Source of the DNA: Eubacteriaceae bacterium
GTDB lineage: Bacteria > Bacillota > Clostridia > Eubacteriales > Alkalibacteraceae
DNA length: 44,055 nt
Assembly (NCBI GenBank): GCA_013335935.1
Contig: JAAXUP010000010.1
Location: 1 to 44,055, forward strand
Direction of reading: 5' to 3'
In this document: piece by piece, positions 1-44,055 of the stretch
How the letters are laid out: every line of letters begins with the position of its first letter
Position numbering within the stretch: position 1 is the first letter of the stretch
Translations under genes and position numbers: made by a program
The notes under the pieces: generated by a model
Told to the model about the DNA's origin: nothing
The model's database searches: none
What the model saw: only the letters and a program-made list of their open reading frames with translations

Positions 1-1472
1 CGGCCACGGACATTCTGAGAACAGATGTCACTTCGTCTATAGGAAAAGGATATAATTACAATTACTGCGGCTATCGTGCAACACTTCCTGTGACAGCCAT
101 GACCCAAAACGGGACCTACAAGATATCTCTGGAGTTTAAAGCAGGAGGCTTCGTAAAAGAAGTAGGGGTGAACTATCCCTCTTCAGCTGGGTTAGCTTCA
201 ATACCAAGTAAGGTAGTGGGTAGCAAGCTTTATCAGCTTTCCTGGACAGCACCGGGACTTCAGATAACAAGTTCCGATTACACTCCGAATGTAAAACAAT
301 ATGTGGACAATGTGGTATGGAAAGACAATGCCCTCGAACTGACAGGGTGGATTACTCTCGAGGGTGTGAATCTGTCATCGGAAGCCAGTGTGGAGAAGAA
401 CATCCTGGTGAGAGACAGTGCAGGGAATGAACTTGGCAGGTATCTGGCGACGGATGTACTGAGAACGGACGTCACGTCAGCTTTCGGAAAAGGGTACAAT
501 TATAATTACAGCGGCTACACGGTAAGCCTTCCAATGACGGCTATGACCTCCGATGGAAACTACAGTATCTGTCTGGAGTTTAAATCAGGAGGATTCGTAA
601 AAGAAGTGACGGTAAACTATCCGTCTTCCGCCCAGTTATCATCGATTCCCGGAAAAGTAGTGGGTGTGAAGCTGTACCAGCCGAAGTGGGCCACAACAGG
701 ATTCCAGATCGGGGTTAGTTCCCCAAAATATACGGTAATGCTGGATCCGGGACACGAAGGGAAGTATCCCTTTGATCCAGGCGCGGTAAACAGCACACTG
801 AATATACTTGAATATCAGCTGAACAATCAGCTTGCTTCAAAAGTTGCTTCACAATTGACAGCAAATGGCTTTAAAGTCGTATACACCAGAAATCCTGACT
901 TGCAGGCGGCAGCTTCACTGGAGCAGAGGGCAGACTTGGTTAATGAGGTAAAACCTGACCTGTTTATCAGCATCCATCACGACTCGTCAACAGTGAGTGC
1001 AAGCCGAGGTTTCAGCATACATTGGAGCAGCTACCGCTACAACCTTGACACTTCGGGACTTACAGTTTATCTTAGTGGTAAAGCCTATCCTTTTGTAAGA
1101 CAATTTAAGCAGATTGAAAATTCCAAGGAAGAGACCTACATCGTTTATTTAGATGGTGGCTCTGAAAAAACCATGAATATTGACTCGGATATCGTTGTCA
1201 AGGATTCAACACTATGCAGTGCAGCCCAGGGGTCACAAAAATTCGCGAATATTCTTTATGGCTATCTGACACAGCTGGACTATATCGGACCTCGGACAAA
1301 TCCGGTCAGCGACCATAATCTTTACGTAACAAGAGAAACGAACGTTCCTTCTGTATTGTTCGAAGGGGGATTCCTCTCAAATAATACCGAGGTACAACTC
1401 ATTTCGAATTCAGCTAATCAAGATAAGTTTGCTGCAAAGGTCTCGGCTGCAGTAGTTGAATATTTCAAATAA
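1..1472 (+). CDS. N-acetylmuramoyl-L-alanine amidase with N-terminal repeats (5' end outside window)
   Basis: Zinc-dependent peptidoglycan amidase of the Amidase_3 family, which cleaves the MurNAc-L-Ala bond; expected outside the membrane. The frame is open from base 3, so the N terminus, including any signal peptide, lies upstream. The C-terminal half (from about base 730) has the family landmarks: DPGHEG (zinc His), an ILEYQLN helix with the zinc Glu, SIHHDS (second His) and FEGGFLSN (catalytic Glu). Before it lie two copies of a beta-rich repeat; the ATDxLRTDVTS segment recurs at bases 3 and 447, a period of 444 nt (148 residues). I do not recognise the repeat family; it may bind the cell wall or polysaccharide. 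A terminator follows directly. It precedes the polysaccharide locus, which fits a wall-remodelling role, but that link is inferred. Confidence 0.9.
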   Translation, partial: ATDILRTDVTSSIGKGYNYNYCGYRATLPVTAMTQNGTYKISLEFKAGGFVKEVGVNYPSSAGLASIPSKVVGSKLYQLSWTAPGLQITSSDYTPNVKQYVDNVVWKDNALELTGWITLEGVNLSSEASVEKNILVRDSAGNELGRYLATDVLRTDVTSAFGKGYNYNYSGYTVSLPMTAMTSDGNYSICLEFKSGGFVKEVTVNYPSSAQLSSIPGKVVGVKLYQPKWATTGFQIGVSSPKYTVMLDPGHEGKYPFDPGAVNSTLNILEYQLNNQLASKVASQLTANGFKVVYTRNPDLQAAASLEQRADLVNEVKPDLFISIHHDSSTVSASRGFSIHWSSYRYNLDTSGLTVYLSGKAYPFVRQFKQIENSKEETYIVYLDGGSEKTMNIDSDIVVKDSTLCSAAQGSQKFANILYGYLTQLDYIGPRTNPVSDHNLYVTRETNVPSVLFEGGFLSNNTEVQLISNSANQDKFAAKVSAAVVEYFK

Positions 1473-1486
1473 TATTAAGAGTCAGT

Positions 1487-1514
1487 CAGCCCTTCTTCGG
1501 GAGGGCTGTTCTTT
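1487..1514 (+). terminator. Intrinsic terminator after the amidase gene
   Basis: CAGCCCT and AGGGCTG pair as a 7 bp stem closing a loop that contains TTCG, followed by a T-rich tail. It separates the amidase from the rml operon. Confidence 0.85.
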
Positions 1515-1543
1515 CGTTTATAACAATACTTTTTGTTAGCTAC

Positions 1544-1572
1544 TTCATTTAGCTGTTAAAAAATGCTATAAT
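1544..1572 (+). promoter_or_regulatory. Promoter of the rml operon
   Basis: TTCATT at 1544-1549, a 17 nt spacer and TATAAT at 1567-1572, with TG one base upstream (extended -10). The segment from 1541 to about 1610 closely resembles the one before the phosphoglycosyl transferase gene at 8829. Confidence 0.75.
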
Positions 1573-1646
1573 GAAATGTAAATTTGAATTTGGACTGTCA
1601 GAGACATAGATAATATCGCTTAAAATGATGAAAGAGAGGAACACAA

Positions 1647-2525
1647 ATGAAAGGAATAATATTAGCCGGAGGATCCGGAACACGTTTGTATCCGTTAACA
1701 ATGGTAACAAGCAAACAGCTCCTGCCTGTTTACGACAAACCGATGATCTATTACCCACTGTCAACACTGATGCTGGCAGGAATAAAGGACATCCTGATCA
1801 TATCCACACCGGTGGATCTGCCAAACTTTGAGAAACTTTTAGGGGATGGAAGCCAATACGGAATAAACTTGTCCTATGCTGAACAGCCTTCGCCAGATGG
1901 ACTAGCCCAGGCATTTATTATTGGTGAGGAATTTATTGGGAATGATGACTGCGCCTTGGTATTGGGAGATAATATTTTCTATGGCAACAACTTTGGAAAA
2001 TTACTCAAGGAGGCTGCAGGAAATAAAGGGCGGGCGACCGTATTCGGTTATTATGTAGAAGATCCCGAGCGTTTTGGAGTTGTCGGATTTGATGAAAATG
2101 GCAAAGTACTATCGGTGGAAGAGAAACCCAAGGAGCCCCAGTCAAATTATGCCATTACAGGGTTGTATTTTTATGATAACAGCGTAGTGGAAATTGCAAA
2201 GTCGTTGAAGCCCAGCCCTCGTGGCGAACTTGAAATAACTGATTTAAATAGAGTCTATCTTGAAAAAGGAGATCTGGATGTTAAGCTTCTTGGGCGAGGA
2301 TTTGCATGGCTGGATACAGGCACAATGGATGCTCTTCTGGAAGCTGGAGAATTTGTAAAACTGCTGGAAAAAAGGCAGGGGATAAAGATTGCCGCCTTGG
2401 AGGAGATTTCATATTCCAACAAATGGATCACCAAGGATCAGTTGTTGGAATCCGCACGTAAATATGGGAAATCACCCTATGGACATTATTTAAGTAAAGT
2501 CGCCAAAGGAAAAATCAAGTATTAA
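1647..2525 (+). CDS. rmlA: Glucose-1-phosphate thymidylyltransferase (RmlA)
   Basis: First step of dTDP-L-rhamnose synthesis: glucose-1-phosphate plus dTTP to dTDP-glucose, in the cytoplasm. At 292 residues it has the usual length. It starts [18 protein letters not shown], the nucleotidyltransferase signature, followed by [16 protein letters not shown] and LGDNIFY with the metal-binding Asp. AGAGG lies before the ATG. It heads a tight operon rmlA-rmlC-rmlB-rmlD with gaps of 9-21 nt, transcribed from the promoter at 1544. No oddities seen. Confidence 0.97.
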
Positions 2526-2540
2526 AAAGAAGGTGCTAAT

Positions 2541-3086
2541 TTGAAAATAATCCTTACAGATATTGAAGATCTCCTCATCCTCGAGCCTAAGGTGTTTGGA
2601 GATCACAGAGGCTGGTTCATGGAGACCTACTCCAGCAAAACCATGACTGAGAATGGAATAGACAGGGAGTTCATTCAAGATAATCATTCCTTGTCCGCAC
2701 AAAAGGGAACCCTTCGAGGACTGCATTTTCAGAATGCTCCAAAAGCCCAGACTAAACTTGTCCGATGTACCAGAGGAAAGATTTTGGATGTTGCGGTGGA
2801 TCTGCGAAAAAGCTCGCTTACTTATAAGAAGTGGTTCTCGGTTGAACTGTCGGAAGACAATAAGAGGCAGCTCCTTGTTCCAAAAGGATTTGCCCATGGG
2901 TTTCTGACACTGACAGATGACGCGGAAGTGCAGTATAAGGTTGACGAATATTATTCACCGGATTGCGACCGGAGCATTCGCTATGACGATCCGGAATTAG
3001 CTATCCTTTGGGGAAGCATTCAACCAATCCTGTCAGATAAAGATTTGAACGCGCCATATTTAGCAGATAGCGATGTGAATTTTTAA
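2541..3086 (+). CDS. rmlC: dTDP-4-dehydrorhamnose 3,5-epimerase (RmlC)
   Basis: Third step of dTDP-L-rhamnose synthesis, epimerising C3 and C5 of dTDP-4-keto-6-deoxyglucose. It is a 181-residue cupin-type protein of normal length. RGLHFQ holds the conserved catalytic His region; VRCTRGKILDVAVDLR and VPKGFAHGFLTL are further family hallmarks. The start is TTG at 2541, preceded by AGAAGGTG; no better ATG is in frame. It lies 15 nt after rmlA and 21 nt before rmlB, so the four genes are surely co-transcribed. Confidence 0.96.
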   Translation: MKIILTDIEDLLILEPKVFGDHRGWFMETYSSKTMTENGIDREFIQDNHSLSAQKGTLRGLHFQNAPKAQTKLVRCTRGKILDVAVDLRKSSLTYKKWFSVELSEDNKRQLLVPKGFAHGFLTLTDDAEVQYKVDEYYSPDCDRSIRYDDPELAILWGSIQPILSDKDLNAPYLADSDVNF

Positions 3087-3107
3087 GATAAAGAAAGAGG
3101 GTATACT

Positions 3108-4127
3108 GTGAAAATTTTAGTAACCGGCGGAGCCGGATTTATCGGAAGTAATTTCGTTTATTATCTATTAAAAAAATATCCTGAATATAAAGTTGTTTGT
3201 CTGGATATGCTGACTTATGCGGGGAATCTGGAAACCCTGGAGGACGCTTTAAAGAATGAGAATTTTACTTTTGTTAAAGGCGATATCACGGACAGAGATT
3301 TTGTTTTTGATCTTTTTTCCAGCGAAGGGTTTGATGTTATTGTCAATTTTGCCGCGGAGTCCCATGTGGACAGATCCATCGAAGATCCCGGTGTATTCCT
3401 GAAGACCAATATTTTAGGCACTCAGGTGTTGATGGATGCTTCAAGGGAATACCCTGTAAAAAGATTTCACCAGGTTTCCACAGACGAGGTCTATGGAGAT
3501 CTTCCCCTGGATCGGCCTGAACTTTTCTTTGTGGAGGATACCCCTTTGCATACATCTTCACCCTATTCTGCTTCCAAGGCCTCAGCAGATCTCCTGGTGC
3601 TTTCTTATTTCAGGACCTTCAAACTTCCTGTGACCATCTCCAGGTGTTCTAACAATTATGGTCCTTATCACTTCCCGGAGAAGCTTATTCCTTTAATGAT
3701 TTCCAGAGCCTTGAAAGATGAAAGCCTTCCGGTATATGGGAAAGGTGAGAACGTACGGGACTGGTTGTATGTGGAGGATCATTGCTCTGCCATCGATCTT
3801 ATCATTCATAAGGGCAGGGTTGGGGAGGTTTACAATATCGGCGGTCATAATGAGCGTACCAATCTGCAGGTCGTAAAAACGATCCTTGCGGAGCTGGGTA
3901 AGCCGGAGTCCCTTATCCACTACGTCACAGACAGGCCAGGACATGACATGAGGTATGCCATCGATCCAACGAAAATAAAAGAAGAACTTGGCTGGGAACC
4001 TGAAACCAAGTTTGATGATGGAATAAAGTTAACCGTTAAATGGTATCTAGAACATAAATCCTGGTGGGAAAATATCCTCAATGGAGAATACCAGAATTAC
4101 TTTGATAAAATGTATCAAGACAGATAA
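3108..4127 (+). CDS. rmlB: dTDP-glucose 4,6-dehydratase (RmlB)
   Basis: Second step of dTDP-L-rhamnose synthesis, converting dTDP-glucose to the 4-keto-6-deoxy sugar with bound NAD. This 339-residue extended SDR has GGAGFIGS at residues 7-14 (Rossmann nucleotide-binding loop), STDEVYGD (catalytic Thr-Asp-Glu) and the Tyr153-x3-Lys157 pair in SPYSASKAS. RCSNNYGPYHFPEKLIP is characteristic of RmlB. The start is GTG at 3108, with GAGGG upstream. It lies between rmlC and rmlD. Confidence 0.97.
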   Translation: MKILVTGGAGFIGSNFVYYLLKKYPEYKVVCLDMLTYAGNLETLEDALKNENFTFVKGDITDRDFVFDLFSSEGFDVIVNFAAESHVDRSIEDPGVFLKTNILGTQVLMDASREYPVKRFHQVSTDEVYGDLPLDRPELFFVEDTPLHTSSPYSASKASADLLVLSYFRTFKLPVTISRCSNNYGPYHFPEKLIPLMISRALKDESLPVYGKGENVRDWLYVEDHCSAIDLIIHKGRVGEVYNIGGHNERTNLQVVKTILAELGKPESLIHYVTDRPGHDMRYAIDPTKIKEELGWEPETKFDDGIKLTVKWYLEHKSWWENILNGEYQNYFDKMYQDR

Positions 4128-4136
4128 GGAGAAGCC

Positions 4137-4976
4137 ATGAAGGTATTGGTTACAGGTGTCAACGGACAACTTGGTCATGATGTGCTGGAGAGATTAAAGG
4201 CTCAGCAAATAGAATGTCTGGGTGTCGGAAGGCTTGAATTCGACTTGACAAACGAAAAAGAGACGGAGGAATTTATCCTTGGTTATCATCCCCAGGCGGT
4301 GATCCACTGTGCCGCTTATACCGCTGTGGATCAGGCTGAAATTGAAAAAGAACTTTGCACCACTGTCAATGTAATTGGAACCGGTGCCATCGCACGGGCT
4401 TGCAGGAAGATCGATGCTAAGCTGATTTACATCAGTACAGATTATGTTTTTAATGGCAGAGGTGAAGTTCCTTTTGAAACGGATGTTCAGCCCTTGCCTA
4501 TAAATTATTATGGAAAGACTAAGTTTGAAGGCGAGCTGGAAGTAAAAAAAGTGATGGAAAAATATTTTATTATCCGCACATCCTGGGTGTTTGGCTGCAA
4601 TGGAAATAATTTCGTTAAGACCATGCTCAGACTGGGTAAGGATAAAAAAGAGCTGAGTGTTGTCTCGGATCAGGTTGGTTCACCTACTTACACTTGGGAT
4701 CTGGCAAAATTGATCGTGGAAATGGTTGTTACAGAGAAATATGGGATATATCATGGAACCAACGAAGGATACTGCAGCTGGTACGAATTTGCCTGTGAAA
4801 TTTTCCGCCAGACGAAGTTGGATGTTAAGGTAATTCCCATAAAATCCGAGGATTACCCAACAAAAGCCGTAAGGCCCAAAAATTCCAGACTATCCAAGGA
4901 TAAGCTGGAAGCAGAAGGCTTTAACAGGTTGCCTGCGTGGCAGGATGCTCTCAGGAGGTACCTGCTTGAAATCTAA
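4137..4976 (+). CDS. rmlD: dTDP-4-dehydrorhamnose reductase (RmlD)
   Basis: Last step of dTDP-L-rhamnose synthesis, an NAD(P)H-dependent reduction of the 4-keto group. At 279 residues it has family-typical length. GVNGQLGHDV is the cofactor loop, VIHCAAYTAVDQAE and STDYVFNG are RmlD signatures, and INYYGKTK holds the Tyr-x3-Lys pair. AAGGAGAAGCC precedes the ATG. Its last 11 nt overlap the next gene, whose ribosome binding site lies inside the rmlD coding sequence, suggesting translational coupling. Confidence 0.96.
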   Translation: MKVLVTGVNGQLGHDVLERLKAQQIECLGVGRLEFDLTNEKETEEFILGYHPQAVIHCAAYTAVDQAEIEKELCTTVNVIGTGAIARACRKIDAKLIYISTDYVFNGRGEVPFETDVQPLPINYYGKTKFEGELEVKKVMEKYFIIRTSWVFGCNGNNFVKTMLRLGKDKKELSVVSDQVGSPTYTWDLAKLIVEMVVTEKYGIYHGTNEGYCSWYEFACEIFRQTKLDVKVIPIKSEDYPTKAVRPKNSRLSKDKLEAEGFNRLPAWQDALRRYLLEI

Positions 4977-5988
4977 AGTCAGTATAATCATACCCGTCTA
5001 TAATACGGAAAAATATATCAGTAAATGCATTGATTCAATAATGGGTCAAGCATTTACTGATTTTGACTTGATTCTGGTAAATGATGGTTCAACTGACAAT
5101 AGCGGGAAAATTTGTAACAACTATGCCTCGGAAGATGACAGGATCAGCGTCATTCATAAACCAAATGGAGGCCAGTCGAGCGCTAGAAATGCGGGTCTGG
5201 CTATTGCCAAGGGGGAGTATATCAGCTTTATCGATAGTGACGACTGGATCGATCCTGATTTTTATTGTACTTTGGTAGAATATGCAGACTCAAATCGTGC
5301 GGATATCGCTGCATGCAATTTGTATGTTGTAAATCAATGGGATCAAATCCGTCCATTTACACCTGATGCCAAGAGTAAAATTTACAGTAGAGCTGAAGCT
5401 GTTGAAGAAATATTCTCGAATAGGATCCTGACCTTCAGTCCATGCAATAAAATATACAGAAGGCATATATTTGAAAACTTGAGATTTGATCAGGATATCA
5501 TTTTAGAAGACATGGACATAGCCTACAAAATCATTCATAGAGCAAATAAAATTGTGTACCTGGAACAACCGCTCTATTATTACAGATATAATAACGAAAG
5601 TACCTTGAGAAAGAAATTCACGTTGAAACGGATTGATGAGTACGAGGTTAAGAAACGAATGTACGAATTTTATCTGAAGAATTATCCTGAGTTAGCAGAT
5701 CAAGTATATCTTGAATTGTTATTAACAGGGATTAACTTATACAGACTGGTCAGCATACATCATCGGAATAAATTGCAGCAATATCAATATTTAATTGAAT
5801 TCGACAGAAAAATTTTAAGGCGGCTTCTTACAAATAGCCGGTTAAAAATAAAGAAGAAAATCGAAGGGTGCTGGATTTTAATTTCTCCAAAAATTAGCAT
5901 CTGGATTTTGAATAGTAAAGATCGGATCAGAAAACTGGTTTATTTGATCAAGGCAATTAAGAAAACGAAAGCAAAAATATGGAAGTAA
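4966..5988 (+). CDS. Family 2 glycosyltransferase
   Basis: Transfers a sugar from a nucleotide sugar to the growing lipid-linked repeat unit on the inner face of the membrane; the sugar cannot be told from sequence, though rhamnose is an obvious candidate given rmlABCD upstream. The GT-A fold is clear: VSIIIPVYNTEKYI at the N terminus, LVNDGSTDNSG, GGQSSARNAGL and the DSDDW metal-binding motif. I chose TTG at 4966 (340 residues) because AGGAGG at 4953-4958 is well spaced for it; an ATG at 4945 would place the SD inside the gene. The C-terminal third is basic and may touch the membrane. Confidence 0.9.
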   Translation: MKSKVSIIIPVYNTEKYISKCIDSIMGQAFTDFDLILVNDGSTDNSGKICNNYASEDDRISVIHKPNGGQSSARNAGLAIAKGEYISFIDSDDWIDPDFYCTLVEYADSNRADIAACNLYVVNQWDQIRPFTPDAKSKIYSRAEAVEEIFSNRILTFSPCNKIYRRHIFENLRFDQDIILEDMDIAYKIIHRANKIVYLEQPLYYYRYNNESTLRKKFTLKRIDEYEVKKRMYEFYLKNYPELADQVYLELLLTGINLYRLVSIHHRNKLQQYQYLIEFDRKILRRLLTNSRLKIKKKIEGCWILISPKISIWILNSKDRIRKLVYLIKAIKKTKAKIWK

Positions 5989-6007
5989 TTGATATGGAGA
6001 TTTTATT

Positions 6008-7522
6008 ATGAATGTTAATCAAAGAAAAGTTGGCGTGATCCTTTCATATGTGTCGCTGATCCTTTATGCACTTGTAGGTTTTTTTTATGTGCCTTTATTA
6101 CTTAAATATTTAGGAAAAAATGAATATGGATTATTTCAGCTTATGGGATCATTAGTTGCTTATTTTGCCGTTATGGATTTCGGGTTGTCCTCAACAGTTG
6201 TAAAATATTATTCTGAGTTTGATGCAAAAGGGGATCATGAAGGATTGGAGAATACCCTGGGATTGGCAAAACGAATATATTATATCCTGACATTAATTGT
6301 ACTGGTCATGGGTGTGGTAGTTTATTTTAATATTGAAAGCATCTTTCAATCCTCTTTGAGCGTTTATGAAATTGATGAATCAAAAAAAATCTTTGTATTA
6401 CTGATCGTAAATTTTGTAATCACATTGTTGACAAATATTTATACATCCATTATCATGGCAAATGAAAAATTTATATTTATTCGGGTTTTGGCCATATTTC
6501 AAACCATGCTGCAGCCCTTTGTTATTGTAGCCTTGATTATGATGTACCCTAAAGCGTTGACAGTTGTGTTGATACAAACAGTCTTTAATTTAATTGTAGG
6601 CATTATTAAATATTTTTATTCGGAATATATGCTAAAACAAAAAATGGCAGTTCACTATGTGGATAAAAAAATACTAAAAAGCATGCTGACTTTTGCGTCC
6701 AGCGTTTTTTTAGTCAGCATTGTGGATCAGGTCTTTTGGAAAAGCAATCAGATCATTCTGGGAATAATCTCGGGAACTTCTGTAGTTGCGGTATATTCAG
6801 TTGCTGCACAAATCTATATGAACTATACACCGCTGTCCACTGTCATACAAGGGGTTTTTCTTCCCCGGATCACGAAGCTTGTAGCCGGTCGAGTAGACAA
6901 AAAGGAATTGTCAGATTATTTTATTCGAATTGGAAGAATCCAATATGTCATTCTTCTATGCGTGTTATTAGGATTTTTTATTTTTGGCAAGGAATTTATT
7001 GCAATATGGGTGGGGAAAGATTACATGTCGGCTTACTGGATTGCCTTGATCATCATGGTACCCTTTACTATTGATTTGATCCAAAATCTTGGACTAACCA
7101 TACTCCAAGCCAAAAATCTGTATGGTTTTCGAGCAAAAGTATACCTGCTATCAGCAATTGGCAGCATTATTTTAGCGGTTATTCTTAGCAAGAAATATGG
7201 GGCGGAAGGAGCGGCTTTCGCAACAGGTTTGATGATGCTGATCGCCAATGGTTTAGTCATGAATATCTTTTATTATAAAATAGTCGGGATCAATATTCCG
7301 GAATTTTGGCTTCAAATATTCAAGATAACCCTCCCAGGGTGTATCCCGATTCCTTTAAGTTTTATGTTGAAAAGACTATATCCGATAAATAATTTTTCGG
7401 GTTTGCTTATTGAAGGACTGATATATGTTTTTGTTTATCTGGGCAGTATATGGGTTTTGGGATTGAATGATTATGAAAAAAATCTACTGATTAAACCATT
7501 AAAGAAAATAATTAATAAATAA
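6008..7522 (+). CDS. Wzx-type polysaccharide flippase
   Basis: Polytopic membrane protein of the MOP superfamily (polysaccharide biosynthesis protein/MATE-like), expected to flip undecaprenyl-linked repeat units to the outer face. It has 504 residues and about 12-14 hydrophobic segments starting at VILSYVSLILYALVGFFY. Family-like features include YLGKNEYGLFQLMGS and FGLSSTVVKYYSE. GGAG precedes the ATG at a good distance. It is the last gene of the rml unit and ends at a bidirectional terminator. The family is clear; the substrate is inferred only from position. Confidence 0.9.
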   Translation: MNVNQRKVGVILSYVSLILYALVGFFYVPLLLKYLGKNEYGLFQLMGSLVAYFAVMDFGLSSTVVKYYSEFDAKGDHEGLENTLGLAKRIYYILTLIVLVMGVVVYFNIESIFQSSLSVYEIDESKKIFVLLIVNFVITLLTNIYTSIIMANEKFIFIRVLAIFQTMLQPFVIVALIMMYPKALTVVLIQTVFNLIVGIIKYFYSEYMLKQKMAVHYVDKKILKSMLTFASSVFLVSIVDQVFWKSNQIILGIISGTSVVAVYSVAAQIYMNYTPLSTVIQGVFLPRITKLVAGRVDKKELSDYFIRIGRIQYVILLCVLLGFFIFGKEFIAIWVGKDYMSAYWIALIIMVPFTIDLIQNLGLTILQAKNLYGFRAKVYLLSAIGSIILAVILSKKYGAEGAAFATGLMMLIANGLVMNIFYYKIVGINIPEFWLQIFKITLPGCIPIPLSFMLKRLYPINNFSGLLIEGLIYVFVYLGSIWVLGLNDYEKNLLIKPLKKIINK

Positions 7523-7568
7523 GCCCTGTGTGACTGATTGTATCTACTGTCAGTCACACAGGGCTATC
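7522..7568. terminator. Bidirectional terminator between convergent genes
   Basis: A perfect 16 bp inverted repeat, AGCCCTGTGTGACTGA at 7522-7537 and its complement at 7550-7565, with a 12 nt loop. It lies between the forward flippase gene and the reverse LCP gene, with T-rich sequence following and A-rich sequence preceding, so it can serve both. Confidence 0.93.
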
Positions 7569-7588
7569 ATTTTCATTTTATGCAGAGG

Positions 7589-8647
7589 TCAATTTCGGTC
7601 TATTCGATTGCTAATTTCCTGTAAAGCATCAGAGGGTTCATATTCCTCATTTTCATAAATGAACTGGTGGAGATGGCGTGCGTTGTCAACTAACGTGTCT
7701 GGCAATAGATAGGATATTTCGCTGATCATCGCAGATCGGATATAATCGTCAGTTGGAAGACGGGTGCCTTCCAAAGTTCTCGTTCCCGAGGTAAATACCT
7801 GTGTTCCCAGGCTAATGATCTCTCCACGGGTAAGACTGGTTTTTACATAAGGGAGTATGCTGTCTGCGAAAGCGATGGTAGTTTTTAAGGACTTTTCGGT
7901 TATGATCTTGTTAAATAGTTGTTCAAGGACACTCCGCTGCCGTTCCGTCCGTTCGTAGTCGCCATTTCCGACTTTTCTTATTCTGCTGTAAGCTACCGCT
8001 TGACGTCCATCCATATTGTAGGTTCCAGGAGAAGAGATGCGATCTGAATAAGTACCTCCAAGGTAGCCGTTCAATGCATTCAGAGAATCATTAAACCCCT
8101 TAACCTCATAATCCTTCAGTTCGATTTCAACGCCTCCGACAGCATCGACGATTTTTTCAACCGCTTCAAAATCCACAACCACATAATCAGTGATATTCAT
8201 ATCAAAATTTAAATTTAATGTTTTGATGGAAAGCTCTGGTCCGCCAAGAGCGTAGGAACTGTTGATCTTATTGTAACCATGATCAGGGATTCTTGCATAA
8301 GTATCCCGCATTACTGATGTGATCTTGATTTTTTTATTCTCTGGATCAATAGTGGCAATCATGATGGTATCAGCTAAGGACTCGGAGTAATCGTCATCCC
8401 GGGTATCGATACCGAACAGAGCGAGGTTCGTCAGTTTATAATCGATCTTTGCCAGATCTTTGTTTACATATAATTCTTCTTCATTGTTTGTGATTTCCTC
8501 GGTATTGACCTTACCTAAAAAATGATTAAATAGGAAGAAAAATAACGAAGCGACAAGGATGACCATCGTGAAAAGTGCGATCAGTATCCTTCGGAGTCTC
8601 TTTTTTGGATTTTTTTTTCTTTTTCTTATTGGGGCTTCATTAGCCAT
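7589..8647 (-). CDS. LytR-CpsA-Psr (LCP) family cell-wall glycopolymer ligase
   Basis: LCP proteins transfer undecaprenyl-linked glycopolymers (teichoic acid, capsule) to peptidoglycan outside the membrane. The 352-residue protein has a basic cytoplasmic N terminus (RKRKKNPKKRLRR), one membrane segment at about residues 22-43, then the LCP domain: LFGIDTRDDD, DTIMIATIDPENKKIKITS, VMRDTYARIPDHG, VVDFEAVEKIVDAVGGVEI and YERTERQRSVLEQL. The Asp and Arg residues that bind pyrophosphate lipid are present. AGGTGATT precedes the ATG on the reverse strand. It stands alone, opposite to its neighbours, and is the most likely enzyme to fix this locus's polymer to the wall. Confidence 0.94.
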   Translation of the reverse strand: MANEAPIRKRKKNPKKRLRRILIALFTMVILVASLFFFLFNHFLGKVNTEEITNNEEELYVNKDLAKIDYKLTNLALFGIDTRDDDYSESLADTIMIATIDPENKKIKITSVMRDTYARIPDHGYNKINSSYALGGPELSIKTLNLNFDMNITDYVVVDFEAVEKIVDAVGGVEIELKDYEVKGFNDSLNALNGYLGGTYSDRISSPGTYNMDGRQAVAYSRIRKVGNGDYERTERQRSVLEQLFNKIITEKSLKTTIAFADSILPYVKTSLTRGEIISLGTQVFTSGTRTLEGTRLPTDDYIRSAMISEISYLLPDTLVDNARHLHQFIYENEEYEPSDALQEISNRIDRN

Positions 8648-8726
8648 TGAATCACCTGCCGAAATTTTTAATTTTTACTATCTCACGAGATCCACGCGAC
8701 AAAGGTGCGGTCTCGTTAACCTCTTG

Positions 8727-8754
8727 ATTATACCATTATAATGAAATATGTCAA
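8727..8754 (-). promoter_or_regulatory. Promoter of the LCP gene
   Basis: On the reverse strand TTGACA (complement of 8749-8754), a 16 nt spacer and TATAAT (complement of 8727-8732): a consensus vegetative promoter about 80 nt before the start codon. Confidence 0.85.
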
Positions 8755-8831
8755 TATTGGTTATCTCAATGGAATGTATAATATGTAAAAAAATAGGTAA
8801 GTTCAGATACAATCAAACAAAAATTATTTAC

Positions 8832-8860
8832 TTCATTTAATTAATGAAAGATGTTATAAT
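8832..8860 (+). promoter_or_regulatory. Promoter of the phosphoglycosyl transferase / FucNAc unit
   Basis: TTCATT at 8832-8837, a 17 nt spacer and TATAAT at 8855-8860, with TG one base upstream. The element and the following 45 nt match the rmlA promoter region at 1541, including the non-consensus -35. Confidence 0.78.
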
Positions 8861-8894
8861 GGATTGTAAAGTTTGAATATAGATTTGACAGAGA

Positions 8895-8940
8895 TAAATG
8901 CTATCGTAGGATTACAATCTATAGCATTTATTTTATATTT
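8895..8940 (+). promoter_or_regulatory. Leader hairpin before the phosphoglycosyl transferase gene
   Basis: TAAATGCTAT at 8895-8904 pairs perfectly with ATAGCATTTA at 8921-8930 (10 bp, 16 nt loop), followed by TTTTATATTT. It starts about 30 nt after the expected transcription start, so it could act as an attenuator. The stem is A/T-rich, so this remains a candidate. Confidence 0.5.
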
Positions 8941-8964
8941 CATGGTTAGCGAGGAGAATAGTTT

Positions 8965-9576
8965 ATGAAAATATATACTCACCTTAAAAGATTGCTTGAT
9001 ATTGCATTATCCCTGGTGGGTCTTGTTGTACTAAGCCCGATTTATTTGATGATCATTATTTTGATTAAAATTGATTCCAAAGGCCCGATTCTCTTTAAGC
9101 AGAAAAGAATTGGAAGGTATAAAAAAGAATTCTACATCCTGAAGTTCAGGTCCATGAAAATGGAAACACCCAACGACATGCCGACACATCTGCTTTCCGA
9201 CCCGGAAGCATATATTACCCGGGTAGGTAAAATTCTAAGGAAGACCAGTCTTGATGAACTTCCTCAAATCATAAATATCCTAAAAGGGGATATGAGCATT
9301 GTAGGTCCAAGACCTGCGTTATGGAATCAGTACGACCTTATCGAAGAACGGGACAAATATGGTGCAAATGACATCGAGCCTGGACTTACAGGCTGGGCGC
9401 AGATCAATGGCCGGGATGAACTGCCTATTACAGTTAAAGCAAAACTGGATGGGGAATATACCCAAAACATAAGCTTTAAGTTTGATGTCTTGATATTTTT
9501 CAAGACGATTTTAAGCGTAGTGACAAGTAAAGGAATACGTGAAGGTGTTACAAGCCTGGAAGATAGTGTCGATTGA
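8965..9576 (+). CDS. Initiating phosphoglycosyl transferase (CapM/PglC-like)
   Basis: Starts assembly by moving a sugar phosphate from UDP-sugar to undecaprenyl phosphate at the inner membrane face. At 203 residues it is the short, monotopic class of bacterial sugar transferases: one N-terminal hydrophobic segment (LLDIALSLVGLVVLSPIYLM), then KFRSMK, the TSLDELPQIINILKGDMS helix with the catalytic Asp-Glu, and VGPRPAL and PGLTGWAQINGRD. S. aureus CapM is of similar size and uses UDP-FucNAc; the FucNAc genes directly downstream suggest the same substrate here, which is inference. GGAGAA precedes the ATG. Confidence 0.92.
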   Translation: MKIYTHLKRLLDIALSLVGLVVLSPIYLMIIILIKIDSKGPILFKQKRIGRYKKEFYILKFRSMKMETPNDMPTHLLSDPEAYITRVGKILRKTSLDELPQIINILKGDMSIVGPRPALWNQYDLIEERDKYGANDIEPGLTGWAQINGRDELPITVKAKLDGEYTQNISFKFDVLIFFKTILSVVTSKGIREGVTSLEDSVD

Positions 9577-9606
9577 TATAAGTCGAAATAAAAAAAATAT
9601 GAAAAG

Positions 9607-9637
9607 TTAAAAAAGGTCAATAAAATGACTTTTTTAA
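9607..9637 (+). terminator. Intrinsic terminator or attenuator between the transferase gene and capE
   Basis: TTAAAAAAG and CTTTTTTAA flank TCA/TGA with one bulged G and an ATAAAA loop. It lies in a 104 nt gap inside an otherwise compact unit, so it may trim rather than end transcription. Confidence 0.6.
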
Positions 9638-9680
9638 TTTTGTTGAGAGCATTGCAGGATAAGACCAAGGAGTTGATTAT

Positions 9681-10703
9681 ATGTTTAAGGAAAAAACGAT
9701 ATTGATTACCGGGGGTACCGGTTCCTTTGGGAATGCAGTCCTAAATAGATTTCTAAATACAGATATTGAAGAGATAAGAATCTTTTCAAGAGACGAAAAG
9801 AAGCAGGATGATATGCGGAAGTTATATAAGAATAACCGAATTAAGTTCTACATCGGTGACGTAAGAAACTACGATAGTGTCAAAGACGCGATGTTCGGTG
9901 TTGATTATGTCTTTCATGCAGCTGCCTTGAAACAGGTGCCTTCCTGTGAATTTTTCCCCATGGAAGCGGTTAGAACGAATGTCTTAGGTACGGATAATGT
10001 ATTGAATGCTTCCATTCATGCTAATGTCAAAAAAGTGATTTGTCTGTCAACGGATAAGGCAGCCTACCCCATCAATGCCATGGGGATATCCAAAGCAATG
10101 ATGGAGAAGGTATTTGTGGCTAAGGCCAGGACTGTGGAATCTGGGAAAACTATGATTTGCGGTACCCGATATGGAAATGTCATGGCTTCAAGAGGTTCGG
10201 TCATTCCCCTTTTTATCGATCAGATCAAAAGCGGACAGCCACTCACCATAACTGACCCTAATATGACAAGATTTCTCATGAGCCTTGAGGAAGCCGTCGA
10301 ACTGGTTGTCTTTGCCTACAACAATGCCGAGGCTGGTGACATAATGGTCCAGAAAGCGCCGGCTAGTACGGTAGGGGATCTGGCACAGGCAGTAAAGGAA
10401 ATTTTCAATGCTGATCATGAAATTAAGATCATCGGAACCAGACATGGAGAAAAGCTCTATGAGACCTTGCTGACGAAAGAAGAATATATCGTTGCACAGG
10501 ATATGGGCGGTTTTTTCCGTGTTCCTGCAGATACCAGAGATCTAAACTATGATAAATACTTCATTGAAGGTGATCAGCGACTTACATCACAAGATGAATA
10601 CAATTCTCATAATACGAAATTATTGAATGTGGAAGAAATCAAGGAGAAATTGTTAAAACTTGAGTATGTACAGAATGAACTAAAGGCATGGATGAAGCCA
10701 TGA
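9681..10703 (+). CDS. capE: UDP-GlcNAc 4,6-dehydratase/5-epimerase for FucNAc (CapE/FnlA)
   Basis: First step of UDP-L-FucNAc synthesis: UDP-GlcNAc is dehydrated at C4/C6 and inverted at C5 (family activity also includes C3). It is a 340-residue soluble SDR of normal length. ITGGTGSFGNAVLN (from residue 8) is the NAD(P) loop; HAAALKQVPSCEFFPMEAVRTN and STDKAAYPINAMGISKAMME are hallmarks of the CapE/FnlA group, where Met replaces Tyr in the Y-x3-K pair. GGTRHGEKLYETL-type sequence (GTRHGEKLYETLL) is also diagnostic. Its stop overlaps the next start (ATGA), so capE and capF are coupled. Confidence 0.95.
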   Translation: MFKEKTILITGGTGSFGNAVLNRFLNTDIEEIRIFSRDEKKQDDMRKLYKNNRIKFYIGDVRNYDSVKDAMFGVDYVFHAAALKQVPSCEFFPMEAVRTNVLGTDNVLNASIHANVKKVICLSTDKAAYPINAMGISKAMMEKVFVAKARTVESGKTMICGTRYGNVMASRGSVIPLFIDQIKSGQPLTITDPNMTRFLMSLEEAVELVVFAYNNAEAGDIMVQKAPASTVGDLAQAVKEIFNADHEIKIIGTRHGEKLYETLLTKEEYIVAQDMGGFFRVPADTRDLNYDKYFIEGDQRLTSQDEYNSHNTKLLNVEEIKEKLLKLEYVQNELKAWMKP

Positions 10704-11812
10704 AAATTTTAGTGACTGGTGCTCATGGCTTTGTTGGCAAGAATCTGATTGAAGAACTGAAAAAGAATGGCGAACATACGATATATTCCTTTGATCGGGA
10801 AAACAGCCAGGAAGATTTAGAATTATATGCAAAAGAGTGCGAATTTGTTTTTCATTTGGCAGGGGTCAACAGACCAGTTGAGGAAAAGGAATTTATGGAG
10901 GGTAACTTCGGCTTCACTTCAGATCTCCTGAAAGCACTGAAAAGACATAACAGCCAGGCATCCGTATTGATAACCTCATCAATTCAGGCTGAACTGGATA
11001 ACCCTTACGGGAAAAGCAAAAAGGCCGGAGAAGATCTGATCTTTGAATACAGCGAAGAGACTGGTGCCAGGGTATTTGTTTATCGGCTGCCCAATCTATT
11101 TGGAAAATGGAGCAGACCAAACTATAATACAGTTGTCGCTACCTTTTGTTATAATCTCGCAAGAGATATGGAAATAAAAATCAATGATCCTGACGCAGAG
11201 ATGAAATTAGTATACATTGACGATCTGATTGAGGATTTTATTCGAAAATTGCAGAGTGAAATAGACTCAGGGGGAAGACAAATATTATCCATTGACACTG
11301 TCTATACTGTCAAACTTGGAAAAATTGCCGAGTTGATCTATTCCTTCAAGTCGAGCAGGGAAAATAAATATATTCCCGATATGTCCGATGGATTTACGAA
11401 AAAACTTTACAGCACTTACTTGAGTTTTATCCCTGAAAATAACTTTTCTTACAATTTGAAGATGAATGTCGATGAAAGAGGCTCCTTTACCGAATTTATC
11501 AAGACCTCTGACCGAGGTCAGGTGTCCGTAAATATATCTAAGCCCGGTATCACGAAAGGAAATCACTGGCACCATACCAAGAATGAGAAGTTTTTGGTGG
11601 TAAGCGGTGAAGGCATCATCAGATTTCGAAAAGTAGGTGCACAGGAAATCATACAGTATAAAGTGTCAGGGGAGAAGCTGCAGGTGGTAGACATTCCTGT
11701 GGGATACACCCATAATATCTCCAATACTGGGACGAATGACATGGTAACCATCATGTGGGTCAATGAGTGCTTTGACCCGGGAAAACCGGACACATATTTT
11801 TTGGAGGTTTAG
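10700..11812 (+). CDS. capF: Bifunctional UDP-FucNAc pathway reductase/epimerase (CapF/FnlB)
   Basis: Second step of UDP-L-FucNAc synthesis. CapF has an N-terminal SDR reductase and a C-terminal zinc cupin that helps with C3 epimerisation. Here the SDR part begins MKILVTGAHGFVGKNLIEELK and the cupin part starts near residue 245, with NHWHHTKNEKFLVVSGEG carrying the metal-binding His residues. I chose ATG 10700 (370 residues), which overlaps the capE stop by 4 nt and matches S. aureus CapF in size; an upstream ATG at 10688 would add four residues. It sits between capE and capG, the conserved order. Confidence 0.94.
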   Translation: MKILVTGAHGFVGKNLIEELKKNGEHTIYSFDRENSQEDLELYAKECEFVFHLAGVNRPVEEKEFMEGNFGFTSDLLKALKRHNSQASVLITSSIQAELDNPYGKSKKAGEDLIFEYSEETGARVFVYRLPNLFGKWSRPNYNTVVATFCYNLARDMEIKINDPDAEMKLVYIDDLIEDFIRKLQSEIDSGGRQILSIDTVYTVKLGKIAELIYSFKSSRENKYIPDMSDGFTKKLYSTYLSFIPENNFSYNLKMNVDERGSFTEFIKTSDRGQVSVNISKPGITKGNHWHHTKNEKFLVVSGEGIIRFRKVGAQEIIQYKVSGEKLQVVDIPVGYTHNISNTGTNDMVTIMWVNECFDPGKPDTYFLEV

Positions 11813-11814
11813 AA

Positions 11815-12939
11815 ATGAAGAAGCTTAAAGTGATGACCGTAGTAGGAACAAGACCGGAGATCATAAGATTATCGGCAGTGATCAGTAAACTTGAAGGTTC
11901 ATCAGCCATTGAACATATTCTGGTTCATACCGGACAGAATTATGACTATGAGCTGAATGAAGTGTTTTTTAACGACTTTAATTTGAGAAAACCCGATTAT
12001 TTTCTTAATGCGGCCACTGGAACAGCGGTGGAAACCATCGGAAATATTCTGATTAAAATCGATCCGGTAATGGAAGAAGTCAAACCCGATGCATTTCTTG
12101 TGCTGGGAGATACTAACAGCTGCTTATGCGCCATTGCTGCAAAAAGAAAGCATATCCCGATTTTCCATATGGAAGCAGGAAACCGATGTTTTGATCAAAG
12201 AGTTCCCGAAGAAACAAACCGAAGAATCGTAGATCATATTTCAGATATCAATCTTACCTATAGTGACATCGCAAGAGAATATCTGCTCAGAGAAGGGCTC
12301 CCTGCAGACCGGATCATAAAAACCGGAAGCCCAATGCTGGAAGTCATCCATTCCAGGAAAATCGATATTGAAAAATCTGATATCCTGGACAGACTTAAAT
12401 TGGAAAATGGAAAGTACTTCGTGGTATCAGCACATCGGGAAGAAAATATCAATTCTGAGAAAAATTTTGTCAATTTGATTGAAAGTTTGAATTCCGTTGC
12501 GGCTACCTATCAGTTGCCTGTGATTGTAAGCACACATCCCAGAACCCGGAAAATGATCGATGAAAAGGGAGTGAAATTCAACCCCCTGATTTCTCTTATG
12601 AAACCAATGGGATTTAACGATTATATTAAGCTGCAGACAAAGGCTAAAGCTGTTCTTAGTGATAGCGGAACCATCAGTGAGGAATCCTCCATCCTGAAAT
12701 TTCCTGCACTTAATATCAGGCAGGCCCACGAACGACCGGAAGCGATGGAAGAAGGTGCTGTCATGATGACAGGGTTGGAAAAAGAAAGAATATTGCAGGG
12801 GTTAGAGATTTTAAAGACCCAAACCCCCAACACCTTGAGGTTTGTTGAAGATTACAGCATACCCAATGTTTCGGACAAAGTTCTCAGGATCATCCTGTCC
12901 TATACGGATTATATCAACAGGGTCGTCTGGGCGAAATAA
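11815..12939 (+). CDS. capG: UDP-N-acetyl-L-pneumosamine 2-epimerase forming UDP-L-FucNAc (CapG/FnlC)
   Basis: Last step of UDP-L-FucNAc synthesis, a C2 epimerisation by an enzyme of the WecB fold. It has 374 residues, the normal length. VVGTRPEIIRLSAVI at the N terminus, HTGQNYDYELNEVFF, VLGDTNSCLCAIAAKR, MEAGNRCFDQRVPEETNRR and SDSGTISEESS are the family motifs and include the catalytic His, Asp and Glu residues. It starts 3 nt after capF with GGAGG upstream. The set capEFG is complete, so the cell can probably make UDP-L-FucNAc. Confidence 0.95.
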   Translation: MKKLKVMTVVGTRPEIIRLSAVISKLEGSSAIEHILVHTGQNYDYELNEVFFNDFNLRKPDYFLNAATGTAVETIGNILIKIDPVMEEVKPDAFLVLGDTNSCLCAIAAKRKHIPIFHMEAGNRCFDQRVPEETNRRIVDHISDINLTYSDIAREYLLREGLPADRIIKTGSPMLEVIHSRKIDIEKSDILDRLKLENGKYFVVSAHREENINSEKNFVNLIESLNSVAATYQLPVIVSTHPRTRKMIDEKGVKFNPLISLMKPMGFNDYIKLQTKAKAVLSDSGTISEESSILKFPALNIRQAHERPEAMEEGAVMMTGLEKERILQGLEILKTQTPNTLRFVEDYSIPNVSDKVLRIILSYTDYINRVVWAK

Positions 12940-12998
12940 CAGGGAAGTTAACCAAAGATGTCCGCGAAAACAAAGTTAGTCAGGAGATTGTATAATAG

Positions 12999-14222
12999 AT
13001 GAGAATACTTGTAGTTTGTCAGTATTTTTACCCGGAAGAATTCAAGGTCAATGAGCTGTGCTTCAGACTTGTGAAGGATGGCCATCAGGTGACAGTATTA
13101 ACGGGACTGCCAAATTATCCGGGTGGAGCGATCCTGAAGGGATATAAGTCCAGGAATAAAAGGACAGAAAAAATAAATGGTGTAAAGGTGATCCGCTCCT
13201 GGCTTATTGGGAGAGGCAGTACCCTGACGCAGCTTTTCTTTAATTATATGAGTTTTATGCTTTCGTCCAGTTTCAGGGCTCTTTCTGTGGATAAGGATTT
13301 TGATATGATCCTTGTATACCAACTTTCCCCTGTGACTATGGCTGTTCCTGGCTTGATTCTCAAGAAAATGACGAAAAAACCCCTTGTCATGTATTGCTTT
13401 GATCTTTGGCCAGACAGTATTGCTTCCGCTGGAGGCAAACCCAACAAGGTACTGTACAGGATCGTATACCTCATCAGCAAGGCAATATATCGGAGTGCGG
13501 ATGCTATATTCATAAGCTCCAAGATGTTTGAAAATTATTTTCGCAGCAATTTAAAAATTGACAAGAATATTCGATATCTTCCTGTTTACGCAGAGGATAT
13601 CTTCAGTAATGTGGAATATAAGCCGCTGGATCCAAACAATGTCAATTTGCTCTTTGCCGGCAATATCGGCGAAATGCAAAGCGTGGAAACCATTGTTCTG
13701 GCTGCAAATGAAATAAAGGAGCATAAAAACATACGGATCCATATCGTTGGTGATGGTTCATCAAGGAACCGATGTGAGAGAATGGCTTCTGAACTTAAGC
13801 TTGACAATATTATCTTCTACGGCAATCATCCCCTGGAGGATATGCCGGATTTCTATCAAAAAGCGGATGCTTTCTTAGTGACGCTGAAGGCAAATCGGAT
13901 TATTTCTTATACACTTCCAGGAAAAGTACAGGGATATATGTCTGCCGGAAAGCCCATTCTAGGCGCTATCGAAGGAGAAACCCAGCTTATAATCGAAGAA
14001 GCCAACTGCGGCTTATGTGCCCTAGCTGAGGATCATGTGAAGCTAGCAGAAAATATAATGAGATTTGCGGCACAACCTCAATTGTATGAGTCCTATTGCA
14101 GAAATTCCAAGAAATATTATGAAGAAAATTTTTCAGAGGAAAAATATTACGAACGTTTGAAAAACTTTCTTGATGAAGTGTTAAGTTTGAATGAAAATGT
14201 GCAATCACTTAAAGGGAAATGA
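12999..14222 (+). CDS. Family 4 glycosyltransferase, WbuB/CapL-like
   Basis: GT-B fold retaining glycosyltransferase of 407 residues. RILVVCQYFYPEEFKVNELC and VLTGLPNYPGG are typical of the WbuB/CapL group, which works with FucNAc in E. coli and S. aureus loci. The C-terminal donor domain shows LLFAGNIGEMQSVET and the EAD-like stretch YTLPGKVQGYMSAGKPIL before an EANCGL motif. An internal stretch at MAVPGLILKK is hydrophobic, suggesting membrane contact. AGGAG lies 12 nt before the ATG, rather far. Its place after capG suggests it adds or accepts L-FucNAc; the exact linkage is unknown. Confidence 0.88.
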   Translation: MRILVVCQYFYPEEFKVNELCFRLVKDGHQVTVLTGLPNYPGGAILKGYKSRNKRTEKINGVKVIRSWLIGRGSTLTQLFFNYMSFMLSSSFRALSVDKDFDMILVYQLSPVTMAVPGLILKKMTKKPLVMYCFDLWPDSIASAGGKPNKVLYRIVYLISKAIYRSADAIFISSKMFENYFRSNLKIDKNIRYLPVYAEDIFSNVEYKPLDPNNVNLLFAGNIGEMQSVETIVLAANEIKEHKNIRIHIVGDGSSRNRCERMASELKLDNIIFYGNHPLEDMPDFYQKADAFLVTLKANRIISYTLPGKVQGYMSAGKPILGAIEGETQLIIEEANCGLCALAEDHVKLAENIMRFAAQPQLYESYCRNSKKYYEENFSEEKYYERLKNFLDEVLSLNENVQSLKGK

Positions 14223-14254
14223 CCTGGAGTGAGAACATATAAGGAGTGAACAGC

Positions 14255-16108
14255 ATGCCCAAAAACCTGAAAATGGTAATGTTAATGGTAATGGATATTA
14301 TTCTGATCAATTTGTCCTATTACTTTTCCGGGATATTACGGTTTGATACGAATATTCCCCAGGAAATTTTAGATGTCTATTTTAAACATTTTATTTTGAT
14401 TACGGTGATTAAAATCATTGTATTCATTGCTGGAAGAATGTATACGAATCTGTGGCGGTATGCCAGCATCAATGAACTCACCCAGATCATCCTAACCATA
14501 CTTACAGCAAATGTAATGGTATTGGCATATGCGACTTTTGCGCAGATTTTTATTCCCAGGACACTTTATGTCATTGCCACGGCACTGGATATCCTGTTCG
14601 TTGGCGGGATCCGAATGATGTACCGGACCGTCACTGCAAAAACGACAAAGTATCGCGATTGGGGAGAAAAGAAGCGGGTCATGATCGTAGGAGCTGGGGA
14701 TGCCGGAGCGATGCTGATCAAAGAAATTAATAACCACAGCCAGCTGAAAAGTAAAACCGTTGCCCTTATCGATGATGACTTCAAGAAATTAGGACTGCGA
14801 ATAAATGGTGTCCCGGTTATGGGAAATAAGGAGGACATCCCTGAGGTTGCCCGGAAAATGAAAATTGATGAAATCGTCATTGCCATCCCTTCCGCAAACA
14901 AGCAGGAAGTACAGGAAATTGTTGAAATATGTAAAAAAACCCGGGCAAGACTTAAGATCCTGCCTGGAATGTACGAAATTATCGGTGGGAAAGTCAGCAT
15001 CAGCCAGATCAGAGATGTGGAAATCGAGGATCTTCTGGGCAGGGAACAAATCAAACTGAATACAGACGAAATCAGAAACTTTATTAAATATAAAAAGATC
15101 CTTGTGACCGGCGGCGGCGGTTCCATTGGGTCTGAACTGTGCCGGCAAATCTTAAAGTATCAGCCCTCAGAGCTGATCATCCTGGATATCTACGAAAACA
15201 GCGCCTATGATCTCCAAAATGAACTGAAAAGAAAGTACGAAGACCTGAATCTGAAGGTCATCATCGCATCTGTCAGGGACAGAGAGAGAGTGGAAGAGGT
15301 GCTAAGCGAGATACGACCAGACATTGTTTTTCATGCCGCTGCCCACAAGCATGTGCCCCTTATGGAGGATAATCCTAAGGAAGCAATCAAAAACAATGTG
15401 TTCGGAACTTTAAATATGGCTCAGATGAGCGATAAATACGGGGTGGAGAAGTTTGTTCTCATATCCACCGATAAAGCCGTAAATCCAACAAATATTATGG
15501 GTGCATCAAAAAGACTTTGTGAAATGGTCGTACAGTCAATTGACAGGGTGAGCAAAACGGAATTTGCAGCTGTAAGATTTGGAAATGTCCTTGGCAGCAA
15601 TGGCAGCGTTATCCCACTGTTTAAAAAGCAGATTGAAGCTGGTGGGCCGGTTACCCTTACACATCCTGATATCATCCGGTATTTTATGAGTATCCCGGAA
15701 GCGGCCCAACTGGTGCTTCAAGCAGGTGCTATGGCAAAAGGCGGAGAAATCTTTATCCTTGATATGGGCGAACCGGTGAAAATCATTGACCTCGCCACAG
15801 ACCTCATCAGGTTGTCAGGATTTGAGCCTTATACAGAAATACCCATAGAAATCACTGGACTGCGTCCAGGAGAAAAGCTCTATGAGGAACTGCTTCTGGA
15901 TGAGGAAGGAATTTCTAATACGGTTCATTCAAAGATTTTTGTTGGGAAGCCCATATTCACGGATTACGGTAAGCTTCTTGAGCATATGGAAACACTACAG
16001 CGTGCCGTAGCCGGTAAGAATGCCAACATCAAATATGTTATGAGCAAGATTGTAAAGACCTATAAGGTCTATGAAGATACAAAAGTAAAAGACGAAATAT
16101 TAAATTAG
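14255..16108 (+). CDS. Membrane nucleotide-sugar 4,6-dehydratase, CapD/WbpM/PglF type (copy 1)
   Basis: Large membrane-bound SDR acting on UDP-GlcNAc, giving the 4-keto-6-deoxy product for sugars such as QuiNAc or bacillosamine. Four hydrophobic segments lie in the first 130 residues, then a CoA-binding-like Rossmann domain (VMIVGAGDAGAMLIKEI), then the catalytic domain: LVTGGGGSIGSELCRQ near residue 283 and STDKAVNPTNIMGASKR near 403-419, where Met replaces the SDR Tyr as in WbpM. GLRPGEKLYEELLLDEEG closes it. ATG 14255 (617 residues) is chosen because AAGGAG lies at 14241-14246; GTG 14246 would overlap it. A close paralogue lies at 18750. Confidence 0.93.
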   Translation: MPKNLKMVMLMVMDIILINLSYYFSGILRFDTNIPQEILDVYFKHFILITVIKIIVFIAGRMYTNLWRYASINELTQIILTILTANVMVLAYATFAQIFIPRTLYVIATALDILFVGGIRMMYRTVTAKTTKYRDWGEKKRVMIVGAGDAGAMLIKEINNHSQLKSKTVALIDDDFKKLGLRINGVPVMGNKEDIPEVARKMKIDEIVIAIPSANKQEVQEIVEICKKTRARLKILPGMYEIIGGKVSISQIRDVEIEDLLGREQIKLNTDEIRNFIKYKKILVTGGGGSIGSELCRQILKYQPSELIILDIYENSAYDLQNELKRKYEDLNLKVIIASVRDRERVEEVLSEIRPDIVFHAAAHKHVPLMEDNPKEAIKNNVFGTLNMAQMSDKYGVEKFVLISTDKAVNPTNIMGASKRLCEMVVQSIDRVSKTEFAAVRFGNVLGSNGSVIPLFKKQIEAGGPVTLTHPDIIRYFMSIPEAAQLVLQAGAMAKGGEIFILDMGEPVKIIDLATDLIRLSGFEPYTEIPIEITGLRPGEKLYEELLLDEEGISNTVHSKIFVGKPIFTDYGKLLEHMETLQRAVAGKNANIKYVMSKIVKTYKVYEDTKVKDEILN

Positions 16109-16136
16109 TTCCAAGCACATGAAATGAGGCGAGCAG

Positions 16137-17147
16137 ATGACAATTTTAATAACTGGCGGTGCAGGCTATATAGGCAGCCACACTTGTGTTGAGTTGCTGG
16201 AAGCAGGTTACGAGGTCATAATTGCAGATAATTATTCCAACAGCAAGCCGGTAGTTCTTGACAGGATCACCAGCATCACCGGAAAGAAGTTTAAATTCTA
16301 TGAAGCAGACATACTCGATACGGTCGCGATGGATAAAATATTTTCTGAGAACAGGATCGAAGCGGTCGTCCATTTTGCTGGCTCCAAGGCAGTTGGGGAA
16401 TCTGTGGAGAAGCCCCTTATGTACTACCACAACAACGTTACAGGAACAATAGAGCTGTTAAGAGTGATGGCGAAGCATAAGGTGAAGAGGATCGTATTCA
16501 GTTCTTCAGCGACAGTCTATGGATTGCCGGAAAGCGTGCCGATATCTGAAGATTTTCCTTTGAGTGCCACAAATCCCTATGGCAGAACTAAGCTTATGAT
16601 CGAGGAAATCCTAAGGGATCTGTTTGTATCGGACAAAGATTGGAGCATGGCGCTCCTTCGCTACTTCAATCCCATAGGCGCCCATCAAAGCGGAACCATG
16701 GGAGAGGATCCAAACGGCATTCCCAACAACCTCATGCCATTTATCACCCAGGTAGCCATAGGAAAACTTGAGAAACTAAATGTCTTCGGCAAGGATTACG
16801 ATACCGTTGACGGCACAGGGGTAAGGGATTACATTCATGTGGTGGATCTTGCCAAGGGGCACGTTAAAGCCCTGGAGAAAATATTTTCAGAAAAAGGGGC
16901 AGAAAGCTATAATCTGGGAACGGGAAAAGGTTACAGCGTACTTGAAATTGTCAAAGCATTTGAAGAAGCGTCAGGGATAGAAATACCCTATGTGATCACA
17001 GAAAGAAGAGCTGGAGACATTGCAAAATGCTATTCTGATCCGGATAAAGCGTTCAGGGAGCTTGGCTGGAAGGCAGAGAAGGGCATACAGGAAATGTGCA
17101 GGGATTCATGGAACTGGCAGCAGAAAAATCCGAAAGGGTTTGAATAA
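16137..17147 (+). CDS. galE: UDP-glucose 4-epimerase (GalE)
   Basis: Interconverts UDP-glucose and UDP-galactose (in some members also the N-acetyl forms), supplying precursors for the polymer. It is a 336-residue SDR with [21 protein letters not shown] at the N terminus, [24 protein letters not shown], and NPYGRTK with the Tyr-x3-Lys pair. [20 protein letters not shown] is typical of GalE. It starts 28 nt after copy 1 of the dehydratase and ends at a terminator, so it closes the second unit. Which substrate form is preferred cannot be judged here. Confidence 0.95.
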
Positions 17148-17163
17148 ATTAATTTAATATAAG

Positions 17164-17219
17164 ATCTTCGAAAGTAGTATTCGGTGATAATGACCGTGCT
17201 GCTTTCGGAGATTTTTTTT
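17164..17219 (+). terminator. Intrinsic terminator after galE
   Basis: CTTCGAAAGTAG (17166-17177) pairs with CTGCTTTCGGAG (17199-17210) with G-U pairs, an inner CGGT/ACCG helix, and then eight T's. Confidence 0.85.
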
Positions 17220-17269
17220 AGAGTGGAAAAGTTCGTCTTAGCTTGCTAAAGATCAAACTTTTCCACTCT
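17220..17269. repeat. 14 bp perfect inverted repeat downstream of the galE terminator
   Basis: AGAGTGGAAAAGTT at 17220-17233 is perfectly complementary to 17256-17269, with a 22 nt loop. There is no T-run after it. Its role is unknown; it could be a second RNA hairpin or the remnant of a small element. Confidence 0.7.
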
Positions 17270-17384
17270 ACGAGAATAGCGCATTAAAAATGCTGTACTC
17301 GTGCGAGCCACTTCGGTGTAGATAGATTAAAAATGGGTAAAAAAATACTAAGTACTGCGGAAAGCTTTGAGAGGAGTTGTGAAT

Positions 17385-18158
17385 ATGAAAGTAATTATTT
17401 TAGCAGGTGGCTACGGTAGCAGACTGGGAGATATTACGGCAACTATGCCTAAACCCATGGTATATGTAGGAGAAAGACCCATGCTATGGCACATCATGAA
17501 AATCTATTCCTACTATGGCATCAAGGACTTTGTATTGTGTCTGGGCTACAAGGGAGACTATATCAAAGAATATTTCCTGCATTATGATTTCAGAAACAGG
17601 GATTTTACAGTGAATCTTGGGGATGGCAGCATAGCATGCAATGGAGACTGCGATGAGGATGATTGGAACGTAACCCTTGTTGATACCGGTCTTCATACAC
17701 TGAAGGGTGGTAGGATCAAGCGGATCGAAAAATACATGGATGACGATATCAATCTTCTGACCTATGGGGATGGGGTTGCAAACATAAACATCAAGGATCT
17801 GATTGAATTTCATAAGAAGTCTGGTAAGATGGTGACGATTTCCGGTGTCCATCCTCCATCAAGATTCGGGGAGCTTGTGGCAGAAGGAGATAACGTCACA
17901 ACGTTTACTGAAAAAGCGCAGACATCCCAGGGCTTGATCAACGGAGGCTTTATGGTTTTCAATCGGAAACTCTTTGACTACCTTACAGATGATGAGGATT
18001 GTGATTTTGAAAACGGAGCCCTGGAGAATCTTGCAAGCATGGGTGAAATTGCATTATATCGACATAATGGTCTTTGGGCATGCATGGATAATGAAAGGGA
18101 TCTCAGCTATCTGGAGAATCTTTGGAAAAATAAACAGGCATTCTGGAAGGTTTGGTAA
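17385..18158 (+). CDS. rfbF: Glucose-1-phosphate cytidylyltransferase-like protein (RfbF)
   Basis: RfbF makes CDP-glucose from glucose-1-phosphate and CTP, the entry to CDP-3,6-dideoxyhexoses. The 257-residue protein starts MKVIILAGGYGSRLGDIT and shows MPKPMVYVGERPMLWHIM, CLGYKGDYIKEYF, LLTYGDGVANINI and GGFMVFNRKLFDYL, all typical of RfbF. ATG 17385 is chosen because GAGAGGAG precedes it. Oddly, the CDP-glucose 4,6-dehydratase gene (rfbG) that normally follows is absent from the window; a VanZ-like gene comes next. Either rfbG lies elsewhere or CDP-glucose is used differently. Confidence 0.9.
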   Translation: MKVIILAGGYGSRLGDITATMPKPMVYVGERPMLWHIMKIYSYYGIKDFVLCLGYKGDYIKEYFLHYDFRNRDFTVNLGDGSIACNGDCDEDDWNVTLVDTGLHTLKGGRIKRIEKYMDDDINLLTYGDGVANINIKDLIEFHKKSGKMVTISGVHPPSRFGELVAEGDNVTTFTEKAQTSQGLINGGFMVFNRKLFDYLTDDEDCDFENGALENLASMGEIALYRHNGLWACMDNERDLSYLENLWKNKQAFWKVW

Positions 18159-18184
18159 GCGGGGATATGGAATGAGGGCAAGTA

Positions 18185-18619
18185 ATGAAAAAAAACATAT
18201 CTTGGTTGCTGGTTTTCATCCTGATGGCGGCTATTTTCCTATTGTCTTCTCAAAATTCGACGGATTCTGCCGTGCTGAGCAGGGAACTTGCACAAATATT
18301 TGTAGATCTATTGAATAAAATTACAGGTCCAATTGATGTTGATTTTGTGCTGCTTAAATTTACAATACGTAAGCTTGCTCATTTTTGCATTTATATCGCC
18401 TTAGGTTTTTTTGTATCCAATGCCTTAAAACACACAACTTCTTCAAGAATGAAGAGAGTTATCATTACCTTAATCATCTGTATCCTATTTGCTGTAAGTG
18501 ATGAGCTTCATCAACTGCTGGTTCCCGGAAGAGGAGCACTTTTGACGGATGTCCTTACAGATATGATGGGAAGTCTGGCAGGGATGCTGATTTTCTATAA
18601 GATAAAAAAACTTAATTAG
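18185..18619 (+). CDS. VanZ-like membrane protein
   Basis: Small 144-residue membrane protein of the VanZ-like family, whose biochemical role is not settled; VanZ itself gives low teicoplanin resistance. Visible marks are IFLLSSQNS after the first membrane segment, KLAHFCIYIALGFF, and DELHQLLVPGRGALLTDVLTD before the last segment, the family's conserved Asp-Glu-His-Gln and Pro-Gly-Arg. About four membrane segments. GAGGG precedes the ATG. It sits between rfbF and the second dehydratase, so it is likely part of the envelope locus. A second VanZ-like gene lies at 39480. Confidence 0.85.
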   Translation: MKKNISWLLVFILMAAIFLLSSQNSTDSAVLSRELAQIFVDLLNKITGPIDVDFVLLKFTIRKLAHFCIYIALGFFVSNALKHTTSSRMKRVIITLIICILFAVSDELHQLLVPGRGALLTDVLTDMMGSLAGMLIFYKIKKLN

Positions 18620-18749
18620 TACGCTTCAGAGGGTGACTCATTTTAATTATTGATACTATTTGTTTCTAAAACAGTTGAATCCTGAAAATTATGGATATAA
18701 ATAAACTATCTATAGAATTAATTGGGGATTATGTAGAGGGGGGATAAAA

Positions 18750-20609
18750 ATGAATAGAATGTTCAAAATCATGGTATTGCTGATTTGTGATATTATTCTT
18801 TTAAATATTTCCTATCTGTTATCCCTTTACATGAGATTTGATAATCAAATCCACCCAGTATATTTTAACAATTACTTCAGAGACATGCTGATCATCATCA
18901 CAATCAAAATATTTATCTTCTGGATCTTCGGGCTTTACAAAAGGTTATGGATTTATGCAGGAACCAGGGAAGTCATTGAAATTTCCGCTGCGGTTTTGAT
19001 GGCAAACCTTTTGGTTATCCTATACGGAATATTCTCAAAAAATAGCCTGCCTTTGAATCTCTATCTACTGATCATCCTGACCGACATTATGGTGATCGGA
19101 GGCTCCAGGCTGCTGTATCGATTTATCCATGGTGGTTTGCCACAAAATGGGAATCATAATAAAAAGAAAAGGATATTGATCGTTGGAGCAGGGGATGCAG
19201 GAGCTGCGGTGATTTGGGAAATAAAAAACAATTCCCAGGTGGAGTGTGAACCCACAGCAGTAGTCGACGATGACCCTCACAAGCAGGGTCTTACCATCTA
19301 TGGGATCCCAGTGAAGGGCACCCTGGAGGATATCGAAAAGATTGTCAGGGAAGATGACATAGACGAAATCATCATTGCTGTACCCACTTTATGCAGGGAA
19401 AAAAGACAGCAAATCCTTGAAGTATGCAATCGCACCACAAAAAGAATAAGAATTTATCCATCCATGCAGGATATCATCGACGGCAAGGTCTCCATTGGGA
19501 ATATCCGGGATGTTAGGATCGATGACCTTCTGGGCAGAGAACCCATCAATCTGAGTAATATGCATATTGAAACGCTCATCGCCGGTAAAACCGTCCTGGT
19601 AACCGGTGCAGGAGGATCCATTGGTTCAGAACTTTGCAGACAAATTGCATTATACAATCCTGAACAACTCATGGGGTTGGATATTTATGAGAACAGTCTG
19701 TTCGAACTCCAGATGGAACTGAAATCCAACTTTAAGGGGATAAATTTCCGGGCAATCGTTGCCTCGGTAACGAATGAAACAAGAATAAACGGCATATTTG
19801 ATGAATTCAGACCGGATATCGTATTCCATGCTGCTGCACATAAACACGTTCCCCTCATGGAAGAAAACCCTGAGGAAGCGGTCAGAAATAATGTGTTTGG
19901 TACGTTAAATCTGATCAAAGCAGCTGATCATTATCGGGTAAAGAAATTTGTGCTCATTTCAACGGATAAAGCGGTCAACCCCACGAACATCATGGGGGCG
20001 ACAAAGAGGATCTGTGAAATGCTGATTCAAACCATGGACAGCAAAAGCAAAACGGATTTTTCGGCAGTACGGTTTGGTAATGTCCTGGGGAGCAATGGAA
20101 GCGTTATCCCGATTTTTAAAAAGCAGATCGAAAAAGGTGGTCCGGTGACAGTGACCCACCCTGATATCATCCGATACTTTATGAGTCTTCCCGAAGCGGT
20201 ACAACTGGTTTTGACTGCGGGTGCTATGGCCAAGGGAGGGGAAATTTTCATCCTGGACATGGGTGATCCTGTTAAAATCATGGATTTGGCCGTATCCCTT
20301 ATCCACCTTTCAGGTTTTGAAGAGGATAAGGATATATCCATAGAAATTGTCGGGTTAAGACCTGGAGAAAAATTATTCGAGGAATTGCTCATGGATGAAG
20401 AGGGTATTACAGACACCTGCCATGAGAAAATTTTTATTGGGAAGCCCATATTTAATGATTATAAGGATTTTATGAAGAAAATCGACAGACTGATCATCTC
20501 TCTGGATGATGAGTCCAACGATATCCGGGAGATGGTCAAGGGGCTGGTGCCCAATTATCAAAATGGCCATGAAGATGCAAATGCCGATTATGACAAAAAA
20601 GTAATGTGA
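18750..20609 (+). CDS. Membrane nucleotide-sugar 4,6-dehydratase, CapD/WbpM/PglF type (copy 2)
   Basis: 619-residue paralogue of the protein at 14255, with the same layout: four N-terminal membrane segments, a Rossmann domain (ILIVGAGDAGAAVIWEI), then LVTGAGGSIGSELCRQ near residue 282 and STDKAVNPTNIMGATKR with Met in place of Tyr. HPDIIRYFMSLPEAVQLV and GLRPGEKLFEELLMDEEG are almost unchanged between copies, while the N-terminal membrane part differs more. GAGGGGGG precedes the ATG. It is directly followed by the chain-length genes. The two copies may make different sugars, or one may be a spare; sequence does not decide. Confidence 0.92.
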   Translation: MNRMFKIMVLLICDIILLNISYLLSLYMRFDNQIHPVYFNNYFRDMLIIITIKIFIFWIFGLYKRLWIYAGTREVIEISAAVLMANLLVILYGIFSKNSLPLNLYLLIILTDIMVIGGSRLLYRFIHGGLPQNGNHNKKKRILIVGAGDAGAAVIWEIKNNSQVECEPTAVVDDDPHKQGLTIYGIPVKGTLEDIEKIVREDDIDEIIIAVPTLCREKRQQILEVCNRTTKRIRIYPSMQDIIDGKVSIGNIRDVRIDDLLGREPINLSNMHIETLIAGKTVLVTGAGGSIGSELCRQIALYNPEQLMGLDIYENSLFELQMELKSNFKGINFRAIVASVTNETRINGIFDEFRPDIVFHAAAHKHVPLMEENPEEAVRNNVFGTLNLIKAADHYRVKKFVLISTDKAVNPTNIMGATKRICEMLIQTMDSKSKTDFSAVRFGNVLGSNGSVIPIFKKQIEKGGPVTVTHPDIIRYFMSLPEAVQLVLTAGAMAKGGEIFILDMGDPVKIMDLAVSLIHLSGFEEDKDISIEIVGLRPGEKLFEELLMDEEGITDTCHEKIFIGKPIFNDYKDFMKKIDRLIISLDDESNDIREMVKGLVPNYQNGHEDANADYDKKVM

Positions 20610-20635
20610 TCGGAGTAACGAGAGGGGATACTCGA

Positions 20636-21364
20636 ATGGACAGACAATTTGAAATACCAGTAGAAATTGACCTGATGCATTTGTGGAAAATTATCAAGAC
20701 AAATGTATTCCTCATTCTTAATATCACGCTAGTGGTAATGATCCTTGCTGCTGGAGCGAGTTTCTTCGTATTGGACAAGCAATATGAAAGTTATACGACT
20801 TTGATGCTTGGAAAACCTACGGGCTACCAGACAACTTCAGGCAATTCTAATATTACTTATTCCGATATCCTGCTCAACCAACAGCTGGTGGCTACCTACA
20901 GCGAAATAGCAAAAAGCCGGGTTGTCACCTCGACTGTTATCGAAAATTTGAAACTCGATATGACCAATACAAAGCTGGCATCTCTCATCAGCGTCACCAC
21001 TCAGAATGATACCGAGATCATAAGGATCACTGTAAAATATGGCGACCCCATCAAGGCGGCAAAAATTGCCAATGAGATGGCAATAACCTTCAGCAATTAT
21101 ACAAAGGTGCTTATGAAAATAGACAATATCAACGTGGTGGATGTAGCAGCCGCTGATAATAAGTATGTCTCGCCGGCTCCCTTTCGAAATATCTTTTTAG
21201 CTGGGATCATTGGAATGATCCTGGGTCTTATCACCGTCCTGCTGAGAGAAAGCCTGGACACCAGGGTTAAGGAACCAGAGGATGTCAACACGGTATCCAG
21301 TTATCCAGTGCTTACCATGATTCCTTTCAGTGAGATGCTTGAAGAGGGTGGTGAAATTAAATGA
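20636..21364 (+). CDS. Wzz/CapA-like chain-length determinant (BY-kinase activator)
   Basis: Membrane co-polymerase protein that sets polymer length and, in Bacillota, activates the separate tyrosine kinase encoded next. The 242-residue protein has two membrane segments, at about residues 20-45 (VFLILNITLVVMILAAGASF) and near 186-206 (NIFLAGIIGMILGLITVLL), with the extracytoplasmic Wzz domain between; APFRNIFLAGIIG is the usual Pro-rich entry to the second segment. ATG 20636 is chosen because GAGAGGGG precedes it; a GTG at 20606 would overlap the previous gene and lacks a good SD. It overlaps the kinase gene by 4 nt. Confidence 0.9.
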   Translation: MDRQFEIPVEIDLMHLWKIIKTNVFLILNITLVVMILAAGASFFVLDKQYESYTTLMLGKPTGYQTTSGNSNITYSDILLNQQLVATYSEIAKSRVVTSTVIENLKLDMTNTKLASLISVTTQNDTEIIRITVKYGDPIKAAKIANEMAITFSNYTKVLMKIDNINVVDVAAADNKYVSPAPFRNIFLAGIIGMILGLITVLLRESLDTRVKEPEDVNTVSSYPVLTMIPFSEMLEEGGEIK

Positions 21365-22023
21365 AAAATATCATTGCATTTCAGACAGATCCTAAATCAT
21401 CGGTGGCAGAAGCCTTCAGAAATCTGAGGACGAATGTATCCTATACCAATGTTGATCGGGAAGTCAAAGTTATACAAATGACCAGCTCTGTCCAGGGGGA
21501 GGGAAAAAGCATCATAACGGCGAATTACGGTGCAACGGTTGCCCAGTCGGATAGACTTGTTCTTATCGTTGACTGCGATTTAAGACGCCCACGGATGCAT
21601 AAAATATTTAATGTTCCCAACGAACTGGGATTATCAAATGCCCTGGTGAGCGACTATAAAAATACTGATCTAATCAAAGAGACCGAAATTGGGGGATTGT
21701 TTGTTATAACCTCCGGACCCATTCCTCCCAATCCGTCGGAAATGCTGGACAGCCATCGGATGAAGAAACTCATTTCCTCCCTGAGAACAGAGTTCGACAT
21801 GATACTTCTGGATTCTCCCCCCATACTGCCGATTACAGATGGGCTGGTGCTGTCTCAGGTGGCAGATGGGACAATCGTTGTCATTAGTCTTGGAACCACA
21901 GAGAAGGGTTCCCTAAAAAGAACCTTTGACTCCCTTGAAAATATTGGCGCCCATATTCTTGGCACCATCATCAATAAAGTAAATTATGAGGAGAACTATT
22001 ATACAAGTTATGGCTACAAATAA
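21361..22023 (+). CDS. Bacterial tyrosine kinase of the CapB/CpsD type
   Basis: Autophosphorylating BY-kinase that works with the Wzz-like protein to control polysaccharide export and length. It has 220 residues, the normal length for the stand-alone kinase. SVQGEGKS is Walker A, LIVDCDLRRPRMHK is Walker A' and MILLDSPPILPITD is Walker B. The C terminus ends in a tyrosine cluster (YEENYYTSYGYK), the usual autophosphorylation tail. ATGA overlap couples it to the preceding gene. No CpsB/Wzb phosphatase gene is in the window. Confidence 0.94.
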   Translation: MKNIIAFQTDPKSSVAEAFRNLRTNVSYTNVDREVKVIQMTSSVQGEGKSIITANYGATVAQSDRLVLIVDCDLRRPRMHKIFNVPNELGLSNALVSDYKNTDLIKETEIGGLFVITSGPIPPNPSEMLDSHRMKKLISSLRTEFDMILLDSPPILPITDGLVLSQVADGTIVVISLGTTEKGSLKRTFDSLENIGAHILGTIINKVNYEENYYTSYGYK

Positions 22024-22057
22024 GGATCACTAATAACAACCTGACTGGGGTGAGAAT

Positions 22058-22450
22058 ATGAAAAGATATTTCATATTATTATGTTTTGTATTTATAGCGG
22101 TTATGCTGTTGGGGATGGTTTCCGCAAAAAAAAGTCTCTATACGGAGGCTCAGATCAATAAATATAATCAGGAAAATAAGGTCGATATTATAGCAAATAA
22201 AAATACCGACTCGGTGGCACCTCAAATCATTGTAGTTTACCCAGATAATCTGGATAACGGCCAGACGGTTGCCGCTGACAAAGTTTACCTTAAGTTTCTT
22301 GACAACATTGAAGTCGCCCAGGCTTTTTTAAATGATCAGCAAATCTCGCTGGATTCTGTTGTAGTCACATCCCTTGGAATCAGTAAAATTTTAATAGTAG
22401 ACAGCGCTGGGAATAAAGCAGAATTTTCTTTCACCATCGTACCGAGATAA
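22058..22450 (+). CDS. Small exported protein with one Ig-like domain
   Basis: I do not recognise a specific family. The 130-residue product starts with a basic end and hydrophobic core (MKRYFILLCFVFIAVMLLGM), a signal peptide or membrane anchor. The rest reads as a short beta-sandwich: VAPQIIVVYPDNLDNGQTV, VYLKFLDNIEVAQAFLNDQQ and KILIVDSAGNKAEFSFTIVP resemble bacterial Ig-like domains. It is the last gene of the polysaccharide region, 34 nt after the kinase and before a hairpin, so it may assist polymer assembly; that is only inferred from position. Confidence 0.7.
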   Translation: MKRYFILLCFVFIAVMLLGMVSAKKSLYTEAQINKYNQENKVDIIANKNTDSVAPQIIVVYPDNLDNGQTVAADKVYLKFLDNIEVAQAFLNDQQISLDSVVVTSLGISKILIVDSAGNKAEFSFTIVPR

Positions 22451-22461
22451 TTACCCTGAAT

Positions 22462-22503
22462 AAAGAATCTGTCACAAAAAAATGGCAGATTCTTTAGAAT
22501 TTT
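22462..22503 (+). terminator. Likely terminator ending the polysaccharide locus
   Basis: AAAGAATCTGTCA (22462-22474) pairs with TGGCAGATTCTTT (22483-22495), 13 bp with one G-U. The tail AGAATTTT is only moderately T-rich. Confidence 0.65.
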
Positions 22504-22678
22504 GAAACCCTTGTCCTGAAAGGGTTCTGACCGTGACAAATCATGACAAGTATTGCATGATTTCAGTGAAAAAAAATAAAATAGTTGACATCAAATAGTT
22601 TATAATTATTATGCAGGGGAATATAATAGGTACATAAAAGATTAGGACATAACCAATAATAATAGGTACAAATTGAAA

Positions 22679-22753
22679 AAGGCAAACCTGTTGAAAGGCA
22701 GGGACGCAAAGCATGAAGTCTACGGCGATTAGCTATGACGGTTCGGCTGCCAA
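22679..22753 (+). promoter_or_regulatory. c-di-GMP-I (GEMM-I) riboswitch 1
   Basis: The conserved GEMM-I core is present: GGCAAACC, a stem with GAAA tetraloop, then GGGACGCAAAGC, followed by a second arm. The 3' side reads GGTTCGGCTGCC, so the closing helix GGCA (22681-22684) / TGCC (22748-22751) is longer than usual. The 3' strand of this helix is also the 5' arm of the terminator at 22745. Binding of c-di-GMP should therefore favour read-through into the gene at 22814. Confidence 0.87.
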
Positions 22754-22779
22754 ACTTTTTTTAGTTCGGCAGCTTTTTT
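22745..22779 (+). terminator. Riboswitch-controlled terminator before the InlB-repeat gene
   Basis: GCTGCCAAACT (22746-22756) pairs with AGTTCGGCAGC (22763-22773) with one mismatch, followed by six T's. It shares bases 22746-22751 with the riboswitch closing helix, so the two structures exclude each other. Confidence 0.85.
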
Positions 22780-22813
22780 GTTACTCTTTTTTATGAGATA
22801 GGGGGGATTCATT

Positions 22814-25639
22814 ATGAAAAAAACAAAATTACAGCGCATCACATCAATGCTGATGGTCATGCTAATGTTGATGACCATGATGCCAAGCAGTGCATTCACA
22901 CCTGCGGTCAATGCTGCTGTTGGTGAAACTGTCACATTGACACTTAGAAACAATGATGATGGGAATGTAAAAATCGATGGCGTGACCTACACTCACGGGG
23001 GAGTGCTGGTACTTCCAACGGGAAGCACAGTTACCATCGAGGCAGTACCTGTAAAACCCGGGAAGGTATTCAAGAATTGGGTAAGCAGTATCAAATCAAT
23101 TGATAAGGAAAATACAAATCCAATCACCTTTACCATCAATGAAGATTCATTTATTAACACAAAGTTTGGCTTTAGACCTGGAACAACCTTCTATACAGTG
23201 ACTTTCAATCCAGGAGCAAATGGAGTATTGACTCTCACTGATTTGGCAACGCAGGAGGTTCTGCTAGGTGGGAGCGCAACAGATCCTGGAATCACACCAA
23301 ACTACGGCTGGCAGTTCGCAGGCTGGGACAAAGGCTTTACCAATGTCCAGTCGAATCTGACGGTAAATGCCACCTACACAAAAGTAAATTATACAGTTGC
23401 CTTTGAAAGCAACGGAGGAACCGACATTGGAAGTATCACCGCACCTTATGATACTTTGATAACAGCACCTGCTCCACCTGAAAAAATCGGATACGATTTT
23501 GCCGGCTGGTTTAAGGATGCAGGATTGTCAGATGACTGGTTATTCACGTCAGATAAAGTCGCTGGAGATACCACACTGTATGCCATGTGGACAATAAATC
23601 AATATACAGTAGGTTTTGAATCAAACGGAGGATCAGCTGTTGACAGCATAACTACAAATTACAACACCACCATTATCAAACCTACAGACCCAACTAAATC
23701 CGGATACACCTTTGCTGGTTGGTATAAGGATGCCGCGTTGACAGATGACTGGTTATTCGGTACTGACCAAGTGACTGAAAATACCACACTCTATGCAGCT
23801 TGGGAAATTAATCAATATGCAGTAAGCTTTGACGCAGCAGGAGGATCTCCGGAACCTGGGGATCAGCTCCTTAATTACGGCAGCAATGTAACAGTGCCGA
23901 CAGTACCTACAAAAACAGGATACACCTTCGACGGCTGGTTCACAGAAGGCGGAGTGGAATGGAATTTTGCCACAGACACCGTTCCAGCAGACAATTTGGA
24001 ACTGACTGCATACTGGACAATAAATCAGTATACTGCAAGCTTTGAAGCCAACGGCGGAACACCGGCACCTATAAGCCAGACAATCGACTTTAACAGCCTG
24101 GTAGTGAAACCTGCAATTGATCCTGAAAAAGACGGTTATACTTTCACCGGCTGGTTCAAAAATGAAGCAGGGACAATCCCCTGGGATTTCACCACCGATT
24201 TGTTACCGGCATCAGACGTAACGATCTATGCAGGTTGGGCGATACAGCAAAGGACAATAACTTTCATTTCAAACGGAGGCACTTCGGTTGGAACAATCTC
24301 CGTGGACTATAATTCTATAGTAACAGCACCTCCGATACCGACAAAAGAAGGGTACACTTTCGCCGGATGGTTTACAGAAGATCTGACAAATGCGTATACC
24401 TTCGGTGGTAACCTGACAGAAAGCATCACACTTTACGCTAAATGGGTCATACAGGGAAGAACAATAACTTTCGAAACTAATGGGGGTTCAACCGTAGCAC
24501 CAATCACCGTTGAGTTTAATACACCTGCAGAACCACCAACGGAACCAACAAAAGAAGGCTATGACTTCTCGGGCTGGTTTACAGATACCGGTCTGACCGA
24601 TGAATACACCTTCGAAGGCAACCTGACAACAGATATGACCTTATACGCTGCTTGGGATGCCCAGGACAGAACCATAACCTTTGATTCTGCCGGCGGCTCA
24701 GCGGTAGCACCTGTCACAGTAAAATTCGACACAATACCTTCTGCACCCGCGACTCCAGTTAAAACAGGATCAACCTTCGCTGGGTGGTATGAGGAGGAAG
24801 CAAACGAACCTTTTGATTTCGCTGCTCCTTTGACAGAAAACAAAAATTTGATAGCAAGATGGATAAGCAATGTATACATAGTGACCTTCGATTCAGGTGA
24901 GGGTACATTCTTCGGCGAAGCTGCTGACGTTATCACACAGCCTGTGATCCACGGAGGTACTGCAGTTCCCCCAACAGGTCTGATCATAGCACCTGCAGGC
25001 TATCACTTCACAGAATGGTCGCCTTCAGGAATGGCTGGAATCACAGGGGCAGTGACGTATGTGGCACTATTCGAAAAAGATGCGGTCATTGTTCCGGTAA
25101 CACCTGTTACAACAGAACCAACTCCAAACCCGACAGATCCAGTTACATTGAATGAAGAACAAGTCATTACACCGACAATTACAACTGTTGATGAGGAAAT
25201 CAGCACCCCTGAAAAAGAAACAACTGTGAAAGAAGTAATACCGGAAAAAACCCCTCTATCAGCTCCGGTCAGGGAGGGTATCGACTGGATGTGGTGGCTA
25301 CTGCTACTGCTGCCGTTCCTGTTCTTCTTACTGGCTTGGTGGAATCGCGTTAAGCCAATCGTTGAAGGCGTTGCGGACAACGGAGACGGAACCTTCACGG
25401 TAACCTGGGGTTATAACAACAGAAAGATCAAAGACGTAAAATACGACGAAGACGATTCTGAACTAAACGTCCTTGCCGGAACAATCATCAGAGGTGAACA
25501 GCCTCCAGTAGAATTCGAAAGAGGAAGACATGAGAATGTATTTACGACGATCGTAAATAAAGACGCAAAAATCGAATGGAACATCAAGAGAAAGAAAGCA
25601 TTGGCAGACGTCATTGAACAACTTAAAAAGAATCAGTAG
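22814..25639 (+). CDS. Exported surface protein with InlB-type B repeats and a C-terminal membrane segment
   Basis: 941 residues. A signal peptide (ends near AVNAAVG) is followed by two divergent beta-repeats, then seven clear InlB_B/Listeria-Bacteroides repeats of about 70 residues at bases 23390-24874 (residues 193-687), each with FxxNGG, GYTFAGWF and TLYAxW, and a divergent eighth. A Thr/Pro-rich linker leads to a very hydrophobic Trp-rich segment (WMWWLLLLLPFLFFLLAWW, from residue 825) and a tail of about 95 residues. There is no LPXTG motif. Part of the tail (VADNGDGTFTVTWGYNN, GEQPPVEFERGRHENVF) resembles a domain I know from extracellular proteins. Likely an adhesin. It follows c-di-GMP riboswitch 1. 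Confidence 0.9.
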   Translation: MKKTKLQRITSMLMVMLMLMTMMPSSAFTPAVNAAVGETVTLTLRNNDDGNVKIDGVTYTHGGVLVLPTGSTVTIEAVPVKPGKVFKNWVSSIKSIDKENTNPITFTINEDSFINTKFGFRPGTTFYTVTFNPGANGVLTLTDLATQEVLLGGSATDPGITPNYGWQFAGWDKGFTNVQSNLTVNATYTKVNYTVAFESNGGTDIGSITAPYDTLITAPAPPEKIGYDFAGWFKDAGLSDDWLFTSDKVAGDTTLYAMWTINQYTVGFESNGGSAVDSITTNYNTTIIKPTDPTKSGYTFAGWYKDAALTDDWLFGTDQVTENTTLYAAWEINQYAVSFDAAGGSPEPGDQLLNYGSNVTVPTVPTKTGYTFDGWFTEGGVEWNFATDTVPADNLELTAYWTINQYTASFEANGGTPAPISQTIDFNSLVVKPAIDPEKDGYTFTGWFKNEAGTIPWDFTTDLLPASDVTIYAGWAIQQRTITFISNGGTSVGTISVDYNSIVTAPPIPTKEGYTFAGWFTEDLTNAYTFGGNLTESITLYAKWVIQGRTITFETNGGSTVAPITVEFNTPAEPPTEPTKEGYDFSGWFTDTGLTDEYTFEGNLTTDMTLYAAWDAQDRTITFDSAGGSAVAPVTVKFDTIPSAPATPVKTGSTFAGWYEEEANEPFDFAAPLTENKNLIARWISNVYIVTFDSGEGTFFGEAADVITQPVIHGGTAVPPTGLIIAPAGYHFTEWSPSGMAGITGAVTYVALFEKDAVIVPVTPVTTEPTPNPTDPVTLNEEQVITPTITTVDEEISTPEKETTVKEVIPEKTPLSAPVREGIDWMWWLLLLLPFLFFLLAWWNRVKPIVEGVADNGDGTFTVTWGYNNRKIKDVKYDEDDSELNVLAGTIIRGEQPPVEFERGRHENVFTTIVNKDAKIEWNIKRKKALADVIEQLKKNQ
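23390..24874 (+). repeat. Seven tandem InlB-type B repeats
   Basis: Seven units of about 69-74 codons with a conserved start (YTVxFESNGG or RTITFxxNGG), centre (GYTFAGWF) and end (TLYAxW). Copies diverge in DNA, so this is an old protein repeat rather than a recent tandem duplication. Confidence 0.9.
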
Positions 25640-25708
25640 TCGAAAGAATATTTGTTGATTATTTTTAACAGATATGATAAACTTCAATTAAATCAATAGA
25701 TTATTTAG

Positions 25709-25801
25709 CTTTTCAGCGATAATGGCAAACCTGTCGAAAGACAGGGACGCAAAGCCAAGGGCCTTCCCTGAATTTTCAGGATGGCAGCCGGTTACCGAAA
25801 G
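25709..25801 (+). promoter_or_regulatory. c-di-GMP-I (GEMM-I) riboswitch 2
   Basis: Complete GEMM-I core: ATGGCAAACCTGTC, GAAA tetraloop, GGGACGCAAAGCC, a GGGCCTTCCCTGA arm with TTTT loop, and GGCAGCCGGTTACC. CTTTTC (25709-25714) can extend the closing helix by pairing with GAAAG (25797-25801). It is followed by AGAGGAG and then a strong terminator at 25822, with no start codon between. A near copy lies 176 nt downstream. Confidence 0.93.
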
Positions 25802-25821
25802 AGGAGATTATAAGTCAATTT

Positions 25822-25852
25822 AGACCTCCAATTTCAATTGGAGGTCTTTTTT
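25822..25852 (+). terminator. Intrinsic terminator between riboswitches 2 and 3
   Basis: AGACCTCCAAT pairs with ATTGGAGGTCT (11 bp, 4 nt loop), followed by six T's. It probably forms the expression platform of riboswitch 2; GAGG at 25801-25804 could compete for CCTC in its 5' arm. Confidence 0.9.
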
Positions 25853-25884
25853 CTTCTCCAGCAATCTACATTTTTCTGACAAAG

Positions 25885-25976
25885 CTTTTCAGCGATAAAT
25901 GGCAAACCTGTCGAAAGACAGGGACGCAAAGCCAAGGGCCTTCCCTTATTTAGGATGGCAGCCGGTTACCGAAAGG
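25885..25976 (+). promoter_or_regulatory. c-di-GMP-I (GEMM-I) riboswitch 3, overlapping the ribosome binding site
   Basis: Almost identical to riboswitch 2 in the core; the loop of the second arm is shorter (TTATTTA). CTTTTC (25885-25890) can pair with GAAAGG (25971-25976), which overlaps the AAGGAG Shine-Dalgarno sequence (25973-25978) of the gene at 25989. Control of translation, with ligand hiding the site, is the simplest reading, but the sign is not proven. Confidence 0.92.
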
Positions 25977-25988
25977 AGAGTTTTTCTT

Positions 25989-26924
25989 TTGAAAAAAATC
26001 AGATCTATTCTTGCAGCAGTAATTATCCTGGCAGCAGTGACTTCCAGCGTTTTTGCCGGCTCGTTCTCAATAAATAAAAATGAAAACCTCATAAATGATG
26101 AATTGATCCCACTAAGCAGCGGAGAAGATAAATTGTATGCAATGCTTGATAATACCCTGAGCATGGATGCAGGCAGAAACATTTCTACCACTGCAGGAAA
26201 TATACAGATCAATGAAAGTCTGATCAGTCAGGGTGCAATAGGCATCAAATTTGATTACAGCGGAGATAAAAAAATAAAAATAGCCATCTCCAATAAAAAC
26301 GACACTGTGTATTACAATTATCTCACCAATGGAAGCTATGAAGTATTTCCTCTCCAATTCGGAAACGGAAGCTATGACATCAGCATCATGGAAAATTTGG
26401 AAGGCAACAAGTACACGGTTTTAAGCAGCTCAGTCGTTGAGCTTGATATTCCAGACCAGAATGTAGTCTTCTTGAATTCCACACAGACCGTGAAATGGTC
26501 TGGCGGGGATGAAAGTTCAACTTTGGCATTGGAAATTACAAAAAACTCTAAAACGGATACAGATAAGGTAAAAGCAATATACGCCTATATTATTGATAAA
26601 ATTGATTATGACTACAGTAAAATCGAAGGGATTGATTACACCTACATCCCGGATAACAATGCCACACTGGATTCCGGAAAAGGGATCTGCTACGATTATG
26701 CAGCACTCATGGCCTCCATGCTTCGAAGTGTGGGAGTGCCTGTAAAACTTGTCAAAGGTTATGGAGATTTTCAGCCGGAAACCTACCATGCCTGGAATGA
26801 AGTTCTCGTAGGGGGAGAATGGGTAACAATCGATACAACCTACGATGCTCAGCTTTACAGCGATGGTAAAAAAGTAGATATGGTAAAAGAAAGCAGTGCC
26901 TATGCTATCGTAAATGTTTATTGA
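25989..26924 (+). CDS. Secreted transglutaminase-like protein
   Basis: 311-residue protein with a signal peptide (KKIRSILAAVIILAAVTSSVFAG) and a C-terminal transglutaminase-like domain (Pfam Transglut_core type). The Cys-His-Asp triad is visible: C234 in GKGICYDYAALMASML, H267 in YHAWNEV and D282 in VTIDTTYD. Such domains may cross-link proteins or act as proteases. The N-terminal 170 residues look beta-rich and are unfamiliar. TTG 25989 is chosen because it gives the signal peptide and has AAGGAG before it; an upstream in-frame ATG at 25899 would translate the riboswitch. It follows the adhesin gene and shares its c-di-GMP control type. Confidence 0.9.
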   Translation: MKKIRSILAAVIILAAVTSSVFAGSFSINKNENLINDELIPLSSGEDKLYAMLDNTLSMDAGRNISTTAGNIQINESLISQGAIGIKFDYSGDKKIKIAISNKNDTVYYNYLTNGSYEVFPLQFGNGSYDISIMENLEGNKYTVLSSSVVELDIPDQNVVFLNSTQTVKWSGGDESSTLALEITKNSKTDTDKVKAIYAYIIDKIDYDYSKIEGIDYTYIPDNNATLDSGKGICYDYAALMASMLRSVGVPVKLVKGYGDFQPETYHAWNEVLVGGEWVTIDTTYDAQLYSDGKKVDMVKESSAYAIVNVY

Positions 26925-26994
26925 GCCGTTGATGCATCCGCTATAATTACTTATTAGCGATCATAATAATCCTTGTGAAAAGGTGGGAATCCCC

Positions 26995-27026
26995 AAAAGT
27001 TAATGTTTAACCGCATTAACTTTTTC
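26995..27026 (+). terminator. Intrinsic terminator after the transglutaminase-like gene
   Basis: AAAAGTTAATG (26995-27005) pairs with CATTAACTTTT (27014-27024); five T's end the hairpin. Confidence 0.85.
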
Positions 27027-27083
27027 CTATTTAGAGATTATTGAATTTTAATCCTTCCTTAATTTAATCAGTCATGGGAGTTG

Positions 27084-27092
27084 TGTTATAAT
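27084..27092 (+). promoter_or_regulatory. Extended -10 promoter of the cardiolipin synthase gene
   Basis: TGTTATAAT, an extended -10 box, 20 nt before the start codon. The -35 is weak (TTTAAT at 27063-27068, 18 nt spacer). Confidence 0.6.
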
Positions 27093-27111
27093 TAACTGAG
27101 GAGGGTTGAAC

Positions 27112-28560
27112 ATGTTTATTGCAACGACCTATAGTCTATCTATAGTACTGATCATAAACTTTATACTGACATTTATCATTATATTCCTGGAGAGGAAAAA
27201 CCCTCAGAGTACATATGCCTGGCTTTTGCTCCTGTGGATGATCCCTGCTGTAGGGTTTATTTTTTATTTGCTTTTCTCACAGAATCTTGCCCGAAGAAAA
27301 ATCTTTAAAATGTATTCAGAGGAAGTTGAACTGACAAACAGCCTCATTTTGCAGCAGAAAAAAGATCTGGCTGAGGATAAGATATTTTTTGACAGGAAGG
27401 CCAGAGAGAAATATAAAGATCTTATCTATTTCCACCAGAATCTTAGCGCGGCCTTATACACCAACAACAACAGTCTGGAGCTTTTTACCGATGGAAATGA
27501 GAAATTCGAAAGTCTCCTGGAAGATATAAAAAACGCAAAGCATCATGTCCACATGCAGTACTTTATTTTTCAAAGTGGATTACTTGGAAAAAGGATAATA
27601 GATGCCCTCATAGCTAAGGCACAAGAAGGACTTCAAGTCCGGCTTCTTTTTGATGACATGGGTGGCTATCATCTGACGAAATATGACTATGATGCTATGA
27701 TCAAAGCAGGGGTGAAGATCGCTCGATTTTTTCCTTCCAGGATAAAACTCCTAAACCTTAAAGCAAATTACCGAAACCACCGAAAGATCACCGTAATCGA
27801 TGGAGCCATAGGCTATATCGGCGGCTTTAATGTGGGGGACGAATATATTGGCCTTGATAAAAAGATGGGCTATTGGCGTGACTCACACCTGAGGATAGAA
27901 GGCTCTGCGGTTTATGAACTTCAGATGCGTTTTATCATGGATTGGCGGTCTGCCAACAAGGAAAGCATACGGTTGACCTATGATTATCTGCCTGTCACCT
28001 CGGAGGTTGGGCACGTGGGAGTACAGATCGTCTCTTCAGGCCCAGATGATGAAAATGAGCATATCAAACAAGGATACCTCAAGATGATTAATTCTGCCCG
28101 AGAATACATCTACATACAAACACCCTATTTTATTCCCGATCAATCCATATTTGAAGCGCTAAAGATTGCCGCTGTCTCCGGTGTGGATGTCAGAATCATG
28201 ATCCCCAACAAACCCGACCATGTATTTGTTTACTGGGCGACCTTCTCCTACGTGGGTGAGCTTTTAAAATACGGAGCTAAGATCTATATTTATAACAATG
28301 GCTTCATGCATGCCAAAACTATTGTGGCAGATGACGAGATTGCATCTGTTGGTACCTGCAATTTTGATATTAGAAGCTTCAGCCTGAATTTCGAGGTGAA
28401 CGCATTTATTTATGACCATGAATTTTCCTATTATATGAAGGAAGTTTTTATAGAGGATATGAAGGTGTCGGAACGTCTCAATATTAATCTTTACCGAAAC
28501 CGCTCAATTATCATTAAAATGAAAGAATCCATATCCAGACTGTTTTCACCGTTACTATAA
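27112..28560 (+). CDS. cls: Cardiolipin synthase, phospholipase D family
   Basis: Makes cardiolipin from two phosphatidylglycerols in the membrane. The 482-residue protein has two N-terminal membrane segments (IVLIINFILTFIIIFL and WLLLLWMIPAVGFIFYLLF) and two HKD motifs: H223 in NHRKITVIDGAIGYIGGFN and H400 in MHAKTIVADDEIASVGTCN. PYFIPDQSIFEALKIAA is also typical. ATG 27112 is chosen because GAGGAGGG lies seven bases upstream; TTG 27106 is too close to it. The gene abuts the patatin-like gene, forming a small lipid-related operon. Confidence 0.94.
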   Translation: MFIATTYSLSIVLIINFILTFIIIFLERKNPQSTYAWLLLLWMIPAVGFIFYLLFSQNLARRKIFKMYSEEVELTNSLILQQKKDLAEDKIFFDRKAREKYKDLIYFHQNLSAALYTNNNSLELFTDGNEKFESLLEDIKNAKHHVHMQYFIFQSGLLGKRIIDALIAKAQEGLQVRLLFDDMGGYHLTKYDYDAMIKAGVKIARFFPSRIKLLNLKANYRNHRKITVIDGAIGYIGGFNVGDEYIGLDKKMGYWRDSHLRIEGSAVYELQMRFIMDWRSANKESIRLTYDYLPVTSEVGHVGVQIVSSGPDDENEHIKQGYLKMINSAREYIYIQTPYFIPDQSIFEALKIAAVSGVDVRIMIPNKPDHVFVYWATFSYVGELLKYGAKIYIYNNGFMHAKTIVADDEIASVGTCNFDIRSFSLNFEVNAFIYDHEFSYYMKEVFIEDMKVSERLNINLYRNRSIIIKMKESISRLFSPLL

Positions 28561-28577
28561 TGAAAGAAGGTAACCAC

Positions 28578-29345
28578 ATGTTAGGAATTGTACTTGAAGG
28601 CGGGGGCGGGAAAGGCGCTTATCAGATGGGTGCCTGGAAAGCACTGAGAGAACTAAATATCCAGTACCATGGGGTAGTAGGCACCTCTGTAGGAGCCCTC
28701 AATGCGGCCATAATGGTCCAGGGGGACTACGAACCTGCGTATGATCTTTGGAGAAATATGAATCCTTTAAAAGTATTGAATGAAGACGAAGGGCTCATTG
28801 AAAGAATCATGAGTTATAGCTTTACGGCTGAAGACATAGAAGGGTACAAAAAAGAATTACGGGATGTGTTCGGAATTGAAGGCCTGGATATTACGCCTTT
28901 CAAGGAAATGCTGGATCGAATGGTGGATGAAAGCAGGATCAGAAAAAGCCCTAAGGATTTCGGCCTTGTAACCATCGATGTAGACAAAAATCAGGGACTT
29001 GAGGTTTTCAAGGAGGATATTCCCATGGGGCTCCTCAAAGATTATCTCATCGCCAGCAGCTTCCTGCCGGTTTTCAAGGAAGAAAGACTTCACGGCAAGA
29101 TATATCTCGATGGCGGATTTTACAACAATCTTCCTACCAGGATGCTTGTGAGTAAAGGTTATAAAGATTTGATCGTGATAAGACTCAACAACCGGGAACT
29201 TCAGTTCCCAGTGGATGAATCCTGCCTGAATATCATTAAAATCATCCCAGGAGAAGATCTGGGAAGCGCCATGGATTTTACAAACGAGCATGTGAATTAC
29301 AACATGGAACTGGGTTATAAAGATGCAATGAAGGTATTGGGATAA
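28578..29345 (+). CDS. Patatin-like phospholipase
   Basis: Lipid acyl hydrolase of the patatin family, 255 residues, with no signal peptide. LEGGGGKGAYQMGAW gives the oxyanion loop, GTSVG holds the nucleophile S37, and DGGFYNN holds the Asp of the dyad (D178). RssA-like bacterial members have this compact layout. ATG 28578 has AGAAGG before it; an ATG at 28560 overlaps the cls stop and would put the SD inside the gene. Co-transcription with cls suggests phospholipid turnover; the substrate is not known. Confidence 0.92.
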   Translation: MLGIVLEGGGGKGAYQMGAWKALRELNIQYHGVVGTSVGALNAAIMVQGDYEPAYDLWRNMNPLKVLNEDEGLIERIMSYSFTAEDIEGYKKELRDVFGIEGLDITPFKEMLDRMVDESRIRKSPKDFGLVTIDVDKNQGLEVFKEDIPMGLLKDYLIASSFLPVFKEERLHGKIYLDGGFYNNLPTRMLVSKGYKDLIVIRLNNRELQFPVDESCLNIIKIIPGEDLGSAMDFTNEHVNYNMELGYKDAMKVLG

Positions 29346-29504
29346 AGCTAGAAATATGGTAGAATGTAAAGCGTGAAATATGGTGGTTTGGTAGTTTGCC
29401 ACAGATTAAATAAGCTAAATCAACGATTTATTTCAACTAAATGGCTGTTGACTGCAACTAGCGACTAGCGACTAGTTACTGGCGACTAGTATGGAGGTAT
29501 TAAA
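29346..29504 (+). repeat. Short tandem repeats in the ddl leader
   Basis: CGACTAG occurs three times and a variant once between about 29455 and 29490, just before the ddl ribosome binding site. The rest of this 159 nt gap is A/T-rich with no clear promoter or terminator. Confidence 0.6.
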
Positions 29505-30554
29505 TTGTCAAAAATCAAGGTAGGAATATTGTTCGGAGGCAGATCGGGTGAACATGAGGTTTCCCTTATGTCTGCAGCAAATGTCATAGAAGCCATCGAT
29601 AAAGAAAAATATGAGGTGGTACAACTTGGGATCGATCGGGAAGGCCAGTGGTACATCTATAATGGAGACAAGGACAGGATTAAGGATGGATCCTGGATCG
29701 AGGATGAAGAAAATCTTGTGAAGGATTTTTCCATCTTCCATGATCCCCTTATTGATGCTGTCGATGTTTTCTTTCCTGTACTTCATGGGCCTAATGGAGA
29801 AGACGGAACGGTTCAGGGGCTGCTTAAGCTTCTCAGAAAGCCTTTTGTGGGCTGCGGAGTCCTTGCTTCTGCAGTAGGAATGGATAAAGTCGTCTGCAAA
29901 AAAATATTCAGTGATGCCGGACTGCCTCAAGGAGAGTTTTTGTCCTTTTTAAGGAATTCTTGGTCCAAGGATCAGCTGGGAATCATCAAAGCTGTGGAGA
30001 AGACTATAGGTTACCCATGCTTCATCAAACCGGCAAATATGGGCTCAAGCGTCGGGATTTCAAAAGCCCACGGTAGGGAAGAACTGATCACTGGGATCAA
30101 TGAAGCCAAAAGATATGACACTAAAATACTTGTTGAAGCGAACATCAACTGCAGAGAAGTGGAATGCGCGGTTTTAGGGAATGAAGAACCAAAAGCCTCA
30201 GTGCTGGGAGAAATTGTCCCTTCCAAAGAATTTTACGACTATCAGTCAAAATATTTTGATGGTGACAAGTCTGTCCTGATTATCCCTGCGAATCTTTCTG
30301 AGGAACTGACTGCAAAGGTCAGAGACTACGCGGTGAAAGCCTACCAGGCAATAGATGGCTCAGGTCTTTCACGAGTTGATTTTTTTGTAGAGAAGGAAAC
30401 GGATGAAATTTATATCAATGAAATTAATACCCTCCCAGGGTTTACAAATATCAGCATGTATCCAAAACTTTGGGAAGCAACCGGGATCTCCTATCATGAT
30501 TTGATCATCAAACTTATCGACCTGGCTTTTGAAAAATTTGAGAACGACAATTAA
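29505..30554 (+). CDS. ddl: D-alanine--D-alanine ligase
   Basis: ATP-grasp ligase joining two D-Ala for peptidoglycan precursors. It has 349 residues with GGRSGEHEVSLMSA at the N terminus, FPVLHGPNGEDGTVQGLL, PCFIKPANMGSSVGISKA and EINTLPGFTNISMYP. The omega-loop reads SKEFYDYQSKY with the Tyr of D-Ala-D-Ala enzymes, so D-lactate specificity is not indicated. TTG 29505 is the start, with GGAGGT six bases upstream. A REP palindrome and a terminator follow. Confidence 0.96.
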   Translation: MSKIKVGILFGGRSGEHEVSLMSAANVIEAIDKEKYEVVQLGIDREGQWYIYNGDKDRIKDGSWIEDEENLVKDFSIFHDPLIDAVDVFFPVLHGPNGEDGTVQGLLKLLRKPFVGCGVLASAVGMDKVVCKKIFSDAGLPQGEFLSFLRNSWSKDQLGIIKAVEKTIGYPCFIKPANMGSSVGISKAHGREELITGINEAKRYDTKILVEANINCREVECAVLGNEEPKASVLGEIVPSKEFYDYQSKYFDGDKSVLIIPANLSEELTAKVRDYAVKAYQAIDGSGLSRVDFFVEKETDEIYINEINTLPGFTNISMYPKLWEATGISYHDLIIKLIDLAFEKFENDN

Positions 30555-30582
30555 AGACAATGTACAATGTACGATTCAATTT

Positions 30583-30606
30583 GTAGGGGCGAACACTGTT
30601 CGTCCG
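30583..30606 (+). repeat. REP-like palindrome (copy 1)
   Basis: 24 nt built on the palindrome GGGCGAACA-N-TGTTCGCCC (one T for C in the right arm), preceded by GTAG. Two further copies lie inside the RAYT gene at 38411 and 38598. The preceding TACAATGTACGATTCAATTT resembles intergenic sequence at 38811-38840 and 43350-43375. Confidence 0.85.
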
Positions 30607-30607
30607 A

Positions 30608-30636
30608 AAAACAGCCGAAAAAAATTCGGCTGTTTT
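30608..30636 (+). terminator. Intrinsic terminator after ddl
   Basis: AAAACAGCCGAA pairs with TTCGGCTGTTTT around a short A-loop. It lies 2 nt after the REP copy. Confidence 0.85.
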
Positions 30637-30637
30637 C

Positions 30638-30666
30638 TTGTACACTACAATTAAAAATGATAGAAT
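30638..30666 (+). promoter_or_regulatory. Promoter of the DUF1934-argS pair
   Basis: TTGTAC at 30638-30643, a 17 nt spacer and TAGAAT at 30661-30666. Confidence 0.65.
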
Positions 30667-30699
30667 GAATTTCAATCTGTTAGTAGAAAGGGTAATACA

Positions 30700-31128
30700 A
30701 TGAAAAATAAAAAGATCTGGCTGTCCATATCGGGCAGGACGAAGCATGTAGAAGGCAATGAAGATGTTATCGAGCTTATCACTGAAGGTGAAATATATAA
30801 AAAATTGAAAAGTGATTATATCATATATGATGAAACCGAAGTTTCAGGACTTAAGGGGACAACGACCACTCTTGAGATCGATGAGGACAAAATTTCCATC
30901 ATGAGACTGGGTACGACCAATTCTCACATGACCTTTGAAAAAGGCAGAAAAAATTTCAACACCTATTCCACTCCCTATGGGGATCTTACCATGAGTGTGT
31001 ATACGGAGAACCTGGATGTCAATTACAACAGCGACCATCTCCCGACTAAAATCCATGTGGATTACAATGTGGAAATCCAGGGACTTATGTCCTCGGACAA
31101 TGTTCTGAACATTGAAGTCAAACATTAG
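30700..31128 (+). CDS. DUF1934 family protein (YwiB-like)
   Basis: 142-residue protein of the DUF1934/YwiB family, a small calycin-like beta-barrel of unknown role. Visible signs are the N-terminal SISGRTKHVEG, YIIYDETEVSGLKGTTTTLEI and the TPYGDLTMSVYTENLDVNY stretch. It has no signal peptide. GAAAGGG precedes the ATG. It ends 11 nt before argS, the same pairing seen in Bacillus subtilis (ywiB-argS), which supports the call. Confidence 0.88.
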   Translation: MKNKKIWLSISGRTKHVEGNEDVIELITEGEIYKKLKSDYIIYDETEVSGLKGTTTTLEIDEDKISIMRLGTTNSHMTFEKGRKNFNTYSTPYGDLTMSVYTENLDVNYNSDHLPTKIHVDYNVEIQGLMSSDNVLNIEVKH

Positions 31129-31139
31129 AGGAGGCAGTT

Positions 31140-32816
31140 ATGAAATATACTTTAATTGAGATCAAGAAAAATTTGATAAAGGCAATCGAAGAGAGTGTGG
31201 GAAAGGCTATTGCTTCAGGAGCTTTTTCAGCCGATAGTCTCCCGGAAATCATCATAGAGGTCCCAAGGGAAAAGGCTTTTGGTGATTTTTCCACGAATAT
31301 AGCCATGCAGCTTCCAAAACTTACAAAAAAATCGCCGAAATTCCTGGCTGAGGAAATCATCAAGAATTTTGATATGACAGGTACCCTGGTGGAAAAGATC
31401 GAAATTGCAGGACCGGGTTTTATCAATTTCACTCTGGAATCAGACTGGATCTACGGCGTTCTGAAAGATATCGACAGACTTAAGGAGAGCTACGGCAGGA
31501 CTGAGGCTGGCAAAGGAAAAACCGTAAACGTAGAATTTATCAGTGCCAATCCAACGGGACCCATGCATATGGGAAATGCGAGAGGCGGCGCTATTGGCGA
31601 TGGTATGGCTTCCATCCTGGACTGGGCCGGTTACGAAGTTACGAGAGAATTCTATATCAATGATGCAGGAAACCAGATCGCAAAATTTGGGCAGTCCCTG
31701 GAGGCCAGATACCTTCAGATAAACGGAATGGATGTACAGTTCCCTGAAGATGGCTACAAAGGGGAAGACATCACTGTCCATATGGAAGAATTCACAAAAA
31801 TCCATGGGGACAAGTATGTTGAGATGGAAAGTTCTGCGAGAAAGCAGGCTTTCATAGAATACGCTCTGGAGAAGAACCTGACTAAAATCAAGGAAGACCT
31901 GGGGGGCTATGGGATCACCTACGATGTGTGGTTTAATGAAAGCAGCCTATATGAAAGCGGCGAAGTCATCAAGACCATTGACGAGCTTACCCAACGGGGA
32001 CATACCTATGAAAAGGATGGCGCCATCTGGTTTAAGGCTACTGATTTTGGCCTGGAGAAGGACGATGTACTTATTCGTAACAATGAGATTCCCACTTATT
32101 TTGCCGCGGATATTGCCTATCATGTCAATAAATTGAGAACACGAAAATTTGACTGGTCCATCAATGTCTGGGGTGCGGATCACCACGGCCACGTTGCCCG
32201 AATGAAGGCGGCCCTTGAGGCCATGGGCCTATCAGGGGACAGGCTTGACGTCATTATCATGCAGCTGGTAAGACTTACACGAAAAGGCGAGACAGCCAGA
32301 ATGTCTAAAAGACAGGGAAACATGGTCACTTTATCCGATCTTATCGAGGAAGTTGGCACAGATGCCGCAAGATTTTTCTTCAACCTCAGGTCACCGGAGA
32401 GTCATTTCGATTTTGATCTGGATCTCGCTGTGGAAGAATCCAATGAGAATCCGGTATTCTATGTCCAGTATGCCCATGCAAGGATATCCAGCATATTGCG
32501 GCAGATCGAGGATGACCTGACTAAGGTGAAACTTGACTATACCCTCCTCAAAGCGAAGGAAGAAAGGGAACTCATGGAGATCCTTGCCATTTTCCCGGAT
32601 GAGATCACCGGCGCCGCAGCTAAAATGGATCCAAGCCGAATTACCAGGTACGCCATGGATGTGGCTGCTAATTTCCATTCCTTCTATAATGCCTGCAGGG
32701 TAAAATCCGAAGATATTGAACTCATGAAAGCTAGATTAGAACTTGTTAAAGGGGTAAAACTTGTCCTGAAAAACATAACAGAAATCCTTGGAATTAACGC
32801 ACCGGAAAGAATGTAA
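31140..32816 (+). CDS. argS: Arginyl-tRNA synthetase
   Basis: Class I aminoacyl-tRNA synthetase charging tRNA-Arg. It has 558 residues with an N-terminal ArgRS Add-1 domain (residues 1-110), the HIGH-type motif in NPTGPMHMGNARGG, INVWGADHHGHVARMKAA, the KMSKS-type motif in ARMSKRQGN, and an anticodon-binding DALR domain at the C terminus (residues 435-558). GAGGAGG lies before the ATG. It shares a transcript with the DUF1934 gene and ends at a strong terminator. Confidence 0.97.
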   Translation: MKYTLIEIKKNLIKAIEESVGKAIASGAFSADSLPEIIIEVPREKAFGDFSTNIAMQLPKLTKKSPKFLAEEIIKNFDMTGTLVEKIEIAGPGFINFTLESDWIYGVLKDIDRLKESYGRTEAGKGKTVNVEFISANPTGPMHMGNARGGAIGDGMASILDWAGYEVTREFYINDAGNQIAKFGQSLEARYLQINGMDVQFPEDGYKGEDITVHMEEFTKIHGDKYVEMESSARKQAFIEYALEKNLTKIKEDLGGYGITYDVWFNESSLYESGEVIKTIDELTQRGHTYEKDGAIWFKATDFGLEKDDVLIRNNEIPTYFAADIAYHVNKLRTRKFDWSINVWGADHHGHVARMKAALEAMGLSGDRLDVIIMQLVRLTRKGETARMSKRQGNMVTLSDLIEEVGTDAARFFFNLRSPESHFDFDLDLAVEESNENPVFYVQYAHARISSILRQIEDDLTKVKLDYTLLKAKEERELMEILAIFPDEITGAAAKMDPSRITRYAMDVAANFHSFYNACRVKSEDIELMKARLELVKGVKLVLKNITEILGINAPERM

Positions 32817-32839
32817 AATTACATATGTAACCCAAGTAA

Positions 32840-32876
32840 CGAGAATGTAATTATTTACTTTACATTCTCGTTTTTT
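32840..32876 (+). terminator. Intrinsic terminator after argS
   Basis: Perfect 11 bp stem CGAGAATGTAA / TTACATTCTCG with a 9 nt loop and six T's. Its right arm contains the -35 box of the next promoter. Confidence 0.93.
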
Positions 32877-32886
32877 ATGATAAAAT
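32859..32886 (+). promoter_or_regulatory. Promoter of the first PilX-like gene
   Basis: TTTACA at 32859-32864, a 16 nt spacer and TAAAAT at 32881-32886 with TG one base upstream. The same boxes, followed by N8 and TAATTATA, occur before the second PilX-like gene. Confidence 0.7.
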
Positions 32887-32923
32887 TTATTCAAGTAATT
32901 ATAGTTAAATTTGGGGGATGCAT

Positions 32924-34177
32924 ATGAAAAACAGAAAGAACCAGGAGGGAATGGTGCTGGCATTTGTCATTATCGTTGGGGCGATCATGATTTTAACCGG
33001 TACGGCACTGCTTGCGGGCTCAGTTATGGAAGTAAAAACCGGAAATTTTGTCCAGCGGGATACCCAGGCCTATTTTACAGCAAGATCAGCCGTTGATGCC
33101 TTGAGCTCAAAGGTGGTCAAAGGCAATGTACAGCTTAATGATGGTGACGTGTACACAGGCAACATCGGTGATGATACATTTACCATCACCGTAACTAAAA
33201 ATGGAAGCAAGTATACTCTTGAATCTGAGGGAGTATCCAAGGATCAGGAGGACATCGTCGAACTGGTGATGGAGGAAAAGGAAGAAGTGGCAAATACTTT
33301 ATATGTTGAAACCGCAATCTTCGGCAAAACCTCCGTCAATATCGGAGGTAATGGATCCATTATCGGTGGAATCGGCACAAATGCAAAGGAAAGCGCAAAT
33401 CCTATAACCATAGGAGGTAGTGCCAGCGTTTCGATTTTACCGCCATATTATGATATGAATTACCCCTTACCGGATCCGAAACTGCCGGCTTTTCCGGTAA
33501 ATGCGGTCACTGCTGATCTGACGGTAAGTGGTTCCCAGACAATCGATCTGGGAAATGCAACCGTATTTTACGATGTTTTGAAAGTCGAGGCTGGTGGAGT
33601 ACTGACCATCAATCAAAATGGCAGCAATTCAGTTCTATCGGTTAACAGTTTGATAGTTTCTAAAGCATCCAATGGAAAAGACAAAAAACCAGCAGGGGAG
33701 ATCATCATTAAGAGCGGAAGCAAAGCCCAGGTTTACATAAATTCAATTCTCACCATCAGCGGTAAGGTGAATCAGGATGCTACTCTAAACCATAAAAAGC
33801 TGGAAATCTACTACAACGGAACGGCTGCAAAACTTAGTATGGATGGGATATTGTGTTCCTATTTCCACTGCGGGAACATCAGTTTTGAAGCGATCGCCAA
33901 TAAAAGCGACTTCACAGGGGTCATTGTCAGCGGCTATACCGGTGAATTCAATATTAATGGAAATACCAGATCCTATAAAAATCTAATATATGCTCCTTTT
34001 GCAACCTTGAATAAAATCAACGGAAATGCCAACTACATGGGAAGCGTTGTCGTGAATATCGCAAAAGGAAACGGAACAGCCGGGATCACTTACTCACCGG
34101 TGGTTGAGGATGGCTATGAGCTGCCAGGGGTAATAATTCCTCCGAAAAAAACGCTCTCTGTATTAAATTATCAATAA
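32924..34177 (+). CDS. PilX-like pilus-associated protein (copy 1)
   Basis: 417-residue protein with a pilin-like N terminus: a short basic leader ending in EG, then a hydrophobic helix (MVLAFVIIVGAIMILTGTALL) and GNFVQRDTQAYFTARSAVDAL, the PilX_N pattern. Glu at position 5 of the mature pilin is absent, as in PilX proteins. The rest is rich in Gly, Asn and short beta-strands, probably a beta-solenoid, and ends with YAPFATLNKINGNANYMGS, a signature shared with copy 2. ATG 32924 is preferred to 32918 because GGGGGA lies at 32913-32918. Export by a type IV pilus or similar machine is inferred; its genes are not here. Confidence 0.78.
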   Translation: MKNRKNQEGMVLAFVIIVGAIMILTGTALLAGSVMEVKTGNFVQRDTQAYFTARSAVDALSSKVVKGNVQLNDGDVYTGNIGDDTFTITVTKNGSKYTLESEGVSKDQEDIVELVMEEKEEVANTLYVETAIFGKTSVNIGGNGSIIGGIGTNAKESANPITIGGSASVSILPPYYDMNYPLPDPKLPAFPVNAVTADLTVSGSQTIDLGNATVFYDVLKVEAGGVLTINQNGSNSVLSVNSLIVSKASNGKDKKPAGEIIIKSGSKAQVYINSILTISGKVNQDATLNHKKLEIYYNGTAAKLSMDGILCSYFHCGNISFEAIANKSDFTGVIVSGYTGEFNINGNTRSYKNLIYAPFATLNKINGNANYMGSVVVNIAKGNGTAGITYSPVVEDGYELPGVIIPPKKTLSVLNYQ

Positions 34178-34186
34178 TAAATTATA

Positions 34187-34215
34187 AGAGATTGCAGAGA
34201 ATGCAGTCTCTTTTT
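34187..34215 (+). terminator. Intrinsic terminator between the two PilX-like genes
   Basis: AGAGATTGCA pairs with TGCAGTCTCT (10 bp, one G-U, 5 nt loop) and is followed by a T-run. Confidence 0.85.
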
Positions 34216-34284
34216 GCGATATCATTGCCATATTCAGTTTAGATTATTTTTGCAGGGGTAAATTATCCATATAATCTAATTTAT

Positions 34285-34313
34285 TTTACAGATCACAAAG
34301 CGTGTGATAAAAT
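34285..34313 (+). promoter_or_regulatory. Promoter of the second PilX-like gene
   Basis: TTTACA at 34285-34290, a 17 nt spacer and TAAAAT at 34308-34313 with TG one base upstream; TAATTATA follows at the same distance as in the promoter at 32859. Confidence 0.72.
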
Positions 34314-34360
34314 TAGTATGAATAATTATATCCAAATAATGGATGAGCGGGGGATGCAGC

Positions 34361-35695
34361 ATGAAAAAACTATTTAACAGAAAGGGAATGATATTACCTT
34401 TTGTAATCATTGTTGGCGCAATCGTCATCATGACTGGGACTGTGCTTCTAAGCACAGGAGTTTTGGATGTGAAGGGCGGAAATTTTGTTGAAAGGGATAC
34501 CCAGGCGTATTTTTCTGCCAGATCGGCAGCTGAGGCTGTAGCCCAAAAATTGGTTAAGGGTGGCGTATCGTTTCTTGCTAAACCTGACGGTTACACGGAG
34601 ACCTTTACTGGAAATATTGGTGATGCAGGATATACTTACACAGCCGATGTTTCAAAAACAGGCAAAGTAATCAAAATAAGAGCTGTGGCAACACATAAAA
34701 ATGTCACAGATGAAGCGACGGTATACGTTGACGAGATTACTGCTGTTGTAAATGATAAACTAGATGTAGACCTGGCAGTGTATGGAGAAAAGATTATCGC
34801 TGGAAATGGTACAGTTGATATTTACAATGGGGATATTGCCACAAGCACAACAGGTTCAGTAACTTTGGGGAGTAATCTGGATCTCCATGGGGGGTTAGTT
34901 AAGAAGGTTGATTTAGACTATCCAACACCTGTAATGGATCCAGCACCTACAGGTCTGGCAGCACTTGCAGCTGGTACTTTATCAGGTGATTATACATATT
35001 CTGGGGGAATATTAAGTATAGCAAATAACAAAACCTGCACAATCAGTTTAACTGGAGACGCAAGTTTAACTAAAATAGATAATAAAGGTACTTTAAGAAT
35101 CAATTTAAACGGAGCGGATAAGAAGCTCAGGGTCGGCAGTATCACAAATAGCGGCAACATATTTGTTTCAGGAGAAACTGCAAATACCGACCCAAATGAC
35201 ACATTCGACGATTTGAAATTATATATCGACACCGTGTTCAATATCAATGGAGATATCAACTGGGATATCAATGCAGGAGATCCTTTGGCTAACTTGAAAC
35301 CTCAGCGCCTCATCATATTTGACTATGGTACAGAATCTGTTGGCATCAACAGTTCAAATAAGTTTTGCGCCTATTATCATGTCGGTGACGTTGATATGAC
35401 AGTAAATGGTAGCGCTGGGTTGGTGGGACAGTTGGTAACAAACTCTGTAGCAAACCATCTAATTACGTATACTGGGGGCAGCACAAATACTAGATTTTTG
35501 ATATATGCTCCTGATGCCAATTTTAAAATGAGTGGGAATGCCACTTTGGAAGGTGCGATCATTGCGAAGAATGTTGATCCTATCATTGGTACTGCTAAAA
35601 TAACTTATAATGCGATGTTTGATAATGTCGTTATCGACGGGGTGCATAGAGAGGGGGCAACCCATTATGAGGTATTACGCTGGGAAGAAGATTAA
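34361..35695 (+). CDS. PilX-like pilus-associated protein (copy 2)
   Basis: 444-residue paralogue of the protein at 32924. The N-terminal leader ends RKG, followed by MILPFVIIVGAIVIMTGTVLL and GNFVERDTQAYFSARSAAEAV, nearly the same as copy 1. The body is again a long beta-rich region and carries IYAPDANFKMSGNATLEGA near the end. ATG 34361 is chosen because GGGGGA lies at 34349-34354; ATG 34343 is upstream of that SD. Its last 29 nt overlap the next gene, so copy 2 and the two prepilin genes form one operon. Confidence 0.78.
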   Translation: MKKLFNRKGMILPFVIIVGAIVIMTGTVLLSTGVLDVKGGNFVERDTQAYFSARSAAEAVAQKLVKGGVSFLAKPDGYTETFTGNIGDAGYTYTADVSKTGKVIKIRAVATHKNVTDEATVYVDEITAVVNDKLDVDLAVYGEKIIAGNGTVDIYNGDIATSTTGSVTLGSNLDLHGGLVKKVDLDYPTPVMDPAPTGLAALAAGTLSGDYTYSGGILSIANNKTCTISLTGDASLTKIDNKGTLRINLNGADKKLRVGSITNSGNIFVSGETANTDPNDTFDDLKLYIDTVFNINGDINWDINAGDPLANLKPQRLIIFDYGTESVGINSSNKFCAYYHVGDVDMTVNGSAGLVGQLVTNSVANHLITYTGGSTNTRFLIYAPDANFKMSGNATLEGAIIAKNVDPIIGTAKITYNAMFDNVVIDGVHREGATHYEVLRWEED

Positions 35696-36044
35696 TAATG
35701 GATTTACCCTTATAGAAGTAATTGTATCTATAGCGATAATAGCAATTTTACTAATGGCGGGAATTTATATGCTCTCTGGAAGCATAACAACAATCGCTGG
35801 TGAAGGAAAAGATACGGATCTTCTTTATCAAGCGCAGGATGTAATGGAAAAATTAACCGCTGATGTTCCAGTTACAGCAAGCAGCTATCCTAAATTAAGC
35901 TGGACGACACCAACAGCGGTAACAATTACCATGACTGGCAGCGGCGGAACTACTGTAAATGTAGCAGGGAAGCTATATACGATAAAGGATACAGCAAACA
36001 ATGTGATCCTAAAATCATTTGTACCTGATGCAACAAGTCCATGA
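35667..36044 (+). CDS. Prepilin-like protein (PilV/GspI-like minor pseudopilin)
   Basis: 125-residue protein with a textbook type IV prepilin N terminus: basic leader RYYAGKKINNG, then FTLIEVIVSIAIIAILL with Glu at position 5, the prepilin peptidase site being after Gly. The remaining 85 residues are a short globular part (LYQAQDVMEKLTADVPV and following). ATG 35667 is chosen because GAGGGGG lies 10 bases upstream and the leader length is right; an ATG at 35610 would give an implausibly long leader. The start lies within the end of the previous gene. PilV/GspI-like assignment rests on length and position. Confidence 0.83.
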   Translation: MRYYAGKKINNGFTLIEVIVSIAIIAILLMAGIYMLSGSITTIAGEGKDTDLLYQAQDVMEKLTADVPVTASSYPKLSWTTPTAVTITMTGSGGTTVNVAGKLYTIKDTANNVILKSFVPDATSP

Positions 36045-36059
36045 CAGAGGGTGAAGACG

Positions 36060-36599
36060 ATGAAAAATAGAAGGAACAGTCAAAGAGGAGTTACACTGAT
36101 TGAACTGATCATAACACTGGCGCTGATCACGATCACAATTGCTGTTGTAACCAATATATTTATGGTAGCAAGGCAGACCTTTAATACAGGTGTGGACAAA
36201 TCATCAGCCCAGCAGAATGCAAGGTTTGTATCCAATAAAATCACGGATGAGTTGAAATTTGCTAAAAATATTGACAGTGTTGCTTTTACATCAGGGGAAT
36301 TCTATAGAATGTATGTCAATAATCATAGTTTATTGATACAAAAATATTCCGGACCAACAACTACGGTGGGTTCACCGGTTACAGTAGGCCAGTACATCGA
36401 AAGTTTAAGTTTTGCCGGAAGCCAATATGGAAAAACCATCAACTTTACGTTAAATTCAAAATCTAATTTTACCGGAAATACTGCCGAGGCAAAAGTGTTT
36501 TTAGTAAATTCTTCCGTTCAGCTGATGAATAACGTTGGCGCTAATAAGGTTATTCAGAATGCGATCACAGGTAGCGAATTGTTTTTTACGCTCTATTAA
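36060..36599 (+). CDS. Prepilin-like protein (PilW/GspJ-like minor pseudopilin)
   Basis: 179-residue protein with leader KNRRNSQRG followed by VTLIELIITLALITITIAVV, the type IV prepilin signature with Glu5. The helix continues into QTFNTGVDKSSAQQNARFVSNKI, as in PilW/GspJ-like proteins. The C-terminal part is beta-rich with FTLNSKSNFTGNTAEAKVFLV. ATG 36060 is chosen because AGAGG at 36046-36050 is well spaced; GTG 36051 abuts it. It is the last gene of the pilin-like operon; a hairpin follows. Confidence 0.82.
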   Translation: MKNRRNSQRGVTLIELIITLALITITIAVVTNIFMVARQTFNTGVDKSSAQQNARFVSNKITDELKFAKNIDSVAFTSGEFYRMYVNNHSLLIQKYSGPTTTVGSPVTVGQYIESLSFAGSQYGKTINFTLNSKSNFTGNTAEAKVFLVNSSVQLMNNVGANKVIQNAITGSELFFTLY

Positions 36600-36615
36600 T
36601 TATTCAATGAATATA

Positions 36616-36650
36616 AAGGATCCTTGGCAGATAAAGCTGAGGATCCTTGT
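36616..36650 (+). terminator. Hairpin after the pilin-like operon
   Basis: AAGGATCCT (36616-36624) pairs with AGGATCCTT (36640-36648), with CAG/CTG extending the stem. The tail GTTATATTTA is only weakly T-rich. Confidence 0.65.
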
Positions 36651-36700
36651 TATATTTACGGAAAATTTAAGAATCCTAGGTTACAATAAGCAGAATTTAC

Positions 36701-36729
36701 TTCATAACCTCTGAAATAAACTATATAAT
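36701..36729 (+). promoter_or_regulatory. Promoter of the pepD gene
   Basis: TTCATA at 36701-36706, a 17 nt spacer and TATAAT at 36724-36729. The sequence TACTTCAT lies at the same place relative to TATAAT as in the promoters at 1544 and 8832. Confidence 0.6.
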
Positions 36730-36779
36730 ATTAATGATACGCACTAAATGAAGACTAATAATTGCAGGAGGATAAGACT

Positions 36780-38237
36780 GTGAAAGAATATTTTTATAAT
36801 TTGATGCCAGAAAAAGTGCTGGAATTTTTCTATGAGTTGTCCCAGATTCCAAGAGGTTCAGGAAATGAGGAAGCCATCAGTGCCTGGCTTGGGGGATTTG
36901 CTGCGGACAGAGGGCTTGAAGTTACCAGAGACGAATATAACAATGTGATCATCAAAAAATCTGGGACGCCCGGGAAAGAAAATCTCCCGACTGTGATCCT
37001 CCAAGGACACATGGACATGGTTTGCGAGAAAAATAAGGATACCGTTTTCGATTTTGAAACCGAGCCCCTTAAACTTGAAATCGATGGCGATTTCATATTT
37101 GCCCAGGGAACTACCCTTGGCGCCGATAATGGCATTGGAGTGGCTATGATTCTTGCCGTCCTGTACAGCAGTGATTTAGTTCACCCTCCCATTGAAGGAA
37201 TTTTTACAGTGGATGAGGAAAGAGGTTTGACCGGAGCCCTGAATCTTGATGTGAAGGGATTAAAGGGTAGCTACTTGATCAATATCGATACGGAAAATGA
37301 CAAAGAGATCCTCACAAGCTGCGCTGGTGGAGTAAGGATAAATCATAAGATAAAAATCAAAACAATCAAGCGCCCTGAGGATTTTCAGTGCTGTGAGATT
37401 TCCATCTCCGGACTAAAGGGCGGACATTCTGGCATGGATATCACAAAAGGCAGAGGGAATGCCAATAAGCTGATGGCGAGGGTACTGGATGCCATCAGGC
37501 AGGAAATGAAGATGCACCTGATCAGTGTTTCAGGGGGATCAAAGGATAATGCGATCCCCAGAGAAGCCCAGTGCAGGATGATCATAGATAAAAAAGAGAA
37601 GGAAAATCTCGAACTGATCCTCAAGGAGTATCACAGATATTTTACTCTTGAACATGGGGAAAGCGACCCAGTGATCAAGATCCAACGAGAATATGTTTTT
37701 GACCCCTGCACAGAGATCATGGACAGACAAACCACCGATAAGGTCATCGACCTGATCCTTGTTATCCCGGACGGAGTGCTGAGTATGAGCCAGGAGCTTA
37801 TTGGAATGCCTGTGAGTTCAAATAATATTGGAATCGTCGATACGGAGGATGGAAATGTCACCGTATCCTCTGCAGCAAGAAGTTCGGTTGATTCGAAGAA
37901 GATTGAAATCATTGACACCATGAAGGCAATATCCAGACAGTTGGAAACGGTATTTGGCATGCAGGGAGATTATCCGGGCTGGAGCTATTCCCCACAATCC
38001 CCGTTAAGGGAGCATGCAATCATGACCTATAAAGACCTCTTTGGGGAAGAACCGGAGGTCGTTGCGGTGCATGCAGGGGTTGAATGCGGGATACTGGGAG
38101 AAAAAATCCCCGGTCTGGACATGATCTCCATCGGACCCAATATTTACGATGTCCATTCACCAAGAGAAAAACTCAGCATCACCTCGACCAAAAAGACCTG
38201 GGCATTTCTGAAAGAAATTCTCGCAACAATTAAATAG
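36780..38237 (+). CDS. pepD: Aminoacyl-histidine dipeptidase (PepD, M20 family)
   Basis: Cytoplasmic zinc dipeptidase of 485 residues. The M20 metal sites are visible: LQGHMDMVCEKN, TLGADNGIGVAMILAVL, DEERGLTGALNLD and the C-terminal DVHSPREKLSI. The intermediate lid domain holds CEISISGLKGGHSGMDI and NAIPREAQC. GTG 36780 is chosen because AGGAGG lies eight bases upstream; TTG 36762 precedes the SD. It appears to be a single-gene unit with its own promoter. Confidence 0.94.
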   Translation: MKEYFYNLMPEKVLEFFYELSQIPRGSGNEEAISAWLGGFAADRGLEVTRDEYNNVIIKKSGTPGKENLPTVILQGHMDMVCEKNKDTVFDFETEPLKLEIDGDFIFAQGTTLGADNGIGVAMILAVLYSSDLVHPPIEGIFTVDEERGLTGALNLDVKGLKGSYLINIDTENDKEILTSCAGGVRINHKIKIKTIKRPEDFQCCEISISGLKGGHSGMDITKGRGNANKLMARVLDAIRQEMKMHLISVSGGSKDNAIPREAQCRMIIDKKEKENLELILKEYHRYFTLEHGESDPVIKIQREYVFDPCTEIMDRQTTDKVIDLILVIPDGVLSMSQELIGMPVSSNNIGIVDTEDGNVTVSSAARSSVDSKKIEIIDTMKAISRQLETVFGMQGDYPGWSYSPQSPLREHAIMTYKDLFGEEPEVVAVHAGVECGILGEKIPGLDMISIGPNIYDVHSPREKLSITSTKKTWAFLKEILATIK

Positions 38238-38298
38238 GTGGTTAGGTGACCAGGTGGTTGGGTGGTTGGCCTGATTACATTGATGAACAAAGGTGATG
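38238..38298 (+). repeat. Short G-rich repeat between pepD and the RAYT gene
   Basis: GGTGGTT occurs three times with a GGTGACCA variant between 38238 and 38272. The pattern is low-copy and degenerate; no function seen. Confidence 0.55.
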
Positions 38299-38799
38299 AT
38301 GAAACTGGACTTGCCTGTTAGAAAAAATATTAGATTAAGAAATTATTGTTATAATGAAAATGGGTATTACTTTATAACCGTCTGTACCAATGAAATGAAG
38401 AAATTATTATGTAGGGGCGAACATTGTTCGCCCGAAAATGATAATAAATTTGAATTATCTGAAACAGGTCTTTTCGTTGACACAGCCATAAACAATATCC
38501 CAAGCGTATATAGCGATATTAGAGTAGATAAGTATATTATTATGCCGAATCATTTGCATATGATTTTAATTATTGAAAGTAACGATGCAAATGGTTGCGG
38601 GCGAACACTGTTCGCCCCTACAATATCCAGAGTAATCAAACATGCAAAAGGTTGGGTTACAAAACAGATCGGTCAACCCATTTGGCAAACATCCTATTAT
38701 GACCGTATTATACGGAATGAAAAAGAGTATCAGGAAATTTGGAAATATATCGATACGAACCCGCTTATGTGGGAGTTGGACAAATATTATCAGGAATAA
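38299..38799 (+). CDS. REP-associated tyrosine transposase (RAYT, Y1_Tnp family)
   Basis: 166-residue single-strand DNA transposase related to IS200/IS605 TnpA, of the group that works on REP palindromes. GYYFITVCTNEMKKLL, the HUH-type IIMPNHLHMILII (catalytic His pair), WVTKQIGQPIWQTSYYDRII with the catalytic Tyr, and YIDTNPLMWELDKY are present. ATG 38299 fits the AAAGGTGAT upstream; 38296 is possible. Two REP palindromes lie inside the coding sequence, in opposite orientation, read as CRGEHCSPEN and GCGRTLFAPT. The frame is intact, so the protein may be functional. Confidence 0.88.
   Translation: MKLDLPVRKNIRLRNYCYNENGYYFITVCTNEMKKLLCRGEHCSPENDNKFELSETGLFVDTAINNIPSVYSDIRVDKYIIMPNHLHMILIIESNDANGCGRTLFAPTISRVIKHAKGWVTKQIGQPIWQTSYYDRIIRNEKEYQEIWKYIDTNPLMWELDKYYQE
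38411..38434 (+). repeat. REP-like palindrome (copy 2, inside the RAYT gene)
   Basis: GTAG followed by GGGCGAACA-T-TGTTCGCCC and G. It differs from the complement of copy 3 at one central base. It is read in frame. Confidence 0.9.
38598..38621 (-). repeat. REP-like palindrome (copy 3, inverted, inside the RAYT gene)
   Basis: The reverse strand reads GTAG then GGGCGAACA-G-TGTTCGCCC and G. It is inverted relative to copy 2 and starts 187 nt downstream of it. Confidence 0.9.
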
Positions 38800-38807
38800 A
38801 TTTATAC

Positions 38808-38840
38808 CGAAATTGTACATCGTAAATCGTACATTGTAAA
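38808..38840. repeat. Dispersed A/T-rich repeat (ACAATGTACGATT family)
   Basis: The reverse strand reads ACAATGTACGATTTACGATG. Related segments lie at about 30559-30582, 43350-43375 and 43440-43475, always between genes and near REP copies or terminators. Confidence 0.5.
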
Positions 38841-38861
38841 TTGAATAAGGGAGGGAACATC

Positions 38862-39476
38862 ATGCGGATATTATGCTTCGGCGATTCAAATACATGGGGG
38901 TATGACCCTGAAACCGGGAACAGATTCCCCAAAAATATCAGATGGACTGGAATTTTACAGGAAAAGCTGGGTGATGGCTATGAGATCATCGAAGAAGGCT
39001 TAAATGGCCGGACTACGGTATTTAAGGACCCTTTCCAGTGGACCCATGACAGGGAAGGAAGCAAGTATTTGCCCACCTGCCTGATGAGCCACCGGCCTCT
39101 TGATGTGGTGATCATCCTGCTGGGAACCAATGACATGAAGGCAATATACAATGCAGATGCCTGGACAATCGCCAAGGGGGTTGGAACCCTGGTGGATGTG
39201 GTAAAAACACTGCTTTCCGGGGAAGAAAGTCCAAAGGTCATCGTGATCTCTCCGCCGAACACTTCGAAATTCAGCGATTTTGCCCTGCAATTTTTAGGAG
39301 CAGATGAAAAAATTAAAGATATTCCACAAGAGTATAGACGGATGGCTCAGGAAAAGGGAGTCAGCTTTCTCAATGCCACCCAATGGGTGATGGCAAGTCA
39401 GGTGGATGGCATTCATCTTGATGAAGAAGGGCACATGATACTGGCAGAAAAAGTATATGAATACCTGAAAGGATAG
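38862..39476 (+). CDS. SGNH/GDSL-family hydrolase (arylesterase-like)
   Basis: 204-residue serine esterase without signal peptide. Block I is CFGDSNTWGYDPETGNRF, block II GLNGRTTVF, block III ILLGTNDMK and block V DGIHLDEEGH with the catalytic Asp and His. The GDSNTWGYDP start resembles arylesterase/acyltransferases such as that of Mycobacterium smegmatis. ATG 38862 is chosen because GGGAGGG precedes it; a TTG at 38841 is upstream of that SD. It abuts the VanZ-like gene. The substrate is unknown. Confidence 0.9.
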   Translation: MRILCFGDSNTWGYDPETGNRFPKNIRWTGILQEKLGDGYEIIEEGLNGRTTVFKDPFQWTHDREGSKYLPTCLMSHRPLDVVIILLGTNDMKAIYNADAWTIAKGVGTLVDVVKTLLSGEESPKVIVISPPNTSKFSDFALQFLGADEKIKDIPQEYRRMAQEKGVSFLNATQWVMASQVDGIHLDEEGHMILAEKVYEYLKG

Positions 39477-39479
39477 ATG

Positions 39480-39992
39480 ATGAAAAAAAATAAAAAACAC
39501 GCTGTTTTAGCGCTGATTTTGCTTTATACAATAGGGGTGATGTACCTCACATTAACACCAAGTCACAGCACCATCGTGTATGGTACGGAATATAACACAG
39601 TACTTTTTAGGAGTATTAACAATTATTTAAGACATATGCGAAATTTTGGACTCATAAACTTTGAAGCATTCAAATATTTCCCGGGAAATCCCATCAGCTT
39701 CGTAAAAAACATTTTTACGGTTTCGTTTATGAATTTACTGGGAAATATCGTTCTTTTCATGCCTTTAGGCGTATTTATGGGAATGTATTTCAAGAGATGG
39801 GTCCTTCTCAAGTCCTTTCTCCTGGGATTTTTAGTATCTTTGGCTATTGAGGTGATCCAGTTTATCGGATTAAGCTCCAGGCGGGCGGATGTGGATGACA
39901 TTTTGTTAAACGTGGCCGGCGCACTGGTTGGAACCATACTATACCTCTTGTACAAATTGCTCACAGGAAAGAGGGAAACGATTGAAGAATAA
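39480..39992 (+). CDS. VanZ-like membrane protein (second in the window)
   Basis: 170-residue protein with a hydrophobic N terminus (LALILLYTIGVMYLTLTPS) and further membrane segments. The VanZ-like pattern is visible in NLLGNIVLFMPLGVFMGMYF and LAIEVIQFIGLSSRRADVDDILLNVAGALVG. It starts 3 nt after the hydrolase stop (ATG 39477 or 39480; AAAGG upstream) and its end overlaps radA by 11 nt. It shares little obvious sequence with the protein at 18185 outside the family marks. Its role is not known. Confidence 0.85.
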   Translation: MKKNKKHAVLALILLYTIGVMYLTLTPSHSTIVYGTEYNTVLFRSINNYLRHMRNFGLINFEAFKYFPGNPISFVKNIFTVSFMNLLGNIVLFMPLGVFMGMYFKRWVLLKSFLLGFLVSLAIEVIQFIGLSSRRADVDDILLNVAGALVGTILYLLYKLLTGKRETIEE

Positions 39993-41364
39993 AACAGTAT
40001 TTATCTGCTCAAGCTGCGGTGCGCAGTCAAATAAATGGCAGGGATTTTGCTCAAATTGCGATTCCTGGAATACCTATGAGGAAAAGCAAATTTTTAGACA
40101 GAAGAATTCTGAAGAAAGACAGACCCCGGTGAAAAAGGTCCAAAGACTTTCAAAAATTCCACCATCCAGCAACCAGCGGATCATAACCGGTATCAAGGAA
40201 TTCGACAGGGTCATGGGCGGTGGGATCACCAGGGACTCGGTTACCATCATGACGGCAAAGCCAGGGGCGGGAAAGTCGACCCTGCTTCTCCAGGTGGCGG
40301 GTGAACTGGCGGGAAAAGACTACCGGATCCTGTACGCTTCCGGAGAAGAAAGTGAAAGCCAGATCAAAAGCCGTGCTGATCGAATATTTGACAGCATCCC
40401 TGACAATCTCTTTGTAACCTGCGACAATAATCTTAGCAGCGTCATTGCAAATATTCAGGAAACCGATCCCCAAGTCATTATTCTGGACAGCATACAGACC
40501 TTTTTAATGCCGGATGTATCCGATTCACGGGCAGGCTCTCCTACCCAGACTATGGAATGCGCTAATGCCATGCTGCAAATCGCCAAGGACAGTACGAATC
40601 CCCGGGCAGTGATCATTGTGGGGCAAATGACAAAAAAAGACGAAATGGCGGGACTCCGGGCCCTTGAACACCTGGTGGATACCGTGCTTATCATCGAAGG
40701 TGAGAATGAAGAGGAACTCCGGGGTCTTTCGGTTTCAAAAAACCGGTTTGGCAGCACCTGGGAAAGGGGTTTCTTCACCATGAGCGAAAAGGGACTCATC
40801 TCCATCGACAATCCCTCGGAATTTTTTATGACCAAAAGGGAGCACGGGGAACTGGTTGGTGGAAGCGCGATCACCGTAATACGGGATGGGTCCAGGCCCA
40901 TCATTGTGGAGATCGAAAGCCTGGTTTCACATTCCTTCACGCCCTACCCATCCCGGATCTGCGAGTGTATCCCAAAAGATCAGCTGAATACCCTGATCTC
41001 CGTGCTGGAGCAAAAAACCGGAATCTTCCTCTACGACAAGAATGTGGTCCTGAAAGGTACAGGGGGCCTGCGGCTTAAGGAGCAGTCCGTTAATTTGTGC
41101 GTCATCATGAGCATCGTTTCTTCTGTAAAAAACAAGGGGATTCCAGGTGGGATTGCCTTTATTGCAGACATTGGGCTGACTGGTGAATTAAAAAAAGTGC
41201 CTTCTATAGAGCAGCGGATCAAGGAGCTGGACAGAATGGGTTTTGAGAAGGTCTATATCGCGAAAAATGACCTTCACATCAAACAGACCTATGAAAATAT
41301 TGAAATCAGACAGTTTCGAAATATCCGGGAGGTCATTGAGGATGTTTTTGGGAAGCATCTATAA
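39982..41364 (+). CDS. radA: DNA repair protein RadA
   Basis: RecA-like ATPase/branch-migration factor in recombination and repair. The 460-residue protein begins with a four-Cys zinc finger (CSSCGAQSNKWQGFCSNC), followed by Walker A AKPGAGKSTLLLQ, Walker B VIILDSIQT, the RadA-specific KNRFGS motif and a C-terminal Lon-protease-like domain (GGIAFIADIGLTGELKKVP). TTG 39982 is chosen because it directly precedes the zinc finger and AAAGAGGG lies upstream; an ATG at 39928 would add 18 residues from the VanZ reading region. It overlaps the previous gene by 11 nt. Confidence 0.96.
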   Translation: MKNKTVFICSSCGAQSNKWQGFCSNCDSWNTYEEKQIFRQKNSEERQTPVKKVQRLSKIPPSSNQRIITGIKEFDRVMGGGITRDSVTIMTAKPGAGKSTLLLQVAGELAGKDYRILYASGEESESQIKSRADRIFDSIPDNLFVTCDNNLSSVIANIQETDPQVIILDSIQTFLMPDVSDSRAGSPTQTMECANAMLQIAKDSTNPRAVIIVGQMTKKDEMAGLRALEHLVDTVLIIEGENEEELRGLSVSKNRFGSTWERGFFTMSEKGLISIDNPSEFFMTKREHGELVGGSAITVIRDGSRPIIVEIESLVSHSFTPYPSRICECIPKDQLNTLISVLEQKTGIFLYDKNVVLKGTGGLRLKEQSVNLCVIMSIVSSVKNKGIPGGIAFIADIGLTGELKKVPSIEQRIKELDRMGFEKVYIAKNDLHIKQTYENIEIRQFRNIREVIEDVFGKHL

Positions 41365-41417
41365 AAAGAAGCATTTTATGACAATTAAATTTCCTATGAA
41401 AAATTAGTGATTTTTAT

Positions 41418-41484
41418 TTGACATAACCCTATTTGATGTGATAACATAGTTAATTTTGACATAACTTCACTGCTGTGCTATAAT
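41418..41484 (+). promoter_or_regulatory. Promoter region of the CarD-family gene, with a duplicated -35
   Basis: TTGACA at 41456-41461, a 17 nt spacer and TATAAT at 41479-41484 with TG one base upstream form a near-perfect promoter. TTGACATAAC occurs twice, at 41418 and 41456, 38 nt apart; the first lacks a good -10. Confidence 0.88.
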
Positions 41485-41509
41485 TATTCCTATAGCAAGG
41501 AGGGTTTCT

Positions 41510-41989
41510 ATGTTTAAAGTTGGAGATAAAATTGTATATCCTATGCACGGTGCAGGGATAATCGAAGATATTGAGGTGAAAGAAATACTGGGTGAAACCA
41601 TGCCTTACTATATTTTGAGACTACCCGTAGGCAACATAAAGATCATGGTACCTGTGAAAAACAGCCAGGAACTTGGCATCCGAGACATCGTTTCTGAAGG
41701 AAAAATGGAAGAAGCCCTGGGGATTCTCCAAACCTGCAAGACGAAGATGGATCCGAACTGGAACAGAAGGTATCGGGAAAATCTGGAAAAGATCAAAACA
41801 GGAGATATTCTGGATGTAGCTGAAGTAGTGAAAGATCTGTTCATTATGGACAGGGAAAAAGGTCTCTCCACGGGCGAGAAAAAGATGCTGAATAATGCAA
41901 GGCAGATACTGATCAGCGAACTGGTACTGGCGAGAGATATTGATAATAAGCAAGCCGAAGAGCTCATAACTGATTGTCTTAAAGAGTAG
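41510..41989 (+). CDS. CarD/CdnL-family RNA polymerase-binding regulator
   Basis: 159-residue protein. The N-terminal RNA polymerase-interacting domain is clear (FKVGDKIVYPMHGAGIIEDIE, YYILRLPVGNIKIMVPVKN), and the helical C-terminal part includes DPNWNRRYRENLEKIKTGD and KMLNNARQILISELVLA. CarD proteins stabilise open promoter complexes, often for rRNA genes. AAGGAGGG precedes the ATG. It has a strong promoter of its own. Its place between radA and the PIN-TRAM gene is common in Clostridia. Confidence 0.94.
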   Translation: MFKVGDKIVYPMHGAGIIEDIEVKEILGETMPYYILRLPVGNIKIMVPVKNSQELGIRDIVSEGKMEEALGILQTCKTKMDPNWNRRYRENLEKIKTGDILDVAEVVKDLFIMDREKGLSTGEKKMLNNARQILISELVLARDIDNKQAEELITDCLKE

Positions 41990-42219
41990 ACCATAGGTTA
42001 AATGGGACGGTGACATTTTACACATACCTGGAGTTTAATAGATGACAATGGTGTGTATGAGGTCAGCGTCTCTTTTCGTTATACAAGTGTAATTGTCAAT
42101 GACGCTGAATAAAACATAAAAATTTACAAAAAAATTAAGTATAACTTAATAAATCTCTGGTATAATAGTCACCATACGATTATTTATGATTTTGATTAAT
42201 GGGAAAGGAGGTGAAAAAA
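41990..42219 (+). other. 230 bp non-coding region with inverted repeats and a promoter
   Basis: No gene seen. TCAGCGTC (42063-42070) and GACGCTGA (42101-42108) can pair across a 30 nt loop; ACATACC/GGTGTGT lies upstream. A dyad ATTAAGT-ATA-ACTTAAT (42134-42150) and an extended -10 TGGTATAAT (42158-42166) precede the PIN-TRAM gene. Confidence 0.65.
42134..42166 (+). promoter_or_regulatory. Promoter of the PIN-TRAM gene with an overlapping dyad
   Basis: Extended -10 TGGTATAAT at 42158-42166. The perfect dyad ATTAAGT-ATA-ACTTAAT at 42134-42150 covers the -35 region, where no good -35 is seen; it could be an operator. Confidence 0.6.
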
Positions 42220-43326
42220 ATGGTAAAGAAAGCGATTAGATGGGTAATGACTGTTTTGGGAATTATCACAGGGTATCAGGTAGCCTCGGCTTTGACAAAC
42301 TCTGAGTATATTGAGACCCTGATTGGAAAATTTGCCGAAACGCCATACAAAATTGGTATTAACATTATCGGTGGACTTATTCTTGGATTAATATTTTATA
42401 TTTTCTCCCCTGCAATTATAAATGTCGGATTAAAAATATCCGCAAAGATGGAAAATGCGCTGTCAAAAATTTCTATGAATGAACTGGTCACTTCTACTGT
42501 CGGTCTGATCATCGGACTGATCATTGCTGCATTGATATCTATTCCTATCAGTAACTTCACATTGTTCCCCGGCCTGACAGAGATCATTGTAACATTGATC
42601 TATATCCTGTTTGGGTACATGGGAATTAAGGTGACAAGCAAGAATACAGAAGTGTTTGTGAACATTTTCAAAAGGACCCAGAAGGACGTTAAAGGCCAAA
42701 AGCCAAAAACAACAAGTCCTAAAATTCTGGATACCAGCGTAATTATTGACGGAAGGATTTTTGACATCTGCCAGACAGGTTTTGTAGAGGGAGTCCTGAT
42801 TATTCCAGGATTTGTACTTAAAGAGCTGCAATATATCGCCGATTCTTCAGATTCTCTGAAAAGAACCAAGGGAAGACGTGGCCTCGACATTCTTAACAGG
42901 ATACAAAAAGAACTGGACATCGAGGTAAAAATTTCTGAAAAAGATTACCCGGATGTTCATGAGGTGGATTCCAAGCTTCTAAAACTCGCCCAGGAGATCA
43001 AAGGCAAAGTGGTTACAAATGACTACAACCTGAATAAGGTTGCAGAGTTCCACGGCGTTGAGGTACTCAATATCAATGAACTGTCAAATGCCGTTAAACC
43101 TGTGGTTATCCCAGGGGAAGACATGGTAGTTACAGTGATCAAGGAAGGCAAGGAAGCCGGACAGGGTATCGCCTATCTTGACGATGGCACAATGATCGTT
43201 GTGGAAAATGGGAGAAAACTCGTTGGTGAGACCATAGAGGTCCTTGTAACAAGTGTGCTTCAGACGGCTGCAGGGAGAATGATTTTCGTTAAACCCAAGA
43301 AAACCGCCAACCACAGATCGGCATAA
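42220..43326 (+). CDS. PIN-TRAM membrane protein (YacL-like)
   Basis: 368 residues. The N-terminal part has about four membrane segments (including [13 protein letters not shown] and [17 protein letters not shown]), followed by a cytoplasmic PIN ribonuclease-like domain from about residue 168 ([51 protein letters not shown] with the acidic residues) and a C-terminal TRAM domain ([20 protein letters not shown]). This is the YacL layout. AAGGAGGTG precedes ATG 42220; ATG 42199 would place the SD inside the gene. Its RNA or DNA target is not known. Confidence 0.94.
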
Positions 43327-43569
43327 AAGCAATTTACATTTTTACAATTTACGATTCACAATTTAGAATGTACAATTACAGTGGTTTTTAGAATCAATTT
43401 AAGAAATTGATTCTAAAAACTCTTTTTTTTATATGCATCACAATTGTAAATTGTACACTGTACATAGTACATTGTCTTGAGCGAATTGCTGCCCGTAAAT
43501 ATATGTAGATTTTTTACAGTTAAAATTATATAATGTATGAAGTTAAAATTTAGAAACGAGGCGAATTCA
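43327..43569 (+). other. 243 bp intergenic region with dispersed repeats around a terminator
   Basis: No gene seen. Relatives of the ACAATGTACGATT repeat family lie on both sides (43332-43380 and 43438-43475) of the terminator at 43385. TATAAT at 43529-43534 may be the -10 of ispD, but no good -35 is visible. Confidence 0.65.
43385..43432 (+). terminator. Strong intrinsic terminator after the PIN-TRAM gene
   Basis: Perfect 16 bp stem: TTTTTAGAATCAATTT (43385-43400) and its complement (43404-43419), 3 nt loop, then CTC and a run of T's. It can work on both strands. Confidence 0.9.
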
Positions 43570-44055
43570 ATGAGCAAGCCTTTTGTCAGTGCAATCATTG
43601 TTGCTGCTGGAACGGGTTCTCGAATGAAAGCGGGAGTAAACAAGCAGTACCTCTACCTTGATGGGAAGCCTGTTCTCGCCCACACACTCCTCGCATTTGA
43701 AAAATGTGAGCTGATCGATGAAATCATCCTTGTCATAAGTGAAAGTGACATGGAAATCTGTCAGAGGGACGTTATTAAAGCAAACAAAATAAAAAAAATC
43801 AAACATATCGTTGCCGGAGGATCAACCCGACAGGAATCCATGTACAATGGTCTCTTACTGGTAAATCAGAATTCGGATATTGTCATCACTCATGATGGAG
43901 CAAGACCCCTTATTCATCAAAGCACACTTTTGAAGTGCATAGAGATAACCCTGGAATATGGCGCATCAGTCGTTGCGGTTCCAGTAAAGGAAACAATAAA
44001 AATTGTGAACGAGAACCGTGAGGTGGAAAGCACGCCGAAAAGATCAGATCTATGG
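43570..44055 (+). CDS. ispD: 2-C-methyl-D-erythritol 4-phosphate cytidylyltransferase (3' end outside window)
   Basis: Third enzyme of the MEP isoprenoid pathway, making CDP-methylerythritol. The open frame runs from ATG 43570 to the window edge, 162 codons of an expected 230 or so. IIVAAGTGSRMKAGVNKQYL is the CTP-binding signature, GGSTRQESMYNGL and HDGARPLI are conserved, and PVKETIKIV is the start of the substrate loop. A short A/G-rich GAGGCG stands in for the SD. It follows the PIN-TRAM gene, a common order in Clostridia. Confidence 0.95.
   Translation, partial: MSKPFVSAIIVAAGTGSRMKAGVNKQYLYLDGKPVLAHTLLAFEKCELIDEIILVISESDMEICQRDVIKANKIKKIKHIVAGGSTRQESMYNGLLLVNQNSDIVITHDGARPLIHQSTLLKCIEITLEYGASVVAVPVKETIKIVNENREVESTPKRSDLW

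Follow-up and report, generated by a model that had tools for sequence, protein, structure and literature searches.

Tandem c-di-GMP-I riboswitches with predicted transcriptional and translational platforms upstream of a secreted transglutaminase-like gene in a Eubacteriaceae bacterium

The window, the whole 44,055-nucleotide stretch of contig JAAXUP010000010.1 that was analysed, was scanned with cmscan against all Rfam families. Three c-di-GMP-I matches were returned, all on the + strand, one upstream of a gene for a large surface protein and two in the leader of the following gene, which encodes a transglutaminase-like protein. The features of this region are:

22671-22754, + strand: third c-di-GMP-I aptamer, predicted ON (RF01051, 73.5 bits; overlapped by a terminator)
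22747-22772, + strand: terminator of the third riboswitch (−10.4 kcal/mol), its 5' arm overlapping the 3' end of the aptamer
22814-25639, + strand: surface protein of 941 aa, bearing InlB/List-Bact repeats, a signal peptide and a membrane segment near the C-terminus (PF09479, 2.8e-128; TIGR02543; translation)
25709-25714, + strand: 5' strand of aptamer 1 P1, CUUUUC (6 of 6 standard pairs with GAGGAG, 25801-25806)
25714-25799, + strand: c-di-GMP-I aptamer 1 (RF01051, cmscan 82.1 bits, E 8.6e-15)
25797-25835, + strand: predicted antiterminator of three helices, GAAA/UUUC, GGAG/CUCC and GUC/GAC (−9.1 kcal/mol)
25822-25852, + strand: intrinsic terminator, 11-pair stem AGACCTCCAATTTCAATTGGAGGTCT (25822-25847) and T-run (about −16 kcal/mol)
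25881-25890, + strand: 5' strand of aptamer 2 P1, AAAGCUUUUC (10 pairs with GGAGAGUUUU, 25975-25984; −9.2 kcal/mol)
25891-25974, + strand: c-di-GMP-I aptamer 2 (RF03167, 62.5 bits, E 1.5e-12; RF01051, 72.4 bits)
25975-25984, + strand: Shine-Dalgarno sequence GGAGAG and U-run, forming the 3' strand of aptamer 2 P1 (overlap conserved in nine orthologue leaders)
25989-26924, + strand: transglutaminase-like protein of 311 aa, secreted, starting at TTG (PF01841, 2.6e-24; Cys234/His267/Asp282)

A first-pass annotation, made from the letters of the sequence, had proposed two c-di-GMP-I riboswitches in tandem and suggested a scan with the GEMM-I covariance model. On that scan both scored above the RF01051 gathering threshold of 35 bits (82.1 and 72.4 bits), as did the aptamer at 22671-22754 (73.5 bits), which that annotation does not contain. 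One further copy is present in the host genome, giving four in all; it lies at positions 16578-16661 of another contig (locus L071, G000:C33) upstream of a 151-aa ORF. The near-identity of the tandem copies, said to differ mainly in one loop, was borne out (90% identity over the compared stretch; most of the 10 columns that differ belong to the P3 loop); their spacing, given as 176 nt, is 177 nt from core to core, with 91 nt between the Rfam boundaries.

Aptamer 2 was labelled c-di-GMP-I-GGC (RF03167) through clan competition. In the cmscan alignment its core reads GACGCAAAG rather than the GGC consensus GACGCGAAG, and the core is therefore that of canonical c-di-GMP-I. The diagnostic G that replaces the first A of GCAAAG is absent, the sequence at the RF03167 consensus GACGCGAAgCc being GACGCAAAGCC, and the GGC variant was ruled out for lack of this marker base, even with an RF03167 score still above threshold. 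The specificity position, which we take to be the one preceding the GC pair in the model by analogy with the Vc2 structure, is G and not A in all three aptamers (UGGCAAACC in both tandem copies, AGGCAAACC in the third). G or A at this position separates c-di-GMP from c-AMP-GMP aptamers (PMC9481103); by this base the c-AMP-GMP subtype is excluded for all three, and the tandem aptamers would be expected to bind c-di-GMP. The second messenger is probably both made and degraded in the host, since the genome encodes 8 GGDEF and 4 HD_5 domains; no EAL domain was matched in the genome, and breakdown may rest on the four HD_5 (HD-GYP type) domains.

The gene downstream of the tandem encodes a member of the transglutaminase-like superfamily (Transglut_core PF01841, 86 bits against a cut-off of 23) with a signal-peptide-like N-terminus, and the Cys-His-Asp triad (C234, H267 and D282) is invariant in an alignment of seven homologues. 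The reading frame (25899-25988) stays open upstream across almost the whole of aptamer 2, back to an ATG at 25899; in homologues the coding sequence begins at the counterpart of 25989, and this opening is therefore probably due to chance.

As the first-pass annotation had claimed, aptamer 1 is followed by a strong terminator with no start before it: the stem at 25822-25847 runs into TTTTT, and no ORF bearing a Shine-Dalgarno sequence lies between the two. In a consensus scan of 22400-27110 this was the only 11-pair terminator-like site and the strongest on the + strand. The predicted antiterminator is mutually exclusive both with the terminator and with aptamer 1 P1, with which it has bases 25801-25806 in common; its stability of −9.1 kcal/mol compares with a mean of −4.0 kcal/mol in shuffled spacers (p 0.022). 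Nascent RNAs ending at 25836-25840 have the antiterminator form as their minimum free energy structure, and with the 3' end at 25836 the P1 state is less favourable by about 5.7 kcal/mol, a deficit that ligand binding would have to cover. Once completed, the terminator (about −16 kcal/mol) exceeds the antiterminator in stability, and control would therefore have to be kinetic; kinetic antitermination is the weakest step of the model set out below, and the hairpin may instead be constitutive with some leak. A search for + strand promoters gave none with a score of 9/12 or more immediately upstream of aptamer 1, and no promoter-like site on that strand between the terminator and the transglutaminase gene. 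Spacers between paired aptamers, here and in related loci, were also read by eye, and no conserved small ORF was seen in them (e.g. TTG TAA in G004).

No terminator follows aptamer 2. Its P1 instead contains the Shine-Dalgarno sequence, with GGAG at 25975-25978 lying 10 nt before the TTG at 25989, in agreement with the earlier description of this aptamer as running into the ribosome binding site. The P1 duplex is the strongest among 20 Shine-Dalgarno-type aptamers compared, and each of the nine transglutaminase leaders compared, which range from Paenibacillus to the host's order (Eubacteriales), has a P1 that extends through the Shine-Dalgarno sequence. Across these nine leaders the mean duplex energy is −8.2 kcal/mol, against −6.9 kcal/mol when the partners are permuted (p 0.005) and −4.1 kcal/mol when the 5' strands are shuffled. 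The same excess is found in broader sets of 20 Shine-Dalgarno-type (p 0.0015) and 15 U-run-type aptamers (p 0.00015), significance that kinship among the sequences can inflate in all of these permutation tests. A stricter test that allows no gaps leaves less of an excess over permutation (Shine-Dalgarno-type p 0.025, U-run-type p 0.002), and in it P1 register +1 pairs as well as register 0. Binding of c-di-GMP to c-di-GMP-I aptamers takes place at the P1/P2/P3 junction and stabilizes P1. With the Shine-Dalgarno sequence inside P1, translational OFF is therefore predicted. Against this, in equilibrium folds the second Shine-Dalgarno sequence is largely paired with or without an aptamer constraint, through a hairpin specific to the window (GAAAGGAG/UUUUUCUUUU).

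The aptamers, the terminator, the position of the Shine-Dalgarno sequence and the conserved complementarity of P1 to it can all be read from the DNA itself, and on them we base a reading that we consider probable: the leader is a bi-mechanism tandem, in which two c-di-GMP-I riboswitches act independently and in series, each of them most likely an OFF switch. In aptamer 1, c-di-GMP would stabilize P1 (25709-25714 with 25801-25806); formation of P1 would take GGAG and the neighbouring GAAA from the nascent antiterminator, allowing the terminator to form at 25822-25852 and transcription to stop. Without ligand the antiterminator would form first and some polymerases would pass. In aptamer 2, c-di-GMP would stabilize P1 (25881-25890 with 25975-25984) and bury the whole Shine-Dalgarno sequence, leaving even full-length mRNA untranslated when c-di-GMP is high. 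The enzyme would then be made mainly at low c-di-GMP, with a response predicted to be steeper than that of a single switch. Judged by sequence, two complete riboswitches for the same ligand do lie in one leader, with a transcriptional and then a translational platform, and the earlier proposal that a single gene is gated twice in this order fits the terminator after aptamer 1 and the Shine-Dalgarno sequence inside aptamer 2 P1. As to direction, the logic of P1 gives OFF for both, and equilibrium folds do not settle the sign.

Close orthologues of the enzyme (47-57% identity) were found in three genomes of the same family (G001, G004 and G005); a related-locus search seeded with the enzyme yielded four loci. 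In all three genomes a c-di-GMP-I pair lies directly upstream, with aptamer 2 located 14-15 nt from the start codon. Distant homologues in G010, G003, a Syntrophomonadaceae MAG, Paenibacillus harenae and P. oralis have a single aptamer right before the Shine-Dalgarno sequence. The first-pass annotation had taken the two copies for a fairly recent duplication. A recent origin in the host lineage was ruled out by the presence of the pair at the orthologous gene in the three relatives, and by this distribution the pair is older than the genus. The likeness of the copies would be better explained by later homogenization: in the window, P3 of aptamer 2 looks like that of the relatives' first aptamers (CUUCCC...GGAUG) and not like that of their second ones, as would fit an old pair in which one copy was overwritten by gene conversion or copied anew. 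The simplest history would begin with a single translational riboswitch, to which an upstream aptamer was added in the host's family. The spacer between aptamers is 91 nt in the window compared with 31-43 nt in the relatives, and where these have a U-run directly after aptamer 1 the window has a discrete hairpin.

This last difference bears on an alternative that we regard as unlikely, in which only riboswitch 2 regulates and the hairpin at 25822-25852 terminates for the most part constitutively, stopping transcripts that come from the surface-protein gene, the transglutaminase being expressed through leak or from an unrecognized promoter. The relatives have a divergent upstream gene and lack a discrete hairpin between the aptamers, which speaks for this alternative, and the terminator does outcompete the antiterminator at equilibrium. 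With no promoter-like site between terminator and gene on the + strand, however, the gene would be silent if termination were fully constitutive, and the antiterminator overlaps P1 as the platform of an OFF switch should.

Less likely still is that both switches are ON, the CUUCCC of unliganded P3 (about 25763-25768 in aptamer 1) pairing with the purines that follow P1 (GAGGAG or GGAGAG) until the ligand frees them. Bacillus thuringiensis c-di-GMP-I tandems are indeed ON (PMC4759541), and aptamer 1 of G005 has a perfect CTTCCCC/GGGGAAG hairpin followed by T6. The complementarity is imperfect in the window, however, and the relatives' second aptamers lack it (CCUAAACC, CCUUAACC, CCUACCCC), whereas P1/Shine-Dalgarno complementarity is present in nine of nine leaders; a CUUCCC/purine stem, found in aptamer 1 of G005 and not conserved in second aptamers, was accordingly rejected as a common ON mechanism. 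That the tandem is a redundant relic of duplication with one non-functional copy is highly improbable: one aptamer does suffice in Paenibacillus, Syntrophomonadaceae, G010 and G003, but here both copies score strongly with intact cores, and the pair is kept wherever a close orthologue was found in the family, in four members if the window is counted.

In Eubacteriales, 24 arrays were compared, comprising the window, the three family members and 20 from the best listed matches, several of them orthologous, so that the sample is not random. In half of the arrays (12 of 24) every aptamer is followed by a terminator, except in one triple array, whose final aptamer has none. In 10 of the 24, P1 of an upstream copy is followed immediately by a U-run, and the final aptamer lies at the Shine-Dalgarno sequence; one of the remaining arrays is ambiguous, and the window has its discrete terminator followed by a Shine-Dalgarno-type aptamer. 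The mixed design is thus not peculiar to this locus, and the counts (10 of 24 examined, and the window) suggest that mixed arrays are common in the host's order, where P1 followed by a U-run would itself serve to terminate transcription. Arrays of two to four c-di-GMP-I aptamers were seen at L080, L082, L083, L086, L087, L091 and L092, with P1 leading straight into a U-run in an upstream copy and into a Shine-Dalgarno sequence in the last; the four of these that were checked stand before pectate-lyase-like secreted proteins.

The arrangement had been thought undescribed, a view that the literature does not support. Tandem c-di-GMP-I riboswitches before COG1305 (yebA) transglutaminases in Bacillota, 94% of them doublets and 6% triplets, were tabulated in a 2025 survey that separates tandem from adjacent aptamers by the terminator after the first (PMC12452182). 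Those tandems and the window have in common a twofold ligand class, the gene family and the broad host taxon; an assignment of the second platform to translation, as in our reading, was not found in that survey. Mixed same-ligand tandems had already been named bi-mechanism in a 2022 review, with SAM examples only (SAM-II/SAM-V and mixed SAM-II doublets); the same review lists 347 c-di-GMP-I doublets solely as pseudo-cooperative and states that platforms were not comprehensively evaluated (PMC9481103). Like the SAM-II/SAM-V tandems, the window has a terminator after the first riboswitch and the second at the ribosome binding site, both for one ligand, which here is c-di-GMP instead of SAM. The measured Bc3-4-5 triple tandem of B. 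thuringiensis likewise consists of near-identical c-di-GMP-I riboswitches in series, for which a more digital response is expected; it comprises three transcriptional ON switches, whereas the window has one transcriptional and one translational switch, predicted OFF (PMC4759541). In Bc1, both regulatory levels lie downstream of a c-di-GMP-I aptamer as they do here, but a single aptamer serves two terminators in an incoherent arrangement that is unresponsive in vivo, in contrast to two aptamers with one platform each (PMC11218506). No published assignment of a c-di-GMP-I pair to the bi-mechanism class was found, nor any relevant work on c-di-GMP riboswitches in Acetobacterium. The locus thus adds a good case to a type of control already known, and does not constitute a new type.

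The riboswitch at 22671-22754, upstream of the surface-protein gene, is preceded by a good promoter-like site at 22585-22612. The 5' arm of its terminator shares bases with the aptamer, namely the final pairs of P3 and the binding-site residues on the 3' side, and ligand binding should therefore prevent termination, giving an ON switch. In G001 and G005 the riboswitch of the orthologous gene for the surface protein is followed by the same type of hairpin; in the relatives the surface-protein and enzyme genes stand at separate loci. With this switch ON and the tandem OFF, surface protein and enzyme would be inversely regulated by c-di-GMP, and it is hypothesized that the enzyme acts on the 941-aa protein. 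In Clostridioides difficile, PPEP-1 is under a class I OFF riboswitch and the adhesins CD2831 and CD3246 are under class II ON riboswitches (PMC11477304). The window would resemble that system in setting a secreted enzyme against surface proteins through c-di-GMP riboswitches, and would differ in having a transglutaminase fold in place of a metalloprotease, class I on both sides and a putative substrate relation. We tentatively propose, as a possibility that is still doubtful, that class I riboswitches of opposite sign control these adjacent genes, the InlB-repeat protein ON and a secreted enzyme that processes or releases surface proteins OFF twice, in transcription and in translation, as a circuit of the PPEP-1 or LapG kind with a different enzyme.

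With this locus a bi-mechanism tandem is supported by sequence for c-di-GMP-I as well, where the 2022 review has SAM only (PMC9481103), and the conserved overlap of P1 and the Shine-Dalgarno sequence in nine transglutaminase leaders provides a testable rule for the sign of the switch. If the riboswitch at 22671 is ON as predicted, the two genes would form a compact c-di-GMP circuit with which the organism could both show and remove a surface protein.
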